Source: Geothrix fuzhouensis (GTDB lineage: Bacteria > Acidobacteriota > Holophagae > Holophagales > Holophagaceae). Taken from it: 64,000 nt of DNA. Where the stretch lies: NCBI RefSeq assembly GCF_024609325.1, contig NZ_JANHMQ010000001.1:868001-932000 (forward strand), in the 5' to 3' direction. Below the pieces are notes generated by a model. It saw nothing but the letters and a program-made list of their open reading frames with translations, did not search any database and was not told the origin of the DNA. The position numbers and the translations under genes are program-made. This document shows positions 1-64,000 of the stretch, in pieces (within the stretch, counting starts at the first letter, position 1; every line of letters begins with the position of its first letter).

Positions 1-199
1 GCGGGAGGAGGGCCGCACCGTGATCGTGTCGACCCATGTCATGCCCATGGTGGAAGACATCTGCGACCGCGTGGGCATCATCTTCGACGGCAAGCTGCAC
101 GGCGACGCCCCGCCCCTGGAGCTCCTGCGGTCCCGAGGTGCCAAGTCCCTCGATGAAGTCTTCTTCCAACTGGCGGCCGAATCGGAAGGGGGCAACTGA
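1..199 (+). CDS. ABC transporter ATP-binding protein, 3' end (partial)
   Basis: Only the last 65 codons lie in the window, read in the frame beginning at base 2 and ending at the TGA at 197-199. The fragment has the H-loop segment VIVSTHVMPMVEDICDRVGI followed by the usual FDGKLHGD turn of ABC ATPases. It would power the permease that follows, because its stop codon overlaps that gene's ATG (TGATG). Together they form an ABC-2 exporter of the NatA/NatB type. The substrate cannot be told from the sequence, and the Walker motifs lie outside the window. Confidence 0.9.
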   Translation, partial: REEGRTVIVSTHVMPMVEDICDRVGIIFDGKLHGDAPPLELLRSRGAKSLDEVFFQLAAESEGGN

Positions 200-1389
200 T
201 GCGCGGCGCTCTGCTCATCGCCAAGAAAGAGTTCCTGGAACTCTCGAAGGATCGGAAGACACTCTTCTTCGCCTTCGTGCTGCCCTTCCTGCTCTACCCC
301 GCCATCTTCGGGATGATGGCCAAGATGGCGAAGCGGGATGAGGACCAGAACCGCAATAAGGCCAGTCGGATCTACCTGGCCGATCCCTCGGGTGCCATCT
401 CCGGGATGCTGCAAGCCGACCGGAAACAGTTCGAGCTGGTGCCGAAACCCGAGGGGGACCTCAAACAGGCCCTCCGTGATCAGAAGCTGGACCTGGCGTT
501 GGAGGCGGACCAGGGAGCGGCCGCGTCACTCCAGAGATCCGAGACCTTCACCCTGGCCGTCACCGTGGATGAGAGCGAGCACACCTCCGAGTTGGCGCTC
601 AAGCGCGTCAAAGACGCCCTCAAAGGCCAGGAGAAGAGCTGGATCCAGGCGCGGCTGCAGACGCTTGGAGCCTCCTCCCAGCTGGCGGAGCCTCTGAAGC
701 TGGAGGTGAAGAATGCCGCGGACCCGACCCTGGAAATGGGCAAGGTTCTGGGCCGGATTCTCCCCTACCTGCTGATGATCATGATGTACACCGGCTCGAT
801 GCAGCACGGGATCTACGCCACAGCCGGAGAGAAGGAGCGCCACACACTGCTGAGCCTCATGGCCACGCGCCTCCCGAGAAACCAGATCATCCTGGGCAAG
901 CTGCTCTACATCTTCAGCATGGGCGTGATCGCGGCGCTGCTGAACCTGTTGAGCATGAGCCTCTCCATCCCCTTCATCGGAGGGGGCTCCACGAATTCCA
1001 TGCAGGCGCTGGCGGCCGTAGCCAACCCCATGACCCTGGGTCTCACCTTCATGATCATGGTGCCGCTGGGTCTCTTCTTCTCGAATTTCATCCTGCTCAT
1101 GGGCATCCAGGCCCGGAACACCATCGAGGCCGGCAGCGCCATCACGCCTGGCATCTTCCTGGTGGTCTTCCTCGGCATCTTCACCATGTCTCCGGGCGTG
1201 GACAAGATGGCCTTCCTTTCCTACGTGCCCGTGGTGAACGTCTGTCTGGCCCTGCGCAAGTTGTTCAGCCAGCAGTTCAACCAGATGGAATACCTGGTGG
1301 CCTTCGCCATGACGGTGGGTCTGGCGGCCCTCATGACCTGGGTTTCCACCCGGATCCTCAACCGGGAGAAGGCCCTCTTCAAGGCCTGA
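199..1389 (+). CDS. ABC-2 type transporter permease (NatB-like)
   Basis: This 396-residue inner-membrane protein starts with one hydrophobic segment near residues 25-45. A long soluble, probably extracytoplasmic, stretch follows to about residue 190, and then a cluster of about five membrane segments. After the second membrane segment it carries AGEKERHTLLSLMATRLPR, a form of the EKE..TL signature seen in NatB/ABC-2 permeases. The ATG overlaps the stop of the ATPase gene, so the two are translationally coupled. Members of this family export sodium, drugs or other small molecules; the cargo here is unknown. Confidence 0.88.
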   Translation: MRGALLIAKKEFLELSKDRKTLFFAFVLPFLLYPAIFGMMAKMAKRDEDQNRNKASRIYLADPSGAISGMLQADRKQFELVPKPEGDLKQALRDQKLDLALEADQGAAASLQRSETFTLAVTVDESEHTSELALKRVKDALKGQEKSWIQARLQTLGASSQLAEPLKLEVKNAADPTLEMGKVLGRILPYLLMIMMYTGSMQHGIYATAGEKERHTLLSLMATRLPRNQIILGKLLYIFSMGVIAALLNLLSMSLSIPFIGGGSTNSMQALAAVANPMTLGLTFMIMVPLGLFFSNFILLMGIQARNTIEAGSAITPGIFLVVFLGIFTMSPGVDKMAFLSYVPVVNVCLALRKLFSQQFNQMEYLVAFAMTVGLAALMTWVSTRILNREKALFKA

Positions 1390-1473
1390 GGGTGGATTCC
1401 CCGGGGCCGGGGGGACATTGCCCGGAGAAAGCTGTCATCCTATAGTTTCTCCAAGGCTTCCCGAGGATCACGC

Positions 1474-2010
1474 ATGGCGACGAAGGCAAAGTCAGAACAA
1501 GCTCCCAAGTCCGCCCCCGCTCCGGCCGCCCAGCCCCAGCCCTCGTCGTTGGCCGGTGCCTTCGCGAAGGCCGTCAAGCTCGTGGACGGCGGCAAATACG
1601 CCGAGGCCATCAAGGCCCTGGACACGCTGATCGATGAGGCCCAGGCCGCAGGTGAATGGGCGATCAAGCGCCGGGCCCAGGTCTACCACGCCCTGGCCGA
1701 ATCGAAGCTGCACCCCGCCAAAGTCAGCACCCCCGATGTCATCACCGAGATCCAGGCCAGCCTGAACCGGCGCGATACGGATGGCGCGCTCAAGCAGCTT
1801 GAGAAGGCCATCAAGGCGCACTCGGCGCAGGGCAACCTCCACTACCTCCGCGCCGTGGCTTTCGCCCAGGCGGATAATGCCGAAGCCGCTGCGGAAAACC
1901 TGAAGAAGGCCGTGGAACTGGATGCCGACCTGATCTTCCAGTGGCACATGGAGCCGGACTTCAACTCCGTTCGCAAGTCTCCCCTCTTCGCCTTCACTGA
2001 AGGCCACTAG
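1474..2010 (+). CDS. TPR-type helical protein of unknown function
   Basis: The 178-residue product begins with a Lys/Ala/Pro-rich disordered stretch (about residues 1-25) followed by helical repeats. GKYAEAIKALDTLIDEA and DGALKQLEKAIKAHS resemble degenerate TPR helices. The C-terminus, LIFQWHMEPDFNSVRKSPLF, matches the short capping segment often found after TPR arrays. No signal peptide is visible, so it is probably cytoplasmic. It lies between the ABC exporter and yvcK on the same strand. A protein-protein scaffold role is inference only. Confidence 0.7.
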   Translation: MATKAKSEQAPKSAPAPAAQPQPSSLAGAFAKAVKLVDGGKYAEAIKALDTLIDEAQAAGEWAIKRRAQVYHALAESKLHPAKVSTPDVITEIQASLNRRDTDGALKQLEKAIKAHSAQGNLHYLRAVAFAQADNAEAAAENLKKAVELDADLIFQWHMEPDFNSVRKSPLFAFTEGH

Positions 2011-2029
2011 GCCCGCGCTGGACCGCCCT

Positions 2030-3019
2030 GTGATAGGCCCCCTGGGTCTCCACGCTGACCAGCCCTTGAAGGTGGTGGCGCTGGGTGGCGGCACGGGACT
2101 GGCTGCGCTGTTGCGCGCGTTGAAGCGCGAGGCCGGGCGCAGCCGCGACCCCTGGAAGCTCACCGGCATCGTCACTGTCTCCGATAACGGTGGTTCCTCC
2201 GGGCGCCTGCGTGACGAGCTGGGCGGCATTCCTCCGGGAGACCTTCGCAATTGTCTGTCCGCCCTGACGCTGGAGGATTCGGCGCTGTCGGACCTCCTGA
2301 ACTACCGCTTCAAGGGGGACGGCAGCCTGGCCGGACACTCCCTGGGGAACCTCATGCTCTGGGCCCTGGCGGACCTCACGGGCGACTGGGTGCGCGCCAT
2401 CCGACAGCTCTCAGGCGTGCTGGTGACGGTGGGCCGGCTCTTTCCCTCCACCGTGGTGCCCATCACCCTCTGTGCCGAAGACATGGACGGCCGCCGCTAC
2501 GAAGGCGAAACAGCCGTGGGCTCCTGCCACCCGCCCTTGGCCCGCCTGTGGATGGAGCCTGCCGAAGCCGAACCGTTGCCGGAGGCAGTCCTCGCCCTCC
2601 TCCGGGCCGATCTCGTGCTCCTCAGCCCCGGCAGCCTGTACACCTCCACGATCTCCAACCTCCTGCTATCCGAACTCCAGGAGGCCGTGGCCATATCCCG
2701 GGCGCCGGTGATCTACGTGGCCAACCTCATGACCGAACCCGGGGAATCCTCTGGGATGGACCTGGAGAACCATGTGGCCGCCATAGCCGCGTTCGGGCGC
2801 GTGGGCATCTCGGCGGTGATCGCCAATTCCGCGCCCCTCCAACCGGAGATGCTGGCCCGCTATCGGGAAGAGGGTGGCGAGCCGATCTCGGCTTTCTCCA
2901 GTGAAGTCCTGGGCATCCCGGTCCATCGTTTCCCCTTGCTGGATCCTGAGGCCCCGCTGGCGCGGCATCACCCGGACCTTTTGAATCAGGCCATCCGCGA
3001 GACGCTGACTCGGCTCTGA
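2030..3019 (+). CDS. yvcK: YvcK/CofD-family gluconeogenesis factor
   Basis: The 329-residue product starts at a GTG codon. Family signatures are in order: VVALGGGTGLAALLRALK near residue 15, VTVSDNGGSSGRLRDELGG, GHSLGNLMLWALADLTGD, CAEDMDGRRYEGE and LLSPGSLYTSTISNLL, then VYVANLMTEPGES. YvcK proteins bind UDP-sugars and influence gluconeogenic growth, morphology and peptidoglycan synthesis; they share the fold of the CofD F420-biosynthesis transferase. No cofC/cofE partner is nearby, so YvcK is the better name. An upstream in-frame start is not evident. Confidence 0.92.
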   Translation: MIGPLGLHADQPLKVVALGGGTGLAALLRALKREAGRSRDPWKLTGIVTVSDNGGSSGRLRDELGGIPPGDLRNCLSALTLEDSALSDLLNYRFKGDGSLAGHSLGNLMLWALADLTGDWVRAIRQLSGVLVTVGRLFPSTVVPITLCAEDMDGRRYEGETAVGSCHPPLARLWMEPAEAEPLPEAVLALLRADLVLLSPGSLYTSTISNLLLSELQEAVAISRAPVIYVANLMTEPGESSGMDLENHVAAIAAFGRVGISAVIANSAPLQPEMLARYREEGGEPISAFSSEVLGIPVHRFPLLDPEAPLARHHPDLLNQAIRETLTRL

Positions 3020-3130
3020 GAGACCACGCGAAGCCAGGTCCCACGGGTGGTCCAGAGACTTGGAGATTTCTGATCACCCTGGGTTTCGGCCAAGTATCGA
3101 GGTAGCCTTGTCTGGAGAGGAGGCTGGGCC

Positions 3131-4255
3131 TTGGCACTGAGTGGTGATCTCGCGACGATGGGCCTGGAAGACCTCTTCCAGTGGCTCGCCGTGGGCAAGA
3201 AGTCCGGCGTACTCGAGCTTCGGGGTCCCCTGCACACCAAACGGGTGGCCTTCCACGAGGGCCGCATCACCAGCGTCTGGTCCTCCGATCCACGCGAGTA
3301 CCTGGGCCAGTATCTGCTGGCCTTCAACCGCATCACCGAGGAGCAGTTGCGGGACGCCCTGGCCACTCAGGAGGACGAACAGCAGCTGCTGGGGCGCATC
3401 CTCATCAACCGCCACCTGATCACGGAAGCCGAGGTCCGGCGCATCGTGCAGATGAAGGTGGAGGAGAGCATCTACGACACGTTCCTGTGGAGTGTGGGCA
3501 GCTTCGAATTCCACGATGGCGCCGCCTCCCACCAGAAATCCATGCTGCTCAGTCTCGACGTCACCGGCATCGTGCTGGAGGGCGCCCGTCGGATGGACGA
3601 CTGGAAGCGCATCCGGAGGGTCATCAAGGGTGGCGACGCTGTCCTGGCGGCCGTTTCCGAGGCCATCGCCGAGCACCTGCCGCTGGCCACGGAGGACGCC
3701 GACCTCCTCGCGCGCCTGGACGGGCATATCCGTCTGGATCAGCTGGTGCTGGACATCCGCATGCCCGAGTTCAAGATCAACAAGCTGCTCTTCGACCTCC
3801 ACGAAAAGGGGCTGGTGCGTCTTGTGAACGCTGGCGGCAGCGTCGGTGACAACCCGAGCCTCCAGCTCCAGCGGGCCCGCGCCCTCGTGGAGAAACAGAA
3901 GCTGCAGGAGGCCCAGGTGGAACTCCGGCGCATCCTCAAGGACCAGCCCAGGCATGTGGATGCCGGGAAAATGATGGTCGTGGTCCAGGATCTTCTGGAG
4001 GACAAGAAGCTGGACCTGGAACTGGTGCCTGAGCTGGCGGTGAGCCTGGATGAATTGATGACCACGGACCTCGGTTCCAACGAAGCCTTTCTGGCCAGCC
4101 GGGTGAATGGCCTGTGGTCCATCCGCGACATCCTCACCATTGCCCCTTTCGAGCATGATGAATGCCTCGCCATCTTCTCGCGGCTCATCAAGCGTGGGAT
4201 TCTCAAGACGTCCAAACCCGCCCAGGGGGGAGATCAGCCGCTCGTCCTCCGCTGA
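3131..4255 (+). CDS. DUF4388 domain protein with helical/TPR region
   Basis: This 374-residue protein starts at TTG, which gives MALSGDLATMGLEDLFQWLA, the typical start of a DUF4388 (PatA N-terminal-like) domain. The domain covers roughly residues 1-100, with the usual KKSGVLELRG and FHEGRITSVWSSDP strands. A long second region follows and includes a TPR-like segment around residues 240-290. DUF4388 proteins occur in signalling and gliding/polarity contexts in many soil bacteria, but the biochemical role is not known. No signal peptide or membrane segment is visible. The next gene begins 22 bases after its stop. Confidence 0.8.
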   Translation: MALSGDLATMGLEDLFQWLAVGKKSGVLELRGPLHTKRVAFHEGRITSVWSSDPREYLGQYLLAFNRITEEQLRDALATQEDEQQLLGRILINRHLITEAEVRRIVQMKVEESIYDTFLWSVGSFEFHDGAASHQKSMLLSLDVTGIVLEGARRMDDWKRIRRVIKGGDAVLAAVSEAIAEHLPLATEDADLLARLDGHIRLDQLVLDIRMPEFKINKLLFDLHEKGLVRLVNAGGSVGDNPSLQLQRARALVEKQKLQEAQVELRRILKDQPRHVDAGKMMVVVQDLLEDKKLDLELVPELAVSLDELMTTDLGSNEAFLASRVNGLWSIRDILTIAPFEHDECLAIFSRLIKRGILKTSKPAQGGDQPLVLR

Positions 4256-4277
4256 CCCCTCCCATTCCGGAGGCGCC

Positions 4278-4985
4278 ATGCGCATCGCCATCGCCCTACT
4301 GCTGATCACCCTTCCCCTCGCCGCGGCGAAGAAGCCCACCCCGGCCCAGCTTCAGGCCCAGGTCAAGCAGCTCACGGAAGAACGGAACGACCTCAAGCAG
4401 CGCTTGGCGGCCACCGAGGACATCCAGCAGGAACTGGCCGCCGCCCAGAAGGCCAGGGACTTGTCCCGAGCGGAGGCAGAGGCCGCCCGCAAGGAAGCGG
4501 ATGAGCTTCGCGCCACCCTCCAGGAGAACAAGGGGGGCGGGGATGCCATTTTGAAGGACGTGCAGGCCGCCAGGCAGGAGGCTGAAGCCGCCACCGCGGA
4601 GGCAGCGAAGCTCAAGGCCGAGAACCAGGAACTCCGCAGCAAGGTGAACGCAGCCCCGGCGGAGGGGGATCTGGTCGTGCTGGGCGAGGAGATCCAACCC
4701 GCCCGACCTCTCAACCTGAACCGCGTGACCCCGCGGCTGAAGTCCTCGGGGCTCTTCTCCAGCCGTCCGAAGGGCGTCGTCGTGGTGAACGTCCTGGTCA
4801 GCGAGAAGGGCGAAGTGATCGCCTCCCGGCTGGTCCAGGGTCTCCCTGGCGATGGGCCGGATGAGAAGGAGGCGGACGCAGCCTGTGTCGAGGCCGCCAA
4901 GAAGGTCGTCTTCGACCCGGCTACCTCCAAGGATGGCAAGATCCGCTTCAAGGTTTGGCAGGGCGTGGGGTTCTACCTCGATTGA
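4278..4985 (+). CDS. Periplasmic coiled-coil protein with TonB-C-like domain
   Basis: I start this at the ATG at 4278 because GGAGG lies at 4269-4273 and the N-terminus MRIAIALLLITLPLAAAKK is a signal peptide. The product is 235 residues. Residues about 25-130 are rich in Glu, Lys, Ala and Arg with heptad spacing, indicating a coiled coil. The last 90 residues (ARPLNLNRVTPRLKSSG, then VVVVNVLVSEKGEVI and VFDPATSKDGKIRFKVW) resemble the TonB C-terminal fold found alone in many periplasmic proteins. An energy-transducing role is unlikely because the N-terminal anchor looks cleavable. Confidence 0.72.
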   Translation: MRIAIALLLITLPLAAAKKPTPAQLQAQVKQLTEERNDLKQRLAATEDIQQELAAAQKARDLSRAEAEAARKEADELRATLQENKGGGDAILKDVQAARQEAEAATAEAAKLKAENQELRSKVNAAPAEGDLVVLGEEIQPARPLNLNRVTPRLKSSGLFSSRPKGVVVVNVLVSEKGEVIASRLVQGLPGDGPDEKEADAACVEAAKKVVFDPATSKDGKIRFKVWQGVGFYLD

Positions 4986-5001
4986 AGGTTTCAGGCTGAA
5001 G

Positions 5002-5802
5002 TCACGTCCGCTCGCCCCAGGGACTGGGCTCGCCCATGCCCCAGCGGGCCTCGTACCAGACCTTCTCCAGGCATAGGCCCTCCGGCGGAGCGGTGAGGCC
5101 GGCCTGGGTGCGATCCCTGGCAGCCAACACGCTCCCGAGGGAAGCCGGGAGCCGCCGCCCTTTCCCCACTTCCACCAGCGTGCCGGTCACGATGCGGACC
5201 TGATGCATGAGGAAGCTGCTGCCCTCGAAAATGAGATCCACACCGCCGTCTCCGGGCACGATGCGAATGCCATGCAAGGTCCGGACGGGGGACTTCGCGG
5301 CACATTCCGTACAGCGGAAACTGGAAAAGTCGTGGGTGCCGAGCAGAGGGGCAACCGCCTCCGCCATGGCCGGGAGATCCAAGGCCGCTGCCCGATGGAT
5401 GTGCCAACGGTAGGAAGCCATCAAGGGATCCTCGGCCGGCCCCAGGCCCAGCCGGTAGATGTAGCGCTTGGCCACCGCGTGTTGCCGCGGGAAGAAGCCC
5501 TCGGGAGCAGGGCGCGCCTGCATCACCCGGATGTCCTTCGGCAGGTGCGCGTTCAGTGCCGCCAAAAGGCGATAGGGCTCCCAGGCCCGAGACGTATGGA
5601 TCAGCACGCCCTGGGCGCGGGCATGCACGCCCGCATCGGTGCGCCCCGTGCCCTGAGGCATGGGCGCAGCTGGCTCGAAGGCCCGCAAAGCTTTCCAGAG
5701 ATCCCCCTGCCCGCTCCGCAGACTTGTCTGGATCTGCCAGCCGTGAAAGCCCCCGCCCGCATAGGCCACGGTTAGGAAGAAGGGATGTGTCATGGGATCC
5801 AT
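5002..5802 (-). CDS. truA: tRNA pseudouridine(38-40) synthase TruA
   Basis: The 266-residue protein isomerises uridines 38-40 in the tRNA anticodon arm. The catalytic aspartate is in GTGRTDAGVHARAQ (about Asp-56), and the family motifs YIYRLGLG and DFSSFRCTEC follow, with SSFLMHQVRIVTGTLVEVGKG near the C-terminus. The ATG at 5793 (MTHPFFLTVAYAGGG) is an alternative start only three codons inside. It converges with the TonB-C-like gene and diverges from the long HU leader region. Confidence 0.95.
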   Translation of the reverse strand: MDPMTHPFFLTVAYAGGGFHGWQIQTSLRSGQGDLWKALRAFEPAAPMPQGTGRTDAGVHARAQGVLIHTSRAWEPYRLLAALNAHLPKDIRVMQARPAPEGFFPRQHAVAKRYIYRLGLGPAEDPLMASYRWHIHRAAALDLPAMAEAVAPLLGTHDFSSFRCTECAAKSPVRTLHGIRIVPGDGGVDLIFEGSSFLMHQVRIVTGTLVEVGKGRRLPASLGSVLAARDRTQAGLTAPPEGLCLEKVWYEARWGMGEPSPWGERT

Positions 5803-5814
5803 CTTAGAGCGCTG

Positions 5815-6030
5815 AACAAAACCCGACGAAGCTGGTTGGCGTTTTGTTGGGCCTTCCTAGGTCGGGAACTGCCCCTCTGCGGGCCTTCTGCGTGGGAGTT
5901 CCTCCCCAATGGCCCGTTCTACGGTGATCTGCGACATACATGGAACTTAGGCTCCAGCATTTCCGGCCATCTGGATGTTCCATGCGGACTCAGAGCCCCC
6001 AGGGGGGCCGATCTCCCTTTTTTTTTGAAA
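5815..6030 (+). ncRNA. Candidate structured RNA or leader in the truA-HU gap
   Basis: The 408-base gap 5803-6210 has no convincing reading frame. Its first half contains several complementary pairs: CCCGAC 5822-5827 with GTCGGG 5861-5866, GGAACT 5865-5870 with AGTTCC 5897-5902, and CATGGAAC 5939-5946 with GTTCCATG 5977-5984 (with inner TCCAG/CTGGA). The first two pairs overlap at 5865-5866, so they exclude each other. A G/C hairpin at about 5994-6008 is followed after a short gap by nine T at 6018-6026, like a loose terminator. It does not match SRP RNA, tmRNA or RNase P that I can recognise. Strand and function are inferred. Confidence 0.3.
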
Positions 6031-6038
6031 GAAAAACC

Positions 6039-6067
6039 TTGACCACGCTACATCTGCGGCGTAGCTT
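6039..6067 (+). promoter_or_regulatory. Probable sigma70-type promoter for the HU gene
   Basis: TTGACC at 6039-6044 matches the -35 consensus at five of six bases. A 17-base spacer leads to TAGCTT at 6062-6067, a weak -10. An inverted pair GCTAC/GTAGC spans the spacer. Transcription from here would give HU a leader of about 135 bases, which contains a small hairpin around 6094-6116 (GGCC pairing with GGCC, flanked by CAT and ATG). Confidence 0.4.
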
Positions 6068-6210
6068 CTTGGCAGTTTAGGAAATGCAGTATTCATCGGC
6101 CTTTCCGGGCCAATGATGTTCGAAAACCCAGCAGGTACGGTCGTCTCCACAGGGAGCCGATTTCGTTTTTCTCAACCCGGGGATACAGATCCCCAAATTC
6201 GGAGGTTTCC

Positions 6211-6507
6211 ATGAACAAGGCTGAACTGGTCAGCGCCGTCGCCGATAAGGCCGGCATCACCAAGGCCCAGGCCGCTGCGGCCCTGGATCAGGTGCTCGGT
6301 GGCATCGCTTCCGCCCTGCGCGCTGGCGACAAGGTCACCCTCGTGGGATTCGGCACTTTCTCCGTCGCCAACCGCGGCGCCCGCACTGGCCGCAACCCCC
6401 GCGACAACAAGCCCATCAAGATCGCTGCCAAGAAGGTCGCCAAGTTCAAGCCCGGTAAGAAGCTGGCTGACGAAGTCAACGGCAAGGGTGGCAAGAAGCG
6501 CAAGTAG
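6211..6507 (+). CDS. hup: HU family DNA-binding protein
   Basis: This is a 98-residue nucleoid protein, close to the normal length of HU. It has the dimerisation helices (MNKAELVSAVADKAGITK) and the signature GFGTFSVANRGARTGRNP that begins the DNA-binding arm, then PIKIAAKKVAKFKPGK. It ends in a short extra basic tail, GKGGKKRK. A perfect GGAGG at 6201-6205 gives the start. The strong RBS, long leader and terminator after it suggest a highly expressed single-gene transcript. IHF is less likely, because the arm and tail look like HU. Confidence 0.96.
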   Translation: MNKAELVSAVADKAGITKAQAAAALDQVLGGIASALRAGDKVTLVGFGTFSVANRGARTGRNPRDNKPIKIAAKKVAKFKPGKKLADEVNGKGGKKRK

Positions 6508-6546
6508 GATTAGGCTGACCAGCCCAAGCTGGACACCAGGATCGCG

Positions 6547-6570
6547 GGACCCGTTTCGGCGGGTCCTGTT
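6547..6570 (+). terminator. Rho-independent terminator of the HU gene
   Basis: GGACCCG (6547-6553) pairs perfectly with CGGGTCC (6560-6566) around a six-base loop. A short T-containing stretch follows, and a longer T run lies at about 6585-6591. Confidence 0.75.
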
Positions 6571-6746
6571 TCATGTCAAAGCCCTTTTTTTAAATATTAA
6601 TAGTTGAACACCCTGCCAACCTCCGATGGGCCCGATTCCTGGTTTTTCCAGAAATGGACCGCCGTAAACCCCGTCTTTCTTTGTGATGCGGCGGCGGCAG
6701 GGGAGGAGCGTCCGGCGCTCATCCTGTGTCATCCTGGGACTTCGCC

Positions 6747-7595
6747 ATGACTGCCACCCACCCCAGCGCCCCGCCGGTCGCCCTGTGCCTGGGCGGGATG
6801 GACCCGTCTGCGGGGGCGGGTCTCCTGCGCGATGCCCTGGCCCTGGCAGAGCTGGGCTGCCAACCCATGGCGGTGAGCCTGGCGGAGACCCTCCAGAACG
6901 GTCTGGCTTGCACACGGATCGAGGCCCCGAGCCTGGATCCGGTCCAGCGCCTCGAAACCCTCGCTCCCCATCTGGCGGGCCGCTGGGGCGTGAAGATCGG
7001 CCTCTGCGCCCTGGAGGCGAGCACCTTCCGGCGACTCTGCGCCACGCTGCGCCACCTTGCACCACCGGTCCGCATCTGGGATCCCATCATGGCGCCCAGC
7101 GCCGGAGTGGGCCTGCATGATGGTGAGGATCTTCGTCACCTGGCCGCCGACTTGCTGCCCATGGGCGGTTGGGTGGTGAGCCCCAACCGAGGTGAGGCCG
7201 CCGCCTTCGCCGGACTGCCGCCAGAGGCCATCCGCACGGCCCCACCCGAAGTCCTGGCCACGCCCTGGCTGGAGGCTGGCGCCGTGGCCGTCTGGCTCAA
7301 GGGTGGCCATGCCCCCGGCGACCTGGTGCAGGACCTGTGGATCACCCGCGAGGGCACCGAGCGCCTCGACGCAGCGCCGCGGCTGCCGGGTCAGCGGAGG
7401 GGCACGGGCTGCCTTCTCTCGGCCTCTTGGCTGGGCCTGCGCCTGCGCGGGCTGGACGATCGCGCCGCCGCCCGTGAGGCAGCCCAGCGCCTGCGGGCCC
7501 GCTGGGACTCGGCCTTCTGTCCCGGTGGCGCCGGCCGGCCCATGTTTGCGCCCCTGCCGGTGCCCCTGGAACCCGCCGCCAAGGGGGCCCGGTGA
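6747..7595 (+). CDS. ThiD-family phosphomethylpyrimidine kinase, divergent
   Basis: This ribokinase-fold protein has 282 residues from the ATG at 6747; a GTG at 6726 would add seven. Family features are LGGMDPSAGAGLLRD near the N-terminus, GVKIGLCALEAS, IWDPIMAPSAGVGLHD (the DPVM..SG motif of ThiD), WLKGGHAPGDLVQDL and the nucleotide-binding RRGTGCLLSASWLGL, where GTGC replaces the usual GTGCT/GTGDT. ThiD phosphorylates hydroxymethylpyrimidine phosphate in thiamine synthesis. No other thiamine gene is nearby, and it is coupled to an unknown gene, so substrate drift to another pyrimidine or pyridoxal-type compound is possible. Confidence 0.75.
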   Translation: MTATHPSAPPVALCLGGMDPSAGAGLLRDALALAELGCQPMAVSLAETLQNGLACTRIEAPSLDPVQRLETLAPHLAGRWGVKIGLCALEASTFRRLCATLRHLAPPVRIWDPIMAPSAGVGLHDGEDLRHLAADLLPMGGWVVSPNRGEAAAFAGLPPEAIRTAPPEVLATPWLEAGAVAVWLKGGHAPGDLVQDLWITREGTERLDAAPRLPGQRRGTGCLLSASWLGLRLRGLDDRAAAREAAQRLRARWDSAFCPGGAGRPMFAPLPVPLEPAAKGAR

Positions 7596-8779
7596 CGGAG
7601 AACGAAGGCAAGGGTTTCATCCTGCGTGCGGCGACGGACGGCCCCTGGGCGGGCTGGGCAGGGTCGCGGTTCCTCGAAGAGGGCCTGGCTTCGGTCCACG
7701 CCGCGCCGGGCCGCGCCCTGGCCCGTCTCATGAACCTGGCGGCTCTGCTCCCTGGCGGCTTCGGCCTGATCTGGGACCACCCCCCGGCCTGGATGGAAGC
7801 CCTTCCCGCGGAATCCCGCCAGGGCTGGTGGGAGGCCATCTCCGCCGTCCCTGGTCTGACCTTGCACCTGAGGCCGGAGTTCGCGGCCCAACTCCCCGGA
7901 GGAGCCTTCCGGGGCTGGCTCCATGCCCCGGAAATGCCGGAGGGGCCCCTCGGCGAAACCTGGCGCCAGGGCGTGCTGGGCTGGGTCCCGCAGACTGGCG
8001 CGACGTGGCACCTGCCGGACCTGGGCACCCCCGCCCCCGGCGACGAAGTGCCGCCCGGCTGGCTCTGGGGCGAAGTGGCCCTGCCCCTCGGCGCCCTCTC
8101 CACGCTGGCCTCGGGTGAGGCCCTGATCGCCGCCCTGTCCGAGGCCCAGGGCGCGGCGGAACGGGGCCTGGCCCAGCGCATGTCGGCGGGCGCCTGGGTG
8201 GACCTCCCATTCCTGCGCCGCGCCGCCGGCTGGAGGCTGGCCCTGGTGGGGGGCATCGAGTTCCAGCGGGCCGGCGGGGCTTGGCCTGCGGCCTTTGGCC
8301 AACTGAGGGCCCTGAAGGCCCTGCTCCAGGAGCGGCTGAAGACGCCCATTCACCTGGGCGCCTGCAGCGACCCGCGGATCGCGGCCCTCCTTGGGCGTCA
8401 GGCCTTGCGAGAAGGCCTGCCCTGGCGCGCCAGCCTGCCGCTGCCCCCGGCACCTGGCGCCTTCACCCCCGGACTGGCCGCGGATCCCAGAGATCCCGCG
8501 CCTCTGGAGGCCCGTGCGCTCCAGCCAGCGGCGTGGCCTGACACTCTGGATCACCCACCGACCATCCTGCTGCGCGTACCTGCCGTGCCGCCTGAGGCCG
8601 GTGCCCTGGCGATGCTGGCCCAGATCCAGCCCTCTCCCGCGCTCCGCTGGTTGCCGCCGGATCTGCCGCCGCCATCGCCCTTCGATCCTGATCGTCCCTG
8701 GTCCCTGCCGGCGGCTTTCCCCTTTCCCGCGGATCCCGGGAATGGCGTCCAGCGCGGGCTCTTCGAGGACTTTGACTAA
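7592..8779 (+). CDS. Protein of unknown function coupled to the ThiD-like kinase
   Basis: The 395-residue product starts at a GTG that overlaps the kinase stop (GTGA), so the two are co-translated. I do not recognise a family. It is Pro-, Ala-, Trp- and Leu-rich, without signal peptide, membrane span or cysteine cluster. Notable stretches are EGKGFILRAATDGPWAGWAG at the start, WRLALVGGIEFQRAGG and LKTPIHLGACSDPRIAALLG in the middle, and a proline-rich C-terminus ending in VQRGLFEDFD. The conserved reading frame, codon use and coupling argue for a real gene. Confidence 0.7.
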   Translation: MTENEGKGFILRAATDGPWAGWAGSRFLEEGLASVHAAPGRALARLMNLAALLPGGFGLIWDHPPAWMEALPAESRQGWWEAISAVPGLTLHLRPEFAAQLPGGAFRGWLHAPEMPEGPLGETWRQGVLGWVPQTGATWHLPDLGTPAPGDEVPPGWLWGEVALPLGALSTLASGEALIAALSEAQGAAERGLAQRMSAGAWVDLPFLRRAAGWRLALVGGIEFQRAGGAWPAAFGQLRALKALLQERLKTPIHLGACSDPRIAALLGRQALREGLPWRASLPLPPAPGAFTPGLAADPRDPAPLEARALQPAAWPDTLDHPPTILLRVPAVPPEAGALAMLAQIQPSPALRWLPPDLPPPSPFDPDRPWSLPAAFPFPADPGNGVQRGLFEDFD

Positions 8780-8791
8780 GTCAAAGGTTCT

Positions 8792-8868
8792 CCACCAAGG
8801 ACACGAAGGAACAGACTCGATCTTCCTGTCCTGAGTTGTTCCCTTCGTGTTCTTAGTGGCGCCTTTTT
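8792..8868. repeat. Intergenic imperfect palindrome (accaaggacacgaagg words), terminator-like
   Basis: The left arm 8792-8813 pairs with the right arm 8837-8859 over 22 positions with two mismatches and one extra base, around a 23-base loop. A T run at 8863-8868 follows, so it may end the thiD-like transcript. The arms consist of accaagg/acacgaagg words like those at 53206-53255. Confidence 0.8.
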
Positions 8869-8904
8869 TCTCTTCTGGCTGGTACCGTTGGAGCCGGAGC
8901 AACC

Positions 8905-9894
8905 ATGTCCGCCGAACACCTCGAACAGCGATCCCGGGTCCGCGTCGCCCTCCTGTCCATTTCGGCGGGCATCGTCGTCCTCGGGCTGAAATACCTGTCC
9001 TTCGTGCTTTCGGGCTCGGTGGCCCTGAAGTCGGACGCCATTGAAAGCGTTGTGAACGTGGTGGCCGCCATCTTCGCTTTGGGCGCGGTGGTCTTCGCCG
9101 GCAAGCCCGCTGACAAGGACCATCCTTACGGCCACGGCAAGATCGAGCACTTCAGCGCGGCCTTCGAAGGCGGCCTCATTTCCCTCGCCGCCGCCTTCAT
9201 CCTGTTCGAGGCCGCCAAGGGCCTCATCTACGGCGTGGAACTCAAGAACCTGGGCCTGGGCCTGGCCGTGAATCTGGTGGCTGGTGCCCTCAACGGAATG
9301 CTGGGCTGGTTCCTCCTTACCCAGGGCCGCAAAACGCGCTCGAAGGCCCTGGAAGCGGATGGGCACCACATCCTCTCCGATTTCTGGACCACCGTGGGCA
9401 TCGTCACCGGCCTGTTCGCGGTGAAGCTCACGGGCATCAAGTGGCTCGATCCGGTCATGGCCATGGTCGTGGGCTTGCTGCTGGCCCGCACGGGCTTCCG
9501 GCTGGTGAAGGAATCCTCCCAGGCCCTGCTGGACATGGAGGATCCCGAGGTGCTGGCGAAGGTACTTGCGGCCATGAACCGCGTTCGCACCTGGGACATC
9601 ATCGCAGTCCATGAGATGCGCACTTTCCGCTCGGGCCGCTACACCCATCTGGACGTGCACATGGTGGTGCCCGAGTACTATCCGGTGCGTCTAGCCCACG
9701 ACCTCTGCGAAGGCTTCGGCAAGCGGACGCTGGAAGAGGCCGATATCGAAGGCGAAGTTCATACCCATGTGGATCCCTGCGGGCGCCTTTACTGCGAGCG
9801 CTGTCCAGCGGAAGGTTGCACCATCAGGCAAGCGGCCAAGACTGCTGACGGTGCCTTCATCCTTGAAGAAGCCATCGCCGCCGGGCCTGCCTGA
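8905..9894 (+). CDS. Cation diffusion facilitator (CDF) metal transporter
   Basis: The 329-residue inner-membrane transporter exports divalent metal in exchange for protons. It has the family signatures SGSVALKSDAIESVVNVV in the second membrane helix, DHPYGHGKIEHFSA after it, and ADGHHILSDFWTTVG with the HxxxD metal site in helix five. A cytoplasmic domain follows from about residue 205. The tail is unusual: Cys-292, -297, -300 and -305 lie in HTHVDPCGRLYCERCPAEGC, a compact four-Cys cluster beyond the normal fold. Which metal it moves (Zn, Fe, Mn, Co) is not decided by the sequence. Confidence 0.92.
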   Translation: MSAEHLEQRSRVRVALLSISAGIVVLGLKYLSFVLSGSVALKSDAIESVVNVVAAIFALGAVVFAGKPADKDHPYGHGKIEHFSAAFEGGLISLAAAFILFEAAKGLIYGVELKNLGLGLAVNLVAGALNGMLGWFLLTQGRKTRSKALEADGHHILSDFWTTVGIVTGLFAVKLTGIKWLDPVMAMVVGLLLARTGFRLVKESSQALLDMEDPEVLAKVLAAMNRVRTWDIIAVHEMRTFRSGRYTHLDVHMVVPEYYPVRLAHDLCEGFGKRTLEEADIEGEVHTHVDPCGRLYCERCPAEGCTIRQAAKTADGAFILEEAIAAGPA

Positions 9895-9933
9895 GCTTCG
9901 CTACCCTCGTTCCATCATCGCCATGAGGCCCCC

Positions 9934-11406
9934 ATGCCCGAGCCCCTGCTGATCGCCAAAGGCACATCCGAACTTGTCCTGCTGCCTCGCATGGCCAATC
10001 GCCACGGGCTGGTAGCTGGCGCCACCGGCACGGGCAAGACCGTGACGCTGCGCACTATGGCCGAGCGGTTCTCGGCCATCGGCGTGCCGGTCTTCCTGGC
10101 GGATGTGAAGGGCGACCTGCCCGGCGTCTGCAAGCCCGGCGGCGACAACCCGAAAGTGGTCGAGCGCGTCGACCAGCTGAAGCTCGAAGGCTTCGAGTAC
10201 AAGGGCTATCCCGTGGCCTTCTGGGATCTCTACGGCCAGCAGGGTCATCCGGTCCGCACCACCATCAGCGACATGGGGCCCCTGCTCTTCTCGCGGCTGC
10301 TGAATCTGAACGATACCCAGGGCGGCGTGCTGAATCTGGTGTTCAAGATCGCCGACGACAACGGCCTGCTGCTGCTGGACCTCAAGGACCTGCGCAGCAT
10401 GCTCCAGTTCGTGGGTGATCACGCCGCCGAGTTCAAGACCCAGTACGGCAATGTCTCCGCCGCCAGCATCGGCGCCATCCAGCGCGGCCTGCTAGAGCTG
10501 GAGAGCCAGGGCGCCGAGGCCTTCTTCGGTGAACCGGCACTCGATCTCGACGACCTCATGCAGACCGATGCCAAGGGACGCGGCGTCATCAACATCCTGG
10601 CGGCGGACAAGCTCATCAACGCCCCCAAGCTCTACGCCACCTTCCTCCTCTGGCTGCTGTCAGAACTTTTCGAGCGGCTGCCCGAAGTGGGTGATCCCGA
10701 AAAACCCAAGCTGGCCTTTTTCTTCGACGAGGCCCACCTGCTCTTCAACGACGCGCCAGACGCCCTGCTGGACAAGATCGAGCAGGTGGTGCGCCTGGTG
10801 CGTTCCAAGGGTGTGGGCGTCTATTTCGTGAGCCAGAATCCGCTCGATATTCCCGAGAAGGTGCTGGGCCAGCTGGGCAACCGGGTGCAGCATGCCCTCC
10901 GCGCCTTCACCCCCCGCGACCAGAAAGCCGTGAAGGCCGCCGCCGAGACCTTCCGCGTCAATCCCGGCCTCGACGTGGCCGCGGCCATCACCGAGCTGGC
11001 CGTGGGTGAGGCGCTGGTATCCCTCCTGGATGAGAAGGGCCGTCCCACCGTTGTCGAGCGCGCCTTCGTCTGCCCGCCCGAAAGTCAGCTGTCACCCATC
11101 ACACCCGAGGAGCGGCAGCAGGTCATCAAGACCTCCCTGCTGGCCGGACACTATGAGCAGGCCGTGGACCGGGAGAGTGCCTTCGAGAAGCTGAAGGCCC
11201 GCGCCGAGGTGGCCATGCAGCAGGAGGCGGCCGAGGCCCAGGCCAAGGCGGAGGCCAAGGCCAACAAGGAACCCGCCCGCCGCTCCGACACCATGGTCGA
11301 GGCCTTCGGCAAGAGCGTCATTCGCGCCGCCGGCAGCTCCATCGGCCGCCAGATCATCCGTGGCGTCATGGGCTCCATCTTCGGCGGCGGCGGACGGCGG
11401 CGCTGA
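9934..11406 (+). CDS. HerA-like ATPase (DUF853 family)
   Basis: The 490-residue cytoplasmic ATPase has Walker [19 protein letters not shown] at about residues 29-46, Walker [14 protein letters not shown] near residue 255, and the downstream sensor stretch [16 protein letters not shown]. These are features of the DUF853/YjgR branch of HerA/FtsK-type P-loop proteins. The C-terminus is Ala/Glu/Lys-rich and ends in a Gly/Arg tail. NurA or DNA-repair partners are not nearby, so the cellular role is open. It is preceded by a short gap after the CDF gene and ends in a palindrome facing the dus gene. Confidence 0.9.
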
Positions 11407-11438
11407 TCATCAGGCCCTTCCATCACCTTAGGAAATCA

Positions 11439-11529
11439 GGAACACAGAGTTCACAGAAGCCCACAGAGGCCACAGAGAATTGCTGCTTTTCTCTGTGCCT
11501 CCTGTGGTGCTCTGCGTCCTCTGTGTTCC
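11439..11529. repeat. Intergenic imperfect palindrome (cacagag words), 41-base arms
   Basis: Arms 11439-11479 and 11489-11529 are each 41 bases around a 9-base loop, and both are built from repeated cacagag units. It fills most of the gap between the convergent HerA-like and dus genes and could act as a two-way terminator. Confidence 0.85.
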
Positions 11530-11550
11530 GCTTTTCCGATGAACCAATGG

Positions 11551-12531
11551 TCAGGCCGCGGCGTGCCTCAGGGCGTCGATGGCGGCCATGAGGGCCTGGG
11601 GATCACTGGCGGCGTGGAGGTTCTGGCGGAAGCCGTGGCCGCCAGGCACGCCCTTGGTGAACCAGGCACCGATCTTCTTGATCTTATGCAGGGCCTCGCG
11701 GGGCTCCAACAGATCGAGCAGGATCTGGAAGAGCCGCAGGGTGGCGTCGATGCGCATCTCCGTCGTCACGACGAACTCCGGCTCCAGGATCTGGCGGAAG
11801 AGGAAGGGGTTGTAGAGCGCCCCACGACCGATCATCACGGCGGCACAGCCGGTCTCCTCGACCATCCGGAAAGCATCGGCGGCGGCGTTCACGTCCCCGT
11901 TGCCGATGATGGGATACGCGGTGCCCGCCTCCACGGCCCGGGCGATGATGCTCCAGTCCGCATGGCCCTCGTACTGCTGTGCGCGGGTGCGCGGGTGGAT
12001 GGCCAAGGCCTGTACACCCACGGCCTCGAACATGCGCAGGAAGTCCAGGAACTCACCCCGCTCCTTCTGCGAAGCGTCCCAGCCGGCCCGCATCTTCACG
12101 GTCACGGGCACCTGCACGGCCTTCACCATGGCCGTGACGCAGCGCTCCGCCAGGCGGATGTCCTTGAGCAGCGCTGAGCCCGCCCCGCCCTTAGTCACAT
12201 TGCTGGCCGGGCAGCCCATGTTCAGGTCCACCAAGTCGGCACCCGCGGCTTCGCATAACGCCGCCCCCTCCGCCAGGGCCTCGGGACGACCGCCGGAAAT
12301 CTGCATGGAGAGCGGCCGCTCGCCCGTCGCCGCCATCATCTTCTCCGCCTTCACGGCATGCCGGATCAGCGCCTCGCTGCTGATCATCTCCGACACCGTG
12401 AGCCCAACTCCGCCGATCTCCCGGATGAACTTCCGGAAGGGCTGGTCGGTGATCTCGTGCAGCGGCGCCATGACGAGGCGGTTGGGCACCTCGATATCGC
12501 GGATGTGGAATGGGCTGTGAGGAAAGGTCAT
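11551..12531 (-). CDS. dus: tRNA-dihydrouridine synthase (DusB-like)
   Basis: This FMN enzyme of 326 residues reduces uridines in tRNA D-loops. The start at 12531 gives MTFPHSPFHIRDIEVPNRLV. Motifs are APLHEITDQPFRKFIRE, the catalytic cysteine in LNMGCPASNVTKGGAGSAL, MRAGWD, HPRTRAQQYEGHADWS (tRNA/FMN contact) and IGRGALYNPFLFRQI. The type is closest to DusB, though DusA/B/C assignment without comparison is uncertain. It follows rho on the same strand after about 160 bases with no obvious terminator. Confidence 0.93.
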   Translation of the reverse strand: MTFPHSPFHIRDIEVPNRLVMAPLHEITDQPFRKFIREIGGVGLTVSEMISSEALIRHAVKAEKMMAATGERPLSMQISGGRPEALAEGAALCEAAGADLVDLNMGCPASNVTKGGAGSALLKDIRLAERCVTAMVKAVQVPVTVKMRAGWDASQKERGEFLDFLRMFEAVGVQALAIHPRTRAQQYEGHADWSIIARAVEAGTAYPIIGNGDVNAAADAFRMVEETGCAAVMIGRGALYNPFLFRQILEPEFVVTTEMRIDATLRLFQILLDLLEPREALHKIKKIGAWFTKGVPGGHGFRQNLHAASDPQALMAAIDALRHAAA

Positions 12532-12690
12532 GGTTTGTCCGACCTTCCAGTGTAGCGAGGGCTCCGAATTTGACCTGCGGCCATATTCAGGGCAAGAGAG
12601 GCTGGGCCTCCCAAAAGGCATGTGGCCTTCTGGAAACGCAAAGCGGTGCACACCTCGACATCCGACGCAGCCGGATTCCGGGCAGGGTCA

Positions 12691-13983
12691 CTACCTGCGG
12701 GGCGGCGGTTCCTGGAGATTGGCCAGGAACTCATCGTTCGTCTTGGCCTTGCCCAGGCGATCAACCAACAACTCCATGCTCTCGCTGGGGCCGCTGGCGC
12801 TGAGGATCTTGCGGAGCACCCAGATCTTGGCGAGCTTGGCGGCGTCGATGAGCAGATCTTCCTTGCGGGTGCCGGATTTCTGGATGTCCATGGCAGGGAA
12901 GATGCGCTTGTCGCTGAGCTTGCGGTCCAGCACGATCTCGCTGTTGCCGGTGCCCTTGAACTCCTCGAAGATCACGTCGTCCATGCGGCTGCCGGTCTCG
13001 ATGAGGGCCGTGGCGATGATGGTGAGGCTGCCGCCGGCCTCGATGTTGCGGGCCGCGCCGAAGAACCGCTTCGGTCTTTGTAATGCATTGGAGTCCACGC
13101 CGCCGGACAGCACCTTGCCACTGGGGGGCACCACCGTGTTGTAGGCCCGGCCCAGGCGCGTGATGGAATCCAGCAGGATCACCACGTCCTTCTTGTGCTC
13201 CACGAGCCGCTTGGCCTTCTCGATGACCATCTCGGCCACCTGGACGTGGCGGGTGGCGGGCTCGTCGAAGGTGCTTGAGACCACCTCGCCCTTCACGCTG
13301 CGCTCCATGTCCGTCACTTCCTCAGGCCGCTCGTCGATGAGCAGGACGATGAGGAAGACCTCGGGATGGTTGGCGGTGATGGAGTTGGCGATGTTCTGCA
13401 GCAGGACGGTCTTGCCCGTGCGCGGTGGGGCCACGATCAGGGCGCGCTGGCCCTTGCCCAGGGGCGTCATCAGATCCATGACGCGGGTGCTCAGCTCCTG
13501 GGGATCCCGCTCCATGCGGAGGTGGTGCTTCGGATACAACGGCACCAGGTCATCGAAATGCAGGCGCTCCTTGGCGGTCATCGGTGGATCGAAATTCACC
13601 GCGTCCACCCGCAGCATGGCGAAAAACTTCTCGCCCTCCTTCGGCGCGCGGATCATGCCGGAGAGCGTGTCCCCGGTGCGCAGGTTGAATTTGCGGATCT
13701 GGCTGGGCGAAATGTAGATGTCCTCAGGGCCTGCAAGGTAGTTCTGATCGGGGCTGCGGAGGAAGCCGAAGCCCTCGGGCAGCACTTCCAGCACGCCCTC
13801 GGCGAAGAACTGGCCCTCGCGTTCGGCCTGGGCCTGGAGCACCCGGAACACCAGCTCTTGCTTGCGCATGGAGAGCGGGTTTTCGATCTCCAGCTCTTTC
13901 GCCAACTCGGCCAGTTTGCCGATGGACAGCTCCTTGAGCTCTTGCAGGCTCAAGATGACGGGAGACTGAGTAGGGGTGGCCAT
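12691..13983 (-). CDS. rho: Transcription termination factor Rho
   Basis: Hexameric RNA helicase of 430 residues, the normal length for a Rho without an insertion. The N-terminal Rho_N region ([20 protein letters not shown]) is followed by the RNA-binding cold-shock-like domain with [20 protein letters not shown]. The motor has Walker [32 protein letters not shown] and Walker [21 protein letters not shown] (which includes the Q-loop side). No acidic or basic insertion is present. Confidence 0.97.
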
Positions 13984-14050
13984 AGGTCACCTCAGGGGCA
14001 GGGCGAGTCGGAAGTGGCTCGGGGAAGGTTTTATGGTAGGCCAGATTACC

Positions 14051-14884
14051 CTATCCGCCAAACCCAACATCGTCTTTATCCATGAATCGATGAATCCGGG
14101 CAACGAATCCTTTGGGATCCTCCACAGGGTAGGCATGCCCGATGCCCGGGACAATCTCGAAGCGGCTACGGGTTATACGCCGGGCGGTGTCCAGGCATTT
14201 CCAAGGGGGTGTCAGGAGATCCTCGGCGCCGGAGAGCACCAACACAGTCTCCTGAATGAGACTCAGCCGCTCTCGAATATCCCAGCCCAGGATCCCCCGG
14301 ATCTGATGCAGGTTGCCGTGCAAAGGACGACCAGCACCCGTCACCACCTGGTGGTAGGCGCGAAGCACCCCATGGCGGGCTTCCAGGAAGGCATCGCCCC
14401 AAAGGAAAGGGGCCACGGCGTCAAACTGCATGAGGGGACCGCCCACCTCCAGGCAATGCGCCCAATGCTCCGTCTTGAGGGCCATGGCGAAGTCGATGTG
14501 GGGCATGGCGCTGGTGAGGACCGCACCTGCGAAGGTGCCGGGATAGGTGGTCAGCAGCTCCAGGCTCATGGCGCTGCCGTTGGACAGGCCCAGCAGCCAT
14601 GGGCGTTCCACGCCCAGGATGCCGAACAGCTCCCAGGCCTCCTGGGCCAGGAGGGCCGTGGGATAGGGGCCATCTTCGGGCGCGTCGGATCTGCCCTGCC
14701 CCCGGCTGTCGAAGGTGAGGATGCGGTAGCGACCCGTCAGGCCAGGCAGCACGCCAGCCCACATGGTGGTGTCCGAGAGCAGTCCGTTCAGCAGCACCAA
14801 CCAGGGGCCGTCCGGGTTCCCCTGCACGCGAAAGTGCAGCTTCACGCCCGAGCGCAGGGTCGCGAAGGTGGGCTGTGGCTTCAT
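14051..14884 (-). CDS. Alpha/beta hydrolase
   Basis: The 277-residue enzyme starts at the ATG at 14884, overlapping the sixA stop (ATGA). The nucleophile is Ser in LLGLSNGSAMSLEL, the acid is in LSGAEDLLTPPWK and the histidine is in GIGHAYPVEDP. The oxyanion side is LLNGLLSDTTMW. The arrangement resembles 3-oxoadipate enol-lactonase and BioH-type esterases, but the substrate is not evident. A longer upstream reading in the same frame runs antisense-like through sixA and is not used. Confidence 0.87.
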   Translation of the reverse strand: MKPQPTFATLRSGVKLHFRVQGNPDGPWLVLLNGLLSDTTMWAGVLPGLTGRYRILTFDSRGQGRSDAPEDGPYPTALLAQEAWELFGILGVERPWLLGLSNGSAMSLELLTTYPGTFAGAVLTSAMPHIDFAMALKTEHWAHCLEVGGPLMQFDAVAPFLWGDAFLEARHGVLRAYHQVVTGAGRPLHGNLHQIRGILGWDIRERLSLIQETVLVLSGAEDLLTPPWKCLDTARRITRSRFEIVPGIGHAYPVEDPKGFVARIHRFMDKDDVGFGG

Positions 14885-15357
14885 GCTCCGTGCCTCAGTT
14901 CGGAGGGCTGGTACTGCCGCTCGAACCGCCAGGCGCCGCCCTCCCATCGAATGACGGTACAGCTGGCCTTCTTCACTTCGAGGTTGCGGCCCGTGAGGTG
15001 GAAGATCAGCTCGCCGAGGAAAGGCTGGTGGCTGACGATGGCCAGGACACCATCCGCTTCTGCGGCGAGCCCGCGCAACCAGAGGTCCGCCAGGGGAACC
15101 CGGCCTTCCGGCAACACCATCAGGGAGGTCTCCATGGGGAAGGCTCCGGCGGCTTCCTGAAGGCAGACCATGGTTTCCATGGCACGCCGATAGGGGCTGC
15201 TGTAGCCCCGGGTGGGGAGGCGGCCCCCGGCCACGAGGCCCTTCATGGCCGCGCGGGTTTTCGTCCAGCCCTCTCGGGTGAGGGCGCGGTCCGCATCCTG
15301 TTGGCCAGGCCGGGGGTCCTCGGCGATGCCATGGCGGATGAGGAGCAGGGTTGTCAC
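14881..15357 (-). CDS. sixA: SixA-like histidine phosphatase
   Basis: The 158-residue protein begins MTTLLLIRHGIAEDPRPGQQ, with the catalytic RHG histidine at residue 9 or so. It has SSPYRRAMETMVCLQEAAG and the second catalytic histidine in VLAIVSHQPFLGEL. SixA enzymes remove phosphate from phosphohistidine in phosphorelay or PTS proteins. It shares four bases with the downstream hydrolase gene. No histidine-containing phosphotransfer gene is adjacent, so the target is unknown. Confidence 0.86.
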   Translation of the reverse strand: MTTLLLIRHGIAEDPRPGQQDADRALTREGWTKTRAAMKGLVAGGRLPTRGYSSPYRRAMETMVCLQEAAGAFPMETSLMVLPEGRVPLADLWLRGLAAEADGVLAIVSHQPFLGELIFHLTGRNLEVKKASCTVIRWEGGAWRFERQYQPSELRHGA

Positions 15358-15431
15358 GCGGCACCTCCGGGCTTCGGCTTCGCCACTGTGGCTCTTCGCT
15401 CCTGCTTCGTGCTCATGCCACGATCTTACCG

Positions 15432-16484
15432 CTACCGTGAGGCTTTCCAGGCCAGCCGTGCTTCGCGCCGCCGATGCGCAGCCAGGTAGCGGGCATCCTC
15501 AGCGTAGGTGGTGGGATAGATGGGCGGTACCGGCTGGGGGCGCAGCTCGTCATCCACGTTGGTGAAGGTGAAGACACAGCTGTTGGAAAGGTTCGTCTGA
15601 GTCCGGTCGCGGCTCACGCGGATGATGTCGGTCTCGACACAGACGCTGGTGTTCCCGGAGTAGACGGCCCGGCTGAGAAGCTGCAGCTTGTCGCCCATCC
15701 GCACAGGCTGGACGAAATTGATGCGGTTCACGGCCACGATCACGGGCCGATGGGGGGCCACCTGCTCGGCGCAGATGGAGGACTGTTCATAGGCCTGGCG
15801 AATCAGGTGCCCACCGAAGATCTTGGTAGGAACGTTCTCGTGCTCCGGATAGGTGCGCTCCCATCCGCTGGTGACGCAATCCCCAGCCATCAGTCCCCGG
15901 AAGTCGGGCTCGTCCTGGGCCGCGTGGAGGGACGCCAGCAGGGCGTATTCCTCGCGGCTGGGAGGTTCCTGGGCCTGGTGCAGCTGCGGGCGGTAGTGTT
16001 CCCGCCGCGCGATGGCCCGCTCCCAGCGCCGCACCGCCAGGGCATCGTCACGCTCGAAGGCGGGCAGGACCAGGCTTTCCGCCCCGGCCCCCGTGGTACT
16101 GCGGGCCACCATGGTGAAGTAGCAGGAAGCGATGTGCGCGCCTGGGCTGCCCCCGGGATCCGCGGCCTGCTCGACGCGGATGCCCACCTCCAGGCTGGTG
16201 CGGCCCACGAAATTGATCCGGGCGCGGAACACCAGGTCGCGGCGGACGTCTGCGGCGTGGCGCACGTAGATGGTGTCGATGGCCGCCGTCACCACCCGGG
16301 CTTTGGGATGAACTCCCCGCACGTACTCGAGCGCGCATTCCTCCGCGAGCTTGTCGAGGACTTCAAGGATCAGGCCGAAGCGCACGTTGGCCGGGAGGTC
16401 CTCGTCCAACAGCATGTAGCGCCGCCGCAAAGAGGGATCGGAGCCAAGGGGGAGCGTGAGGATGCGATCTTCGGGGAGAGCCAT
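15432..16484 (-). CDS. Acyl-CoA thioesterase with two hotdog domains
   Basis: The 350-residue protein starts at 16484 (MALPEDRILTLPLGSDPSLR). Two hotdog halves are visible. The first, about residues 40-160, has ARVVTAAIDTIYVRHAAD and VGRTSLEVGIRVEQ. The second, about residues 195-330, has PTKIFGGHLIRQAYEQSS, VIVAVNRINFVQPVRMGD and GNTSVCVETDIIRV. This is the layout of ACOT9/BFIT-type acyl-CoA thioesterases, which hydrolyse acyl-CoA to free acid and CoA. It diverges from the helicase gene. Confidence 0.87.
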   Translation of the reverse strand: MALPEDRILTLPLGSDPSLRRRYMLLDEDLPANVRFGLILEVLDKLAEECALEYVRGVHPKARVVTAAIDTIYVRHAADVRRDLVFRARINFVGRTSLEVGIRVEQAADPGGSPGAHIASCYFTMVARSTTGAGAESLVLPAFERDDALAVRRWERAIARREHYRPQLHQAQEPPSREEYALLASLHAAQDEPDFRGLMAGDCVTSGWERTYPEHENVPTKIFGGHLIRQAYEQSSICAEQVAPHRPVIVAVNRINFVQPVRMGDKLQLLSRAVYSGNTSVCVETDIIRVSRDRTQTNLSNSCVFTFTNVDDELRPQPVPPIYPTTYAEDARYLAAHRRREARLAWKASR

Positions 16485-16631
16485 GGACCAGTATGCCCGA
16501 GCCGTGATTCTCCCTGGAATATCAAGGCGTTTCGTGGGATGCTGATCGTTTGGGCCCCTCCCGGCTGGCGCTGTTCGCCAACAGAGATTGCCATTCGGCA
16601 CACTCGCGCAGGGATAGCCCCGGGAGACATC

Positions 16632-18242
16632 GTGAGTGAGACCACCTTCGCAGCCCTCGGCTGCAGCGAAGCCCTGCTGGCCGCCCTGGCCAAGCGCGGC
16701 TTCGAGACCCCCATGCCTGTCCAGGCGCAGACCATCCAGCCGGGCCTAGAAGGCCGTGATCTGCTGGTGCAGAGCCGCACCGGCTCAGGCAAGACCCTGG
16801 CCTACGGCCTGCCGCTGCTGCAACGCCTGTCGGACGATCGCCACACCCAGGCGCTGATCCTCCTGCCAACGCGGGAATTGGCCCAGCAGGTGGGCGCTGA
16901 GTTGCACACCCTCGTGCCCAAGCTTCCCATCGCCAACCTCGTCGGCGGCGTGGCCTACCAGCCCCAGCTCCGGGCCCTGCAGATGGGTTCACCCGTGGTC
17001 GTGGGCACCCCCGGACGTGTGAAGGATCACCTCGACCGCGGCACCCTCGACCTGAGCCGCGTGACCATGATCGTCCTCGACGAGTGCGACGAAATGCTGA
17101 ACATGGGCTTCCTGGAGGATGTGGAGACCATTCTCGCGAAGGTGCCCGCGGGGCCCCAGACCTATCTGTTCTCGGCCACCCTGCCTGCCCCCATCGCCAA
17201 GCTGGCGAAACGGTTCCTCAAGGATCCGGTCCAGATCCAGCTGGCCGAGGCCGGCGAGCACGCCGTGCATGCCGACATCGCCCACACGCCCGTGCTGGTG
17301 CCCGATCACCAGCAGGTGCGGGCGCTCGTGAACCTGCTGCTTCGCGACCAGCCCAGCTCCGCGCTGATCTTCACCAAGACCAAGGCCCAGACCGAGGAAG
17401 TCGCGGAAGAGCTGACGGTCTCGGGCCTGCCCGCGGCCTTCCTGCACGGTGATCTGGCCCAGGCCACCCGCACCCGCATCCTCGGCCAGTTCAAGGATGG
17501 CAAGTTGCGCTACCTGGTGGCCACGGACGTGGCGGCCCGCGGCCTCGACATCGAGGGCCTCCCCTTGGTGGTCCACGTGGGCATCCCCACCCAGCTCGAG
17601 AACTACATCCACCGGAGCGGCCGCACGGGTCGCGCCGGCGCCAAGGGCACCAGCCTGGCCCTGGTGGGCTGGAAGGAGAGTCGCATCCTGCTGGCCTGGG
17701 GCCGCCGCGGTGGTCTCCAGCTCGACTGGCGCGCCGTGCCCACCCCCGCAGAGATCCGCGAAGCCCAGACCGTCAAGCTCCTGGATGGCATCCAGGGTGC
17801 CGCCAGCGCCGCCCTGCTCACCCAGGCCGCCCAGCTACTGAAAGACGCCGATCCCGTGCGCCTCGTGGCCGGTCTCCTCGGCCTCGTCCAGGCCGAACAG
17901 TCTGCCGGTTTCGAGCTGCCCAACGAACCCGAGCGCAAAGCCAAGCCCCGGTTCGACTCCACCCGCGAACGCAAGGAAGGCGGCCCCCGCCCCCAGCGTT
18001 CCTACGCGGAACGCAATGCCGCCCGCGGTGATTCGCCTCGCCCCGATTCCGCCTTCTCCAAGACCCGTCCCGACGGCAGCTTCAAACCTAGGAGCGAGTT
18101 CGACGAGAAGCCCCGTCCCTATGTGAAGTCCAAGCCCAGCGCCGCCGCGGGTCCCCGCAAGGCCTGGGAGGATCGTCCCGCCGCCAAGGACACGCCCCGC
18201 CCCTGGAAGGCCGCGCCCACGAAAGCGTGGAAGAAGAAGTAG
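16632..18242 (+). CDS. DEAD-box RNA helicase (DECD variant)
   Basis: The 536-residue helicase starts at a GTG with GGGAGA just upstream. The Q motif covers TPMPVQAQTIQ, motif I is SRTGSGKT, Ia is PTRELAQQV, motif II is VLDECDEMLNMGF (DECD rather than DEAD), III is FSATLP and VI is YIHRSGRTGRAGAKG. A basic, Arg/Lys/Pro-rich tail of about 110 residues follows the core, typical for RNA-binding cold-shock or ribosome-assembly helicases. The frame is open for more than a kilobase upstream, antisense to the thioesterase, but that part lacks helicase features. Confidence 0.94.
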   Translation: MSETTFAALGCSEALLAALAKRGFETPMPVQAQTIQPGLEGRDLLVQSRTGSGKTLAYGLPLLQRLSDDRHTQALILLPTRELAQQVGAELHTLVPKLPIANLVGGVAYQPQLRALQMGSPVVVGTPGRVKDHLDRGTLDLSRVTMIVLDECDEMLNMGFLEDVETILAKVPAGPQTYLFSATLPAPIAKLAKRFLKDPVQIQLAEAGEHAVHADIAHTPVLVPDHQQVRALVNLLLRDQPSSALIFTKTKAQTEEVAEELTVSGLPAAFLHGDLAQATRTRILGQFKDGKLRYLVATDVAARGLDIEGLPLVVHVGIPTQLENYIHRSGRTGRAGAKGTSLALVGWKESRILLAWGRRGGLQLDWRAVPTPAEIREAQTVKLLDGIQGAASAALLTQAAQLLKDADPVRLVAGLLGLVQAEQSAGFELPNEPERKAKPRFDSTRERKEGGPRPQRSYAERNAARGDSPRPDSAFSKTRPDGSFKPRSEFDEKPRPYVKSKPSAAAGPRKAWEDRPAAKDTPRPWKAAPTKAWKKK

Positions 18243-18259
18243 CCTTAGTCTTCTCGAAT

Positions 18260-18301
18260 CTCCAAAACAGAGGGCGCCGAAGGGCGCCCTCTGTTTTGGA
18301 G
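18260..18301. terminator. Bidirectional terminator between helicase and PBP genes
   Basis: A perfect 19-base-pair stem, 18260-18278 with 18283-18301, closes on a four-base loop. Each arm includes a CAAAA/TTTTG block, so either strand presents U or A near the base. It separates two convergent genes. Confidence 0.88.
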
Positions 18302-18316
18302 CGAGTGAAACACGGA

Positions 18317-20800
18317 TCATCCATTCGGATCCGTCGCGTTCAGGTCCACGGGCTTGGGTTCCTCCACCGGCTTGGGACGGCCCCAGACGTGGACCTCCAC
18401 GGGTTGCACTGGGGCCTTGTCGCGAGCTTCCTTCACTTTCTGGATGGCCTCGGCATCGCTGCCCGATTTAGGCGTGGTACCGGGCTTGAAGGCGAGATGG
18501 AGCACCCGGTCGGCAGTCGCCGAGGTAGCCAGCAGGCCCGTGTAGCGGTCGATGTCTGCCCACTCCATGCCCGCGGGAACCTGGAACTCCTCCCGGGGGG
18601 TGGTGGGCAGGGCCACCTTCATGAAATCGATCCAGATGGGCAGGGCCACCTTGGCGCCATCGGCCCCGCGGAAGATGGTCTTCTTCTCGTCGAGTCCCAC
18701 CCACACCCCGCATACCACACGCGTGGAGAAGCCGATGAACCAGGCATCCGTGTGTTCATCCGTGGTCCCGGTCTTGCCTGCGATGGGCCACTGCAATTCC
18801 GCTCCGGCGCGGGCGCCGGTGCCAGCGGTCGCCACGCCCTGGAGGCACTGGATGAGCTGGAAGGTGCTCTGAGGATCCAGTACCTGCTCGGTGGCCGCGC
18901 CGTTGTGGCTCTCCAGGACGCGTCCGTTGCGATCCACCACCTTCTTGATGAAGAAGGGTGGCGGCGACTGAAGGCCGTCGTTGGCAATGGTGGCGTACCC
19001 GCGCACCATCTCCTTGAGGGTCAGATCCGCGGAACCCAGGGCCAGGCTGGGGTACGCCGGAATGCTGCTGGTCAGGCCGCACTTGCGGGCGTAATCAATG
19101 ACGTTGAGCACCCCGGTCTCCTCAAGGGTGCGCACCGCGGGCACATTGCGGGAATCCCGCAGGGCCTCCCAGATGGGAATGGGTCCCCAGAAATCCCGCT
19201 CGTAGTTTTTTGGCTCGTAGGGTTTCGCGCTGCCACGCAGGGGCTTGTATTCCGTGGTGCCATCCGGCTGGGTGACCGTGAGGAAATCCCCGGTGTCGAG
19301 GAACCGGGTCGGAACGTCCAGGACCATGCTGGCGGGCGTCTTTCCGGCGGTGAAGGCCGCGCCGTAGACATAGGCCTTCATGGTCGAACCCACCTGCCGC
19401 TGGGCCTGGGTGGCGCGGTTGAACTTGGAGCGGTTGAAGTCATACCCGCCCACCATGGCGCGGATTTCGCCGGTCTTGGGGTCCACCGCCATGAGGGCGC
19501 CCTCGACCTGGGGCTCCTGATCCAGCTCCACGGTCTTCGGCGTACCGTCGTCCGCGGTCTTCACCATGAAGAGCGGCGCAGCTCCCCTGGGCAACAGCTT
19601 CTGGAGGTCTTTGCCAGCCCACGCGAAGGCGCTTGCCGGCACGTCCAGGGTCGCCTTGGCGATGCGGACCTGGGCCACCCCGCCCTTCCATCCGAGGATC
19701 ACGCCACGAACATTGTCGCCGTTCTCGAAATAGTGCCTCCAGCCGTTGAGCTGGGTGGTCTCGGGATCGGTCACGAACTGCACGGCATCTTTCCGGAAGC
19801 CACGGCGCCGGTCCACGACCCTCAGCCCGGCCTGGACGGCTTCGTTGGCGGCCTCCTGCCAGTAGCTATCCACGGTGGTCGTCACTTCCAGACCGCCGTT
19901 CAGAACCTGCTCGCGGCCGTACTTCTCGTAGAGGTACTTGCGGACTTCCTCCACCACATAGGGAGCCACCGCCTCTTCGCGGGCGTTTTCGCGGGCCAGG
20001 CGGATGGGCTTGTCAACCAGTAGGCTGGCCTCCTGTGGCTTGAGATAGTCCTCCTTCACCATGCGCAGCAGCACGTGGTTGCGCCGGGACTTGGCGGCAG
20101 CACGTGCTTTCGGGTCGGGGTTATAGGGGTTGTACCAGTTCGGATTCTGCACCAGGCCAGCCAAGAGGGCGCACTCCTCCACGTTGAGCTGGGGGGCGCT
20201 CTTCCCGAAATAGAATTCCGCGGCCGCCTCGATGCCGTAGCGGCCCCCACCGAAGTACACCTCGTTGGCGTACATCTCCATGATCTGCTTCTTGGAGTAG
20301 GCCTTCTCCAGCTTGCGGGCGAGGATGATCTCTTTCAGCTTGCGGTCCAGTCGCTTCTGGCGCTTGGCAGTGACGGTGCGGATGAGCTGCATGGTCAGCG
20401 TCGAGGCACCTTCTCGGCGGCGGCCGAAGCTGGTGATGAAATTCACGCCCGAGCGCACGAGGCCCCGGGCCGAGACGCCGCTATGGCCCCAGAAATCCTG
20501 ATCCTCCGTGGCGACCAGGGCATTCACGAAGGCTTTGGGAATGTCGCCGTAGGGGATCACCACCCGGTGCTCCTCGGCGAAGATGCCGATCACGTTGCCG
20601 TCGTGGTCGAGCACCTTGGTGATGGTCTTGGGCACGCGAATCGCGAACATCGTCAGGAAGCTGTCCGCGTCCCGCGACATGATGGACCAGGACACGGCCA
20701 GAGTGGCCGCCCCGACCACTGCCAGGGCCAGGAAGGCCCACAGCGCTCGGCCGAACCACCGGCGTGAAGAAGTGGAGGAGGATGCCTGGGTGGGAGCCAT
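18317..20800 (-). CDS. mrcA: Penicillin-binding protein 1A (bifunctional class A)
   Basis: This 827-residue inner-membrane enzyme polymerises and cross-links peptidoglycan. One membrane segment covers about residues 18-40. The glycosyltransferase domain has the catalytic Glu-99 in ATEDQDFWGHSGVS and REGASTLTMQLIRTV, and VYFGGGRYGIEAAAEFYFGK. The transpeptidase domain has the active serine in RQVGSTMKAYVYG, the SRN triad in RDSRNVPAVR and GKTGTTDEHTDAWFIGF. An OB-like insert lies between the two. The C-terminus is Pro/Lys-rich. It is divergent from nadK with only 28 bases between. Confidence 0.95.
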   Translation of the reverse strand: MAPTQASSSTSSRRWFGRALWAFLALAVVGAATLAVSWSIMSRDADSFLTMFAIRVPKTITKVLDHDGNVIGIFAEEHRVVIPYGDIPKAFVNALVATEDQDFWGHSGVSARGLVRSGVNFITSFGRRREGASTLTMQLIRTVTAKRQKRLDRKLKEIILARKLEKAYSKKQIMEMYANEVYFGGGRYGIEAAAEFYFGKSAPQLNVEECALLAGLVQNPNWYNPYNPDPKARAAAKSRRNHVLLRMVKEDYLKPQEASLLVDKPIRLARENAREEAVAPYVVEEVRKYLYEKYGREQVLNGGLEVTTTVDSYWQEAANEAVQAGLRVVDRRRGFRKDAVQFVTDPETTQLNGWRHYFENGDNVRGVILGWKGGVAQVRIAKATLDVPASAFAWAGKDLQKLLPRGAAPLFMVKTADDGTPKTVELDQEPQVEGALMAVDPKTGEIRAMVGGYDFNRSKFNRATQAQRQVGSTMKAYVYGAAFTAGKTPASMVLDVPTRFLDTGDFLTVTQPDGTTEYKPLRGSAKPYEPKNYERDFWGPIPIWEALRDSRNVPAVRTLEETGVLNVIDYARKCGLTSSIPAYPSLALGSADLTLKEMVRGYATIANDGLQSPPPFFIKKVVDRNGRVLESHNGAATEQVLDPQSTFQLIQCLQGVATAGTGARAGAELQWPIAGKTGTTDEHTDAWFIGFSTRVVCGVWVGLDEKKTIFRGADGAKVALPIWIDFMKVALPTTPREEFQVPAGMEWADIDRYTGLLATSATADRVLHLAFKPGTTPKSGSDAEAIQKVKEARDKAPVQPVEVHVWGRPKPVEEPKPVDLNATDPNG

Positions 20801-20828
20801 GCCCCAAGGATAGCGTTAGAGTGATCCC

Positions 20829-21707
20829 ATGCCCCAGCGACTGATTCTCGTGGCCAAGATCAAATCCCCGCGCTTGGCTTCCACCCTGCGCGAGGCGCTG
20901 CCTTCTTTCCTTGAGCGGGGCTGGCTCGTGACGAGCGAACCGGCGTTGGCTGAAGCCTGGGCTGAAGCTGGCCTGGACCCTGCCCATCTGGCGCTCGACC
21001 CGGAACTGGGTGTCTCGGGCCCTGTTCCGGACCTGTGCCTGGTGCTCGGAGGCGACGGAACCCTGCTCCACGCCGCCCGGCGCGTGGGCATGCGAGGCAC
21101 CCCCATCCTGGGCATCAACCTCGGCTCCCTGGGATTCCTCACGGCCCATCCCGTCTCTGAGGCCACCAGCGCCGTCCAGGCCTTCCTCGCAGGGACGCTC
21201 GTGGCGGACCGGCGCCCCATGCTGGAGGTGGAACTCTGGCGCGGCAACCGCCTGCTGGCCCAGCAGACAGTGCTGAACGACGCGGTCGTGGCCAAGGGTG
21301 CCCTGGCCCGCATCATGGACATGCATCTGCGGGTGGGCGACCAGGACGCAGGACCCATCAAGGCGGACGGACTCATCGTGGCGACGCCCACCGGGTCCAC
21401 CGCCTATTCCCTGTCGGCAGGTGGCCCCATCCTGCATCCCAGCCTCGAAGCCTTCGTCATCGCCCCCATCTGCCCCCACACCCTGACGCTCCGACCGTCC
21501 GTGGTGCCCGCCTCCCAGCCCATCTCGATCACCTTGGAAGAAGCCGAGGACGCCCACCTCACCCTGGACGGCCAGGTCGGCTACCAGCTGCTGCCCGGTG
21601 ACGAAGTCCGGCTGCGCCAGGCCCAGACCCGCATCACCCTGCTCCAGCGACCCGGCCTCGACTTCTTCGCCTTGCTACAGCAGAAGCTGCATTGGGGCGA
21701 TCGGTAG
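20829..21707 (+). CDS. nadK: NAD kinase
   Basis: The 292-residue enzyme makes NADP from NAD and ATP. The signature GGDGTLLHAARRVG is near residue 73, followed by GINLGSLGFLTAHP, the NDAVV metal/NAD motif and KADGLIVATPTGSTAYSLSA. Length and order match bacterial NadK. It is read away from the PBP1A gene from a very short shared upstream region. Confidence 0.95.
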   Translation: MPQRLILVAKIKSPRLASTLREALPSFLERGWLVTSEPALAEAWAEAGLDPAHLALDPELGVSGPVPDLCLVLGGDGTLLHAARRVGMRGTPILGINLGSLGFLTAHPVSEATSAVQAFLAGTLVADRRPMLEVELWRGNRLLAQQTVLNDAVVAKGALARIMDMHLRVGDQDAGPIKADGLIVATPTGSTAYSLSAGGPILHPSLEAFVIAPICPHTLTLRPSVVPASQPISITLEEAEDAHLTLDGQVGYQLLPGDEVRLRQAQTRITLLQRPGLDFFALLQQKLHWGDR

Positions 21708-22030
21708 GATTCAGGCTGGAGATTGGAGGCTGGAGCTACGGCTCTCTGGGCGGCCCTGCGGACCGCACCAGGCTTTTCCCGTTGGGCCGGCCGGGTGGGT
21801 CAGCCCCGCACTGGGCTATCAGGCGCGCCGCATGGCGGCGCAGCAGGAAGCAGTACCTCCAGACTCCAGCCTTCTGTCCGGTCTGTCCGCCGCAGACCGC
21901 CCCGCCCCCTTGCCATTCCCGACCATCTGGTCGGCGGCAGTCTGCGCTGCGGCCCGCTTGTGACCACGCGCACATGGGGTGGGCATGACACTTCCACCTA
22001 GTAGGACCTGTGTCCCTGCATGGAGTCTCC
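21708..22030. other. Non-coding gap between nadK and the 2-oxoacid oxidoreductase operon
   Basis: This 323-base stretch has open frames but none with a plausible protein or RBS. It contains a widely separated inverted repeat: 21714-21729 is complementary to 21856-21871 at 14 of 16 positions (ggctggag/ggagg words). The region between is G+C-rich with several short complementary blocks. The downstream gene has GGAG at 22022-22025 before its ATG. I see no clear promoter. Confidence 0.5.
21714..21871. repeat. Wide inverted repeat of ggctggag words
   Basis: GGCTGGAGATTGGAGG (21714-21729) is matched by CCTCCAGACTCCAGCC (21856-21871), 14 of 16 complementary, with 126 bases between. The left side continues with another copy of GGCTGGAG at 21728-21735. 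Confidence 0.65.
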
Positions 22031-23431
22031 ATGGCCCTCAAAGAACGACCCAAACCCTATTTGCTGCCGGAGTACTGCAAGGGCTGCGGCCGGTGTCTCG
22101 ACGCCTGCGCCAAGGACTGCATCACCCTCAGCGACCAGATCAACCCCCTGACGGGCCTGGTCCCGGTGGAACTGGACCTCACGAACTGCAACGCCTGCGG
22201 TCTCTGCATGGACGCCTGCCCCGAGCCCTACGGCCTGCGACCCGCCCACGAAGGCGAGATCCAGGACTTCGAACTGGAGGACCCGGCCAAGATCTTCGGC
22301 GTGAAGCCCAGCGATGCACCCGTGCCGGTGGATCTGCCCTCCGAAGTGCTGCCGCTGCCCCGCACCGAGCCCCTGGTCATCAAGGGCACGTACGCCTCGG
22401 CCCTGGGCGCATTGCTGGCAGGTTGCCGCCACGTCTACGGCTACCCCATCACCCCCTCCACCGAGGGCGCCGAGCTGATGGCCAAGTTCCTGCCCAAGCT
22501 CGACGGCACCTTCATCCAGGCTGTGAGCGAAGTGGCTACCGTGAACATGATGTACGGCACCGCCGGCGCGGGCCTGCCCACCATGACCTTCACCTCCTCG
22601 CCGGGCTTCAGCCTGATGCTCGAGGGCGTGTCCTACATGATCGGCGCGGAGCTGCCGGGTGTCTTCGTGGATGTCATGCGCGGCGGGCCGGGCCTCGGCA
22701 ACATCGCCCCTGAGCAGTCCGACATCAAGCTGGCCTGCCACGGCCTCGGCCACGGCAACACCCAGGCCATCGTACTGGCGCCCTCCACCCCCCAGGAAAT
22801 GCTCGACCTCACCATGCTGGCCTTCGAGCTCACTTTCAAATACCGCAATCCCGTGATCCTGCTTGGAGACGGGTACCTGGGCCAGATGACGGGCAAGGTG
22901 CAGCTACCCGACACCATGATCAAACCCGGCATCCCCAAATGGGCGGTCTACGGCGATGCCATGCACCGCCGGAACGTCATCACGTCGATCTTCCTCACCG
23001 AGAGCGATCTCGAGGCCCACAACGTGCACTTGAACGCCAAGTACGACGCCATGAAGGTCGAGGCTCGCGGTGAATCCTTCCTCTGCGACGACGCCGAGGT
23101 GGTGCTCATCGCTTGCAACACCCCGGCCCGCACGGCCAAGGGCGCGGTTCAGGAACTTCGGCATCAGGGCATCAAGGCCGGCCTCTTCCGACCCATCACC
23201 CTCTGGCCCTTCCCCGTGGAAGAGCTGAAAGCAGCCATCCATGGCGCCCAGCGCCTCGTGGTGGTGGAGGCCAGCGCCGGGCAGCTGGAGGATGAGATCC
23301 GCCTCGCCCTCAGCAAGGCCGGCGTCTACCAGTTCCCCGAGATCGAATCCGTGCGCCGCATGGGCGGCGTCCTGCCCCAGCAGAGCGAAATCATGACCCG
23401 GGTCCTGGGTCGGAAGGAGGTGCTCGCATGA
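22031..23431 (+). CDS. vorB: 2-oxoacid:ferredoxin oxidoreductase, ferredoxin-alpha fusion (VorB-like)
   Basis: The 466-residue protein oxidatively decarboxylates a 2-oxoacid to acyl-CoA and reduced ferredoxin, together with the next gene. An N-terminal ferredoxin part has two 4Fe-4S motifs, CKGCGRCLDACAKDC and CNACGLCMDACPEP. The alpha domain has YGYPITPSTEGAELMAK, SEVATVNMMYGTAGAGLPTM, RGGPGLGNIAPEQSD and KYRNPVILLGDGYLGQMTG, which look most like 2-oxoisovalerate (VorB) alpha subunits; KorA (2-oxoglutarate) is the alternative. I start at 22031 because GGAG lies five bases before; a GTG at 22010 is the alternative. Confidence 0.85.
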   Translation: MALKERPKPYLLPEYCKGCGRCLDACAKDCITLSDQINPLTGLVPVELDLTNCNACGLCMDACPEPYGLRPAHEGEIQDFELEDPAKIFGVKPSDAPVPVDLPSEVLPLPRTEPLVIKGTYASALGALLAGCRHVYGYPITPSTEGAELMAKFLPKLDGTFIQAVSEVATVNMMYGTAGAGLPTMTFTSSPGFSLMLEGVSYMIGAELPGVFVDVMRGGPGLGNIAPEQSDIKLACHGLGHGNTQAIVLAPSTPQEMLDLTMLAFELTFKYRNPVILLGDGYLGQMTGKVQLPDTMIKPGIPKWAVYGDAMHRRNVITSIFLTESDLEAHNVHLNAKYDAMKVEARGESFLCDDAEVVLIACNTPARTAKGAVQELRHQGIKAGLFRPITLWPFPVEELKAAIHGAQRLVVVEASAGQLEDEIRLALSKAGVYQFPEIESVRRMGGVLPQQSEIMTRVLGRKEVLA

Positions 23432-24858
23432 GCAAGGCCAGCGTCTTCTACGACCGGTTTGAGCGCCATTCCCACGGCGAGGGCCTGAAGGGCCACGCCA
23501 CCCACTACTGCCCTGGCTGCGGTCATGGCTTGGCCCACAAGTACCTGGCCGACGCCATCGACGAGCTGGGCATCCAGGACCGCACAGTGGCCGTGAGCCC
23601 CGTAGGCTGCTCGGTCTTCCTCTACTACTACTTCGATGTGGGCAACACCCAGGCCGCCCATGGCCGTGCGCCCGTGGTGGCCCTGGGCCACAAGTTCGCC
23701 AACCCCGAGAGCGTGGTCATCAGCTACCAGGGCGACGGCGACTTGGCCTCCATCGGCCTCGCGGAAACCGTGGCCACGGCCCAGCTCGGCGCCCCCATCA
23801 CCGTCATCTTCATCAACAACGCCATTTATGGCATGACCGGCGGCCAGATGGCCCCGACCACGCTGATGGGCCAGACCAGCTCCACAAGCCCGGCAGGTCG
23901 CAACGAGTACAACGGCCAGCCCATGAAGATGGCGGAGCTCATCGCCGGACTCGATGGGCCGGTCTACGTCGAGCGGGTGGCCCTTTACGATGCCAAGCAG
24001 CGAATCAAGGCCAAGAAGGCCATCCAGAAGGCCATCAAGCTCCAGGTGGAAGGCCGCGGCTACTCGTTCATCGAGGTGCTGGCGGAGTGCCCCACGCACC
24101 TGAAGATGAACCCTGAAGAGACCGAGAAGTGGGTCAAGGAATGCATGGAGCCCGTGTACCCCCTGGGCGTGAAGAAGGACATCACCGTCGATCCCTGGTT
24201 CAAGCGGAACCCGCCCTGTTTCAAGGGCGAGAAGATCCTCAGCCTGGCTGGCGCCACCTCCGAGCATCCCGAGCGCTTCTGCAAGGGCTTCCCCACGCAT
24301 CTGGCGCTGAACGACATCTCGTTGAAGCTGGCCGGCTCGGGTGGTGACGGCGCCCAGACCGCCGCCATGCTCATCGCCCGCGCCGCCATCAGCGAGGGCT
24401 TTGACGCCACCCACATTCCCAGTTACGGCCCCGAAAGCCGCGGAGGCACATCCTACGCTGATGTGCATGTAGCCGAGGACGAGGTGCTGAACCCAGGCTC
24501 CCCGGATCCCCAGGTGCTCATCGCCTTCAACGCCCCGAGCCTCGCCAAGTTCGGCCCCACGGTCCGCAAGGGCGGCTTCGTCATCTACGACAGCTCCGTG
24601 GTGACCGACGCCCCCGTGCTGGATCCCAGCATCAAGATGTTCCCGGTGCCCTTCACGGGCATTGCCACCGACCTGGGCAAGGCCGTGGTGAAGAACATCG
24701 TGGCCCTGGGCGCCCTCCAGGCCGCCACGAACATCTTCCCCAAGGACACTCTGCTCGGCTCGATCCGCACGGCCCTGAAGGACAAGTGCGCCCTGATCCC
24801 CCTCAACGAAGAAGCTTTCGCCTGGGGCATCAAGTCCGTGGAAGCGCTCGAAAAGTAA
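23428..24858 (+). CDS. 2-oxoacid:ferredoxin oxidoreductase, beta-gamma fusion (VorA-like)
   Basis: The 476-residue partner overlaps the alpha gene by four bases (ATGA). The beta half, residues 1-265, has the cluster/TPP motifs CPGCGHGLAHKYL, SPVGCSVFLYYYFDVG, YQGDGDLASIGLAE and FINNAIYGMTGGQMAPTT, which bind thiamine diphosphate and magnesium. The gamma half begins near residue 280 with LAGSGGDGAQTAAMLIARAA and has PSYGPESRGGTSYADVH. Separate beta and gamma genes are usual, so this two-gene, four-domain layout is compact. The product acts in the cytoplasm, probably in branched-chain or 2-oxoglutarate metabolism. Confidence 0.86.
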   Translation: MSKASVFYDRFERHSHGEGLKGHATHYCPGCGHGLAHKYLADAIDELGIQDRTVAVSPVGCSVFLYYYFDVGNTQAAHGRAPVVALGHKFANPESVVISYQGDGDLASIGLAETVATAQLGAPITVIFINNAIYGMTGGQMAPTTLMGQTSSTSPAGRNEYNGQPMKMAELIAGLDGPVYVERVALYDAKQRIKAKKAIQKAIKLQVEGRGYSFIEVLAECPTHLKMNPEETEKWVKECMEPVYPLGVKKDITVDPWFKRNPPCFKGEKILSLAGATSEHPERFCKGFPTHLALNDISLKLAGSGGDGAQTAAMLIARAAISEGFDATHIPSYGPESRGGTSYADVHVAEDEVLNPGSPDPQVLIAFNAPSLAKFGPTVRKGGFVIYDSSVVTDAPVLDPSIKMFPVPFTGIATDLGKAVVKNIVALGALQAATNIFPKDTLLGSIRTALKDKCALIPLNEEAFAWGIKSVEALEK

Positions 24859-24885
24859 CGCCCGGCATCTCCCCAGGAGGCAGCC

Positions 24886-25149
24886 ATGACGGATATCGCC
24901 ATCCAGACCACCCTCAGCGCCGAGGAATGGAAGATTGTCATGGCCCTCCGGGAGATCCCGGACAGCCCGCTCCGTGCCAAGGTCTCCGGCCTCTTCGAAG
25001 ACCTGGTGCGCTTCATCCAGCAGCCCCGGTGCCTGGGGATGCAGAGCGACGGCTTCCCCTGCGGCAGCCCCCACACCAGCTGCGAGGAATGTCAGCACAT
25101 GCTGAACGTCCTCGATGAGCTGGCGGCTCGGGTGCCTGTTCAGGACTGA
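24886..25149 (+). CDS. Small Cys-rich protein downstream of the oxidoreductase
   Basis: The 87-residue protein follows with a 27-base gap and an AGGAGG-type RBS. It is helical in its first half (LSAEEWKIVMALREIPD), then carries Cys-49, Cys-59, Cys-66 and Cys-69 with His-63 and His-71 in CGSPHTSCEECQH. This is a possible zinc or FeS site. I do not know the family. Position suggests it is co-transcribed with the oxidoreductase genes, perhaps as a maturation or electron-transfer accessory. Confidence 0.72.
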   Translation: MTDIAIQTTLSAEEWKIVMALREIPDSPLRAKVSGLFEDLVRFIQQPRCLGMQSDGFPCGSPHTSCEECQHMLNVLDELAARVPVQD

Positions 25150-25166
25150 ATTCAGACGGGAAAACG

Positions 25167-25259
25167 GGGACAGGATTAACAGGATGAACTGAAGGATTAA
25201 CAGGATTTCAAAAGCACTAATCCTGTTAATCCAGCCTTCAATCCTGTTAATCCTGTCCC
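25167..25259. repeat. Intergenic imperfect palindrome (ggattaacagg words), 41-base arms
   Basis: Arms 25167-25207 and 25219-25259 are each 41 bases around an 11-base loop. Ends match perfectly for 19 and 13 bases with a mismatched middle. The repeated word is ggattaacagg, each arm carrying two copies. It separates the convergent small Cys-rich gene and truB. Confidence 0.88.
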
Positions 25260-25274
25260 AGCAGTTGCGCCTCG

Positions 25275-26183
25275 CTACAGGCCGCCCCGCAGGTTCGCGA
25301 AAGTCCTCAGCCCTGCTTCGGTGGGCTTGAGCAGGGCCACGAGGCGGCCGCCGTGGATGGCCCGAAGGGGCGCGCCGGGGTCGGGGAAGCCCTCGGGCAT
25401 GGCCCAAGTGGCAGGTCGGGCTTCGCCCGTGGGGATGGCGCGGCCGTGGGCCAGGTGATCCGCTTCTTCATCCGAGAGCAGGCGCGCCGGGCACCACGGC
25501 AGCAGGTCCGCACCAGTGAGCAGGCGCTCCGAGCCCTCGCCTGGATCGACCCAGGGCCCGATGGCGGTGCGGCGGAGGGCCGTGAGGTGGGCACCGTAGC
25601 CCATCGCCCGACCCAGGTCTCGGGCCAGGCTGCGCACGTAGAAGCCGCCCCGGCAGGTGAGTTCCAGGGTGCTGCGCTGAGGTCGACCGTGGGTGAGATC
25701 GTGGGCGATCCAGCGGGCGGAGAGCAGGAAGACACGGCAGGGCTTCATCACGACTTCTTCGCCACGGTGGGCCTTCTTGTAGGCTGCCTCACCGTCGATC
25801 TTCTTGGCGCTGGTGGCGGGGGGCACCTGGTCCGTCCAGCCCAGAAAGGGTGCCAGGGCGGCATCCAGGGCTTCCGGCGTCAAGCCCGTGGAAAAAGCCT
25901 CGGAAACCGGCTTGCCGTGCAGGTCGCAGGTATCGGTTTCCACGCCCCAGGCGACCTCGGCCACGTAGGTCTTCGGCAGCGGATGCATCAATTCCATCAG
26001 CCGTGTGGCCTGGCCCGCCAGCACCAGCAGCAGGCCGTCTGCAAAGGGGTCCAGTGTGCCGCCATGGCCCAGGGCCAGCTTCTTCTGCCCTGCCTCGAAG
26101 GCCCGGCGCTTGAAGCCGCGGATCACGTCAAAGCTGCTCTGGCCCACGGCCTTGTGGACGAGGTGGATGCCGGATTCAACCAT
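25275..26183 (-). CDS. truB: tRNA pseudouridine(55) synthase TruB
   Basis: The 302-residue enzyme makes pseudouridine 55 of tRNAs. Motifs are HLVHKAVGQSSFDVIRGFKR, LGHGGTLDPFADGLLLVLAG (catalytic Asp), KTYVAEVAWGVETDTCD and GFYVRSLARDLGRAMGYG. The gene starts directly after the rbfA stop with no intervening base, so the two form an operon, a common pairing in bacteria. Confidence 0.95.
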   Translation of the reverse strand: MVESGIHLVHKAVGQSSFDVIRGFKRRAFEAGQKKLALGHGGTLDPFADGLLLVLAGQATRLMELMHPLPKTYVAEVAWGVETDTCDLHGKPVSEAFSTGLTPEALDAALAPFLGWTDQVPPATSAKKIDGEAAYKKAHRGEEVVMKPCRVFLLSARWIAHDLTHGRPQRSTLELTCRGGFYVRSLARDLGRAMGYGAHLTALRRTAIGPWVDPGEGSERLLTGADLLPWCPARLLSDEEADHLAHGRAIPTGEARPATWAMPEGFPDPGAPLRAIHGGRLVALLKPTEAGLRTFANLRGGL

Positions 26184-26576
26184 TCAAGTTTCTTCCGCTT
26201 CCGGGTCCACGGGCCGCGCGGCCCGCTCCTTCTCGATGTCCGCGAGGAGGGTCTCCATGTGGTTGCCGTCTTCCAGGGTGCCGTCCGGGAAGAAGCGCAG
26301 TTCTGGTACCCGCTTCATCTTGAGGCGCGAGGCCAGCTGACTGCGCAGGAAGCCCGCCGCGCGCCCCAGGGCCTTGCGGGTAAGGCCGTCCTGGGCCTCC
26401 TGATCCCCGCCGTTCGCGGGGAGCACGGTGAAGTACACCTTGGCCACACTCCGGTCCGGTGAGAGACGGACGGCCGTGAGCGTCACAAAACCCAGCTCGG
26501 GATCCCGGAGCTCGCGCTGCACGATTGTCGAGAGGAGGAAGTGGACTTGGTCTTCAAGGCGTTCAGGGCGTTGCAT
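26184..26576 (-). CDS. rbfA: Ribosome-binding factor A
   Basis: The 130-residue protein binds the 30S subunit during 16S rRNA maturation. The start at 26576 gives MQRPERLEDQVHFLLSTIVQ, matching the RbfA N-terminus. It continues with LRDPELGFVTLTAVRLSPDRS and VPELRFFPDGTLEDGNHMETLL, the typical PEL.F..D......I..LL ending. It is immediately upstream of truB on the same strand. The C-terminus is acidic. Confidence 0.94.
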   Translation of the reverse strand: MQRPERLEDQVHFLLSTIVQRELRDPELGFVTLTAVRLSPDRSVAKVYFTVLPANGGDQEAQDGLTRKALGRAAGFLRSQLASRLKMKRVPELRFFPDGTLEDGNHMETLLADIEKERAARPVDPEAEET

Positions 26577-26681
26577 GGTTTTCCTTTGCCGTTCCCATTG
26601 TACCCCACCCAGCCTTTTCACCTTCTCTGGCGGCACGGGCCTCCGCCATTGGATACCCTGGGTTTTTCAAAGGGCGCTGCC

Positions 26682-27419
26682 TTGACCGACTGGTTCGAAG
26701 CGTGGTTCGACGAAGACTATGCCCTGCTCTACGCCCACCGGGACGCGGAGGAGGCTCGTCTGGCGGTGAGCCAGGCTCTGCGGGTGGCTCCGGAACTGGG
26801 CCAGGGTCCCGTGCTGGATCTGGGTTGCGGCGCGGGACGCCACCTTGAGATCCTGCGCCAGGGTAATCCTCTGGCCTTCGGCATGGACCTCTCCCCGGCA
26901 CTCCTCCGCCTGGCTCCTACGAGCCTGCGTGCCTGCCTGCTCCGGGGCGACATGCGGCGCCTGCCCGTGAAGGAGCACTCGCTCTCCGGCATCTGTCTCT
27001 GGTTCACACCTTTTGGCTACTTCTCTGATGACCAGAATCGCGAGCTGATGCTGGATCTGGGGCGCCACTTACGCACCGGCGGCGTGCTGGTGATGGACTA
27101 CCTCAACGCCGAGGAGGTGAGACGCACCCTGGTGCCCGAAGACACCCTGGAGCGCGCCGGGGTGCGGGTCCTGAGCCGCCGCGCCATCGAAGGGGACCGC
27201 ATCGTGAAGCACATGACCCTCACGCAGCTGGATACCGGGGAGACTCGCGAGGCCATGGAGAGCGTCCGCCTCTATCAGCCCGCGGCCCTCCAGGAAATGG
27301 CTGCCACCGCAGGTCTGCGCCTGCGGTGCGTCATGGGCACCTACACCGGGGAGGCCTTCACCGAGGACAGCCCCCGTTGGATCGGCATCTTCGAGAAACC
27401 CTGTCAGCAGTTTGGATGA
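26682..27419 (+). CDS. Class I SAM-dependent methyltransferase
   Basis: I start at the TTG at 26682, which gives a 245-residue protein beginning TDWFEAWFDEDYALLYAHRD; a longer reading from 26541 would run into the rbfA upstream region. SAM motif I is VLDLGCGAGRHLEIL, followed by LAFGMDLSPALLRLA, LRGDMRRLPVKEHSLSGI and FTPFGYFSDDQNRELMLDLG. The layout matches small-molecule methyltransferases (Methyltransf_25 type). The substrate is unknown. It is read together with pgk and close to it. Confidence 0.82.
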   Translation: MTDWFEAWFDEDYALLYAHRDAEEARLAVSQALRVAPELGQGPVLDLGCGAGRHLEILRQGNPLAFGMDLSPALLRLAPTSLRACLLRGDMRRLPVKEHSLSGICLWFTPFGYFSDDQNRELMLDLGRHLRTGGVLVMDYLNAEEVRRTLVPEDTLERAGVRVLSRRAIEGDRIVKHMTLTQLDTGETREAMESVRLYQPAALQEMAATAGLRLRCVMGTYTGEAFTEDSPRWIGIFEKPCQQFG

Positions 27420-27471
27420 CGCCCTGGCCATCCTCCGTCAGAATGGAAGGTTCCAAATGCAAGGAGCAGCC

Positions 27472-28668
27472 ATGGGCTTCCAGTCGGTGCGGGATCTCAA
27501 CGTCAAGGGCCACCGGGTCTTTCTCCGGGCTGATCTGAATGTGCCGCTGAAAGAAGGCCGCATCACGGATGCCACCCGCATCCGTGAGACCCTTCCCACC
27601 CTGAAGTGCCTGCTGGATGGCGGGGCCTCGGTGGTATTGGCTTCCCATCTGGGCCGGCCCGAGGGCAAGGGTTTCGAGGTCGCCTTCAGCGCCGCGCCGG
27701 TAGCTGCCTGGCTGAAGGAGCAGGGCTTCGACTGCCGCCTGGCCAGCTACGTGAATGGCCCGGCCGTGGAAGCCGAAGCCGCCGCCCTGAAACCAGGCCA
27801 GGTGCTCCTGCTGGAGAACCTGCGCTTCGAGAAGGGTGAGACCAAGAACAACGATGACTTCGCCACCAGCCTGGCAAAGCTGGCGGACACCTACGTGAAC
27901 GACGCCTTCGGCGCGGCGCATCGGGCCCACGCCTCCGTCAGCGGCATGGTCGCCCACTTCCCCAAGGAGCGCGTGGCCGCGGGCTTCCTCATGGAGAAGG
28001 AGCTGAAGGCCCTCGGAAAAGTCACGGAGAACCCGGAAAAGCCACTGGTGGTGATCTTCGGCGGCGCCAAGGTGAGCGACAAGATCGAACTCATCCAGAA
28101 CTTCCTCGGCAAGGCCGACGCCATCCTCATCGGTGGCGCCATGAGCTACACCTTCCTCAAGGCCCAGGGCTTCGAGATCGGGAAGAGCCTGTGCGAGGAG
28201 GACAAGCTGGACCTGGCCCTGGACCTGCTGAAGCAGGCTGGGATCAAGGGCACTCGCCTGCTGCTGCCCCTGGATCATCTGGCCGCCTCCGAATTCAAGG
28301 AGGACGCCGATTGCGCCATCACGGTGGACCAGAACATCCCCGCTGGCCGGATGGCGCTCGATATCGGCCCTGAAACTGTCGCCACCTACGCGGCCGAGAT
28401 CCGCGCGGCGAAGACGCTGCTCTGGAACGGCCCCATGGGCGTCTTCGAGATGGCCTCGTACGCGGCCGGCACCCTGAGCATGGCCGAGGAACTGGCCGAG
28501 GCCGCGGACCGGGGTGCCTTCGTACTGGTGGGCGGCGGCGACAGCGTGGCAGCCGTGAACAAGGCCGGCGTGGCCGCCCGGATGAGCCATGTCTCCACGG
28601 GTGGCGGCGCCAGCCTGGAATTCCTCAGTGGCCTCGAACTGCCGGGCGTCGCGGCCCTCCAACGCTGA
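27472..28668 (+). CDS. pgk: Phosphoglycerate kinase
   Basis: The 398-residue glycolytic enzyme transfers phosphate between 1,3-bisphosphoglycerate and ADP. The ATG at 27472 follows AAGGAG at 27461-27466 and gives the standard start MGFQSVRDLNVKGHRVFLRA. Motifs are RADLNVPLKEG, SHLGRPEGKG, VNDAFGAAHRAHAS, FGGAKVSDKIELI, LWNGPMGVFEMASYA and VGGGDSVAAVNKAG. tpiA follows 119 bases later, so this is a glycolysis cluster; gap is not nearby. Confidence 0.97.
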   Translation: MGFQSVRDLNVKGHRVFLRADLNVPLKEGRITDATRIRETLPTLKCLLDGGASVVLASHLGRPEGKGFEVAFSAAPVAAWLKEQGFDCRLASYVNGPAVEAEAAALKPGQVLLLENLRFEKGETKNNDDFATSLAKLADTYVNDAFGAAHRAHASVSGMVAHFPKERVAAGFLMEKELKALGKVTENPEKPLVVIFGGAKVSDKIELIQNFLGKADAILIGGAMSYTFLKAQGFEIGKSLCEEDKLDLALDLLKQAGIKGTRLLLPLDHLAASEFKEDADCAITVDQNIPAGRMALDIGPETVATYAAEIRAAKTLLWNGPMGVFEMASYAAGTLSMAEELAEAADRGAFVLVGGGDSVAAVNKAGVAARMSHVSTGGGASLEFLSGLELPGVAALQR

Positions 28669-28787
28669 CCAGCCTCCAGGCAGGACATGCCGGGCAGGTG
28701 GATCGCTGATAGCCTCTACTTCTCCCCCACTGGTCCTGCCCCGGCCACCCCGCCGTCGACTGGTCCTGCGCCACCCAGGAGATCCTC

Positions 28788-29522
28788 ATGCGCTTCGTCG
28801 TCGCCAACTGGAAAATGAATTTCCTGTCCGACCAGGCCCGCGATTTTTGCGAAACCTTCCTCGCGGACTACACGCAATCGCCTTCGGTGACGGCCGCCAT
28901 CGCGCCCCCCTTCCACCTCATCCGCCCCGTGGCCGACAGCCTCCGAAGCCGCCAGGTGCGCGTGTTCGGGCAGAACGGCCACGCGGAACCGAACGGCGCC
29001 TATACGGGCGAGATCTCCATGGCTCAACTCCAGGACGCGGGCTGTTCAGGCGTGATCCTGGGCCACAGCGAGCGCCGCCAGCTCTTCGGCGAAACGGACG
29101 AGGCTCTGGTGGCGAAGGTGAAGGCCGCCCGCGACTGGAACCTGCTTCCTCTGCTCTGCGTGGGCGAGACCCTTGAGGAGCGGCAGCAGGGCCGGACCCT
29201 GGAGGTCCTGGACCGCCAGCTCTCCATTCTGGCCCGCACCGGCCCCACGCCCCTCTGGGTGGCCTACGAACCGGTCTGGGCCATCGGCACCGGCCTGCGT
29301 GCGGACGTGGGCCAGATCCGCCAAGCCCACGCCTTCATCAAATCGAGGATCGTCACGCTCATGAACCTGACCTTCGGTCCGGTCCCCATCCTCTATGGCG
29401 GCAGCATCACCCCCGAGAACTTCCCCGAGCTGCTCGACATTCCCGAGGTGGCCGGCGGCCTAGTGGGCGGCGCCAGCCTGGATCCCGTGAAGTTCGCCAC
29501 CCTGGTGAAGCAGGCGGGCTGA
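28788..29522 (+). CDS. tpiA: Triosephosphate isomerase
   Basis: The 244-residue TIM-barrel enzyme interconverts dihydroxyacetone phosphate and glyceraldehyde 3-phosphate. Conserved parts are VVANWKMNFL (Asn, Lys), the histidine loop ILGHSERRQLFGE, the catalytic glutamate loop VAYEPVWAIGTGLRA and the phosphate site YGGSITPENFPEL with GGLVGGASLDP. It meets the zinc-ribbon gene end to end at 29522/29523. Confidence 0.97.
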   Translation: MRFVVANWKMNFLSDQARDFCETFLADYTQSPSVTAAIAPPFHLIRPVADSLRSRQVRVFGQNGHAEPNGAYTGEISMAQLQDAGCSGVILGHSERRQLFGETDEALVAKVKAARDWNLLPLLCVGETLEERQQGRTLEVLDRQLSILARTGPTPLWVAYEPVWAIGTGLRADVGQIRQAHAFIKSRIVTLMNLTFGPVPILYGGSITPENFPELLDIPEVAGGLVGGASLDPVKFATLVKQAG

Positions 29523-30263
29523 TCAGTCACGGCTCAGGAAGTGATCCGCCACTTCGACGACCAGCCCGACCAAGCCCGCTGCCGTGAGCCAGTGATTGGG
29601 TGCGCCCAGCTGCTGCCCGAATTCATAGGAAGAAGCTGGGTGTTCGGTGATCTCGACCGTGGCGCGCTTCGCCTCCTTCAGCTCGGCGAGCTCCTGCTCC
29701 CGGGCGCGGTCCAGGCCACCACCGGCGATGAAGCCCAGCAGTCGGCGCAGCTCGTCCCGGTCGAACCAAAGGCCGTGGGCCTTGCAGACATCCAGCACCA
29801 CCCCTGATCGCCGTGCGTAGTTCACCCGGTTCATGCGCTGCCCACAGGCAGGACAAGGGCGGTACTGCACGGCCCCCAGCGCCGTCACGGGCGGGGCCCA
29901 AGGGGCCGGAAGAGCCCCCAGCACGGCGCCCTGGCGCTCCCGGCTGGCACCCAGCTGCTCGAACATGGCCCGGTCCAGCCATAGGCCGCCGCAGGCCAGG
30001 CAGGCCAGCGTCTCAAGATCACCCACGCGGCTGGCGGCGAGGGGCCTCCCGCAGGCAGGACAGGGGGCTCCTTCGGCTGTGCCCGAGGCTCGCGGGGCCA
30101 TGGCGGCCCCACAGGCCGGACAGTGGCTGGCCGACAATGGCACCAGGGCGAAACAGGCGGCACAGGCCACCGTGGCCAGCTGGGCCTGGCAATAGGGACA
30201 TTGCGGCACATCCGGAGGTACCGGAGCACCGCAACCGGAACAGCGGAGGGTCTGGGCTTCCAT
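29523..30263 (-). CDS. Multi-zinc-ribbon protein (zf-TFIIB type)
   Basis: The 246-residue protein carries at least four CxxC pairs in zinc-ribbon spacing: Cys-8/11 with 22/25, 34/37 with 48/51, 68/71 with 88/91 and 137/140 with 160 and His-163. The ribbons containing CLACGGLWLDRAMFEQL and CKAHGLWFDRDELRRLL match the zf-TFIIB pattern. A C-terminal helix near residues 220-240 (HWLTAAGLVGLVVEVADHF) is hydrophobic. Proteins of this type have no settled function. It shares one base with the lipoprotein gene upstream. Confidence 0.82.
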   Translation of the reverse strand: MEAQTLRCSGCGAPVPPDVPQCPYCQAQLATVACAACFALVPLSASHCPACGAAMAPRASGTAEGAPCPACGRPLAASRVGDLETLACLACGGLWLDRAMFEQLGASRERQGAVLGALPAPWAPPVTALGAVQYRPCPACGQRMNRVNYARRSGVVLDVCKAHGLWFDRDELRRLLGFIAGGGLDRAREQELAELKEAKRATVEITEHPASSYEFGQQLGAPNHWLTAAGLVGLVVEVADHFLSRD

Positions 30264-31015
30264 CAGTCTTTCTTCGGTTCCGGGTCCGGCTTGGCCGGGG
30301 GCGGCTCGTCCCGCTTTGCGGCGGGCTCCTGGTAGAAGCGCTGCTCCGCGAGCCGCATCCAGTGGAACTCGGAAGACAGTTTCTGTACCACGACGCGGGC
30401 GAAGCCCTTGGCCTCCTCCTCACGGATGCGGCCGTCGTCGTCCCGCGATCCGGGGGGGAGGGGATCCATGGCCTCGACCACCTCTGACGGTTCGATGGCG
30501 TCGGTCCAGAGCGGTTCCGGATTCCCGGGCTGGACCAGCCGGACCTGGGCCCGGACCACCTGAGGCCGGTAGCCCAGCCGATCGCGAGTGTGTTCCTGGG
30601 CCATGGCCGCGTTGGAGCCGGCCCACAGGCCCCAGAACAGGCCATCCACCACGCTCCAGCCACGGTTGCCCGAAGCTGCGCTCAGGGCGCCCACAGTCGC
30701 TCCCACAGCCACCCCCACGGTGGTGGGGCTGGGCTGGCCCGGCGCCGGGGAGACATCCCGAATATCCACCTGGAGTTCCACGGCCCCCACTGGTGGCTGC
30801 ACGCCTTCCGGAACAACCACCACCCGGGTGGCCAGCCGGGCCCGCAGGGCCGAGGCGTATTCCTTCTGGAAGCCCTCACGATCGGCCAGGCCCGCGGGCA
30901 GGCTCACCGACACGCTCACGGGCCCGGGATGCTGCCGGAAGGCTTCCACCTCTGGCCGTTGACAGGCCAGTGCCAGCATCAGGGGGGCGAGGAGCAGGAT
31001 GGGAGTGCGCCGCAT
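30263..31015 (-). CDS. Outer-membrane-type lipoprotein with glycine-zipper segment
   Basis: The 250-residue product has a lipoprotein signal, MRRTPILLLAPLMLALACQR, with the lipidated Cys at 18. A Gly/Ala-rich stretch GVAVGATVGALSAASGNRG at about residues 100-118 resembles a glycine zipper. The C-terminus is Pro/Lys/Asp-rich (PPPAKPDPEPKKD). No enzyme motif is visible. It is the first gene of a pair with the zinc-ribbon gene and diverges from the DAHP synthase gene. Confidence 0.72.
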   Translation of the reverse strand: MRRTPILLLAPLMLALACQRPEVEAFRQHPGPVSVSVSLPAGLADREGFQKEYASALRARLATRVVVVPEGVQPPVGAVELQVDIRDVSPAPGQPSPTTVGVAVGATVGALSAASGNRGWSVVDGLFWGLWAGSNAAMAQEHTRDRLGYRPQVVRAQVRLVQPGNPEPLWTDAIEPSEVVEAMDPLPPGSRDDDGRIREEEAKGFARVVVQKLSSEFHWMRLAEQRFYQEPAAKRDEPPPAKPDPEPKKD

Positions 31016-31110
31016 GGTGACCTCCGGCCCAAGTCTGGGGGCGGGCCTGGTCCCTGTCCAGACGGCCCTTCCTTTCTGAGCGGTAGAATCAGGCTCCTTC
31101 GCGAGGCCGC

Positions 31111-32142
31111 ATGCTCATTCTTATGGAACCCTCCGCCACCCGCGACCAGGTGGGCGAAGTCCTGGCCCTCCTGGAATCCGCGGGCATCCGCAGCCAGGTG
31201 AACGAAACCCCGGAGGCCCTCAGCATCGTGGCGCCGAACGCCTCCAAGGCGCTGAAGCCGGACCGCATCGAACCCATGGCGGGCGTCCGGCGCGTGGTGC
31301 CCATCACCAGCCCCTACAAGCTGGCCAGCGCGGACGCGGCCGCGGAGCGCACGGTGGTGGACGTGCGCGGCGTGAAGATCGGCGGGCCCGACCTGGTGCT
31401 GGTGGGGGGGCCCTGCGGCGTGGAAAGCCGGGAACAGCTCTTCACCGTGGCCCGCTACGTGGCCGAGGCCGGCGTGAAGCTGTTGCGGGCTGGCGCATTC
31501 AAGCCACGCACCAGTCCCTATGCCTTCCAGGGCTTGGGGCTGGAAGGCCTGCGGCTACTGGAGGAGGCCCGCGCCGAGTTCGGCCTCGGCATCGTCACCG
31601 AGGCCACGGAAATCGAGACCTTCGACGATGTAGAGCGCAGCGCCGACATGGTGCAGATCGGCGCCCGCAACATGCAGAACTTCGCTCTGTTGCGCCGGGC
31701 CGGACGCTGCGAAAAACCCGTGCTCCTCAAGCGGGGTCCCTCGGCCACTCTGGAGGAGTGGCTCTACGCCGCGGAGTACGTGCTCGGCGAGGGCAACCGG
31801 AACCTGGTGCTTTGCGAGCGGGGCATCCGGACCTGGTCCGATCACGCCCGCAACACACTGGACGTCAGCGTGATCCCGGCGGCGAAGATCCTCACTCATC
31901 TGCCGGTCATGGTCGACCCCAGCCACGCCACGGGGCGGCGGGACCTGGTTATCCCCTGCGCCCTCGCGGGCGTGGCCGCGGGCGCCGATGGCCTGCTGGT
32001 CGAGACCCACTGCAACCCCGAGAAGGCCCTGAGCGATGGCCCCCAGGCCCTGCTGCCTTCGGACTTCATCCGCCTGGTGGAACGGGCCCAGGCCGTGCAT
32101 CGCGCCCTGCAGGCGCCCAGCCTCACTGGGCTCTGGATGTAG
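31111..32142 (+). CDS. aroF: 3-deoxy-7-phosphoheptulonate (DAHP) synthase, type I-beta
   Basis: The 343-residue enzyme condenses phosphoenolpyruvate and erythrose 4-phosphate to start aromatic amino acid synthesis. Residues 1-70 form the ferredoxin-like regulatory domain seen in Thermotoga-type DAHP synthases, and the barrel follows with [81 protein letters not shown] and [19 protein letters not shown]. Feedback control through the N-terminal domain is known for relatives and inferred here. Confidence 0.95.
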
Positions 32143-32180
32143 GCCCCGCCCTGTGCAAGACTAGGAGGTTCGGAGTTTCC

Positions 32181-32531
32181 ATGAATGGCCTCGCCCTCGC
32201 GCTTCTGATCCTTTTCGGTGTCCTGCTCATCGGGACGATCCTGCTGCAGCCCGGCACCAAGGGGGGGCTCGGCGCCTCCTTCGGCGGCGGCGGCGCGAAC
32301 TCGGCTTTCGGCGCCCAGGGCGCCACGCCCTTCCTCTCGAAGGCCACCTATTGGCTGGCCGCCGGCTTCCTGGGCACCACGCTGCTCATCGAAGTCCTGA
32401 TCATCCGTGGCAACCGCTCCGTGCTGGAGAAGATCTCCGACAAGCCCACCATCACCGTGCCGGCGCCGATCGTACCTGCACCCGCTCCTGCGCCTGCTCA
32501 CGCACCCACCCCGGCTCCCGCGAAGAAGTAG
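32181..32531 (+). CDS. secG: Preprotein translocase subunit SecG
   Basis: The 116-residue inner-membrane protein assists SecYE. Two membrane helices are visible, [20 protein letters not shown] and [20 protein letters not shown], separated by the Gly/Ser-rich loop [12 protein letters not shown] typical of SecG. The tail is Pro/Ala-rich ([15 protein letters not shown]). The start follows AGGAGG about ten bases upstream. Confidence 0.93.
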
Positions 32532-32597
32532 GCTCGCCCTGCGCGAAACGGGGCATTGACCGCATTCGCGCTTTGGGTGAAGATGGTTGTTCCACGT

Positions 32598-32683
32598 GCC
32601 CGCGTGGTGAAATTGGTAGACACGCCATCTTGAGGGGGTGGTGGCCACAAGCCGTAGCAGTTCGAGTCTGCTCGCGGGCACCA
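32598..32683 (+). tRNA. tRNA-Leu (anticodon GAG)
   Basis: The 86-base cloverleaf has acceptor stem GCCCGCG pairing with CGCGGGC, discriminator A and encoded CCA at 32681-32683. The D arm contains GGTAGACAC. The anticodon stem CCATC/GGTGG holds the loop TTGAGGG, giving anticodon GAG. A long class II variable arm and a T arm with TTCGAGT follow. It reads CTC and CTT leucine codons. Confidence 0.95.
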
Positions 32684-32687
32684 AACG

Positions 32688-32714
32688 AAAGAGCGCCGGT
32701 TTCGGCGCTCTTTT
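32688..32714 (+). terminator. Rho-independent terminator after tRNA-Leu
   Basis: AAAGAGCGCCG (32688-32698) pairs with CGGCGCTCTTT (32703-32713) around GTTT, and the stem runs directly into a T tract. Confidence 0.9.
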
Positions 32715-32718
32715 GCTG

Positions 32719-32770
32719 TCAGCCATCAGTTGTCAGCTCTCGGTGACTGATAGCTGATAGCTGATAGCTT
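32719..32770. repeat. Intergenic palindrome with ctgatag tandem repeat
   Basis: CTGATAG is repeated three times at 32747-32767. The preceding TCAGCCATCAGTTGTCAGCT (32719-32738) is a degenerate inverse copy, so the region can fold imperfectly. It lies between the tRNA terminator and mutY. Confidence 0.7.
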
Positions 32771-32776
32771 CAAACC

Positions 32777-33877
32777 ATGTCCTGGCCTGCTTCCTCCGAT
32801 CTCCTCGCTCCTCTCGCGCCCTGGTTCGACAGCGTACGGCGGGACCTGCCCTGGCGGGCCGGAGACCTTGATGTCCCCCACCCGGATCCCTATGCGGTGT
32901 TGGTGTCCGAGCTGATGCTCCAGCAGACCCAGGTGGCCACGGTGATCCCCTACTTCACGCGCTGGATGGAACGGTTCCCCAGCCCCGAGACTCTCGTGGA
33001 GGCCGACGAGGACAGCGTCCACAAGGCCTGGGAGGGCCTCGGCTACTATCGGCGCGCACGCTTCCTGAAGGCCGCCGCTGGCCGCATCGCTGCCGAGGGC
33101 TGGCCCAGTGACCTCGAGGGACTCGCCGATCTGCCGGGGCTGGGGCCGTACACTGCCGCCGCCGTGGGGTCCATCGCCTTCCAATGGCCCGCCCCTGCTT
33201 TGGATGGCAACGCCTTCCGCGTGCTGGCGCGCCTGCTGGTGATCGAGGGCGATCCCAAGGTTCAGGCCGCGAACCTGCGCACCTGGCTCGCCCCAGCCCT
33301 CGAAATCCTCGGCCCCGCCCGCATGACGCAGGCACTCATGGAACTGGGCGCCACCACCTGTTCGCCCACCCCCGACTGCGGAGCCTGCCCCCTGGCGGAC
33401 CGCTGCCTCGCCTGCCTCTCCAACCGTACGGCGGAGATTCCGCCTGTGGCGAAACGGGCGAAACCGAAGGTCTCTTCCCTCTGGCTGGTGGCCATGGAGG
33501 CCGAGGGCCACGTGCTGCTGCATGCCCCCGCAGCCAAGGGCCTCCTCGCGGGCCTCTGGCGCTGGCCCGCACTCAGTGCGGATCCAATCCCGGCCCAGCC
33601 GGTCGCTCCCAATGCCCAGTCCCTCACGGCCTGGCCCGGCTGGACCCAGGTCTACACCCATCGCCGCGAGGTTGTGAGCCCGCTGCATCTGCGTCTCGAG
33701 GCACGCTTCGAAGCGGCGGTGGGCCTGCACTGGGTGCCCTGGACTGAGCTCCCCGCCCTTCCCCTCGGGAGAAGGGATCAGCGTCTGCGTGACCTGCTGG
33801 CCGTCCCGGGACAGACGCCCATTGAGGCGCCGGATCCGACCGCCCTCATCCGAGTCTGTGCAGTCCCTTTGGCGTAA
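32777..33877 (+). CDS. mutY: A/G-specific adenine glycosylase MutY
   Basis: The 366-residue repair enzyme removes adenine opposite 8-oxoguanine. Features in order are WRAGDLDVPHPDPYAVLVSE, ELMLQQTQVATVIPYFTRWM (catalytic Glu), the helix-hairpin-helix LPGLGPYTAAAVGSIAF, catalytic Asp in ALDGNAFRVLARLL and the 4Fe-4S cluster CSPTPDCGACPLADRC. A Nudix-like C-terminal domain follows. The last 32 bases overlap the 3' end of the opposite-strand GHMP kinase gene. Confidence 0.95.
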   Translation: MSWPASSDLLAPLAPWFDSVRRDLPWRAGDLDVPHPDPYAVLVSELMLQQTQVATVIPYFTRWMERFPSPETLVEADEDSVHKAWEGLGYYRRARFLKAAAGRIAAEGWPSDLEGLADLPGLGPYTAAAVGSIAFQWPAPALDGNAFRVLARLLVIEGDPKVQAANLRTWLAPALEILGPARMTQALMELGATTCSPTPDCGACPLADRCLACLSNRTAEIPPVAKRAKPKVSSLWLVAMEAEGHVLLHAPAAKGLLAGLWRWPALSADPIPAQPVAPNAQSLTAWPGWTQVYTHRREVVSPLHLRLEARFEAAVGLHWVPWTELPALPLGRRDQRLRDLLAVPGQTPIEAPDPTALIRVCAVPLA

Positions 33878-34829
33878 TCCGCAGATCCAGGGGCGGCAGG
33901 CCCATGTCCCGCAGGGCCGCCTCCGCGGCTTCCCGCTGGCCATCCTTCACCACCAGGAGACAGCAACCGCCTCCGCCCGCGCCGCAGGGCTTCATGCCGG
34001 CGTACCAGCCGCCGCGGTGGCCCCGTTCCCGCACGGCCCGCATGGCATCCGTCTCCACCGCCGGGGAGAGCCTTACCCGGGCCTGGCCCTCACGCTCCAG
34101 CAGGGTGGCCACTTCGGCGGGATCCGATGGCAGGGCTAGGGCCATCTCCCGGGCGATGTCTCGGATATCGGTCAAGGCCTGGCGGGTCTGGAGGTCGCCC
34201 TCGACGAACCGCTTGTAGGCCTCCCAGTTGGTCATGCCGGAGTGATGCGGCTTGCCTGTGTAGAACACCACCAGGTCGGCCAGGAGCCCAGGATGAGGCT
34301 CCAGGTGCTCCCAGCGGGGCCCGGGGCCGTCCCAGTGGAGCGCCAGGGCCCCGCCCAGGGCCGCCGGATAGTAGTCCTGCCAGCCGGCAGGGGTTTGAAG
34401 CTCACAACTTTCCAGGTCCCGCAGAATCGGCACCTTACCTGCAAGACCTTCACCGGCCTCCTCATGCAAGACACTGCCCAGCAGGCCCACACCCAGGCAG
34501 GAGGACACCCCCAGGCCCGAACCCTGGGGCACGGGGCTGTGAAGGGTCACCACCGCCGGCGGCGCTCCCGACGCGTCAAGCACCCGCCAAACCCAGGAAA
34601 GCCCCTTGGGCGGCTCCGCGGGCCAAACGTCGAAGGCCAGATCGATCCCCAGATCCCGGCTGGTGAACCGGTGGCCGGGGCCCTGGCGCACCAAGTCCAA
34701 CTCGATCCAAAGATCCACGGCGGCGTTCACTGTGAGGCAGCCACCCATCATGGCGTAGATGGGCCATAGATCGAGGGTGCCGCCCGCGAAGTCGATCCGG
34801 ACGGGAACTCGCCAACGTTCTGGATTCAT
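33846..34829 (-). CDS. GHMP family kinase
   Basis: The 327-residue sugar/metabolite kinase begins MNPERWRVPVRIDFAGGTLD, resembling the VRIxFAGGGTD start of heptose-phosphate kinases. The ATP loop is PVPQGSGLGVSSCLGVGLL and the third motif is MKPCGAGGGGCCLLVV. The closest known members are HddA-type D-glycero-D-manno-heptose 7-phosphate kinases and fucokinase-like enzymes. The substrate is uncertain because no heptose gene is nearby. It starts five bases before the stop of the ybgF/cpoB-like gene on the same strand in gene order. Confidence 0.85.
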   Translation of the reverse strand: MNPERWRVPVRIDFAGGTLDLWPIYAMMGGCLTVNAAVDLWIELDLVRQGPGHRFTSRDLGIDLAFDVWPAEPPKGLSWVWRVLDASGAPPAVVTLHSPVPQGSGLGVSSCLGVGLLGSVLHEEAGEGLAGKVPILRDLESCELQTPAGWQDYYPAALGGALALHWDGPGPRWEHLEPHPGLLADLVVFYTGKPHHSGMTNWEAYKRFVEGDLQTRQALTDIRDIAREMALALPSDPAEVATLLEREGQARVRLSPAVETDAMRAVRERGHRGGWYAGMKPCGAGGGGCCLLVVKDGQREAAEAALRDMGLPPLDLRITPKGLHRLG

Positions 34830-34833
34830 GCGC

Positions 34834-35547
34834 TCAGAGCCCCAGGTCGCTCAATTCCTGCTGGGCCGTGCGGGCCTCGGCACTGCCCGAGAAGCCGTCC
34901 ACCAGTTCACGGAAGGCCTTCACGGCGGCAGGCTTCAGTCCCTGTTTGAGGAAGCACTGGGCGCGCTTGAGCTTGGCGGGCAGGAACTGGGGCGAAGCGG
35001 CGTGGTCCTTGATGATGCGGTCAAAGGCCATCTGGGCCTTGTCGTAGGCCTTCTGGTTGTAGTGGGAGAGACCGAGGAAGAAGAGGGCATCCGGGCGCTT
35101 CGCGCTCTGGGGATAGTCCCTCAGGAAGTGGTTGAGGCCTTCAGCAGCGAGAGGATAGTTGCCGCGGTTGTAGTCCAGCACGGCCGCATTGAAGGCGCGC
35201 TCGTCTTCGGAGGCCTGGGCGGTCGGCTGGGTCTCGGCGACCATCCGCGTTCCGCCCCTGGGCAGGCTGTTCAGGCGGTTGTTCAGGACTCTCGTGGTGT
35301 CTTGCACCTGGCGCAGGCTCTGCTGCAGATCTGCCTGGAAGCGGCGGTCCTGGTCCCGGGCCTCCTGGGCAGCCTTCTGCTCGGCCTCGGCGCGCTTGTT
35401 CCCGTCCTCGGCCTGTTGGCGCAGCTTGAAGACTTCGAGCTTGAGGTCACCCACCTCCTGCTCCACACGGCGGAGCTGGTCCTCGGAATTGCACCCGACG
35501 GCGAGCAGTGCGATCAAGGCCGGAAGGAACAGCGTTCGGACGTTCAT
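34834..35547 (-). CDS. cpoB: Tol-Pal system protein YbgF/CpoB-like lipoprotein
   Basis: The 237-residue product has a lipoprotein signal ending in LLAVGC (Cys-19), a coiled-coil region of about residues 20-90 rich in Gln, Arg and Glu, then TPR repeats (DYNRGNYPLAAEGLNHFLRD, PDALFFLGLSHYNQ, KLKRAQCFLKQGLKPAAVKA). This is the layout of YbgF/CpoB, which coordinates outer-membrane constriction with peptidoglycan synthesis. CpoB in proteobacteria is usually periplasmic, so the lipobox is a variation. It is the last gene of the tolB-pal-ybgF set. Confidence 0.9.
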   Translation of the reverse strand: MNVRTLFLPALIALLAVGCNSEDQLRRVEQEVGDLKLEVFKLRQQAEDGNKRAEAEQKAAQEARDQDRRFQADLQQSLRQVQDTTRVLNNRLNSLPRGGTRMVAETQPTAQASEDERAFNAAVLDYNRGNYPLAAEGLNHFLRDYPQSAKRPDALFFLGLSHYNQKAYDKAQMAFDRIIKDHAASPQFLPAKLKRAQCFLKQGLKPAAVKAFRELVDGFSGSAEARTAQQELSDLGL

Positions 35548-35581
35548 GGGGCCTCCGGAGTTCCTGTTTATCCTAAACGAA

Positions 35582-35605
35582 AAGCGGGGGCAGCTGCCCC
35601 CGCTT
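35582..35605 (-). terminator. Perfect palindrome between pal and cpoB
   Basis: AAGCGGGGGCAG (35582-35593) is followed directly by its complement CTGCCCCCGCTT (35594-35605). With two T residues at the stem end it could attenuate transcription or stabilise the pal mRNA. Confidence 0.65.
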
Positions 35606-35622
35606 CGTGTGTTCTGGAACGC

Positions 35623-36345
35623 TTACTTGAGCTTGAACTCGCCGCGGCGGTTCTGGCTCCAGCAGGCTTCCTTGGCCTCGGTGCAGAGGGGCTTTTCCTT
35701 GCCATAGCTGATGGTGGTAAAGCGGGCCTCGTCCACACCCAGGGTCTTCAGGTAGGCCAGGGCGGCGGCGGCACGGCGGTTGCCGAGGGCCAAGTTGTAT
35801 TCGTTGGTGCCGCGTTCATCGCAGTGGCCTTCGATCTCGACCTTGGCAGCGGGATAAGCCTTCATGAAGTCGGCGATACCCTGCAGGAGGGGACGATCGC
35901 CTTCCTTGATGTCGGACTTGTCGAAGTCGAAGTGGATGGTCTTGAGAGCAGCCTCAGCGGCCTTCTGATAGGCAGCGGCCTTCTCGACCTCGGCAGCCTT
36001 GCGGGCAGCCTCGTCGGCGGCGGCCTTATCAGCGGCGGCCTTGCGGGCGGCTTCGTCGGCGGCAGCCTTGTCGGCGGCGATCTTGTCGGCGGCATCCTTG
36101 TCGGCCTTGGCCTTATCCCAGCCGTCGTACCAACCCTGCATCTTGTGCGGGTTTTCCTTGGCTTCCTTGGCACTCAGGTATGGATTGGTATCGCGGGCCT
36201 TGCCGTCCTTGAACGCCTGGTAGCCCTCGTTGAAGGCCGCCTGGGTCTCCTGCTTGATCTGCTCCGCCGTCTTGGGGGGCTTGCAAGCGAGGCTGCCGAG
36301 CGTGAGCACGATGGCAGCGGGGACGAGGTAGGTTCCGTATCTCAT
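35623..36345 (-). CDS. pal: Peptidoglycan-associated lipoprotein Pal
   Basis: The 240-residue outer-membrane lipoprotein has a signal ending in LGSLAC (Cys-21). A long Ala/Lys/Asp-rich helical linker covers about residues 80-125 (repeated AADKAAADEAARKA). The OmpA-like domain starts near residue 130 with IHFDFDKSDIKEGDRPLLQG, EIEGHCDERGTNEYNLALG and ARFTTISYGKEKPLC. The linker is longer than in E. coli Pal. It is between tolB and cpoB. Confidence 0.95.
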   Translation of the reverse strand: MRYGTYLVPAAIVLTLGSLACKPPKTAEQIKQETQAAFNEGYQAFKDGKARDTNPYLSAKEAKENPHKMQGWYDGWDKAKADKDAADKIAADKAAADEAARKAAADKAAADEAARKAAEVEKAAAYQKAAEAALKTIHFDFDKSDIKEGDRPLLQGIADFMKAYPAAKVEIEGHCDERGTNEYNLALGNRRAAAALAYLKTLGVDEARFTTISYGKEKPLCTEAKEACWSQNRRGEFKLK

Positions 36346-36371
36346 GGGATTGTTCCTCCTGGATGAGCCTG

Positions 36372-36404
36372 AGTATAGATGGATGACACTCAGGAAATTG
36401 TCAT
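36372..36404 (-). promoter_or_regulatory. Possible pal promoter and operator
   Basis: On the minus strand TATACT (36372-36377) is a five-of-six -10 element. Upstream of it, ATGACA and TGTCAT form an exact six-base inverted repeat with ten bases between (36383-36404), placed where a repressor or activator could act. No good -35 is present, which fits activator dependence. Confidence 0.4.
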
Positions 36405-36411
36405 TTATTTT

Positions 36412-37692
36412 TTAACGTGCTCGGGTCCACTTGGGGCTTTGGCAGCCTGGAAGTTCCGTCATGCGTACTACCTGACGGCCCGAGAGATCAGTGGTGAAGA
36501 TTTGCATAGAACCGAAGCGATTGCTTGTAAACACAAGCCGCCGTTCATCAGGCGACCAGCACGGCGATTCGGAAGTGCTCACGCCAGTGGTGATCTGATA
36601 GGCCTTTCCTTCGCCCAGTTTATAGATAAAAAGATCGAATTTGCCCTCAAAGCGCGATACATAAGCGATCATCGCACCGTTGGGACTCCATGCCGGACTG
36701 GCGTTGTACTGGCCTTCGCTGGTCAATCGGCGCAGGTTGGAGCCGTCGTCCTGCATGAGAAACACCTGCGGCCCTCCCTCGCGATCCGATGTGAAGGCGA
36801 TCTGGGTGCCGTTGGGATTCCAGCTAGGTTCGGTATTGATGCCATTGCCATCGGTCAAACGCCGTGCGCGTCCGGTTCCCAGGTCCAGCACCATGATGTC
36901 GCTGTTCCCGCGACGATCGCCCTGGACGAACGCGAGGCGACGGCCGTCCGGAGACCATGCTGGCGAGGAAATCATGCCCCCCGAGCCAGTGGCGGGATAC
37001 AACTTCTCGTGGGGACCGTCCCGTCGACGCTGACCCCAGATCTCGGGCGCCCCCCCCTTGTAGGTCACGTAAGCCAGGCGACCATCCACCGCCACCGTGG
37101 GCGACAAGGTCAGGCTGCCGTGCCGAGTAAGCTGGATCAGATTCGCGCCATCCCGGTCGATCTGGAACAGTTCCTTCACGCCCGGCGCCATCTGACGGAT
37201 GAAGACCACCCGACTGGAGGCCACGCCACGCTCCCCGGTGAGCCTGGCCACCAGGTCATCGGCGAGGGCATGGGCCAGGCGCCGGAGCGGCACCATCCGG
37301 TCGGCCTTGTAGGGCTTGGTGAAGACGGCCTTTTCTGCGGCCGTATCCAGAGCGGAAGCCTCGAGTTGAAGGTCGCCCGCCACCCCTCGGGTGAGCCGGA
37401 CGGTCAGCAACCACTGGGCACCGGCCTCCTTCCAGGCTTTGGCCGGGGCCGAGTCGGCCGGCAGCCGCTCTTGGAGTACGGCGAAGACCCCGGTCTCGTC
37501 CAGATCGCGTCTGAGCACCGCCGTGAACTCCGTTGCCACCTGAGCCTCTTCAAGGCCGGACAACTTGGGCGGAGCCATGCCCAACACCAGCTTCGCGCTG
37601 CTGGAGGCGCTCAGCACCACCTCGGTCTGCTGGGCCTGCAGGGCCATCACAGCGAAGGTGAGCAGGAAGGTCCGAACAAGGAATCGCAACAT
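36412..37692 (-). CDS. tolB: Tol-Pal system beta-propeller protein TolB
   Basis: The 426-residue periplasmic protein has a signal peptide (MLRFLVRTFLLTFAVMALQA) and an N-terminal domain to about residue 160. A six-bladed propeller follows with the recurring SPAWSPDGRRLAFVQ, TEPSWNPNGTQIAFTSDREG and ASPAWSPNGAMIAYVS blades. TolB links Pal with TolA. The tolQ, tolR and tolA genes are not in this window, so the complex is encoded in at least two places or only partly present. Confidence 0.95.
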   Translation of the reverse strand: MLRFLVRTFLLTFAVMALQAQQTEVVLSASSSAKLVLGMAPPKLSGLEEAQVATEFTAVLRRDLDETGVFAVLQERLPADSAPAKAWKEAGAQWLLTVRLTRGVAGDLQLEASALDTAAEKAVFTKPYKADRMVPLRRLAHALADDLVARLTGERGVASSRVVFIRQMAPGVKELFQIDRDGANLIQLTRHGSLTLSPTVAVDGRLAYVTYKGGAPEIWGQRRRDGPHEKLYPATGSGGMISSPAWSPDGRRLAFVQGDRRGNSDIMVLDLGTGRARRLTDGNGINTEPSWNPNGTQIAFTSDREGGPQVFLMQDDGSNLRRLTSEGQYNASPAWSPNGAMIAYVSRFEGKFDLFIYKLGEGKAYQITTGVSTSESPCWSPDERRLVFTSNRFGSMQIFTTDLSGRQVVRMTELPGCQSPKWTRAR

Positions 37693-37748
37693 GACAGCTC
37701 CGGGCCTGGGGAAGAGTCCAGCCTATCAGATCGTCTCCCGGCGCCCGG

Positions 37749-38111
37749 TCAGGGGAGCCTGCTCAAGTGGCGGATGAGCTCGGCATTGGCGGGCGGAATG
37801 GGCAGCTTGACCATTTCCCTCAGCGTGAACCAACCCCAGGCCAGTTCCGTGCGAGGTCGCCCCGGCCCTTCACAAAGGAAGGGGTGGAGCCGCACGGCAC
37901 CTTCCAATACCGGCAGCGCTGTGGCCTCCCCGAGGTCCATGCCCACTTCCTCCAGGAGTTCCCGGCGAAGCGCTGCGAGAGGTGTCTCGGAAGGTTCCAC
38001 CTTGCCGCCCGGGAATTCCCAGAGGCCTGGCAACACGGGATTCGTCGCGCCCCGGCGCTGGAGGAAGTAGCGCCCCTCCTCGCGGATCAAGGCCAGGGCA
38101 ACCTCGATCAT
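37749..38111 (-). CDS. mutT: NUDIX hydrolase (MutT-like)
   Basis: The 120-residue protein starts at 38111, overlapping the rnhB stop (ATGA). It has the Nudix box GGKVEPSETPLAALRRELLEEVG in the consensus spacing (residues about 34-56). The start MIEVALALIREEGRYFLQRR and the W/F-rich FPGGK region match MutT, which removes 8-oxo-dGTP. A role in nucleotide sanitation fits with mutY nearby, but other nucleoside di/triphosphates are possible. Confidence 0.88.
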   Translation of the reverse strand: MIEVALALIREEGRYFLQRRGATNPVLPGLWEFPGGKVEPSETPLAALRRELLEEVGMDLGEATALPVLEGAVRLHPFLCEGPGRPRTELAWGWFTLREMVKLPIPPANAELIRHLSRLP

Positions 38112-38929
38112 GCGAGGCCTTCCTGGTTCGCGAACTGGGCCAGCCTGTCCGCGTAGCGACGACGCAGGGTCTCCACCCACACCAGCTTCAAGCGACCGTA
38201 AGCTGGCCGCAGATCGGTGACCACCCAGGCCTGCAGTTCCGCCACGCTGCCGCAGCGGTCCAGGCTGTGGTGCAGTGCCTCGCGCAAGTCCTCGTCCACC
38301 CGCTGAAGGGCGGCCACCGGCGCGTAGCTGATGCGGTGGATGGAGGAGACTCCCAGTTCTGCGATCCGGGCGCGATGCAGGGCCGTGCCGTAGCCTTTGT
38401 GCTGACCGAACCCATAGCCCGGATGCTGCTCCTCCATGGCGATCATGAGGGCGTCCCGATGCGCCTTGGCCAGGATGCTGGCAGCCCCGATGGCGCAGCT
38501 GATGGCATCTCCGTCCACCACCAGACGCTCCAGCAGGCCCGTCCTCGGCCCACGGTTGCCATCAATGAACAGGATGCGCGGCCGGACTGCCAGGTCCTTC
38601 ACGGCTTGCCGCATGGCCATCATCGTGGCCTCCAGGATGTTCTCCCGGTCGATGGCCAGGGAATCCACTTCGGCGATGGCGTAGGCCGGCAAGATGGCCT
38701 TCAACTCTGCCGCCAGGACTTCGCGCTTTTCTGGCGTCAGCTGCTTGCTGTCCCGGACGCCCCTCAGCACATGGCGCCATCGGCGCACGGTCTCCACATC
38801 CAGCACCGCGCAGGCAGCCACCACGGGGCCGGCCCACGCGCCCCTGCCGGCTTCGTCCACCCCCCCCCAGGCCATGCCCGGAGACACGTTGCCCAGATCC
38901 CAATCCAGGGGGTTCATCGGGTCATCCAA
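38108..38929 (-). CDS. rnhB: Ribonuclease HII
   Basis: The 273-residue enzyme cuts the RNA strand of RNA-DNA hybrids and misincorporated ribonucleotides. It has GGVDEAGRGAWAGPVVAACA with the first catalytic acidic pair, RDSKQLTPEKREVLAAELK, FIDGNRGPRTG and ASILAKAHRDALM with a further metal-binding Asp. About 20 extra residues precede the core. An internal ATG at 38917 is a possible start. A GYGFGQHKGYGTALH stretch matches the family C-terminal motif. Confidence 0.93.
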   Translation of the reverse strand: MDDPMNPLDWDLGNVSPGMAWGGVDEAGRGAWAGPVVAACAVLDVETVRRWRHVLRGVRDSKQLTPEKREVLAAELKAILPAYAIAEVDSLAIDRENILEATMMAMRQAVKDLAVRPRILFIDGNRGPRTGLLERLVVDGDAISCAIGAASILAKAHRDALMIAMEEQHPGYGFGQHKGYGTALHRARIAELGVSSIHRISYAPVAALQRVDEDLREALHHSLDRCGSVAELQAWVVTDLRPAYGRLKLVWVETLRRRYADRLAQFANQEGLA

Positions 38930-39129
38930 GAGAAGCCCCGACCCAGCATCAACCTGCCGGCTTGTTGGAGACTTTCAAAATCGAAACTGTCCATGCGCCC
39001 AAGGTACCGCGAATTTGGCTGAGCCCAACTGGGATACACTGCGGACATTCAAGGTCCATAGTCACCGATAACCCGCCCACAGGGCGGATGAAGGCCTGCC
39101 CTCCATCCTCACGCATTCACGGATACCCC

Positions 39130-41172
39130 ATGAGATCCATCGCCTCGTTCCTCCTTCCCATCCTGCTCCTCGGCCCCTCCCTCCGGGCCCAGGAGACCTC
39201 GCTTGCCCCGGCCATCAAGGCTCGAGTCACCGAGGCCAGCTTCGAGGTGGTGGTGCTCCGCCCTGATCCGGCCAAGGACCCCGTTTCCTACGAGAAGGAC
39301 CTGCCCTGGGACCTGGTGCCCTTCAACATCCGCAATGACCGCTACATCTCCATCGGCACCGCCTTCGCCGTTTCGAAGACGGAACTGGTGACCGCGCACC
39401 ATGTCTTCCAGCCCGTCCACGCCTCCATGGGCTACCAGACCTGCTTCATCCGGGACGCCAAGCAGCATGTCTGGGAGGTGGACCAGATCCTTGCCCTCGA
39501 TGAGCAGCGGGATGTGATCAAGTTCACGGTCAAGGGCCGGACGTTCGACCGGTGGCTCGAACTTCGGCCTGGCTTTCAGGTCAACGAGACCGTGTTCACC
39601 GTGGGCAATGCCTATGGTGAGGGCCTCGTGATCCGTCCCGGCGAAGTGATCGGCACGCTGCCTGAACCCATGAGCGGCGCCTGGAACCTGCTGAAAAGCA
39701 GCGCCGGCGTGAACCCCGGGAATTCAGGCGGTCCGCTGGTGGACCCGCAGGGCCGTGTGGTGGGTCTGGTCCAGGGGAAGAAGGACAACATCTGCTACTC
39801 CCTGCCCACCGAGGAGCTCAAGGCCGTGAAGGCCAATACCGCGGCCTTCTTCAACAAGATGAGCTTCGCCTTCGCGCTGTTCCCGGAGAACTCGAAGGCC
39901 CTCGACCGGGTGTTCAGCCTGCCCCTGCCCCGCCCCTACACGGACCTCCGCAAGGTCCTCGCGGCCCGGGAGTCGGTGTTCTACACGCAGTCGATGGACG
40001 ACCTCTTCAAGAGCCTCGGTACCGAACTGTTCCCCGGCGGCGAGGCCAGCGAAGCGGCCATCGGCGACATCCCCAACAGCGCTGATCCCGAAGTCATCTT
40101 TCGCGATAAGACCACCAAGACCTGGAGTTTTTCCGGTCTGGAATTCAAGAGCAACGAACTCCCGAAGAACGGCCGCCTGCGGTACGCCCAGGCCAACGGG
40201 GTATACCTCTTCAGGATCCGCCGCCCGGATAATGTCAGTCTCGGCGACCTCCTGGGCAAACCGAAGGTCTCCATGGATCTCCTGCTCAAGGGCGCCCAGG
40301 TCACGCGCACCGTCGGCGGCCAGGACATCCGAGTGACCTCGTTCGGCGAGCCCTATCAAGTCAAGCCTTACACGGATCGCTTTGGGCGGCCCTGGCAGCA
40401 GGCCATCTGGTTCACGCCCTATGACGACGGCACCATCCTCACCTACACCACCCTCGTCCCCTCGGGTGTGGTGATGGCCGTCAAGTTCGTGGACTCCTCC
40501 GCCCTCATGCCCTGGCTCTACGACATGGAGAAGTTCCTGGATTACACCTATGTTCCCTACGGCGGCAGGCTCAGCGACTGGGTGGAATACCTCCAGCACC
40601 GCAGCCAGCTCCCCTTCGCGCTCCGGGACATGGCCTTCGATTTCAAAGAAGGCAAATCCCTTCGGCTCCAGGCCCTCTGGGCGAAACTGAACCTTGATCC
40701 TTCCCAGGTCGACCTGTCACCCAAGGCCTTCCTCATCCTGAACATGGGCTTCTCCCGGAAGGGACAGGATGTCACCTGGGATCTCCGCCGCCTGAGCATC
40801 TCGGAGGACGAGGAGGACAACTACTTCGTCGTGCTCAAGCACATCCATCCCACGCCGGGCATGCCGGAAAGCGACCAGAAGCGGTGGAAGGAGATCGCCA
40901 AGCAGCGCCACCCCTACACTCAGCGCACTTTCGAGGAGGAGGGCGCCAGCCGGATCGCAGCGGTGCACCCCGCCTTCCTCAAACCGGGTGTGCCCCCTGC
41001 CGAAGGCCCGGACCTGTTCACCCTCTATCTGGCCCGGGTGGGCAAAGTCGACGACCAGGAGATGCAGACCCGGATCCAGGCTTTGCTCCGGGCCATCACT
41101 CCCGCCACCGGAGCCCAGGCACCGCAGGTGCTGCAGGCCCACGCGCCAACCCTGCCCACAGCCGCCCGCTGA
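39130..41172 (+). CDS. Secreted trypsin-like serine protease with large unknown C-terminus
   Basis: The 680-residue protein starts at 39130 with a signal peptide ending in SLRAQ. The N-terminal 210 residues hold a chymotrypsin/HtrA-type domain: His-91 in TAHHVF, Asp-128 in DEQRDVIKF and Ser-199 in NPGNSGGPLV. There is no PDZ domain. The remaining about 460 residues do not match a fold I know; they include acidic and aromatic patches such as FGRPWQQAIWFTPYDDGTIL and SEDEEDNYFVVLKH. It is probably periplasmic or exported and could act in protein quality control. Confidence 0.8.
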   Translation: MRSIASFLLPILLLGPSLRAQETSLAPAIKARVTEASFEVVVLRPDPAKDPVSYEKDLPWDLVPFNIRNDRYISIGTAFAVSKTELVTAHHVFQPVHASMGYQTCFIRDAKQHVWEVDQILALDEQRDVIKFTVKGRTFDRWLELRPGFQVNETVFTVGNAYGEGLVIRPGEVIGTLPEPMSGAWNLLKSSAGVNPGNSGGPLVDPQGRVVGLVQGKKDNICYSLPTEELKAVKANTAAFFNKMSFAFALFPENSKALDRVFSLPLPRPYTDLRKVLAARESVFYTQSMDDLFKSLGTELFPGGEASEAAIGDIPNSADPEVIFRDKTTKTWSFSGLEFKSNELPKNGRLRYAQANGVYLFRIRRPDNVSLGDLLGKPKVSMDLLLKGAQVTRTVGGQDIRVTSFGEPYQVKPYTDRFGRPWQQAIWFTPYDDGTILTYTTLVPSGVVMAVKFVDSSALMPWLYDMEKFLDYTYVPYGGRLSDWVEYLQHRSQLPFALRDMAFDFKEGKSLRLQALWAKLNLDPSQVDLSPKAFLILNMGFSRKGQDVTWDLRRLSISEDEEDNYFVVLKHIHPTPGMPESDQKRWKEIAKQRHPYTQRTFEEEGASRIAAVHPAFLKPGVPPAEGPDLFTLYLARVGKVDDQEMQTRIQALLRAITPATGAQAPQVLQAHAPTLPTAAR

Positions 41173-41191
41173 AGCCAACCCAATCCATCAA

Positions 41192-41221
41192 AGGCTCCCC
41201 GGCGATCAGCCAGGGGAGCCT
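41192..41221. terminator. Hairpin in the gap after the protease gene
   Basis: AGGCTCCCC (41192-41200) pairs exactly with GGGGAGCCT (41213-41221) around a 12-base loop. It lacks a T run. The loop shares GGCGAT..GCCAGG with two nearby copies. Confidence 0.55.
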
Positions 41222-41343
41222 GAGTCGGGCCACCTCAGCACCGGAGTGATTCCCAGGCGATCTGCCAGGTCAACTCGGATCAAGACCGAGCTTGGCGCTG
41301 CAGGGCAGCGTCAAGCGACAAGGCCTGACCAGGTTGAAGCCAG

Positions 41344-42015
41344 CTAGCACTTCAGGGATTCCCAGGCGATGAGCCAGGTATCCATCACTCCTCTGAAATG
41401 GCTTCTCGGCGGCCCCGGAAGGTAGATGGCCCGGATGGGCACATGGGCCCACCGCAGCTTCCAATCCGAAGCCTTCATGGCAATCTCCATCTCGATCGCG
41501 AACCCGGTCGAGCGGAGATCCAACCGGTCCAGCACTTTCTTGCGGATCAGGCGGAAGCCGCTCTGGCTGTCCTCCCAAGTCACGCCGGCGATGCGGCCCA
41601 GGGTCCAGGTGCCCAGCGCGTTGGTGCGCCAACGTTTGGCCGGGATCTTCGCCCGATCCTGGAACCGGGAGCCGATGACAAAGTCGGCATCAGGGTGAGT
41701 GGCAAGGTGATCAAGGAACTGCTGCAGGTCTGCCGGATCATGCTGGCCATCCGCGTCCAGGAACAGGTAGAAGTCAAAATCATCGGGGCGGAGGCGCGCG
41801 ATCCCGGCCCGCATGGCCTGGCCCTTGCCGCCACCCTGACCGGGTTCCAGACGCAACACCTCGGCGCCATGGGAGGCGGCCACAGCCCCTGTGCGATCCG
41901 TGGAACCGTCATCCACCACCAACACACGATGGAGGTCGAAGGACTTCAATCCCCCCAGCACCGGCCCGATATGATCCGCCTCGTCGCGGGCGGCAAGAAT
42001 CGCGGCGATCCTCAC
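41344..42015 (-). CDS. Family 2 glycosyltransferase
   Basis: The 223-residue enzyme starts at a GTG that overlaps the M61 peptidase stop by four bases. GT-A features are ILAARDEADHIGPVLGGLKS, VVDDGSTDRTGAVA, the DxD motif in YLFLDADGQHDPADLQ and DSQSGFRLIRKKVLD. This resembles dolichol-phosphate-mannose-type synthases that build polyprenyl-linked sugars. It has no C-terminal membrane segments. The last codons are repeated just past its stop. Confidence 0.88.
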   Translation of the reverse strand: MRIAAILAARDEADHIGPVLGGLKSFDLHRVLVVDDGSTDRTGAVAASHGAEVLRLEPGQGGGKGQAMRAGIARLRPDDFDFYLFLDADGQHDPADLQQFLDHLATHPDADFVIGSRFQDRAKIPAKRWRTNALGTWTLGRIAGVTWEDSQSGFRLIRKKVLDRLDLRSTGFAIEMEIAMKASDWKLRWAHVPIRAIYLPGPPRSHFRGVMDTWLIAWESLKC

Positions 42016-43811
42016 CGGCGCCCGCCCCGCTGCCCTGGCGCGGAGGGGAAAGGCTGGCCATAGGACGCGGCAAAGGCGGCCTTCTGCACGGCCCCGGCCC
42101 GGGGATCCACCTTCAGCCAGTAGGTGCGTTCTGGACTTTCGACCACCGGCACTTCCACCGCGAAGACTCGTCCACGGTCGGAGGCCAACACGATCACCTT
42201 CCCGCCGGGGCCTGGTTCCGCAAGGCCACGCTGAACTTCAGCGGCGGTCGTGGTGCGCCACCCGTCCACGGCAACGACCTCCATGCCGAAGCTGAGGCCT
42301 ACCTTGGCCGCAGGGCTGTCCGGAATGACGTTCTGGATGGTGGGGCCGTTGGAAGCCATCACCAGGCCCGTCCAGGCCTTGGCCCGCCGCTGAATGGCAG
42401 GGTCTTTCGCCTCTTCTGGAGCGAGCGCTTCCCAAGGCGCCGTGGCTTCCATCGCCAGGCCGAAGGCCCGGCGCAGGTGGGTGGCGTCCAGCTCCACACG
42501 ACCGGAGAGGTAGGCCTCCCAGAACGGCTCAGGATCCCGGCCTGAAAGGTCCAGGAAGGCCCTACGCACATCCGCATCGGTGAGTCCGTGCTCGCCATGC
42601 CGGGCCCAGAGCAGTGCGAAGAGGTCCACCAGCCCGGTCTTCCCCCGACTGCCTTCGCGGAGGGCCGCATCCATGAGCCAGGCCACCATCTCGCCCTTGT
42701 CGTAGTAGCTGACCGAGCTGTTGGGGCTGAACTCGTGCTGCTTGTAGAAGCGGATCCAGGCATCCCAGCTGGATTCCTCCAGGCTCTGCTCCAGGCGGCC
42801 GGGGCGCTGCACCTGCTCGCTCCAGCACTTGGCCAGCTCCTTCGAGCTATGACTCCAGGGCACCACACCGGCTCGCAGCGCGATCACATGCTCCATATAG
42901 GAGGTGAGCCCCTCGTGGAACCAGAGCATCTTCGTGGGATTCTCGCGGCTGTAGTCGAAGGGTCCCAGTACGGGATCGTGCAGGCGCTTCACGTTCCAGG
43001 CGTGGAAGAACTCGTGGGCCACCAGGCGGTACAGGGCGTGGTAGCCATCGGGCTTGTCGAAGGCGTGGCTGTCCGCGATGAGGCTGGTGCAGTCCTTGTG
43101 CTCCAAGCCGCCGCGCAGCTTGGGGGTGAAGGTGAAGAAGAAGACGTACCGCTTGAAGGGGAAGCCGCCAAAGATGGCACCCGCGGCCTCGACGATCTTC
43201 CGGGTAGCTTCGGCCATGCGGCCCTCGTCACCGTTATGCCGGCCGGTGAACACCAACCCAAAGACCGTCCCCCCAGTCCTGAAGCTCCGGGTCCGGAATG
43301 CGCCCAACTCGAAGGGTGAATCCACGAGCGTGTCGAAGTCCTTCGCCAGGTGGGCGCCTTGTTTCCACGGCAGGGCGGAGGCCACCTTCCAATCCGCGGG
43401 AAAGTTCTCGAAGCGCACTTCCACAGGCCGGTCCAGCTGGCCTTCCAAATAGAGGAAGGTGGCCGCCGGGATGATCTGGGCGTGGGCAGCATCCACATGG
43501 TTGGTGCGCACGGTGAGGTCGTTCCCGTACACGCGGTAGCGGAGCGTGAGGTCCCGCTTGGAGTCCGGCACCTGCCAGCGCTGCTTGTCCAGTTTCTCCA
43601 GGGGGCGTTCTTTTCGCCCGTCCTGGATGCGCACCCGGTCCACGAAGCGCGCATAGTCGCGCACCAAGTACGACCCCGGGGTCCAGGCGGCCATCGCGAC
43701 TACCGCCCCGGAGGTCAAGGCCTCCGCGGGAAGCGTCAGTTCCACTTCGAAGAGATGCTGGGACAGATCCAGCGGACGGAGAACGGCCCGGATCGGGGCG
43801 AGCTTGGCCAT
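42012..43811 (-). CDS. M61-family metallopeptidase (glycyl aminopeptidase type)
   Basis: The 599-residue protein starts at 43811 (MAKLAPIRAVLRPLDLSQHL). The zinc site is HEFFHAWNVKR, His-266 and His-270 with Glu-267 as the base, and Glu-300 in WFHEGLTSYMEH as third ligand. A C-terminal PDZ domain covers about residues 490-575 (IQNVIPDSPAAKVGLSFGME). No signal peptide is visible. M61 enzymes such as the Sphingomonas glycyl aminopeptidase share this layout. It is coupled to the glycosyltransferase downstream. Confidence 0.9.
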   Translation of the reverse strand: MAKLAPIRAVLRPLDLSQHLFEVELTLPAEALTSGAVVAMAAWTPGSYLVRDYARFVDRVRIQDGRKERPLEKLDKQRWQVPDSKRDLTLRYRVYGNDLTVRTNHVDAAHAQIIPAATFLYLEGQLDRPVEVRFENFPADWKVASALPWKQGAHLAKDFDTLVDSPFELGAFRTRSFRTGGTVFGLVFTGRHNGDEGRMAEATRKIVEAAGAIFGGFPFKRYVFFFTFTPKLRGGLEHKDCTSLIADSHAFDKPDGYHALYRLVAHEFFHAWNVKRLHDPVLGPFDYSRENPTKMLWFHEGLTSYMEHVIALRAGVVPWSHSSKELAKCWSEQVQRPGRLEQSLEESSWDAWIRFYKQHEFSPNSSVSYYDKGEMVAWLMDAALREGSRGKTGLVDLFALLWARHGEHGLTDADVRRAFLDLSGRDPEPFWEAYLSGRVELDATHLRRAFGLAMEATAPWEALAPEEAKDPAIQRRAKAWTGLVMASNGPTIQNVIPDSPAAKVGLSFGMEVVAVDGWRTTTAAEVQRGLAEPGPGGKVIVLASDRGRVFAVEVPVVESPERTYWLKVDPRAGAVQKAAFAASYGQPFPSAPGQRGGRR

Positions 43812-43831
43812 GGCGTTTTTCCCTGAATCTC

Positions 43832-44533
43832 TCAGCCTTGCACGCCGTGGAGCCAGCGGCGAGCCACCCATCGCACCTCGTCCCCCGTGATCTGGTACTG
43901 CGGATCCCGGAGCTTCTCTTCAATGAGGGCACCCACCAGGGAGGTGAACAACAGCACCTCCTTGCGCGCCTGCTCCAGACCCGTGCCGAAGACGTGGTTC
44001 ATGTAGAGCCCCAGCGGGCTCAAGCCCTTCTCCACGAGGGGCATGAGGTCGCGGAAGCCCGAATCCGGTGAGGGCACGGCAATGGAGCGCAGGATGAACC
44101 CGGTGAATTCCTGGCTCTCCAGGAGCAGGTCGAGGTAGGCCTGAACCAGCTTCACACTGGCCTCATCGATGGCCTTCGCCCCTCGGATGGGGGTCGCCAG
44201 GAAGGGCTCGACCAGGGCCTGGATGCGCACCGCCATGGCCGAGAGCGACACGAGGCAGAGCTGGCGGAAAAGGCCCTCCTTGCTGCCGAAGTGGTAATAG
44301 AGGGTGGGCTTCGAAACACCGGCCTCCTCTGCCACCTCCTTCACCTGCACGCCGTCATAGCCCTTGGCCGCGAAGTGGGAGAGCGCAGACAGAAGCAGAC
44401 GGGCCTTGAGGTCGCCCCCTTCGCTGAGGCGCGCCAACGCCTGGTGGAAGCTCGCGCCGGCATGGGCCCCGAGCACGTCGGGCCCGAAGACCGGCACCAT
44501 CTCTTTGAGACCATGGTCAGGAACAGTGGACAT
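43832..44533 (-). CDS. TetR family transcriptional regulator
   Basis: The 233-residue regulator has a TetR helix-turn-helix at about residues 44-90 (LLLSALSHFAAKGYDGVQVK, EVAEEAGVSKPTLYYHFGSK). An unusual 40-residue leader precedes it. The rest is the ligand/dimer domain. It lies upstream of the M61 peptidase with a 20-base gap. It could control the peptidase/glycosyltransferase genes or the miaE/eamA pair; the sequence does not settle this. Confidence 0.88.
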   Translation of the reverse strand: MSTVPDHGLKEMVPVFGPDVLGAHAGASFHQALARLSEGGDLKARLLLSALSHFAAKGYDGVQVKEVAEEAGVSKPTLYYHFGSKEGLFRQLCLVSLSAMAVRIQALVEPFLATPIRGAKAIDEASVKLVQAYLDLLLESQEFTGFILRSIAVPSPDSGFRDLMPLVEKGLSPLGLYMNHVFGTGLEQARKEVLLFTSLVGALIEEKLRDPQYQITGDEVRWVARRWLHGVQG

Positions 44534-44581
44534 AGGCTGCCTCGGAGGACACTCCAGGATGCCATGGCCTACCAGCGGTCA

Positions 44582-44637
44582 GAAGACCCAATGGACGGCA
44601 GATCTCTATTCAAAAGACCTAGTGGACCGCAGATTTC
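44582..44637. repeat. Degenerate tandem duplication at the miaE 3' end
   Basis: 44582-44606 and 44613-44637 are 25-base copies with a 31-base period and about four differences. The second copy includes the miaE stop codon (44619-44621), so the end of the gene has been duplicated into the gap. Confidence 0.6.
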
Positions 44638-45215
44638 CAGGGCTGGTCCCGGATCGTCTCCGCTTCCCGGTCCAGCCACCAGTCCAGGCGCTGCTGGGCG
44701 ACTTCGCGACCGTGCCGCTCCTCCGCCAACCTCCGGTAGATCTGGGCATGGCCCGCCTCGCAGTGCTCAAGCTCCAGCAGGAAGGCCAGCCAGGGGGCGC
44801 ATCCCAGGGTCGGGTGCACCTGCGCGGCCTGCTCCAACAGCCAGAGGCGCTCGCAGCTGCGGGCCTCGATGATCGCGGCGATCAGCAACTGGTCCAGCAG
44901 GCCCTTGGAAGCCAGACGGTGGAGGGCCTGCGCGTAGTGGTTCCCCCGGTCGGGAAGCAGGGTCCAGCCGAAGCCCTGGAGGCCTTCCAGCACGCGCCGG
45001 TAGTGGTCCAGTTCCTCGTCCGCCAACTTGGCCAGCAAACCCGAGGCGTGGGCCATGTCGCCCAGGTGTCGGGCCAGATTCAGGGCCGTGAGGGCCGCCT
45101 TCTTTTCGCAGTGGGCGTGGTCCGACAACAGGGCCTCTGGATCCGCCAGTGCCGCCTCGGCCCAGGCGACCGGGGTCTGAGTCCGGAGGGCCAGCGGCGG
45201 CATGAAGGTCGTCAT
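44619..45215 (-). CDS. miaE: tRNA-(ms2io6A37) hydroxylase MiaE-like
   Basis: The 198-residue non-heme diiron enzyme hydroxylates the isopentenyl group of tRNA A37 in relatives. Ligands are in ALLSDHAHCEKKAALTALN (Glu), LADEELDHYRRVLEGL (Glu, His), IEARSCERLWLLEQA and LLELEHCEAGHAQIYRR (Glu, His). The start at 45215 overlaps the eamA stop (ATGA). It needs O2, which suggests the organism meets oxygen at least sometimes. Confidence 0.9.
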   Translation of the reverse strand: MTTFMPPLALRTQTPVAWAEAALADPEALLSDHAHCEKKAALTALNLARHLGDMAHASGLLAKLADEELDHYRRVLEGLQGFGWTLLPDRGNHYAQALHRLASKGLLDQLLIAAIIEARSCERLWLLEQAAQVHPTLGCAPWLAFLLELEHCEAGHAQIYRRLAEERHGREVAQQRLDWWLDREAETIRDQPWKSAVH

Positions 45216-46060
45216 GGCTGTGCTCCCGAGAGGCCGTTCAATCCGAGGGCGCAGGCGATGACCACTCCGCCGGCGGCCAGTCTCGGCCAATCCACGACTT
45301 CATGGAACACCAGACCCGAGGCCAGGATGGCCAGGGGGATCTTCATGTTGTTGAAGATGGCCAGGGTGCCGATATCCGTCCGGCGGGCCCCTGCGTTGAA
45401 AAGGAAGAAGCCCAGCCCCGAGGCCACCACACCCAGGTAGACCAGCACCGCCCATTGGCGCGGAGTCATGGCGAGCACCTTGGCCCAGGGGATGGAGGGT
45501 GCCGCCATGGCCACGGCCACCACGGAGGCACCGAGGTAGAGCAGACCCATGAGGTCGCGATCCCGCTTCCCGGAGGCCGGGGCCAAGCGCCGGTAGAGGA
45601 CCTGGCCCAGGGCGAAGCAGAGGTTCGCCCCCTGCATCAGCAGGAACCCCAGGAGGAACCCCCTCCGCCCCAGCCCTGACCAGACGCAGATGCCCGTCCC
45701 CACCACCGCCAGGGCCGCGGTGGCCAGGAACAGCCAGGAAATCCTGCCTCGCATGAGATCCGCCGTGAGCGTCACGAACAGGGGCGTGAAGATGGTGAAC
45801 AGCGCCACCTCCGAGGACTGCAGCCAGTGGAAGGAGGCGATGTAGAACAAGTACATGAGGCCGAACTGCAGGGCACCGATGCCAGCGAAGGCCAACACCT
45901 GCTGCCGGGACAGCCCCTCTACGTCCAGGAAGGGCAGGAACACCAGGGCCGCCAAGAGGCTTCGGGCCGCCGTCACGAAAGGGGCTCCCAGATGGCTCAC
46001 CTGGGCCGTGAGGCCGAAGGACAGGGCCCAGATGACCGAGACGATGAGCAGCAGGGACAT
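45212..46060 (-). CDS. EamA/DMT-family transporter
   Basis: The 282-residue inner-membrane protein has about ten hydrophobic helices in two repeated EamA halves, for example LLLIVSVIWALSFGLTA, LAFAGIGALQFGLMYLFYI, SSEVALFTIFTPLFVTLTA and later QWAVLVYLGVVASGLGFFLF. The start is at 46060 and the stop overlaps miaE. Members export metabolites such as amino acids or nucleotide sugars. The cargo cannot be assigned. Confidence 0.9.
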   Translation of the reverse strand: MSLLLIVSVIWALSFGLTAQVSHLGAPFVTAARSLLAALVFLPFLDVEGLSRQQVLAFAGIGALQFGLMYLFYIASFHWLQSSEVALFTIFTPLFVTLTADLMRGRISWLFLATAALAVVGTGICVWSGLGRRGFLLGFLLMQGANLCFALGQVLYRRLAPASGKRDRDLMGLLYLGASVVAVAMAAPSIPWAKVLAMTPRQWAVLVYLGVVASGLGFFLFNAGARRTDIGTLAIFNNMKIPLAILASGLVFHEVVDWPRLAAGGVVIACALGLNGLSGAQP

Positions 46061-46085
46061 GACGCTCCGCAGAGGGTCGAGGGTT

Positions 46086-46721
46086 TCAATCGAGGCTTCG
46101 CCCCAGTTTCAGGAAGATCTCGCGCCAAGGTTCCGGCAGGACTTCTGCGTCCCTGGCGATGGTGGCCTCGTCACCACGGACAAAGGGTCCCGTGCGTCCA
46201 GAAGGGCCCCGGGCCGCTACGTTCCGCAGAGTTGCCTCCGCCAGCGGAAGCAGGCCCCGGCCGGGCAAGGCCACGCCCTTGGCGCGCAGAAGGGCCTCGG
46301 CCCCCAGCCATAGCGTGGCGGCGTGGCCCGAAGTGAGCACCGCCGCGGCGTGGTAAAGCGGCTTCAACTCGGCGGGCAGGTCGAAGGCTGCGAAGCCCAA
46401 ATCACCGAAGGCCCGACGTAACAGATCGGGCACCGCTCCGGTGAGGGCCAAGGGCGTGTCCATCCAGTCCCGGGCCACACCATCAAAGCTGGTAAGGGGG
46501 TGAGCGCATGGCACGCCGGGCAGATGCAGGCTGCCGGCCAGGTGCACGCAGCGCCCGGGGAAGGCCGAAGCCAGGTCGGCCACCGCCCGGTCCGGCACGG
46601 CGAGGAGCACCAGCCCCTCCGGCCGGGCGCCATGTTCCAGCAACTGCACGCGCGAACCCCAGGCCGCCGCCAGCGCGCGACCGGCACGGCCGCGACCCAG
46701 GATGGTGAACTCAGGAGGCAT
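46086..46721 (-). CDS. DUF2520-type Rossmann protein, short form
   Basis: The 211-residue protein has the nucleotide-binding start FTILGRGRAGRALAAAWG (GxGxxG) and a helical second half with LKPLYHAAAVLTSGHAATLW, which match Rossmann/DUF2520 dehydrogenase-like proteins. Those normally have about 280 residues, so this one is shorter. The ATG at 46721 is preferred over an upstream TTG at 46739. The biochemical role is not established, though relatives resemble 6-phosphogluconate or pyrroline-5-carboxylate dehydrogenases. Confidence 0.75.
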   Translation of the reverse strand: MPPEFTILGRGRAGRALAAAWGSRVQLLEHGARPEGLVLLAVPDRAVADLASAFPGRCVHLAGSLHLPGVPCAHPLTSFDGVARDWMDTPLALTGAVPDLLRRAFGDLGFAAFDLPAELKPLYHAAAVLTSGHAATLWLGAEALLRAKGVALPGRGLLPLAEATLRNVAARGPSGRTGPFVRGDEATIARDAEVLPEPWREIFLKLGRSLD

Positions 46722-46762
46722 GGGGATAGTGTGGCGCAAAACAGTCCTCTGTCTTCAGTCCA

Positions 46763-46781
46763 GACTCCGGACTCCGGACTC
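46763..46781. repeat. Tandem gactccg repeat
   Basis: GACTCCG occurs at 46763-46769 and 46770-46776, with a partial third copy to 46781. The words overlap tccgga, so the block is also locally palindromic. It lies between the divergent DUF2520-like gene and the next gene. Confidence 0.7.
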
Positions 46782-46801
46782 AATTCCCTTAGACTTGGGC
46801 C

Positions 46802-47506
46802 ATGCCTCCCCCCTCCCCAGTCCCATGGGCCCTGCCGCCTGACATCCCATGGCCACGGTTTTTCCGGATGCTGCGGCATCCCGACCCCCCCCGTGGCTGG
46901 CTGGAATCTGCGGCAGCGCTACCGGAGTTGCGGAAGCGCCCGCTCCTGTTGCGCTGGATCGCCCAGCATCCCAAGGCCACGGCTCACCTGCGGGCGGAGC
47001 TTATGGCCCGTCTGCCCTGGCGGGCCCTGGCAGCGGTGGCGGTGGATGCGGGGGCGCATCCCCAGGCACGTCAGCAGGCCACGGAAAAACTGCAGCAGCT
47101 CTGGGCCATCATGACCATGGGTGAGCGCCGCAGCTTGGCCCTGCACGCGCCCCGGCCACTCTGGACCCTGGTATGGCGGAGCCCTGACACCCGGGTGCTG
47201 GCCACCTTCCTCCAGAATCCGAAGCTGGGTCTGGAAGCCTTGACGGCCCTCATCCAGCCGCCCCTCCGCCCTGCCCAGGCCGAGGCCCTGGCCGCCTCCC
47301 GCTGGCGCGAGACCGGGCCCGTGGCGGACCAGGTATTGCGGGCCCTGGACCGCAGCCTCGCCCTTCCCGATTCAGGCCTGGCTCTGGGTCATGCCGCCCC
47401 CTGGATCAAGGCCATGGATGAAGAGGCCCGCATCCTCGCCGCCAGCCGGATCCTGACGCCCGCCCTGCGGCGGATGGTGCATCCGCGGCGGGAATCGGGG
47501 AGCTAA
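46802..47506 (+). CDS. Helical protein of unknown function
   Basis: The 234-residue product is Arg-, Ala- and Leu-rich with repeated helical pairs (HPKATAHLRAELMARLPWRA, HPQARQQATEKLQQLWAIM, DTRVLATFLQNPKLGLEALT), resembling degenerate HEAT-like repeats. It has no signal peptide or cysteine cluster. I do not recognise a named family. It faces the acyl-CoA dehydrogenase gene with a 30-base gap. Confidence 0.65.
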   Translation: MPPPSPVPWALPPDIPWPRFFRMLRHPDPPRGWLESAAALPELRKRPLLLRWIAQHPKATAHLRAELMARLPWRALAAVAVDAGAHPQARQQATEKLQQLWAIMTMGERRSLALHAPRPLWTLVWRSPDTRVLATFLQNPKLGLEALTALIQPPLRPAQAEALAASRWRETGPVADQVLRALDRSLALPDSGLALGHAAPWIKAMDEEARILAASRILTPALRRMVHPRRESGS

Positions 47507-47536
47507 TCAGCCTTCGAGCTCGCGCCAGTTGCTTGG

Positions 47537-48793
47537 TCACTCGAAGATCTTCTCTTCGGGCGCGTCGGCGTTTTCCGCATCCGCCTCCACATCGCGGCCG
47601 GGCAGGGGCGCTTTGAGGAACTCGCGGTAGAACTCGTGCTGGATGACGAGGTCCATGATCTCGTTGGTGCCCGTCCAGATGAGGATGAGCCGGATGTCGC
47701 GGAGCAGGCGCTCCAGCGGGTAGACATTGGTGTAGCCGATGCCGCCCAGCACCTGCATGGCGTGGTTCACCACGGTCCAGGCTGTGTCCGTGGCGAACTT
47801 CTTGGACTCGGACACCATGCGGCGGACGCGCCCCGGGGCGAGGCCGCCGTGGTCGATGGCGCGGCCCGTCTCCCGGCACAGGGCGCGGGCCGCCTCGAGC
47901 TGCGTGAGGGACTCGGCAATCTTGAAGGAGACGCCCTCGAACCGCCGGATCTCCTGGCCGAAGGCCTTGCGCTTGGCCGCGTAGCGCGCGGCGATCTCCA
48001 ATCCCGCGCGGGCCATGCCCAGGGCGCCGCCCGCGCTGGTCATGCGCTCGGGGATCATCATCTGGTCGAAGACCGCGGCACCCTGCCCGATGCCCGCTTG
48101 GCCGCCGAGGACATTGGCTAAAGGCACCCGGCAGTTCCGGAACCGGAGTCGGCCGGTGCCGCCGCCCCGGGTGCCCATGAGGCCGTAGACGTGCTCCACG
48201 GTCACGCCCTCGCCCCGGTCCACGAGGAAGGCCGTGATGGACTGGCGGGGATCGCCGTCCTCCGAGGTGCGGGCGTAGACCAGGAAGAAGTCCGCCCCTT
48301 CGGCGCCCACCACGAACCGCTTCTGGCCTTCGAGGAGGAAAGCATCCCCGTCCCGGACGGCGCGGGTGGCGGCCCCGAAGAAGTCCGATCCGCCCCGGGG
48401 CTCCGTCAGGGCTTCCGCCGGCGCAAGCCGTCCCGCGATCATGGGCGCCAGGTAGCGGCGCCGCTGCTCCTCGGTTCCGAAGTGGACCAGCGCCTCGCCC
48501 ACGATGGACACCAGCGAGTAGAGGCACCCGAGCGACGTGCCCAGGACCCCGACTTCCTCGAGGGCGGCCAGCTCGGCGGTCCAGGGAAGCGCGCGGCCCC
48601 CGTAAGCCTCCGGGAACCGCAGTCCGAGGATCCGCCGCCGTCCGGCATCCACGAGGAAATCCTTGGGATACCGCACCCGCTCCGCGTCCATGTCCAGCAG
48701 GAGCTCCCGGGGCACGGCCTTGACGAAGGCCCGGACTTCCTCCCGCAGACCTCGGGTCCGCTCATCCAGCAGATCGGCCGGGAAGGTGGTCAT
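47537..48793 (-). CDS. Acyl-CoA dehydrogenase
   Basis: The 418-residue FAD enzyme oxidises an acyl-CoA to the enoyl form. It has [78 protein letters not shown] and the C-terminal [20 protein letters not shown] with [17 protein letters not shown]. The pattern matches short/medium-chain family members. The C-terminus has an Asp/Glu-rich tail. ElbB follows in the same direction upstream. The preferred chain length is not evident. Confidence 0.92.
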
Positions 48794-48809
48794 GGTGCCT
48801 CCGGCCTTT

Positions 48810-49487
48810 TCAGCAGCGCTTCAGCACTTCGGCCACGCAGCGCTCAATCCCCACCCACACATCGCTCAGCCGCGCGTCGTCGAACATGTAGGCCGGCGTG
48901 GTGACGAGCTTGCAAGCCTCGTCGATGACGATCTCCCGCGAATTGGGCGTGTCCTTGTGATGCTGGCCCAGCTGGTTGACAGCCGCGGCACAGCCCGCAT
49001 CGTTGCCCAGGGTGAGGTTCGCCGAAGCCCTGCGGGAGAGCGCCAGGGCCACCAGGGCCGGAGCGATGCAGATGGCGCCCACCGGTTTCTTCGCGTCGAA
49101 GAAGGCCCGCACGAAGGCGGCCACGTCCGGCCGCACATCGGCTTCGGCGCCCTTGAAGGCGAAGCTGCAGTGGTTCTTGGCCACGCCGTAGCCGCCGGGC
49201 ATCACCAGGGCGTCGTAGTCGCCCGCCTTGGCCTGGGCGAGATCCAGGCACTGGCCCACCCGGGCGATGCGGCTGGACTCCTCCAGGACGTTGCGGGTGG
49301 CGCCCGGAACGGGCTGGCCCGTGACGTGGTTGATGACGTGGTGCTGGTCCGCGTTGGGCGCGATGCACTGGAAGGCCGCGCCATGCTGGTCCAGGGCCAG
49401 CAGCGTGAGCACCGCCTCGCGCACCTCCGCGCCGTCCAGGTGGCCGCAGCCGGCCAGCAACACCGCGACCTTGGGGGTCTGAGCCAT
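48810..49487 (-). CDS. elbB: ElbB-like DJ-1/PfpI glyoxalase
   Basis: The 225-residue protein starts at 49487 ([20 protein letters not shown]). It has [37 protein letters not shown] and the nucleophile Cys in [16 protein letters not shown]. These are ElbB signatures in the DJ-1/PfpI fold. ElbB was named for an isoprenoid link and shows glyoxalase activity. It lies upstream of the acyl-CoA dehydrogenase gene, 16 bases away. Confidence 0.92.
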
Positions 49488-49561
49488 GGGAGCCTCCTGA
49501 TGAATGGGTCGATTATCCACCGAGGGGCAAGCGCCGGCGGCAGTTCGTCTACCCTTGTCGA

Positions 49562-50719
49562 ATGCGCCTGTCCTCCCGCCTGCCACACGGCTTCGAGCCG
49601 AATGCCCTGACGGCGGCGCTGGCGCGCCTGCGCCGGGAGGGGCGCGCGGTGCTTGACCTGACCGGGTCGAACCCCACTCGCTGTGGGTTTGTCTATCCCG
49701 AGGCCGAGATTTGCGGGGCCCTGTCTGGGCCCACCGTGCTCAGCTACGATCCCGATCCGCAGGGCGCACGGAGCGCCCGCGAAGCCATCGCGGCCTATCA
49801 CGGCCACAACCTTCGGGCCGATGACCTGCTGCTCACGGCCTCCACCAGCGAGGGCTACGGCCTGCTCTTCAAGCTGCTGGGCGACCCCGGCGACGAGGTG
49901 CTGGTGCCCAGCCCCAGCTATCCGCTCTTCGACTGGCTGGCGCGCCTGGAGGGCCTGCACGCCACGCCTGTGCCTTCGTACTTCCACGACCGCTGGCACC
50001 TCGATCTAGGGGCCCTCGAAGCGGCGGTAGGCCCACGCACCCGGGCCATCGTGGTGGTGAACCCCAACAATCCCACAGGACATTTCCTGTCGACCACCGA
50101 GTGGACAGGACTCACGAGCCTCTGCGCCAAGAGCGGTCTGGCCCTCATCGTGGATGAAGTCTTCGCGGACTACGCCCTGGAACCGCCCGCCGACCGCCTG
50201 CCGACCGCCTTGCTTGATCTTGAACCGCCCTGCCCGGTCTTCCTGCTGTCAGGCCTCAGCAAGGTGGCGGCCCTGCCTCAGCTCAAGCTCGGCTGGATCG
50301 CGGTGCGCGGCCCCGAGGCAGCGGAGCACCGGGAGGCCCTGGCCTTCCTCGCGGACCAGTACCTGTCCGTGTCCGCCCCCGTGCAAGCCGCCGCCCCTAC
50401 TTTGCTGGCCCTGGCGCCTGGAATCCGCGAACAAGTGCTGACCCGCCTGCGGGCCAACCTCGCCACCCTGGATGCCGCGCTGGCCGCCCAACTCCGACTT
50501 TCCCGGCTGCCGGTGGAAGGCGGCTGGTCCGTCCTGCTCCGTCGCGCTGCGGTGGATGGGGATGAGGTCTGCGCCCTGCGACTGCTCGAGCAAGGCTCAA
50601 CGCTGGTGCATCCGGGCTCCTTCTTCGATCTTCCCGGCGACGGCCACCTGGTGCTGAGCCTTCTCACACCGGAAGAAACCTTCCAGGATGGGCTGGTCCG
50701 CACCTTCCCCTACCTCTGA
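49562..50719 (+). CDS. Pyridoxal-phosphate aminotransferase class I/II
   Basis: The 385-residue enzyme has VLDLTGSNPTRCGF near the N-terminus, LLTASTSEGYGLLFKLLGD, VVVNPNNPTGHFLST, the PLP region LALIVDEVFADYAL and the Schiff-base lysine in LLSGLSKVAALPQLKLGW. The substrate is unknown; the layout resembles alanine/aspartate-type enzymes. It is divergent from elbB. The DUF4178 gene begins 26 bases after its stop on the same strand. Confidence 0.88.
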   Translation: MRLSSRLPHGFEPNALTAALARLRREGRAVLDLTGSNPTRCGFVYPEAEICGALSGPTVLSYDPDPQGARSAREAIAAYHGHNLRADDLLLTASTSEGYGLLFKLLGDPGDEVLVPSPSYPLFDWLARLEGLHATPVPSYFHDRWHLDLGALEAAVGPRTRAIVVVNPNNPTGHFLSTTEWTGLTSLCAKSGLALIVDEVFADYALEPPADRLPTALLDLEPPCPVFLLSGLSKVAALPQLKLGWIAVRGPEAAEHREALAFLADQYLSVSAPVQAAAPTLLALAPGIREQVLTRLRANLATLDAALAAQLRLSRLPVEGGWSVLLRRAAVDGDEVCALRLLEQGSTLVHPGSFFDLPGDGHLVLSLLTPEETFQDGLVRTFPYL

Positions 50720-50745
50720 CCGACCTGCATAATCACCGGGACCCC

Positions 50746-52773
50746 ATGAGCGCCCTCGCCTCCTGCCCCAGCTGCGGTGCCTCCCTGAGCTTCCGGCCTG
50801 GGACCATGGTGGCTGTCTGCTCCTACTGCAAGGCCCTGGCCGCCCGCCGGGACCGGGATCCCGAGCTCATCGGCAAAGTGGGGGATCTGGTGGATACAGG
50901 CTCCCCGCTGGGCCTCGGGGCTACGGGACGCTACACCGGGCGCTCGTTCACCCTCGCGGGCCGGGTGCAGCTGAAGCATCCCCTGGGTGGCGTCTGGGAC
51001 GAGTGGTACCTGGCTCTGGACGATGGCCGCTGGGGCTGGCTGGCAGAGGCCCAAGGCCGCTTCTACCTGACCTTCACCCAGACGCCCCATGGGACGCTGC
51101 CGGCACCCGCCGAGCTGCAGGTGGGCGGTCTCGCGGACCTGGGGCCTGATGGCCTCTGGACCGTGGGCGAGCTCAGCGAAGCCGCCTTCCACAGCGCCGA
51201 GGGCGAGATCCCCTGGGCGGTGGAACCCGGCGCCACCTACCGCTACGCGGACCTGTCAGGCCGCGACGGGGCCTTCGCAACCCTGGATTATGGCGAGGAG
51301 CCACCCCTCTTTTTCCTGGGTCGCGAGGTCTCGCTGGCTGACCTCGGCATCCAGGGCGGCACCCGGAAGCCACCCAAGGTGGGCACTCAGAGTCTCAACT
51401 GCCCCAAGTGCGGCGGGGCTTTGGCCCTTCACGCGCCGGACCAGACTCTGCGCGTGGGGTGTCCCAACTGCGGCAGCCTGCTTTCGGCGGAAGGGGGCAA
51501 GCTCGCCTTCCTCAAGAGCCTGAACCAGCCCCGCCAGGACGTGGTGATCCCCCTGGGCGCGGCAGGCACCCTGCTCGGCGAGCCCGTCACCTGCATCGGT
51601 CAGCTGAGGCGCAGCTGCAAGGTCGAAGGGACGGACTATCCCTGGAACGAATACCTGCTGCTGGACAGCCACCATGGCTTCCAGTGGCTGGTGCAAAGTG
51701 ACGGCCACTGGAGCCAGGCTGTCGCCGTGGCCCCGGGCGAAGTCCCCCAGGTGCGCGACGGGCAGAAGAATCTCTGGGCCCAGGGCCACAACTGGCGACG
51801 GTTCCAGGATGTGGAGGTCGTCGTCGAGGGTGTGTGGGGTGAGTTCTACTGGGCTGTCGAACAGGGTGAGCGGGTTGAGGTGTCGGAGTTTGTGGCCCCG
51901 CCTCGCAGCTTCACCCGAGAGCGCCAGGCCCATGCAGGCGGGGGCGGCGAGGTGAACTGGAGCCTCTCCACCTATCTGGAACCGGGCGAGGTCTGGTCTG
52001 CTTTCAAGCTCCAGGGCGCGGCTCCAGAGCCCGCCGGCATCGCCTCCTTCCAGCCCAATCCCCACAGAACCGCCCTGGCGAAATCCACCCTCTGGCTCGT
52101 GGGAGCCTTGGGCCTGCTGCTGGTCCTGGTGATGGTGGAGTCCATCACCCACCGCAACACAGAGCTGTTCCACCGGCAGCTGGACCTCTACAACATGGCA
52201 CGGCTCCAACCTGGAGAAGCGGACTCAGCCCGCCGGGGCATTCCCGCACGGAGGCCCGCGCCCGCCCAGGCTCCTGCCGGTCTGGCCGCCGAGGTCCAGG
52301 AACCCGTCTTCTTTTCGGATCCCATCGAGATCAAGGGCGGCCACCAGAACCTGGCCGTCACGCTCAGCGCCCCGGTCAACAATAGCTGGATTGGTCTGGA
52401 TGGGGCTCTCGTGAGCGAGACCACGGGTGTGGCCGAACTCTTCCTGGTGGAGTCGAGTTGGTATCACGGCGTCGATGGCGGCGAGTCCTGGTCCGAAGGC
52501 GATCAGGCCCAGACCGTCTTTCTCAGCGCCGTTCCGGCCGGCAGCTATGTCTTGCGCCTGGCTCCCCAATGGGATGGGAAGGTGCCGCCCGTCAGGGTCA
52601 TTGATGTCCGGCTCCGCCAAGGGGTGATGCGGTGGCTGTACCCGGGGCTCGCCCTGCTGGCCATCCTCCTGGTGCCTCTGCTCATGCTGTTCCGGATGAT
52701 GGCATTCGAAAGCCGCCGTTGGCAGGAGAGCATGTACGCGCCGAACGTGGGCGCCTCGGGGAGTGACGACTGA
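50746..52773 (+). CDS. DUF4178 domain membrane protein with zinc ribbons
   Basis: The 675-residue protein begins with a zinc ribbon, CPSCGASLSFRPGTMVAVCS. A DUF4178-like beta domain covers about residues 40-190 (GATGRYTGRSFTLAGRVQLK, VWDEWYLALDDGRWGWLAEA). A second ribbon (CPKCGGALALHAP, CPNCGSLL) and a second such domain (WNEYLLLDSHHGFQWLVQSD) follow. Membrane helices lie at about 445-465 and 625-650. It is the first gene of the run that continues with a 59-residue protein, DUF350, the SpeE-like gene and an FAD lipoprotein. The function is unknown. Confidence 0.85.
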   Translation: MSALASCPSCGASLSFRPGTMVAVCSYCKALAARRDRDPELIGKVGDLVDTGSPLGLGATGRYTGRSFTLAGRVQLKHPLGGVWDEWYLALDDGRWGWLAEAQGRFYLTFTQTPHGTLPAPAELQVGGLADLGPDGLWTVGELSEAAFHSAEGEIPWAVEPGATYRYADLSGRDGAFATLDYGEEPPLFFLGREVSLADLGIQGGTRKPPKVGTQSLNCPKCGGALALHAPDQTLRVGCPNCGSLLSAEGGKLAFLKSLNQPRQDVVIPLGAAGTLLGEPVTCIGQLRRSCKVEGTDYPWNEYLLLDSHHGFQWLVQSDGHWSQAVAVAPGEVPQVRDGQKNLWAQGHNWRRFQDVEVVVEGVWGEFYWAVEQGERVEVSEFVAPPRSFTRERQAHAGGGGEVNWSLSTYLEPGEVWSAFKLQGAAPEPAGIASFQPNPHRTALAKSTLWLVGALGLLLVLVMVESITHRNTELFHRQLDLYNMARLQPGEADSARRGIPARRPAPAQAPAGLAAEVQEPVFFSDPIEIKGGHQNLAVTLSAPVNNSWIGLDGALVSETTGVAELFLVESSWYHGVDGGESWSEGDQAQTVFLSAVPAGSYVLRLAPQWDGKVPPVRVIDVRLRQGVMRWLYPGLALLAILLVPLLMLFRMMAFESRRWQESMYAPNVGASGSDD

Positions 52774-52952
52774 TGCGGATCCTCTACCTGCTCTTCCTCG
52801 GCGGCGGCTTCAGCTTGATGGTCGCCAATGGCTTCCTCGGGCGGGAGTTCTTCGGCAACCGACGCCGCGCCGATCTGCCGCCCAGCGTGCGCCAGACCCC
52901 AGGCGCCTACCGCACCTTCCTGCACAACAACGGATTCCACGGAGGCAAGTGA
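52773..52952 (+). CDS. Small membrane-anchored protein (59 residues)
   Basis: This reading starts at an ATG overlapping the DUF4178 stop (TGATG). The start MRILYLLFLGGGFSLMVANG is one hydrophobic segment. The rest is Arg/Pro-rich (RRRADLPPSVRQTPGAYRTF) and ends FHNNGFHGGK-like at the lysine before TGA. It overlaps the DUF350 start in turn (TGATG). Coupling at both ends makes it a real gene of the operon. The function is unknown. Confidence 0.7.
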   Translation: MRILYLLFLGGGFSLMVANGFLGREFFGNRRRADLPPSVRQTPGAYRTFLHNNGFHGGK

Positions 52953-53170
52953 TGATCACCAACCAGCTGCTTCACCAACTCTTCCTCGCCGCCGTCTTCT
53001 CCATCCTGGGCCTCGTCATTCTCGGCGTGGTCTGGCTCGTGCTTGTGAAGATCCTGCCCTTCTCCCTCCGGAAGGAGATGGAGGACGATCAGAACATCGC
53101 CCTCGGCATCGTGCTGGGCAGCATCATCCTGGGCATCAGCCTGATCATCGCCGCCGCGATCCATGGGTGA
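52952..53170 (+). CDS. DUF350 family membrane protein
   Basis: The 72-residue protein has two membrane helices, QLFLAAVFSILGLVILGVVW and NIALGIVLGSIILGISLIIA, joined by the Lys/Glu/Asp-rich loop RKEMEDDQNIALGI typical of DUF350 (YjfL-like) proteins. It starts at the ATG overlapping the upstream stop. DUF350 genes often accompany glutathionylspermidine-like or polyamine genes, which fits the neighbour below; this is recalled knowledge, not tested here. Confidence 0.85.
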   Translation: MITNQLLHQLFLAAVFSILGLVILGVVWLVLVKILPFSLRKEMEDDQNIALGIVLGSIILGISLIIAAAIHG

Positions 53171-53205
53171 GCCTGGTCAGTCCCTGCGAAGGACAACCGA
53201 TCACC

Positions 53206-53255
53206 GCCAAGACACCAAGGAAAGACGGATCCCATGCCTGTCTTGGCAGCTTGGC
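53206..53255. repeat. Intergenic imperfect palindrome (gccaagacaccaagg words)
   Basis: Left arm 53206-53219 pairs with 53242-53255 at 12 of 14 positions. The words resemble the 8792 locus. It lies inside the DUF350-speE gap, in an operon-like run. Confidence 0.7.
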
Positions 53256-53292
53256 GCCTTGACGATGAGTCCCTTCTCCGTGGACCTCAAGC

Positions 53293-54825
53293 ATGCCTGA
53301 ATCTTTGGAATCACCCACGCCCACGCTGAAGGCGCCGCTGCTGTTCATCAGCGTGCTGCTCATCGCCAGCTGTGGGCTGATCTACGAATTGGTGGCCGGC
53401 ACCTTGTCGAGCTACCTGCTGGGCGACTCGGTCATGCAGTTCTCCACGGTGATCGGGGTGTACCTCAGCGCCATGGGCCTGGGGTCGTACCTCTCGAAGT
53501 TCATCCAGCGGGGCCTGGCGCGGCGCTTCGTGGATCTGGAACTGGGCGTGGCCCTGGTAGGCGGCTTTTCGGCACCCATTCTCTTCCAGGCCTTCGCCCA
53601 CACCCACGCTTTCCGGGTGGTGCTGTACGGCGTGGTGATGGCGGTGGGCACGCTGGTGGGCCTGGAGATCCCCATTCTCATGCGCATCCTCAAGAACCAG
53701 GTGCGCTTCAAGGACCTCATCGCAGGCGTGCTCACCCTCGACTACATGGGCGCCCTCTTCGCCTCCATCCTCTTTCCCCTGCTCTTCATGCCCAAGCTGG
53801 GCCTGGTGCGCACCAGCCTCCTCTTCGGCCTGCTGAACGCCACCGTGGGCCTGTGGTGCACCTACCTGCTGGCCTCGCAGCTGGGTCCCACCCGACTGAT
53901 CCGGCTGCGCTGCCTCGCCGTCATGGCCCTGCTGGCCGTGGGCCTGGTGTTCGCGGGAAAATTCACACTGGTACTGGAAGAGGAAGTCTTCGCCGACGAG
54001 ATCGTCTACGCCAAGGACAGCCCCTACCAGCGCATCGTGCTCACCCGGGGCCGGGGCAGCTTCCAGCTCTTCCTCAACGGCAACCTGCAGTTCTCGTCCG
54101 CGGATGAATACCGCTACCACGAAGCGCTGGTGCACCCCGCCTTCTCTCTGCGACCGGACGCGAAGCGTGTGCTCATCTGTGGTGGCGGCGACGGGCTTGC
54201 CGTGCGCGAGGTACTGAAGCACGCCTCGGTCCAGGAGATCGTTTTGGTGGATCTGGATCCGGCCATGACCGACATGGCCCTACGCCAACCCATGGTGCGC
54301 GAGCTCAACGGTGCAGCCCTGGAAGATCCCCGCGTGAAGGTGATCAACGCCGACGCCATGGTCTGGCTCCAGGAAACCACGGGCCCGCCCTTTGACATCG
54401 CCTTCGTGGACTTCCCCGACCCCAACACCTACGCCTTGGGGAAGCTCTACACGTCCCGCTTTTACCGTTTGCTCCAGCGCCGTCTCACCGACGATGCCAT
54501 GGTTGCTGTGCAGAGCACCTCGCCCCTCATGGCGCGGGAATCCTTCTGGTGCATCGCGACCACCATGGAGGCCGCAGGCTTCAAGGTGCATCCCTACCAC
54601 CTGGCCGTGCCCTCCTTCGGCGTCTGGGGCTTCGCCCTGGCCTCGAAGCGTGATTTCGCCATCCCCACGCACGTGCTGCCGGGGCTGCGCCACCTGTCGG
54701 ATGAGGCCACCGCCGCCATGTTCGCCTTCCCAAGGGACATGGACCGTGTGCCAACAGAAGTGAACCGTCTCGACAACCAGGTGCTCGTTCACCTCTACGC
54801 CCGGGAGTGGCGGCGGTGGTCGTGA
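53293..54825 (+). CDS. speE: Membrane-anchored spermidine synthase-like aminopropyltransferase
   Basis: The 510-residue protein has an N-terminal membrane part with about six or seven helices (VLLIASCGLIYELVAGTLSS, YLSAMGLGSYLSKFIQ, VVLYGVVMAVGTLVGLEIP, others) and a C-terminal aminopropyltransferase domain from about residue 230. That part has the SAM-binding stretch CGGGDGLAVREVLKHASVQE, VDLDPAMTDMALRQPM and PFDIAFVDFPDPNTYALGK with the family Asp pair. Spermidine synthases transfer an aminopropyl group from decarboxylated SAM to putrescine. No speD is in the window. Substrate at the membrane is unknown. Confidence 0.87.
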   Translation: MPESLESPTPTLKAPLLFISVLLIASCGLIYELVAGTLSSYLLGDSVMQFSTVIGVYLSAMGLGSYLSKFIQRGLARRFVDLELGVALVGGFSAPILFQAFAHTHAFRVVLYGVVMAVGTLVGLEIPILMRILKNQVRFKDLIAGVLTLDYMGALFASILFPLLFMPKLGLVRTSLLFGLLNATVGLWCTYLLASQLGPTRLIRLRCLAVMALLAVGLVFAGKFTLVLEEEVFADEIVYAKDSPYQRIVLTRGRGSFQLFLNGNLQFSSADEYRYHEALVHPAFSLRPDAKRVLICGGGDGLAVREVLKHASVQEIVLVDLDPAMTDMALRQPMVRELNGAALEDPRVKVINADAMVWLQETTGPPFDIAFVDFPDPNTYALGKLYTSRFYRLLQRRLTDDAMVAVQSTSPLMARESFWCIATTMEAAGFKVHPYHLAVPSFGVWGFALASKRDFAIPTHVLPGLRHLSDEATAAMFAFPRDMDRVPTEVNRLDNQVLVHLYAREWRRWS

Positions 54826-54833
54826 GAAATGGG

Positions 54834-54895
54834 AACCGCAGATGACGCAGATGGAAAAACAAGCCCTTTTGCTTTATCTGAGGCCATCTGCGGTT
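54834..54895. repeat. Intergenic palindrome (ccgcagatgacgcagat words)
   Basis: AACCGCAGATG (54834-54844) pairs perfectly with CATCTGCGGTT (54885-54895), with a second weaker inner block. The first 19 bases are the same as those found inversely at 63705-63723. Confidence 0.8.
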
Positions 54896-54939
54896 TCAAA
54901 TCCTCTTTCTTTCCTGCGCGCTCGCCCCAAGGCCCATTC

Positions 54940-56547
54940 ATGAAGCGTCGCGACTTCCTCGCCGCGGGCACCCTTTCCGCGGCAGCCCTGGCCTGCCGGC
55001 GGAAACCGGAGTTCCCGTTCCAGGGTGAGCTGGTCGGGCCGGATCTGGCCCTGGGCCACTGGCTGCGTGGGGGCGCCTTCGCTGACCCAGAGCACTTCGA
55101 ACCGGTCTCCGTGCTCATCGTGGGCGGCGGAGTGGCGGGCCTCAGCGCCGCCTGGCGGCTGGCGGGGGCCGGGCTGGACGACTTCCGCGTGCTGGAACTG
55201 GAGCGCGAACCCGGCGGCACCTCCCGCTCGGATCGCAATCATGTGAGCGCCTTCCCCTGGGCCGCCCACTACCTGCCGGTCCCAGATCGCGGCAACCATG
55301 CGGTACTGCGCCTACTGGAAGAGTGCGGAGTCTTGGAAGGCTTCGACGCCAAGGGGGATCCCCTCTTCGCGGAGGAGGCCACCGTGCGAGCCCCGGAGGA
55401 GCGGATCTTCGCCTTTGGCCAGTGGTGGGAGGGCCTCTACCTCCGGGCCGGCGCCAGCCCCGAAGATGAGCGCCAGTACCACGCCTTTTTCCGCGAGGTG
55501 GATCGCTGGGCCGCCTTCCGCGATGCGAAGGGCCGCCCGGCCTTCAGCATTCCACGCTCCCGCTGTTCGGGTGAGCCGGAACCGGTGGCGCTGGACCGTC
55601 TCTCCTTCGCCGCCTGGCTGGATCAGCGAGGCTTCACTTCGCAGCGTCTGCGCTGGCTGCTGGACTACGCCTGCCGGGATGACTACGGCTCGCGGCTCGA
55701 CACCACCAGCGCCTGGGCGGGCCTCTTCTACTTCGCAGCCCGGAAGCAGGGCCCTGGTGAGGATTCCCGGCCCCTGCTCACTTGGCCTGAGGGCAACGGG
55801 TTTCTCATCAATCACCTGCGCCGGGCCAGCGAAGGCCGGCTGCACTGCGGCGTGATGGCCACCGCCATCCGCGAAGAGAAGGACAGCCTGCTTGTCACCG
55901 CCTGGGACAACCTGAACCAGCAACGGGTGGGATGGAAGGCGCAGCATGTGATCTTCGCCGGCCCACAGCATGTGGCGAAACATGTGATCGCGGGCCTGGC
56001 CGAGGCGCGGCCCGCAGCCGTCCGCATCCGCAACGCCCCGTGGATGGTGGCCAACATCACCTTGCGGGCACGTCCTCAGGAGCCCACCTTCCCCCTGGCC
56101 TGGGACAACGTGTTGCGCGACAGCGAGGCCCTGGGCTACGTGGCGGCAACCCACCAGAGCCTGCGCGACTACGGGCCCAGCGTCTGGACCTGGTACCGGC
56201 CGTTCACGGGCCCCGATTGCGACGCCGAGCGGGCCCGCCTGCGCGCACTGGACTGGCCTGCCTGCGCGCGCATGGTGATGGACGATCTGCGCCCCGCCCA
56301 CCCCGACCTGGAAGGCCTGGTGACAAGGCTCGACGTGATGCGCTGGGGCCACGCCATGGTGCGCCCGGCACCGGGGCTGTTGTGGGATCCCACCTTCCTG
56401 GCGCTCTCCCGGCCGTTCGGCCGCATCCACTTTGCCCACACGGAACTCAGCGGCCTGGCTCTCTTCGAGGAGGCCCAGGATCATGGCCTCCGCGCCGCTG
56501 AAGAGGTTCTGGCCGCTTCAGGACGCCGCGGCGAGAGCTGGCGTTAG
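54940..56547 (+). CDS. Tat-exported FAD-dependent lipoprotein oxidoreductase
   Basis: The 535-residue product starts at 54940 with MKRRDFLAAGTLSAAALACR, a twin-arginine motif followed by a lipobox with Cys-19. The FAD-binding site is VLIVGGGVAGLSAAWRLAG with ELEREPGGTSRSDRN. The central and C-terminal parts resemble flavin amine oxidoreductases. It would act on the periplasmic side of the membrane. Together with the SpeE-like gene just upstream it might oxidise a polyamine or a modified amine; this is inference. The last 30 bases overlap the opposite-strand phosphatase gene. Confidence 0.83.
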   Translation: MKRRDFLAAGTLSAAALACRRKPEFPFQGELVGPDLALGHWLRGGAFADPEHFEPVSVLIVGGGVAGLSAAWRLAGAGLDDFRVLELEREPGGTSRSDRNHVSAFPWAAHYLPVPDRGNHAVLRLLEECGVLEGFDAKGDPLFAEEATVRAPEERIFAFGQWWEGLYLRAGASPEDERQYHAFFREVDRWAAFRDAKGRPAFSIPRSRCSGEPEPVALDRLSFAAWLDQRGFTSQRLRWLLDYACRDDYGSRLDTTSAWAGLFYFAARKQGPGEDSRPLLTWPEGNGFLINHLRRASEGRLHCGVMATAIREEKDSLLVTAWDNLNQQRVGWKAQHVIFAGPQHVAKHVIAGLAEARPAAVRIRNAPWMVANITLRARPQEPTFPLAWDNVLRDSEALGYVAATHQSLRDYGPSVWTWYRPFTGPDCDAERARLRALDWPACARMVMDDLRPAHPDLEGLVTRLDVMRWGHAMVRPAPGLLWDPTFLALSRPFGRIHFAHTELSGLALFEEAQDHGLRAAEEVLAASGRRGESWR

Positions 56548-57048
56548 TTCCTGCACCTTCACCACCAACCGGGCCTCACCCTGGGCCGGGATGGTCACGA
56601 TCCAGATCCGGTCGTAGGTGTCCAGCGACCAGTAGGGCACAGGCCCCTTCACGCCCAAGGCGCGCACGACCTTCTTCATCAGGTCGTGGTGCCAGCAAAC
56701 CACAACAACGTGTCCGCGCAGATCCCGGAGGATCTCCGCTGCCAGCGCCTCGCTGCCAGCCTTCGGACGGATCAAAGGGGCCAGGCCGAGTTTCGAGGCG
56801 GTGGGGGCGAGGGTCTGCTGCGTGCGCTTCAATTCCGAGGTGTAGAGTGCCGCGGGATGATAGCCCGCCAACACGGGCACCAGACCGTCAGCCCGCCGCC
56901 GGCCGGCCTCGGCCAGGGGAGAATCCCCGTCAAAGATCGACTGGCGTTCCGCATGCCTGATCAGGACCACCGTCGTGTCCTGGGCGGCGAGCCCCATCGC
57001 GGACAGGAACAGGCAGAGCAGGAAGCATCTGGAGCGGACAGTGGTCAT
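56518..57048 (-). CDS. Secreted histidine phosphatase (SixA/PGM family)
   Basis: The 176-residue protein starts at 57048 with a signal peptide (LLCLFLSAMGLAAQ). The catalytic motif is VVLIRHAERQSIFDGDSPLA, with YTSELKRTQQTLAP and the second His in VVVCWHHDLMKKV. RHA replaces the commoner RHG. The export signal suggests a periplasmic phosphatase rather than a phosphorelay enzyme. It converges with the FAD lipoprotein gene. Confidence 0.85.
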   Translation of the reverse strand: MTTVRSRCFLLCLFLSAMGLAAQDTTVVLIRHAERQSIFDGDSPLAEAGRRRADGLVPVLAGYHPAALYTSELKRTQQTLAPTASKLGLAPLIRPKAGSEALAAEILRDLRGHVVVVCWHHDLMKKVVRALGVKGPVPYWSLDTYDRIWIVTIPAQGEARLVVKVQELTPALAAAS

Positions 57049-57337
57049 GGAAGACTCCGGCTTCGAGCTTAACGGAGGCCCGGCTCTTCTGTGATGGCGG
57101 GCACATGCTCTCCCAGTGCCATGGAAGGTCCCGACGCGTGCAGCGATCTGTTTCTTCACAGGACTCTCTGTATTGGCGCCTTCAAACCCGGTTCCATGTG
57201 TGATAACACCATTCATTGTTTTCTTTATGAATCGTTTGGAATGAATTCATCACGCTTGACGCTCCCAGCCACGAGGTGAGCATGGGAGCCAACCAATCCT
57301 TACTCAAATTCCGTCCCACCTCTCCGGAGGAAAGTCA
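57049..57337. other. Upstream region of the membrane/cytochrome operon
   Basis: This 289-base gap between divergent genes has an AT-rich island at 57196-57255. Within it ATTCAT or its complement ATGAAT occurs at 57211, 57227, 57241 and 57245, the last two forming the palindrome ATGAATTCAT at 57241-57250. A regulator could bind there. A strong CGGAGGAAAG RBS lies before the ATG at 57338. No clear -35/-10 pair was seen. Confidence 0.45.
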
Positions 57338-59125
57338 ATGTCCACCGCGCAGGTTCCACCCGTTAAGGCCTCGTCGGGCGAAGTCCCGTCGGCCGGGGTG
57401 GAAGCTCGCCTCGCAGCGCTGGCCGAACTGGTCCAGGGACTGGAGGCCCGGGTCAGAGCCCTGGAGGCCGCCAGCCAGGTGATCCCGGCTCCCGCGATGG
57501 AACCTCCGATCCGGCCCCAGGTGGAAGAAGGTCCCCTGGTCGACACCGCCCTTCCCAGCCCCACCCGGATCCTTGGCCTCATCGGCCGGGTCTGCCTCAT
57601 CCTTGGCGGGGCCTACCTCATCCGGGCCCTGGTGGACGCCGGCACTCTGCCGCACGGGGTAGGCGTGGCCTGCGGGCTCGCCTATGCCGCCATCTGGGCC
57701 ATCCTGGGACACCGTGCCAAGCGCCCGCTGGATGCCTCCTTCCGCACCCTCGCCTCCATCCTCATCGCCTACCCGCTGATCGTCGAATCCTCCACCCACT
57801 TCGGCATTCTGGCGCCGGGATTGGCGGCTCTCATCCTGGTCGCCGCCGCAACGCTGCATGCCGCCGTGGCTTGGCGGCGGGATCTTCATGCCATTCTTTG
57901 GATGGCCACCCTGGCAGCGCTGGGCTCCGGCTTCATCGTGATGATGGCCCAGCGGGCCATCGAACCCTTTGCTGCGACGTTTCTCGCGCTGGGCGCCGGC
58001 GCCCTGTGGCTCACCTACGGGCGGCGCTGGCACGGGCTCCGCTGGCCCACGGCCCTGGCGGCCGATGCTGGCGTCCTGATCCTCACCACCCTCGCCGCCT
58101 GGCCCGGAGGGGCCCAGGGTGTCTACCGCAGCCTGTCCCTGAACCGGGCCCTGTTCCTGGCCCTCGCCCTCGTGGCGATTTACATCGGCAGCTTCGCGGT
58201 CAGGATGCTTCAGCGGCGCCGGGTGGTGAATGCCTTCGAGTACGTTCAGACCGCCCTGGTCCTCCTGGTGGGTTTCGGAGGCGCCGTGCGTGTCTCTTTG
58301 GCTTCCGGCTCGGGCACGGCCCTTCTCGGCGCCGGGGTTTCCTTGGCGGGTATGGGTTGCTATGTCGCCGCCTTTCCCTTTGTGGATGACCAGGAGGAGA
58401 CCCGGGCGAACTTCAATTTCTTCACCTTCCTGGCGCTGGTCTTCCTCCTGCTGGGTGGCCCCTTCGTCCTGCCATTGCCTCTGTTCGCCACCTTCAGCGG
58501 AATCCTGGGCCTGGCGGCCATGGTGGCCGCCCTTCGCATGCGTCGAAAAATCCTGGTCTTCCAGAGCGCCATCTACCTGACGGCCTCCGCCCTGGCCTCC
58601 GGGCTAGGTGCCTGGGCCCTCCATGTGTTCATGGCCCCTGCCGCTCCGACGACCCCAGCCTCTCCCGCAAGCCTGGTCAGCCTGGTCGCGCTGTTTGCCA
58701 CTCTGGCACTCTTCCTTGCCCGGCGGCCGCCAGACCCCGTCACGGTCCCGATGCGCCCGGCCATCCAAGTGATGGGCGCCTTGGCGGCAGCGGGCCTCGG
58801 AGCCTTGGCGATCTGGGCCTGTTGCGGCCGCAGAATGCCCGATGCCGGTGGTCTGGCGCTTGCTCGCACCCTGGTGCTGTCCGCCCTCGCCATCGCCCTG
58901 GCCAGGTTGGGGCGCCGGGTGCCCGTGCTGGAACTGCGGTGGATGGTCTATCCCCTCCTGGCCGTCACCACCCTCAAGTTCCTGTTCGAAGACATGGCCG
59001 TGGGGCGCCCCCTGACCCTCTTCCTGGCCTTCATGGGCTTCGGGGCCACGCTCATCCTGGCCCCGCGCCTGCTGAACAACCCGGCGACCCGCGAAGCGGA
59101 TGAAGACGGGGAGGACGGCCCATGA
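57338..59125 (+). CDS. Polytopic membrane protein (DUF2339-like)
   Basis: The 595-residue protein has a coiled-coil start (RLAALAELVQGLEARVRALE) and then about sixteen hydrophobic segments, including LIGRVCLILGGAYLIRALVD, ATFLALGAGALWLTYG, VLILTTLAAWPGG and LTLFLAFMGFGATLILAP. This matches the general plan of DUF2339 membrane proteins. Its last codons lie against the cytochrome gene (an ATG overlaps the stop), so it belongs to the electron-transfer operon. The role is unknown; a quinone or lipid-facing function is possible. Confidence 0.75.
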   Translation: MSTAQVPPVKASSGEVPSAGVEARLAALAELVQGLEARVRALEAASQVIPAPAMEPPIRPQVEEGPLVDTALPSPTRILGLIGRVCLILGGAYLIRALVDAGTLPHGVGVACGLAYAAIWAILGHRAKRPLDASFRTLASILIAYPLIVESSTHFGILAPGLAALILVAAATLHAAVAWRRDLHAILWMATLAALGSGFIVMMAQRAIEPFAATFLALGAGALWLTYGRRWHGLRWPTALAADAGVLILTTLAAWPGGAQGVYRSLSLNRALFLALALVAIYIGSFAVRMLQRRRVVNAFEYVQTALVLLVGFGGAVRVSLASGSGTALLGAGVSLAGMGCYVAAFPFVDDQEETRANFNFFTFLALVFLLLGGPFVLPLPLFATFSGILGLAAMVAALRMRRKILVFQSAIYLTASALASGLGAWALHVFMAPAAPTTPASPASLVSLVALFATLALFLARRPPDPVTVPMRPAIQVMGALAAAGLGALAIWACCGRRMPDAGGLALARTLVLSALAIALARLGRRVPVLELRWMVYPLLAVTTLKFLFEDMAVGRPLTLFLAFMGFGATLILAPRLLNNPATREADEDGEDGP

Positions 59126-59202
59126 GGAACCGCCACCAGCCCAGCTGTGTCAGCTCGATTCCACCGCCGCTCCGCGGCCCAGTTCCACGAAAGGAACCAC
59201 CC

Positions 59203-59772
59203 ATGCGCTTCCCGACCCTGTCCACGCTGGCGCTAGGTCTGCTGATCCTCCTTGGACCGGCGGCCTTCGCGGGCCCACCCGCCGCCAACCAACCCTCGGA
59301 AATCAAGGTGGACACCCCCGCCCAGGAAGGTATCCAGGTACCCAAGCCGCCCTTCAGCGAAGGCATCTTCCCCTGCACCTCCTGCCACGACGGCAAGAGC
59401 ATGAAGCCCAACCTCAAGCGTCGCGTGCTGACTGACATGCACACGGATATCATCCTGAACCACGGGCCAGCGAGCCGCTGGTGTCTGGACTGCCACGACG
59501 CCAACAACCGCGACAGCCTCCACCTCGCCAGCGGCGAAAAGGTCTCGTTCACCGCCTCCTACCTGCTCTGTGGGCAGTGCCACGGGGACAAGCTGCGCGA
59601 CTGGCGGGTGGGCGTCCACGGCAAGCGCACCGGCAACTGGAACGGACTCAAGCAGTATCTGCTCTGCGTCAACTGCCATAACCCGCACTCGCCAAGGTTC
59701 AAGGCGCTGAAGCCCATGCCCGCGCCGACGCCACCCGAACAGATCAAAGCCCGGAAAGGGGGTGCCCGATGA
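59203..59772 (+). CDS. Periplasmic tetraheme c-type cytochrome
   Basis: The 189-residue protein has a signal peptide (LSTLALGLLILLGPAAFAG) and four CxxCH haem-binding motifs: CTSCH, CLDCH, CGQCH and CVNCH. An earlier ATG at 59122 would add 27 residues before the signal, so 59203 with AAAGGA at 59189-59194 is preferred. With the next two genes it forms an electron-transfer module resembling DsrJ-O-P, although DsrJ usually binds three haems. The start of the following gene overlaps the stop by four bases. Confidence 0.88.
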   Translation: MRFPTLSTLALGLLILLGPAAFAGPPAANQPSEIKVDTPAQEGIQVPKPPFSEGIFPCTSCHDGKSMKPNLKRRVLTDMHTDIILNHGPASRWCLDCHDANNRDSLHLASGEKVSFTASYLLCGQCHGDKLRDWRVGVHGKRTGNWNGLKQYLLCVNCHNPHSPRFKALKPMPAPTPPEQIKARKGGAR

Positions 59773-60701
59773 CGGACCAGAAAACCCCGTGCCCCTCTGG
59801 GGGCTGTGAGGCCTCCTCGTCTGCCGGCGGCAGCCGCCGCAAATTCCTCGGCGCGGCCACAGCCGCCATGGCCGCTGCCCTCACGGGTTGCGGCACGATC
59901 AGCAAGGAGGAGTTCCTCCAGCACAACTTCAAGGAGCTGTCGAAGGACGAGGTTCTCTCGGTCATCGACCGCTTGGAAAAGGAATACAAGGCGAAGTACG
60001 GCAAGGAGGTGAAGGTCGCCAACACCCCGCCCATCCCGGGTGTGATCTTCGGCTACGCCCTGGACCTCAGCCGCTGCATCGGGTGCCGCCGATGCGTGTA
60101 TGCCTGCGTGAAGGAGAACAACCAGTCCAGGGATCCTCAGATCCAGTGGATCCGCGTGCTCCAGATGGACAAGGAGGAGGGCGTCAACCTCCAGCATGCT
60201 GACCAGTATTACAACCCGGAGGAGGTGCCCGAGGAAGGGCACTTCTACATGCCGGTCCAGTGCCAGCAGTGCAAGAAGCCGCCCTGCACGAAGGTCTGCC
60301 CCGTGGGTGCCACCTGGCGCGAGAAGGACGGCATCGTGGTGGTGGACTACAACTGGTGCATCGGTTGCCGCTACTGCATGGCCGCCTGCCCCTATGGGGC
60401 GCGGCACTTCAACTGGGGCGAACCGAACCTGCCCGCGGACGAGGTCAACCCGAAGACGCACTACCTGGGGAACCGTCCGCGTCCCAAGGGCGTGGTGGAG
60501 AAGTGCACCTTCTGCATCCAGCGCACCCGCAACGGCCGGTACCCGGCCTGCGTGGAGATCTGCCCCACGGGTTCCCGCAAGTTCGGGAACCTCCTCGACA
60601 AGGACAGCGAGATCCGCTACATCCTCGAGAACAAGCGCGTCTTCAAGTTCAAGGAAGACCTGAACACCCAACCCAACTTCTTCTACTTCTACGGGGTGTG
60701 A
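59769..60701 (+). CDS. Tat lipoprotein ferredoxin with four 4Fe-4S clusters (DsrO/HybA type)
   Basis: The 310-residue protein has a twin-arginine signal, GGSRRKFLGAATAAMAAALT, followed by a lipobox LTGC. Cluster motifs are CIGCRRCVYACVKEN, CQQCKKPPCTKVCPVGA, CIGCRYCMAACPYGA and CTFCIQRTRNGRYPACVEIC. This is the four-cluster ferredoxin fold found in DsrO, HybA, NrfC and PsrB. It would pass electrons between the NrfD-like subunit and the cytochrome on the periplasmic side of the inner membrane. Confidence 0.92.
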   Translation: MTDQKTPCPSGGCEASSSAGGSRRKFLGAATAAMAAALTGCGTISKEEFLQHNFKELSKDEVLSVIDRLEKEYKAKYGKEVKVANTPPIPGVIFGYALDLSRCIGCRRCVYACVKENNQSRDPQIQWIRVLQMDKEEGVNLQHADQYYNPEEVPEEGHFYMPVQCQQCKKPPCTKVCPVGATWREKDGIVVVDYNWCIGCRYCMAACPYGARHFNWGEPNLPADEVNPKTHYLGNRPRPKGVVEKCTFCIQRTRNGRYPACVEICPTGSRKFGNLLDKDSEIRYILENKRVFKFKEDLNTQPNFFYFYGV

Positions 60702-60705
60702 GGCC

Positions 60706-61959
60706 ATGTTCACGCTGAGAAACTTTTCGGGATTCATCTCCGACACGCTCCGCCTGGTCACCAAGGGCGGGCGCCTCTACTACGCCTGGGTCGGCTTCCT
60801 CCTGCTCCTCATCGCCATCGGGGCCGGCGCCTATATCGGCCAACTCAATAACGGTCTCATCGTCACCAAGATGCGGGACCAGGTGTCCTGGGGCTTTTAC
60901 ATCGGCAACTTCACCTTCCTGGTCGGCGTCGCCGCCGCCGCCATCATGCTGGTCATCCCCGCCTACGTCTACGACTGGGAGCCCATCAAGGAGATCACCA
61001 TCCTGGGCGAGATGCTGGCCATCAGCGCCCTCATCATGTGCCTCGGCTTCGTCATGGTGGACATCGGCCGACCCGATCGGTTCTGGCACATCATCCCCCT
61101 GGTGGGGCGTCTCAACTGGCCCCAGTCCATGCTGGCTTGGGACGTGATCGTGCTGAACCTCTACCTGCTGCTGAACTGGTTCGTGGTCACCTACCTGCTC
61201 TTCTGCGCCTACACCGAGCGGCACTACGTGAAGAAGCTCGTGCTGCCCCTGGTGCTGCTCTCCATCCCGATGGCCGTTAGCATCCACACCGTCACGGCCT
61301 ACCTTTACAACGGGTTGGCGGCGCGGCCTTTCTGGAATTCTGCCATTCTCGCGCCCCGGTTCCTGGCGTCCGCCTTCTGCTCGGGCCCCGCCATCCTGCT
61401 CATCCTGCTGCAGGTGCTGCGGAAGACCACCAAACTGAGCATCAAGGACGAGGCGATCTTCAAGATCGCGGAACTCATGGCCTACACCATGGGCTTCAAC
61501 CTCTTCCTCACCGCGGCCGAGGCCTTCAAGGAACTGTACTCGGGCACCGAGCACATGGTGTACTTCCAATACCTGCTCTTCGGGCTCAAGGGCCACACCA
61601 CCCTGGTGCCTTACGCCTGGGCCTCGATCCTCTGCGGCCTGGCCGCTTTCATCCTGTTCCTGGTCCCGCGCACCCGCACCAACTGGGTGACGCTGAACAT
61701 CGGCTGCGTGCTCATCTACGCCAGTGTCTACATCGAGAAGGGCATGGGCCTCATCATCCCGGGCCTCACCCCGGACGTGCTGGGAGAGATCTACGTCTAC
61801 CGCCCCTCGTTGACGGAGATTGCCGTGGCAGCGGGTATCTTCGCCACTGGCTTCCTGGTCTTCACCCTGATGCTGAAGGCCGCGGTGCCCATGATGCTGG
61901 GCGAGTTCACGATCACCAAGGGAAGGTCCCCGAAACAAGCCCCACCCCAACAGGCCTAG
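60706..61959 (+). CDS. nrfD: NrfD/PsrC-family membrane quinone oxidoreductase subunit (DsrP-like)
   Basis: The 417-residue integral membrane protein has about ten helices, for example YAWVGFLLLLIAIGAGAYIG, WGFYIGNFTFLVGVAAAAIM, LAWDVIVLNLYLLLNWFVVT and IAVAAGIFATGFLVFTLMLK. The DWEPIKEITILGEMLAISAL and DIGRPDRFWHIIP stretches are typical of NrfD/DsrP proteins, which exchange electrons with menaquinone. It completes the cytochrome/ferredoxin/NrfD set. No catalytic Mo or hydrogenase gene is adjacent. The stop region overlaps the HD-GYP gene by four bases. Confidence 0.92.
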   Translation: MFTLRNFSGFISDTLRLVTKGGRLYYAWVGFLLLLIAIGAGAYIGQLNNGLIVTKMRDQVSWGFYIGNFTFLVGVAAAAIMLVIPAYVYDWEPIKEITILGEMLAISALIMCLGFVMVDIGRPDRFWHIIPLVGRLNWPQSMLAWDVIVLNLYLLLNWFVVTYLLFCAYTERHYVKKLVLPLVLLSIPMAVSIHTVTAYLYNGLAARPFWNSAILAPRFLASAFCSGPAILLILLQVLRKTTKLSIKDEAIFKIAELMAYTMGFNLFLTAAEAFKELYSGTEHMVYFQYLLFGLKGHTTLVPYAWASILCGLAAFILFLVPRTRTNWVTLNIGCVLIYASVYIEKGMGLIIPGLTPDVLGEIYVYRPSLTEIAVAAGIFATGFLVFTLMLKAAVPMMLGEFTITKGRSPKQAPPQQA

Positions 61960-63038
61960 ATCCCGGGATCCTCGTCGCGATCCTCATCGGGGTTCGCGGC
62001 GAGGATTGCTGTGAAGCGTTCCAGATTCGCCAGGAAGAGATCCACCAGGTGGGGGTCGAAATGGACGCCCCGGCCCCTCTGGATGAGTGCCACAACCTGG
62101 TCCTCGGGCCAGGAGTCCTTGTAGTGCCGCCGGCTGCTGGCCGCATCGAACACATCCACCAAGGTGGTGATGCGGGCCTCGATAGGAATGGCCCCACCCT
62201 TGAGGCCCTTCGGGTAACCCGTGCCATCCCATTTTTCGTGGTGGCCGAAGGCGATGCGGGCCCCCATCTGGATGAACGGCACCTTCGACCCCTTCAGGAT
62301 GGTGGCGCCCATGGTCGTATGCCGTCGCATGGTCACCCACTCCTCCTCGGTGAGGGTTCCGGGTTTCTGGAGGATGGCATCCGGCACCCCGACCTTCCCG
62401 ATATCGTGCATGGGTGCGGCGGACCGGATGGTTTCGACGGCCTCCTGGTCCCAGCCGAGCAGCTTCCCCATCTCCGCAGCGTAAAGGCCGATGCGGCGGA
62501 CATGCGTGCCTGTTTCGTGGTCACGATGTTCGCTGGCGGAGATAAGTCGGAGGGCCACTTCCTCGCGAGAGGCGCGGATCTGTTCGGTCTGTTCGCGGAC
62601 CTTTCGGGCCAGCTGGGCTTCGCGGTCCCGGAAGGCGATCTCGAGCATGCGCCGTCGCAGGGCCGCGTTCACCTGTACCACGATCTCCCTGGGCTGGAAG
62701 GGCTTCAGGATGTAGCCGAAGGCGCCCTGCTGGAGGCACTCGATGGCCGTCTCCGCCGCCTCCGTGGAACTCACCATGATCACAGAGATATCCGGGATGC
62801 GCGGCTGGAGCGCCTTCACCAGGTCAAGTCCCGAGGCGCCCGGCATCTGGATGTCGCTGAGCACCAGGTCCGATGGCTCTTCCTCCAACGCCTTGAGGGC
62901 ACGCGGCACGTCCTCCGCCACCCGGCAGCGATAGCCGGCCTTCGTGAGAATCCGCTCAAGCGAGAGGCGGATGATGGGCAGGTCATCCACAATCAGGATG
63001 CTGACCTGCTGAGGCACCACCTGGATTTCTTCGCCCAT
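61956..63038 (-). CDS. HD-GYP domain response regulator
   Basis: The 360-residue protein has a receiver domain (ILIVDDLPIIRLSLERILTK; phospho-acceptor Asp in DLVLSDIQMPGASGLDL; Lys in GYILKPFQP). A short coiled coil follows at about residues 130-160, then an HD-GYP phosphodiesterase domain with SAAPMHDIGKVGVPDAIL and AFGHHEKWDGTGYPKGL. HD-GYP enzymes hydrolyse cyclic di-GMP. The sensor kinase is not next to it. Confidence 0.95.
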   Translation of the reverse strand: MGEEIQVVPQQVSILIVDDLPIIRLSLERILTKAGYRCRVAEDVPRALKALEEEPSDLVLSDIQMPGASGLDLVKALQPRIPDISVIMVSSTEAAETAIECLQQGAFGYILKPFQPREIVVQVNAALRRRMLEIAFRDREAQLARKVREQTEQIRASREEVALRLISASEHRDHETGTHVRRIGLYAAEMGKLLGWDQEAVETIRSAAPMHDIGKVGVPDAILQKPGTLTEEEWVTMRRHTTMGATILKGSKVPFIQMGARIAFGHHEKWDGTGYPKGLKGGAIPIEARITTLVDVFDAASSRRHYKDSWPEDQVVALIQRGRGVHFDPHLVDLFLANLERFTAILAANPDEDRDEDPGI

Positions 63039-63164
63039 GGACCTTCCCTGGATCGGACTTCAATCGCGTGTCTGTTGGATGTCTGCCGCCATCGATGATC
63101 GCATGGCCAGAAAAAACCAAGAAACTTCCTTGCCTGGGCTACGGACCTCTGGCCTTTACCCCCC

Positions 63165-63611
63165 CTACCGGGCCCACTCCAGGGAATCGCGCTTGGCTGT
63201 GTAGTGGGCTCCCAATTCCAGCGCGATGGCTCGTTCGCAAAGCTCCAGCGCCGCATGGAAGTCCCCCAGCTCGCTGTGGGCCTGGATGCCCCGCTCGAAG
63301 CAGGTCAGGCCCTCCAGCAGCCGCCGGTACTCGTGGGGGAAGGCCGCTTCGAGATCGCCCAGATACCCGAGCACTGACGCCACGGAGCCGGCGCACTCTT
63401 CCCACAATCCGCATTGTGCCTGGGCCTCCGCCATCAGATCGTAGGCGATGGCCTTCACGGCGTTCGGCAGGCTGGCCTGCCCTTCGAACGTGCGGCGCAG
63501 GTACTTCAGGGCGGATTCCGGTCCGCTGAAGGCCGCCTCGCGGTGCCCCGCCAACAGATCCTCGAGGACATCCTTCACCGACTTGCGGACGGGTTCCTGT
63601 CGCTTCGCCAT
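63165..63611 (-). CDS. TPR-like protein of unknown function
   Basis: The 148-residue protein begins MAKRQEPVRKSVKDVLEDLL and is mostly helical, with paired helices near FPHEYRRLLEGLTCFERGIQ and DFHAALELCERAIALELG, the latter resembling a single TPR. No signal peptide or catalytic motif is visible. The next gene upstream is guaA across a palindromic repeat. Confidence 0.65.
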   Translation of the reverse strand: MAKRQEPVRKSVKDVLEDLLAGHREAAFSGPESALKYLRRTFEGQASLPNAVKAIAYDLMAEAQAQCGLWEECAGSVASVLGYLGDLEAAFPHEYRRLLEGLTCFERGIQAHSELGDFHAALELCERAIALELGAHYTAKRDSLEWAR

Positions 63612-63641
63612 TGAAACCTGTAAAGAAAAGAACGTTTTTGA

Positions 63642-63723
63642 AACCGGAGATCTCGCAGATGGGCGCAGATAAACCCCTGCACCATGTCCTCCCCCAGCTG
63701 CGCAATCTGCGTCATCTGCGGTT
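63642..63723. repeat. Intergenic imperfect palindrome (cgcagat words)
   Basis: Left arm 63642-63670 pairs with right arm 63696-63723 over about 28 positions with a few mismatches. The right arm, read on the minus strand, starts with the same 19 bases as the locus at 54834. It lies just after guaA. Confidence 0.8.
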
Positions 63724-63728
63724 AATAC

Positions 63729-64000
63729 TCATTCGTATTCAATCGTGGCGGGCGGTTTCGAGGTGATGTCGTAGACCACGCGGTTGATGCCCTTGACCTC
63801 GCGGACAATGCGCTGGGCGATCTTCTCCAGCAGCTCGTGGGGCAGGCGGGCCCAATCGGCGGTCATGAAGTCTTCGCTGGTCACGGCCCGGAGCGCGCAC
63901 ATCCACTCGAAGGTGCGCTCATCGCCCATGATGCCCACGGTCTGGACCGGCAGCAGCACAGCAAAAGCCTGGCTGGTCTTGCGGTACCAGCCGCTGTCCT
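63729..64000 (-). CDS. guaA: GMP synthase (glutamine-hydrolysing), 3' end (partial)
   Basis: About 90 codons lie in the window, beginning beyond base 64000. They have [59 protein letters not shown] and the end KPPATIEYE, the dimerisation domain of GuaA. The enzyme amidates XMP to GMP. The end of the gene is normal for the family. Confidence 0.95.

Follow-up and report, generated by a model that had tools for sequence, protein, structure and literature searches.

The closest described counterparts of the palindrome studied here are the REPINs and their RAYT transposases. RAYTs are single-copy and are predicted to act on REPINs in trans (PMC3116915), and groups of TnpA-REP co-evolve with their REPs (PMC8266576). 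Two other known groups share some of its features. Bacterial MITEs (ERIC, NEMIS and others) are, like it, short, non-coding, intergenic and insertion-polymorphic and carry terminal inverted repeats, and the intervening sequences of 23S rRNA with IVP (S23) hold a small ORF in the loop of a long stem, as do gene-bearing relatives of our palindrome. The gene in those relatives belongs to the GxxExxY family (TIGR04256 / PF13366), which is annotated only as a nuclease-superfamily protein. The palindrome belongs to a large and apparently undescribed class of bacterial repeats, of which it is one solo copy, and is probably a tiny DNA parasite that this nuclease copies.

Unit phasing in a palindrome between convergent genes

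We analysed a window of 64 kb (G000:C1:868001-932000, from a genome of 3.3 Mb whose assembly is 97% complete). A preliminary description had reported a palindrome with 41-base arms between convergent genes; it was located exactly at 25167-25259, with arms of 41 nt and convergent ORFs on its two sides (Table 1). The arms are 85% complementary. Folding of 25150-25276 gave z = -9.3 (DNA) and -8.9 (RNA), and 0 of 200 shuffles folded equally well. Each arm consists of two pairs of CAGGAT-type units, an outer pair GACAGGATTAACAGGAT and an inner pair AGGATTAACAGGATT, with CAGGAT units spaced 9 bp apart, then a short linker, then the second pair. The reported agreement of the arm ends and divergence of their centre is borne out by this anatomy, as the unit pairs are kept and the linker of ~5 nt is free. 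Read on the minus strand, the conserved outer tip presents the stem followed by CGTTTTC, resembling an intrinsic terminator for the truB-side transcript; the right tip carries no T run. A terminator scan gave no match at 25167-25259 because it takes loops of at most 8 nt. No match at Rfam gathering score was found in the 64-kb window.

Table 1. Features of the palindrome at 25167-25259, its neighbours and other palindromes of the window (window coordinates).
Feature	Position	Strand	Remarks
Left arm	25167..25207	+	CAGGAT units 25171-25176, 25180-25185, 25201-25206; short AGGAT unit 25193-25197
Loop	25208..25218	.	11 nt; sequence free among relatives
Right arm	25219..25259	-	inverted copy of left arm
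Conserved outer tip	25160..25168	+	GAAAACGGG (family consensus GAAAAGCGGG); conserved to -9/-10 in 38 elements
Flanking 87-aa ORF	24886..25149	+	ends 17 nt before left arm; same neighbour in L179, L180, L198
Flanking truB-like ORF	25275..26183	-	from its sequence, presumably tRNA pseudouridine synthase B
Palindrome, ACAGAG unit type (cacagag element)	11431..11537	.	absent at G013 orthologous site; unit as in GxxExxY element L035
Palindrome, same class, ACGAAG unit type	8792..8859	.	absent in G013
Insertion with RCCAAG-type palindrome (CCGCCAAGACACCAAGG...)	53176..53323	.	absent in G013
Palindrome, GCAGAT unit type (ACCGCAGATGACGCAGATG)	54824..54905	.	absent in G012 and G013
Insertion with GCAGAT-type palindrome	63610..63731	.	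absent in G012 and G013

The preliminary description also held that the arms equal in length those of the cacagag element, that the two sequences are unrelated, and that this points to a common size rule near 41. The same tool assigns the cacagag element arms of 49 nt (76% complementary, 11431-11479 / 11489-11537), so the equality does not hold. Nor are the two palindromes wholly unrelated, because both have a GGAAAAGC/GCTTTTCC-like end tip and ~9-bp phased units in the same general form. Among 38 non-redundant, gene-less ggattaacagg elements of the genus (hereafter solos), the core measures 75-134 bp (median 98), and the length of the palindrome at 25167-25259 does not stand out as a peak. 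The proposed survey of arm lengths gave a broad spread, from ~13 to 74 with overlapping sub-pairs included. Lengths being broadly distributed among ggattaacagg elements, we rejected an arm-length rule near 41.

The constraint lies instead in the spacing of the units, which is 9 bp, with pairs 19-21 bp apart: the two 13-mers of an arm in the 38 solos were separated by 21 bp in 44/71 cases and by 19 bp in 16/71. Conservation in the solos reaches outwards to GAAAAGCGGG|GACAGG and ends there. The rule is therefore one of helical-scale unit phasing rather than of arm length. The earlier suggestion of a copying mechanism or a protein footprint stands in this other form, in that unit sequence and spacing are constrained and follow the cognate nuclease gene; it does not stand for arm length.

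GxxExxY nuclease genes inside the repeats

The genome holds 29 sites of GGATTAACAGGAT and 0 of the reversed pattern; the sites occur in direct pairs at a distance of ~21 bp or in inverted pairs. A generic palindrome detector, too strict for genome-wide counts, returned 12 or 16 matches in ~1.2 Mb and 0 in controls. One inverted pair, ~450 bp apart (C1:1295355/1295831, L032), encloses a frame of 137 aa that scored 135 bits against TIGR04256 (cut-off 35) and 132 bits against PF13366 (cut-off 22). The cognate gene of the ggattaacagg repeat is a full GxxExxY member (TIGR04256 / PF13366 PDDEXK_3). That every inverted-repeat spacing of ~440 bp marks a GxxExxY gene was considered and rejected: it holds for C1:1295355 and is wrong for C1:747903 and C4:134458, which contain a non-coding, MITE-like insert with ends TTATCGGCGA...

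All 6 GxxExxY genes of the genome lie between inverted repeats that share one general design, with clear phased units in 5. The flanking repeat is of the ggattaacagg family at L032, cacagag at L035, CACCGAT at L030 and L031, GCGGAG at L033, and degenerate and ATCACTG-like at L034. We extended the sample by 80 loci from GTDB genomes (many bacterial phyla and archaea) and by 30 more from a class survey. An inverted-repeat score of at least 14 was reached at 98 of the 105 usable GxxExxY loci, compared with 3 of 96 other ORFs taken from those loci, and at least two equal units in both arms at 71/105 versus 2/96 (Fisher p 2e-25). Likewise, the median score was 22 for true flank pairs and 9 for left and right flanks taken from different loci. 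The units follow a general form R-C-x-y-A-K (or CAGGAT), most often three per arm and at a spacing of 9; for spacings up to 40, 206/290 fall in 8-11. Together these results make the link between GxxExxY genes and the repeats well supported. The GxxExxY proteins of L085 and L126 (annotated Geothrix contig and genus set) are identical. In the literature searched, mostly open papers, we found no report linking GxxExxY to flanking repeats or to a function, none of transposition or cleavage involving GxxExxY or the repeat, and the repeat strings were not found in this sense.

GxxExxY is a single-domain PD-(D/E)XK nuclease of about 120-135 aa. Its active-site D...ExK is preserved: D, E and K are invariant in A1, and in A2 D64 and E74 are invariant and K76 nearly so. 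No relative in the PDB was found by sequence. A model of the close homologue L037 (pLDDT 95.8) has as its best PDB match SSO0001 (Foldseek E 8e-5, VIA Z 10.6), which we take to be a Cas4-type PD-(D/E)XK nuclease; matches to other restriction-enzyme-like folds, among them the Holliday-junction resolvase Hjc (Z 7.3), fall in the range that common arrangements give. The model supports a predicted role as a DNA-cutting enzyme, with no particular reaction implied, and such a fold is by itself no evidence on transposition.

We then compared units with nucleases on a protein tree that covers 115 loci (84 with a typed unit) and in which many forks are unresolved; the typing rules were fixed after the data had been seen, and 31/116 loci were left untyped. 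On this tree we counted 28 changes of unit type, versus a shuffled mean of 56 (minimum 51). The last base of the unit, T or G, changes twice, versus a shuffled mean of 25 (minimum 17), and one of the two changes is at L092, a locus without a good inverted repeat. Phylum labels change 44 times versus 52 when shuffled; the nuclease tree is therefore not a species tree, and the unit pattern does not reflect host taxonomy. The proteins of the T-type and G-type clades show sharp differences at several alignment columns, many of which lie in the C-terminal stretch.

Copy number follows the nuclease as well. Across the genus, with kinship ignored in all p values, GGATTAACAGGAT has a median of 19 copies in the 10 genomes with the cognate nuclease type and 0 in the 37 without it (p 4e-5). 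The independent CACGGAG family shows the same pattern with its own nuclease type (median 26 vs 0, p 2e-5), and the crossed pairings of family and nuclease gave p 0.55 and 0.019. Counter to this pattern, eight genomes in which no cognate nuclease was detected have at least five ggattaacagg copies, for example 35 in G036 and 11 in the near-complete G013.

A nuclease that follows its repeat this closely might also be a host or defence enzyme that restrains or repairs cruciform palindromes, co-evolving as controller of solos spread by another agent. Its nuclease-repeat specificity would look identical, and a PD-(D/E)XK fold near Cas4, and more weakly near the Hjc match, would suit such a role. Nevertheless, the gene itself lies within the repeat, PADLOC and PHROG gave no match for GxxExxY as a defence or phage family, and genomes with the gene have more copies rather than fewer. 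We consider this reading very improbable.

Solo copies and their proposed mobility

Rather likely, in our judgement, 25167-25259 is a non-autonomous palindrome of REPIN-like kind that the GxxExxY nuclease mobilises in trans, the mobilisation step being one that we infer. The gene-bearing form encloses the GxxExxY gene, and the solo would be the gene-less form of the same repeat. The nuclease would recognise the phased units in the arms, most likely on an extruded hairpin (single-stranded at the fork) or on a cruciform, and may cut at the palindrome, so that solo copies are mobilised in trans, as has been proposed for RAYTs and REPINs. A benefit to the host, if any, is likewise conjectural.

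The distribution of the family is informative on this point. In all nine intact copies its cognate nuclease gene occupies one orthologous locus, and the solos are scattered. At the site of 25167-25259, G013 has the same palindrome, G034 carries one from a different family, and in G020 there is just a plain GC hairpin; several repeat families replace each other at one site (L175, L180, L198). Five other palindromes of the window each have no counterpart at the corresponding position in one sister genome or in both; where both are without the element, it would be simpler to assume an insertion than a precise loss. Against mobilisation, we saw no recent burst of identical solos and no clear target-site duplication at the filled and empty pairs, and the loops of the solos have diverged.

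Solos could also be deletion remnants of gene-bearing elements that move in cis, left behind by recombination or decay in the manner of solo LTRs. Gene-bearing and solo forms do have their arms in common, and decayed half copies occur, for example in G013 at the C1:747882 site. However, the only gene-bearing form of the family found in the genus is at that single locus, vertically inherited in nine genomes that each have many solos, and the remnant reading would need multiple full insertions, all of which lost the gene. We regard it as unlikely.

The short, non-coding palindromes with their terminal inverted repeats and insertion polymorphism would also agree with ordinary MITEs of a classical DDE transposon. 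This we judge highly improbable: no consistent target-site duplication was seen at the filled and empty pairs inspected by eye, the arms are built of phased units instead of one fixed terminal inverted repeat, and the protein between the arms is GxxExxY, not a DDE transposase. Bacterial MITEs as a group differ from our elements in the same respects.

Finally, the palindromes might be bidirectional terminators or mRNA-stability hairpins selected by the host, beside which GxxExxY genes merely land. Their tips, AAAAGC/GCTTTT, are conserved, many copies end in GC-TTTT, and a TTTT lies at most 16 nt from the right end in 26/38 solos versus 0.7% of the background. Furthermore, of 24 intergenic solos, 11 are flanked by convergent ORFs and only 1 by divergent ones, against 25/114 and 27/114 in the background. 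Yet such a role predicts neither that unit types track nuclease clades across phyla nor that one family replaces another at the same site, and as a full account we find it quite improbable. Termination may accompany the same element as a side effect; by itself it does not account for the nuclease link. For a palindrome mobilised by the nuclease, GCTTTT tips would make many copies terminator-like and so may allow harmless survival beside stop codons and between convergent genes.

Several other inserts were seen. A non-coding insert of ~400 bp recurs outside the window (C1:747882-748378, L002; the C1:1283178 region; C1:859937-860479; C4:134458-134910, L026), and has ends TTATCGGCGAATCTCAGCC / GGCTGAGGCTCGCCGATAA; in two cases a ggattaacagg palindrome carries it in its loop, and the insert looks like an independent MITE that has nested in these elements. 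Two similar inserts of ~290 bp (C1:957199-957486 and C1:974585-974906), ~25-43 kb beyond the right end of the window, have terminal inverted repeats GGGYCTGYTTTCAAAGTGG / CCACTTTGAAARCAGRCCC, are absent in the sister genomes and belong to a different mobile family. Within the window, an insert of 170 bp at 21707-21877, bounded by AGGCTGGAGATTGGAGG / CCTCCAGACTCCAGCCT, is absent in both sister genomes, and its units do not fit the R-C-x-y-A-K form. A perfect 19-bp inverted repeat with a 4-nt loop (CTCCAAAACAGAGGGCGCC) at 18260-18301, just past the end of a penicillin-binding-protein-like ORF (18317-20800, minus strand), is probably a terminator.

Relation to known systems

Repeat strings of this kind recur in the genomes of many phyla, and the link offers them a candidate agent. 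It also offers GxxExxY a candidate substrate whose specificity, for T-type or G-type units, can be tested directly. G072, from the same family, carries at least 42 GxxExxY genes in its 4.5 Mb versus 0-10 in the family's other listed genomes, and would be a good place to look for active spread.

Unlike the intervening sequences of 23S rRNA, the elements enclose a different protein and do not lie in rRNA; no IVP/S23 gene (PF05635) was found as cargo in the genome, a search that gave no hit in any control genome either. A search for Y1_Tnp/RAYT (PF01797) found none in the genome (97% complete) and was positive in 5 control genomes. Lacking a RAYT/Y1 transposase, the genome does not harbour the known REPIN/RAYT system.

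Like that system, ours comprises short intergenic palindromes with conserved arms, a free loop and many dispersed copies; the same palindrome flanks a cognate nuclease gene, which is inherited vertically at a single locus and co-evolves with the repeat. In contrast, the nuclease is PD-(D/E)XK here and HUH/Y1 there, and the arms are 9-bp phased units here and a GTAG-type head with a single palindrome there. More broadly, and with confidence just short of an even call, we suggest that these may be unnamed pan-prokaryotic selfish repeats, in which GxxExxY reads a six-base code, phased at 9 bp, from the arms of hairpins and acts in trans to copy palindromes that lack the gene, the nuclease clade setting the code, as a second, independently evolved REPIN-like system. 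If so, symbiosis of the REPIN kind, in which a domesticated nuclease is paired with short palindromes, would have evolved more than once, with unrelated enzymes.
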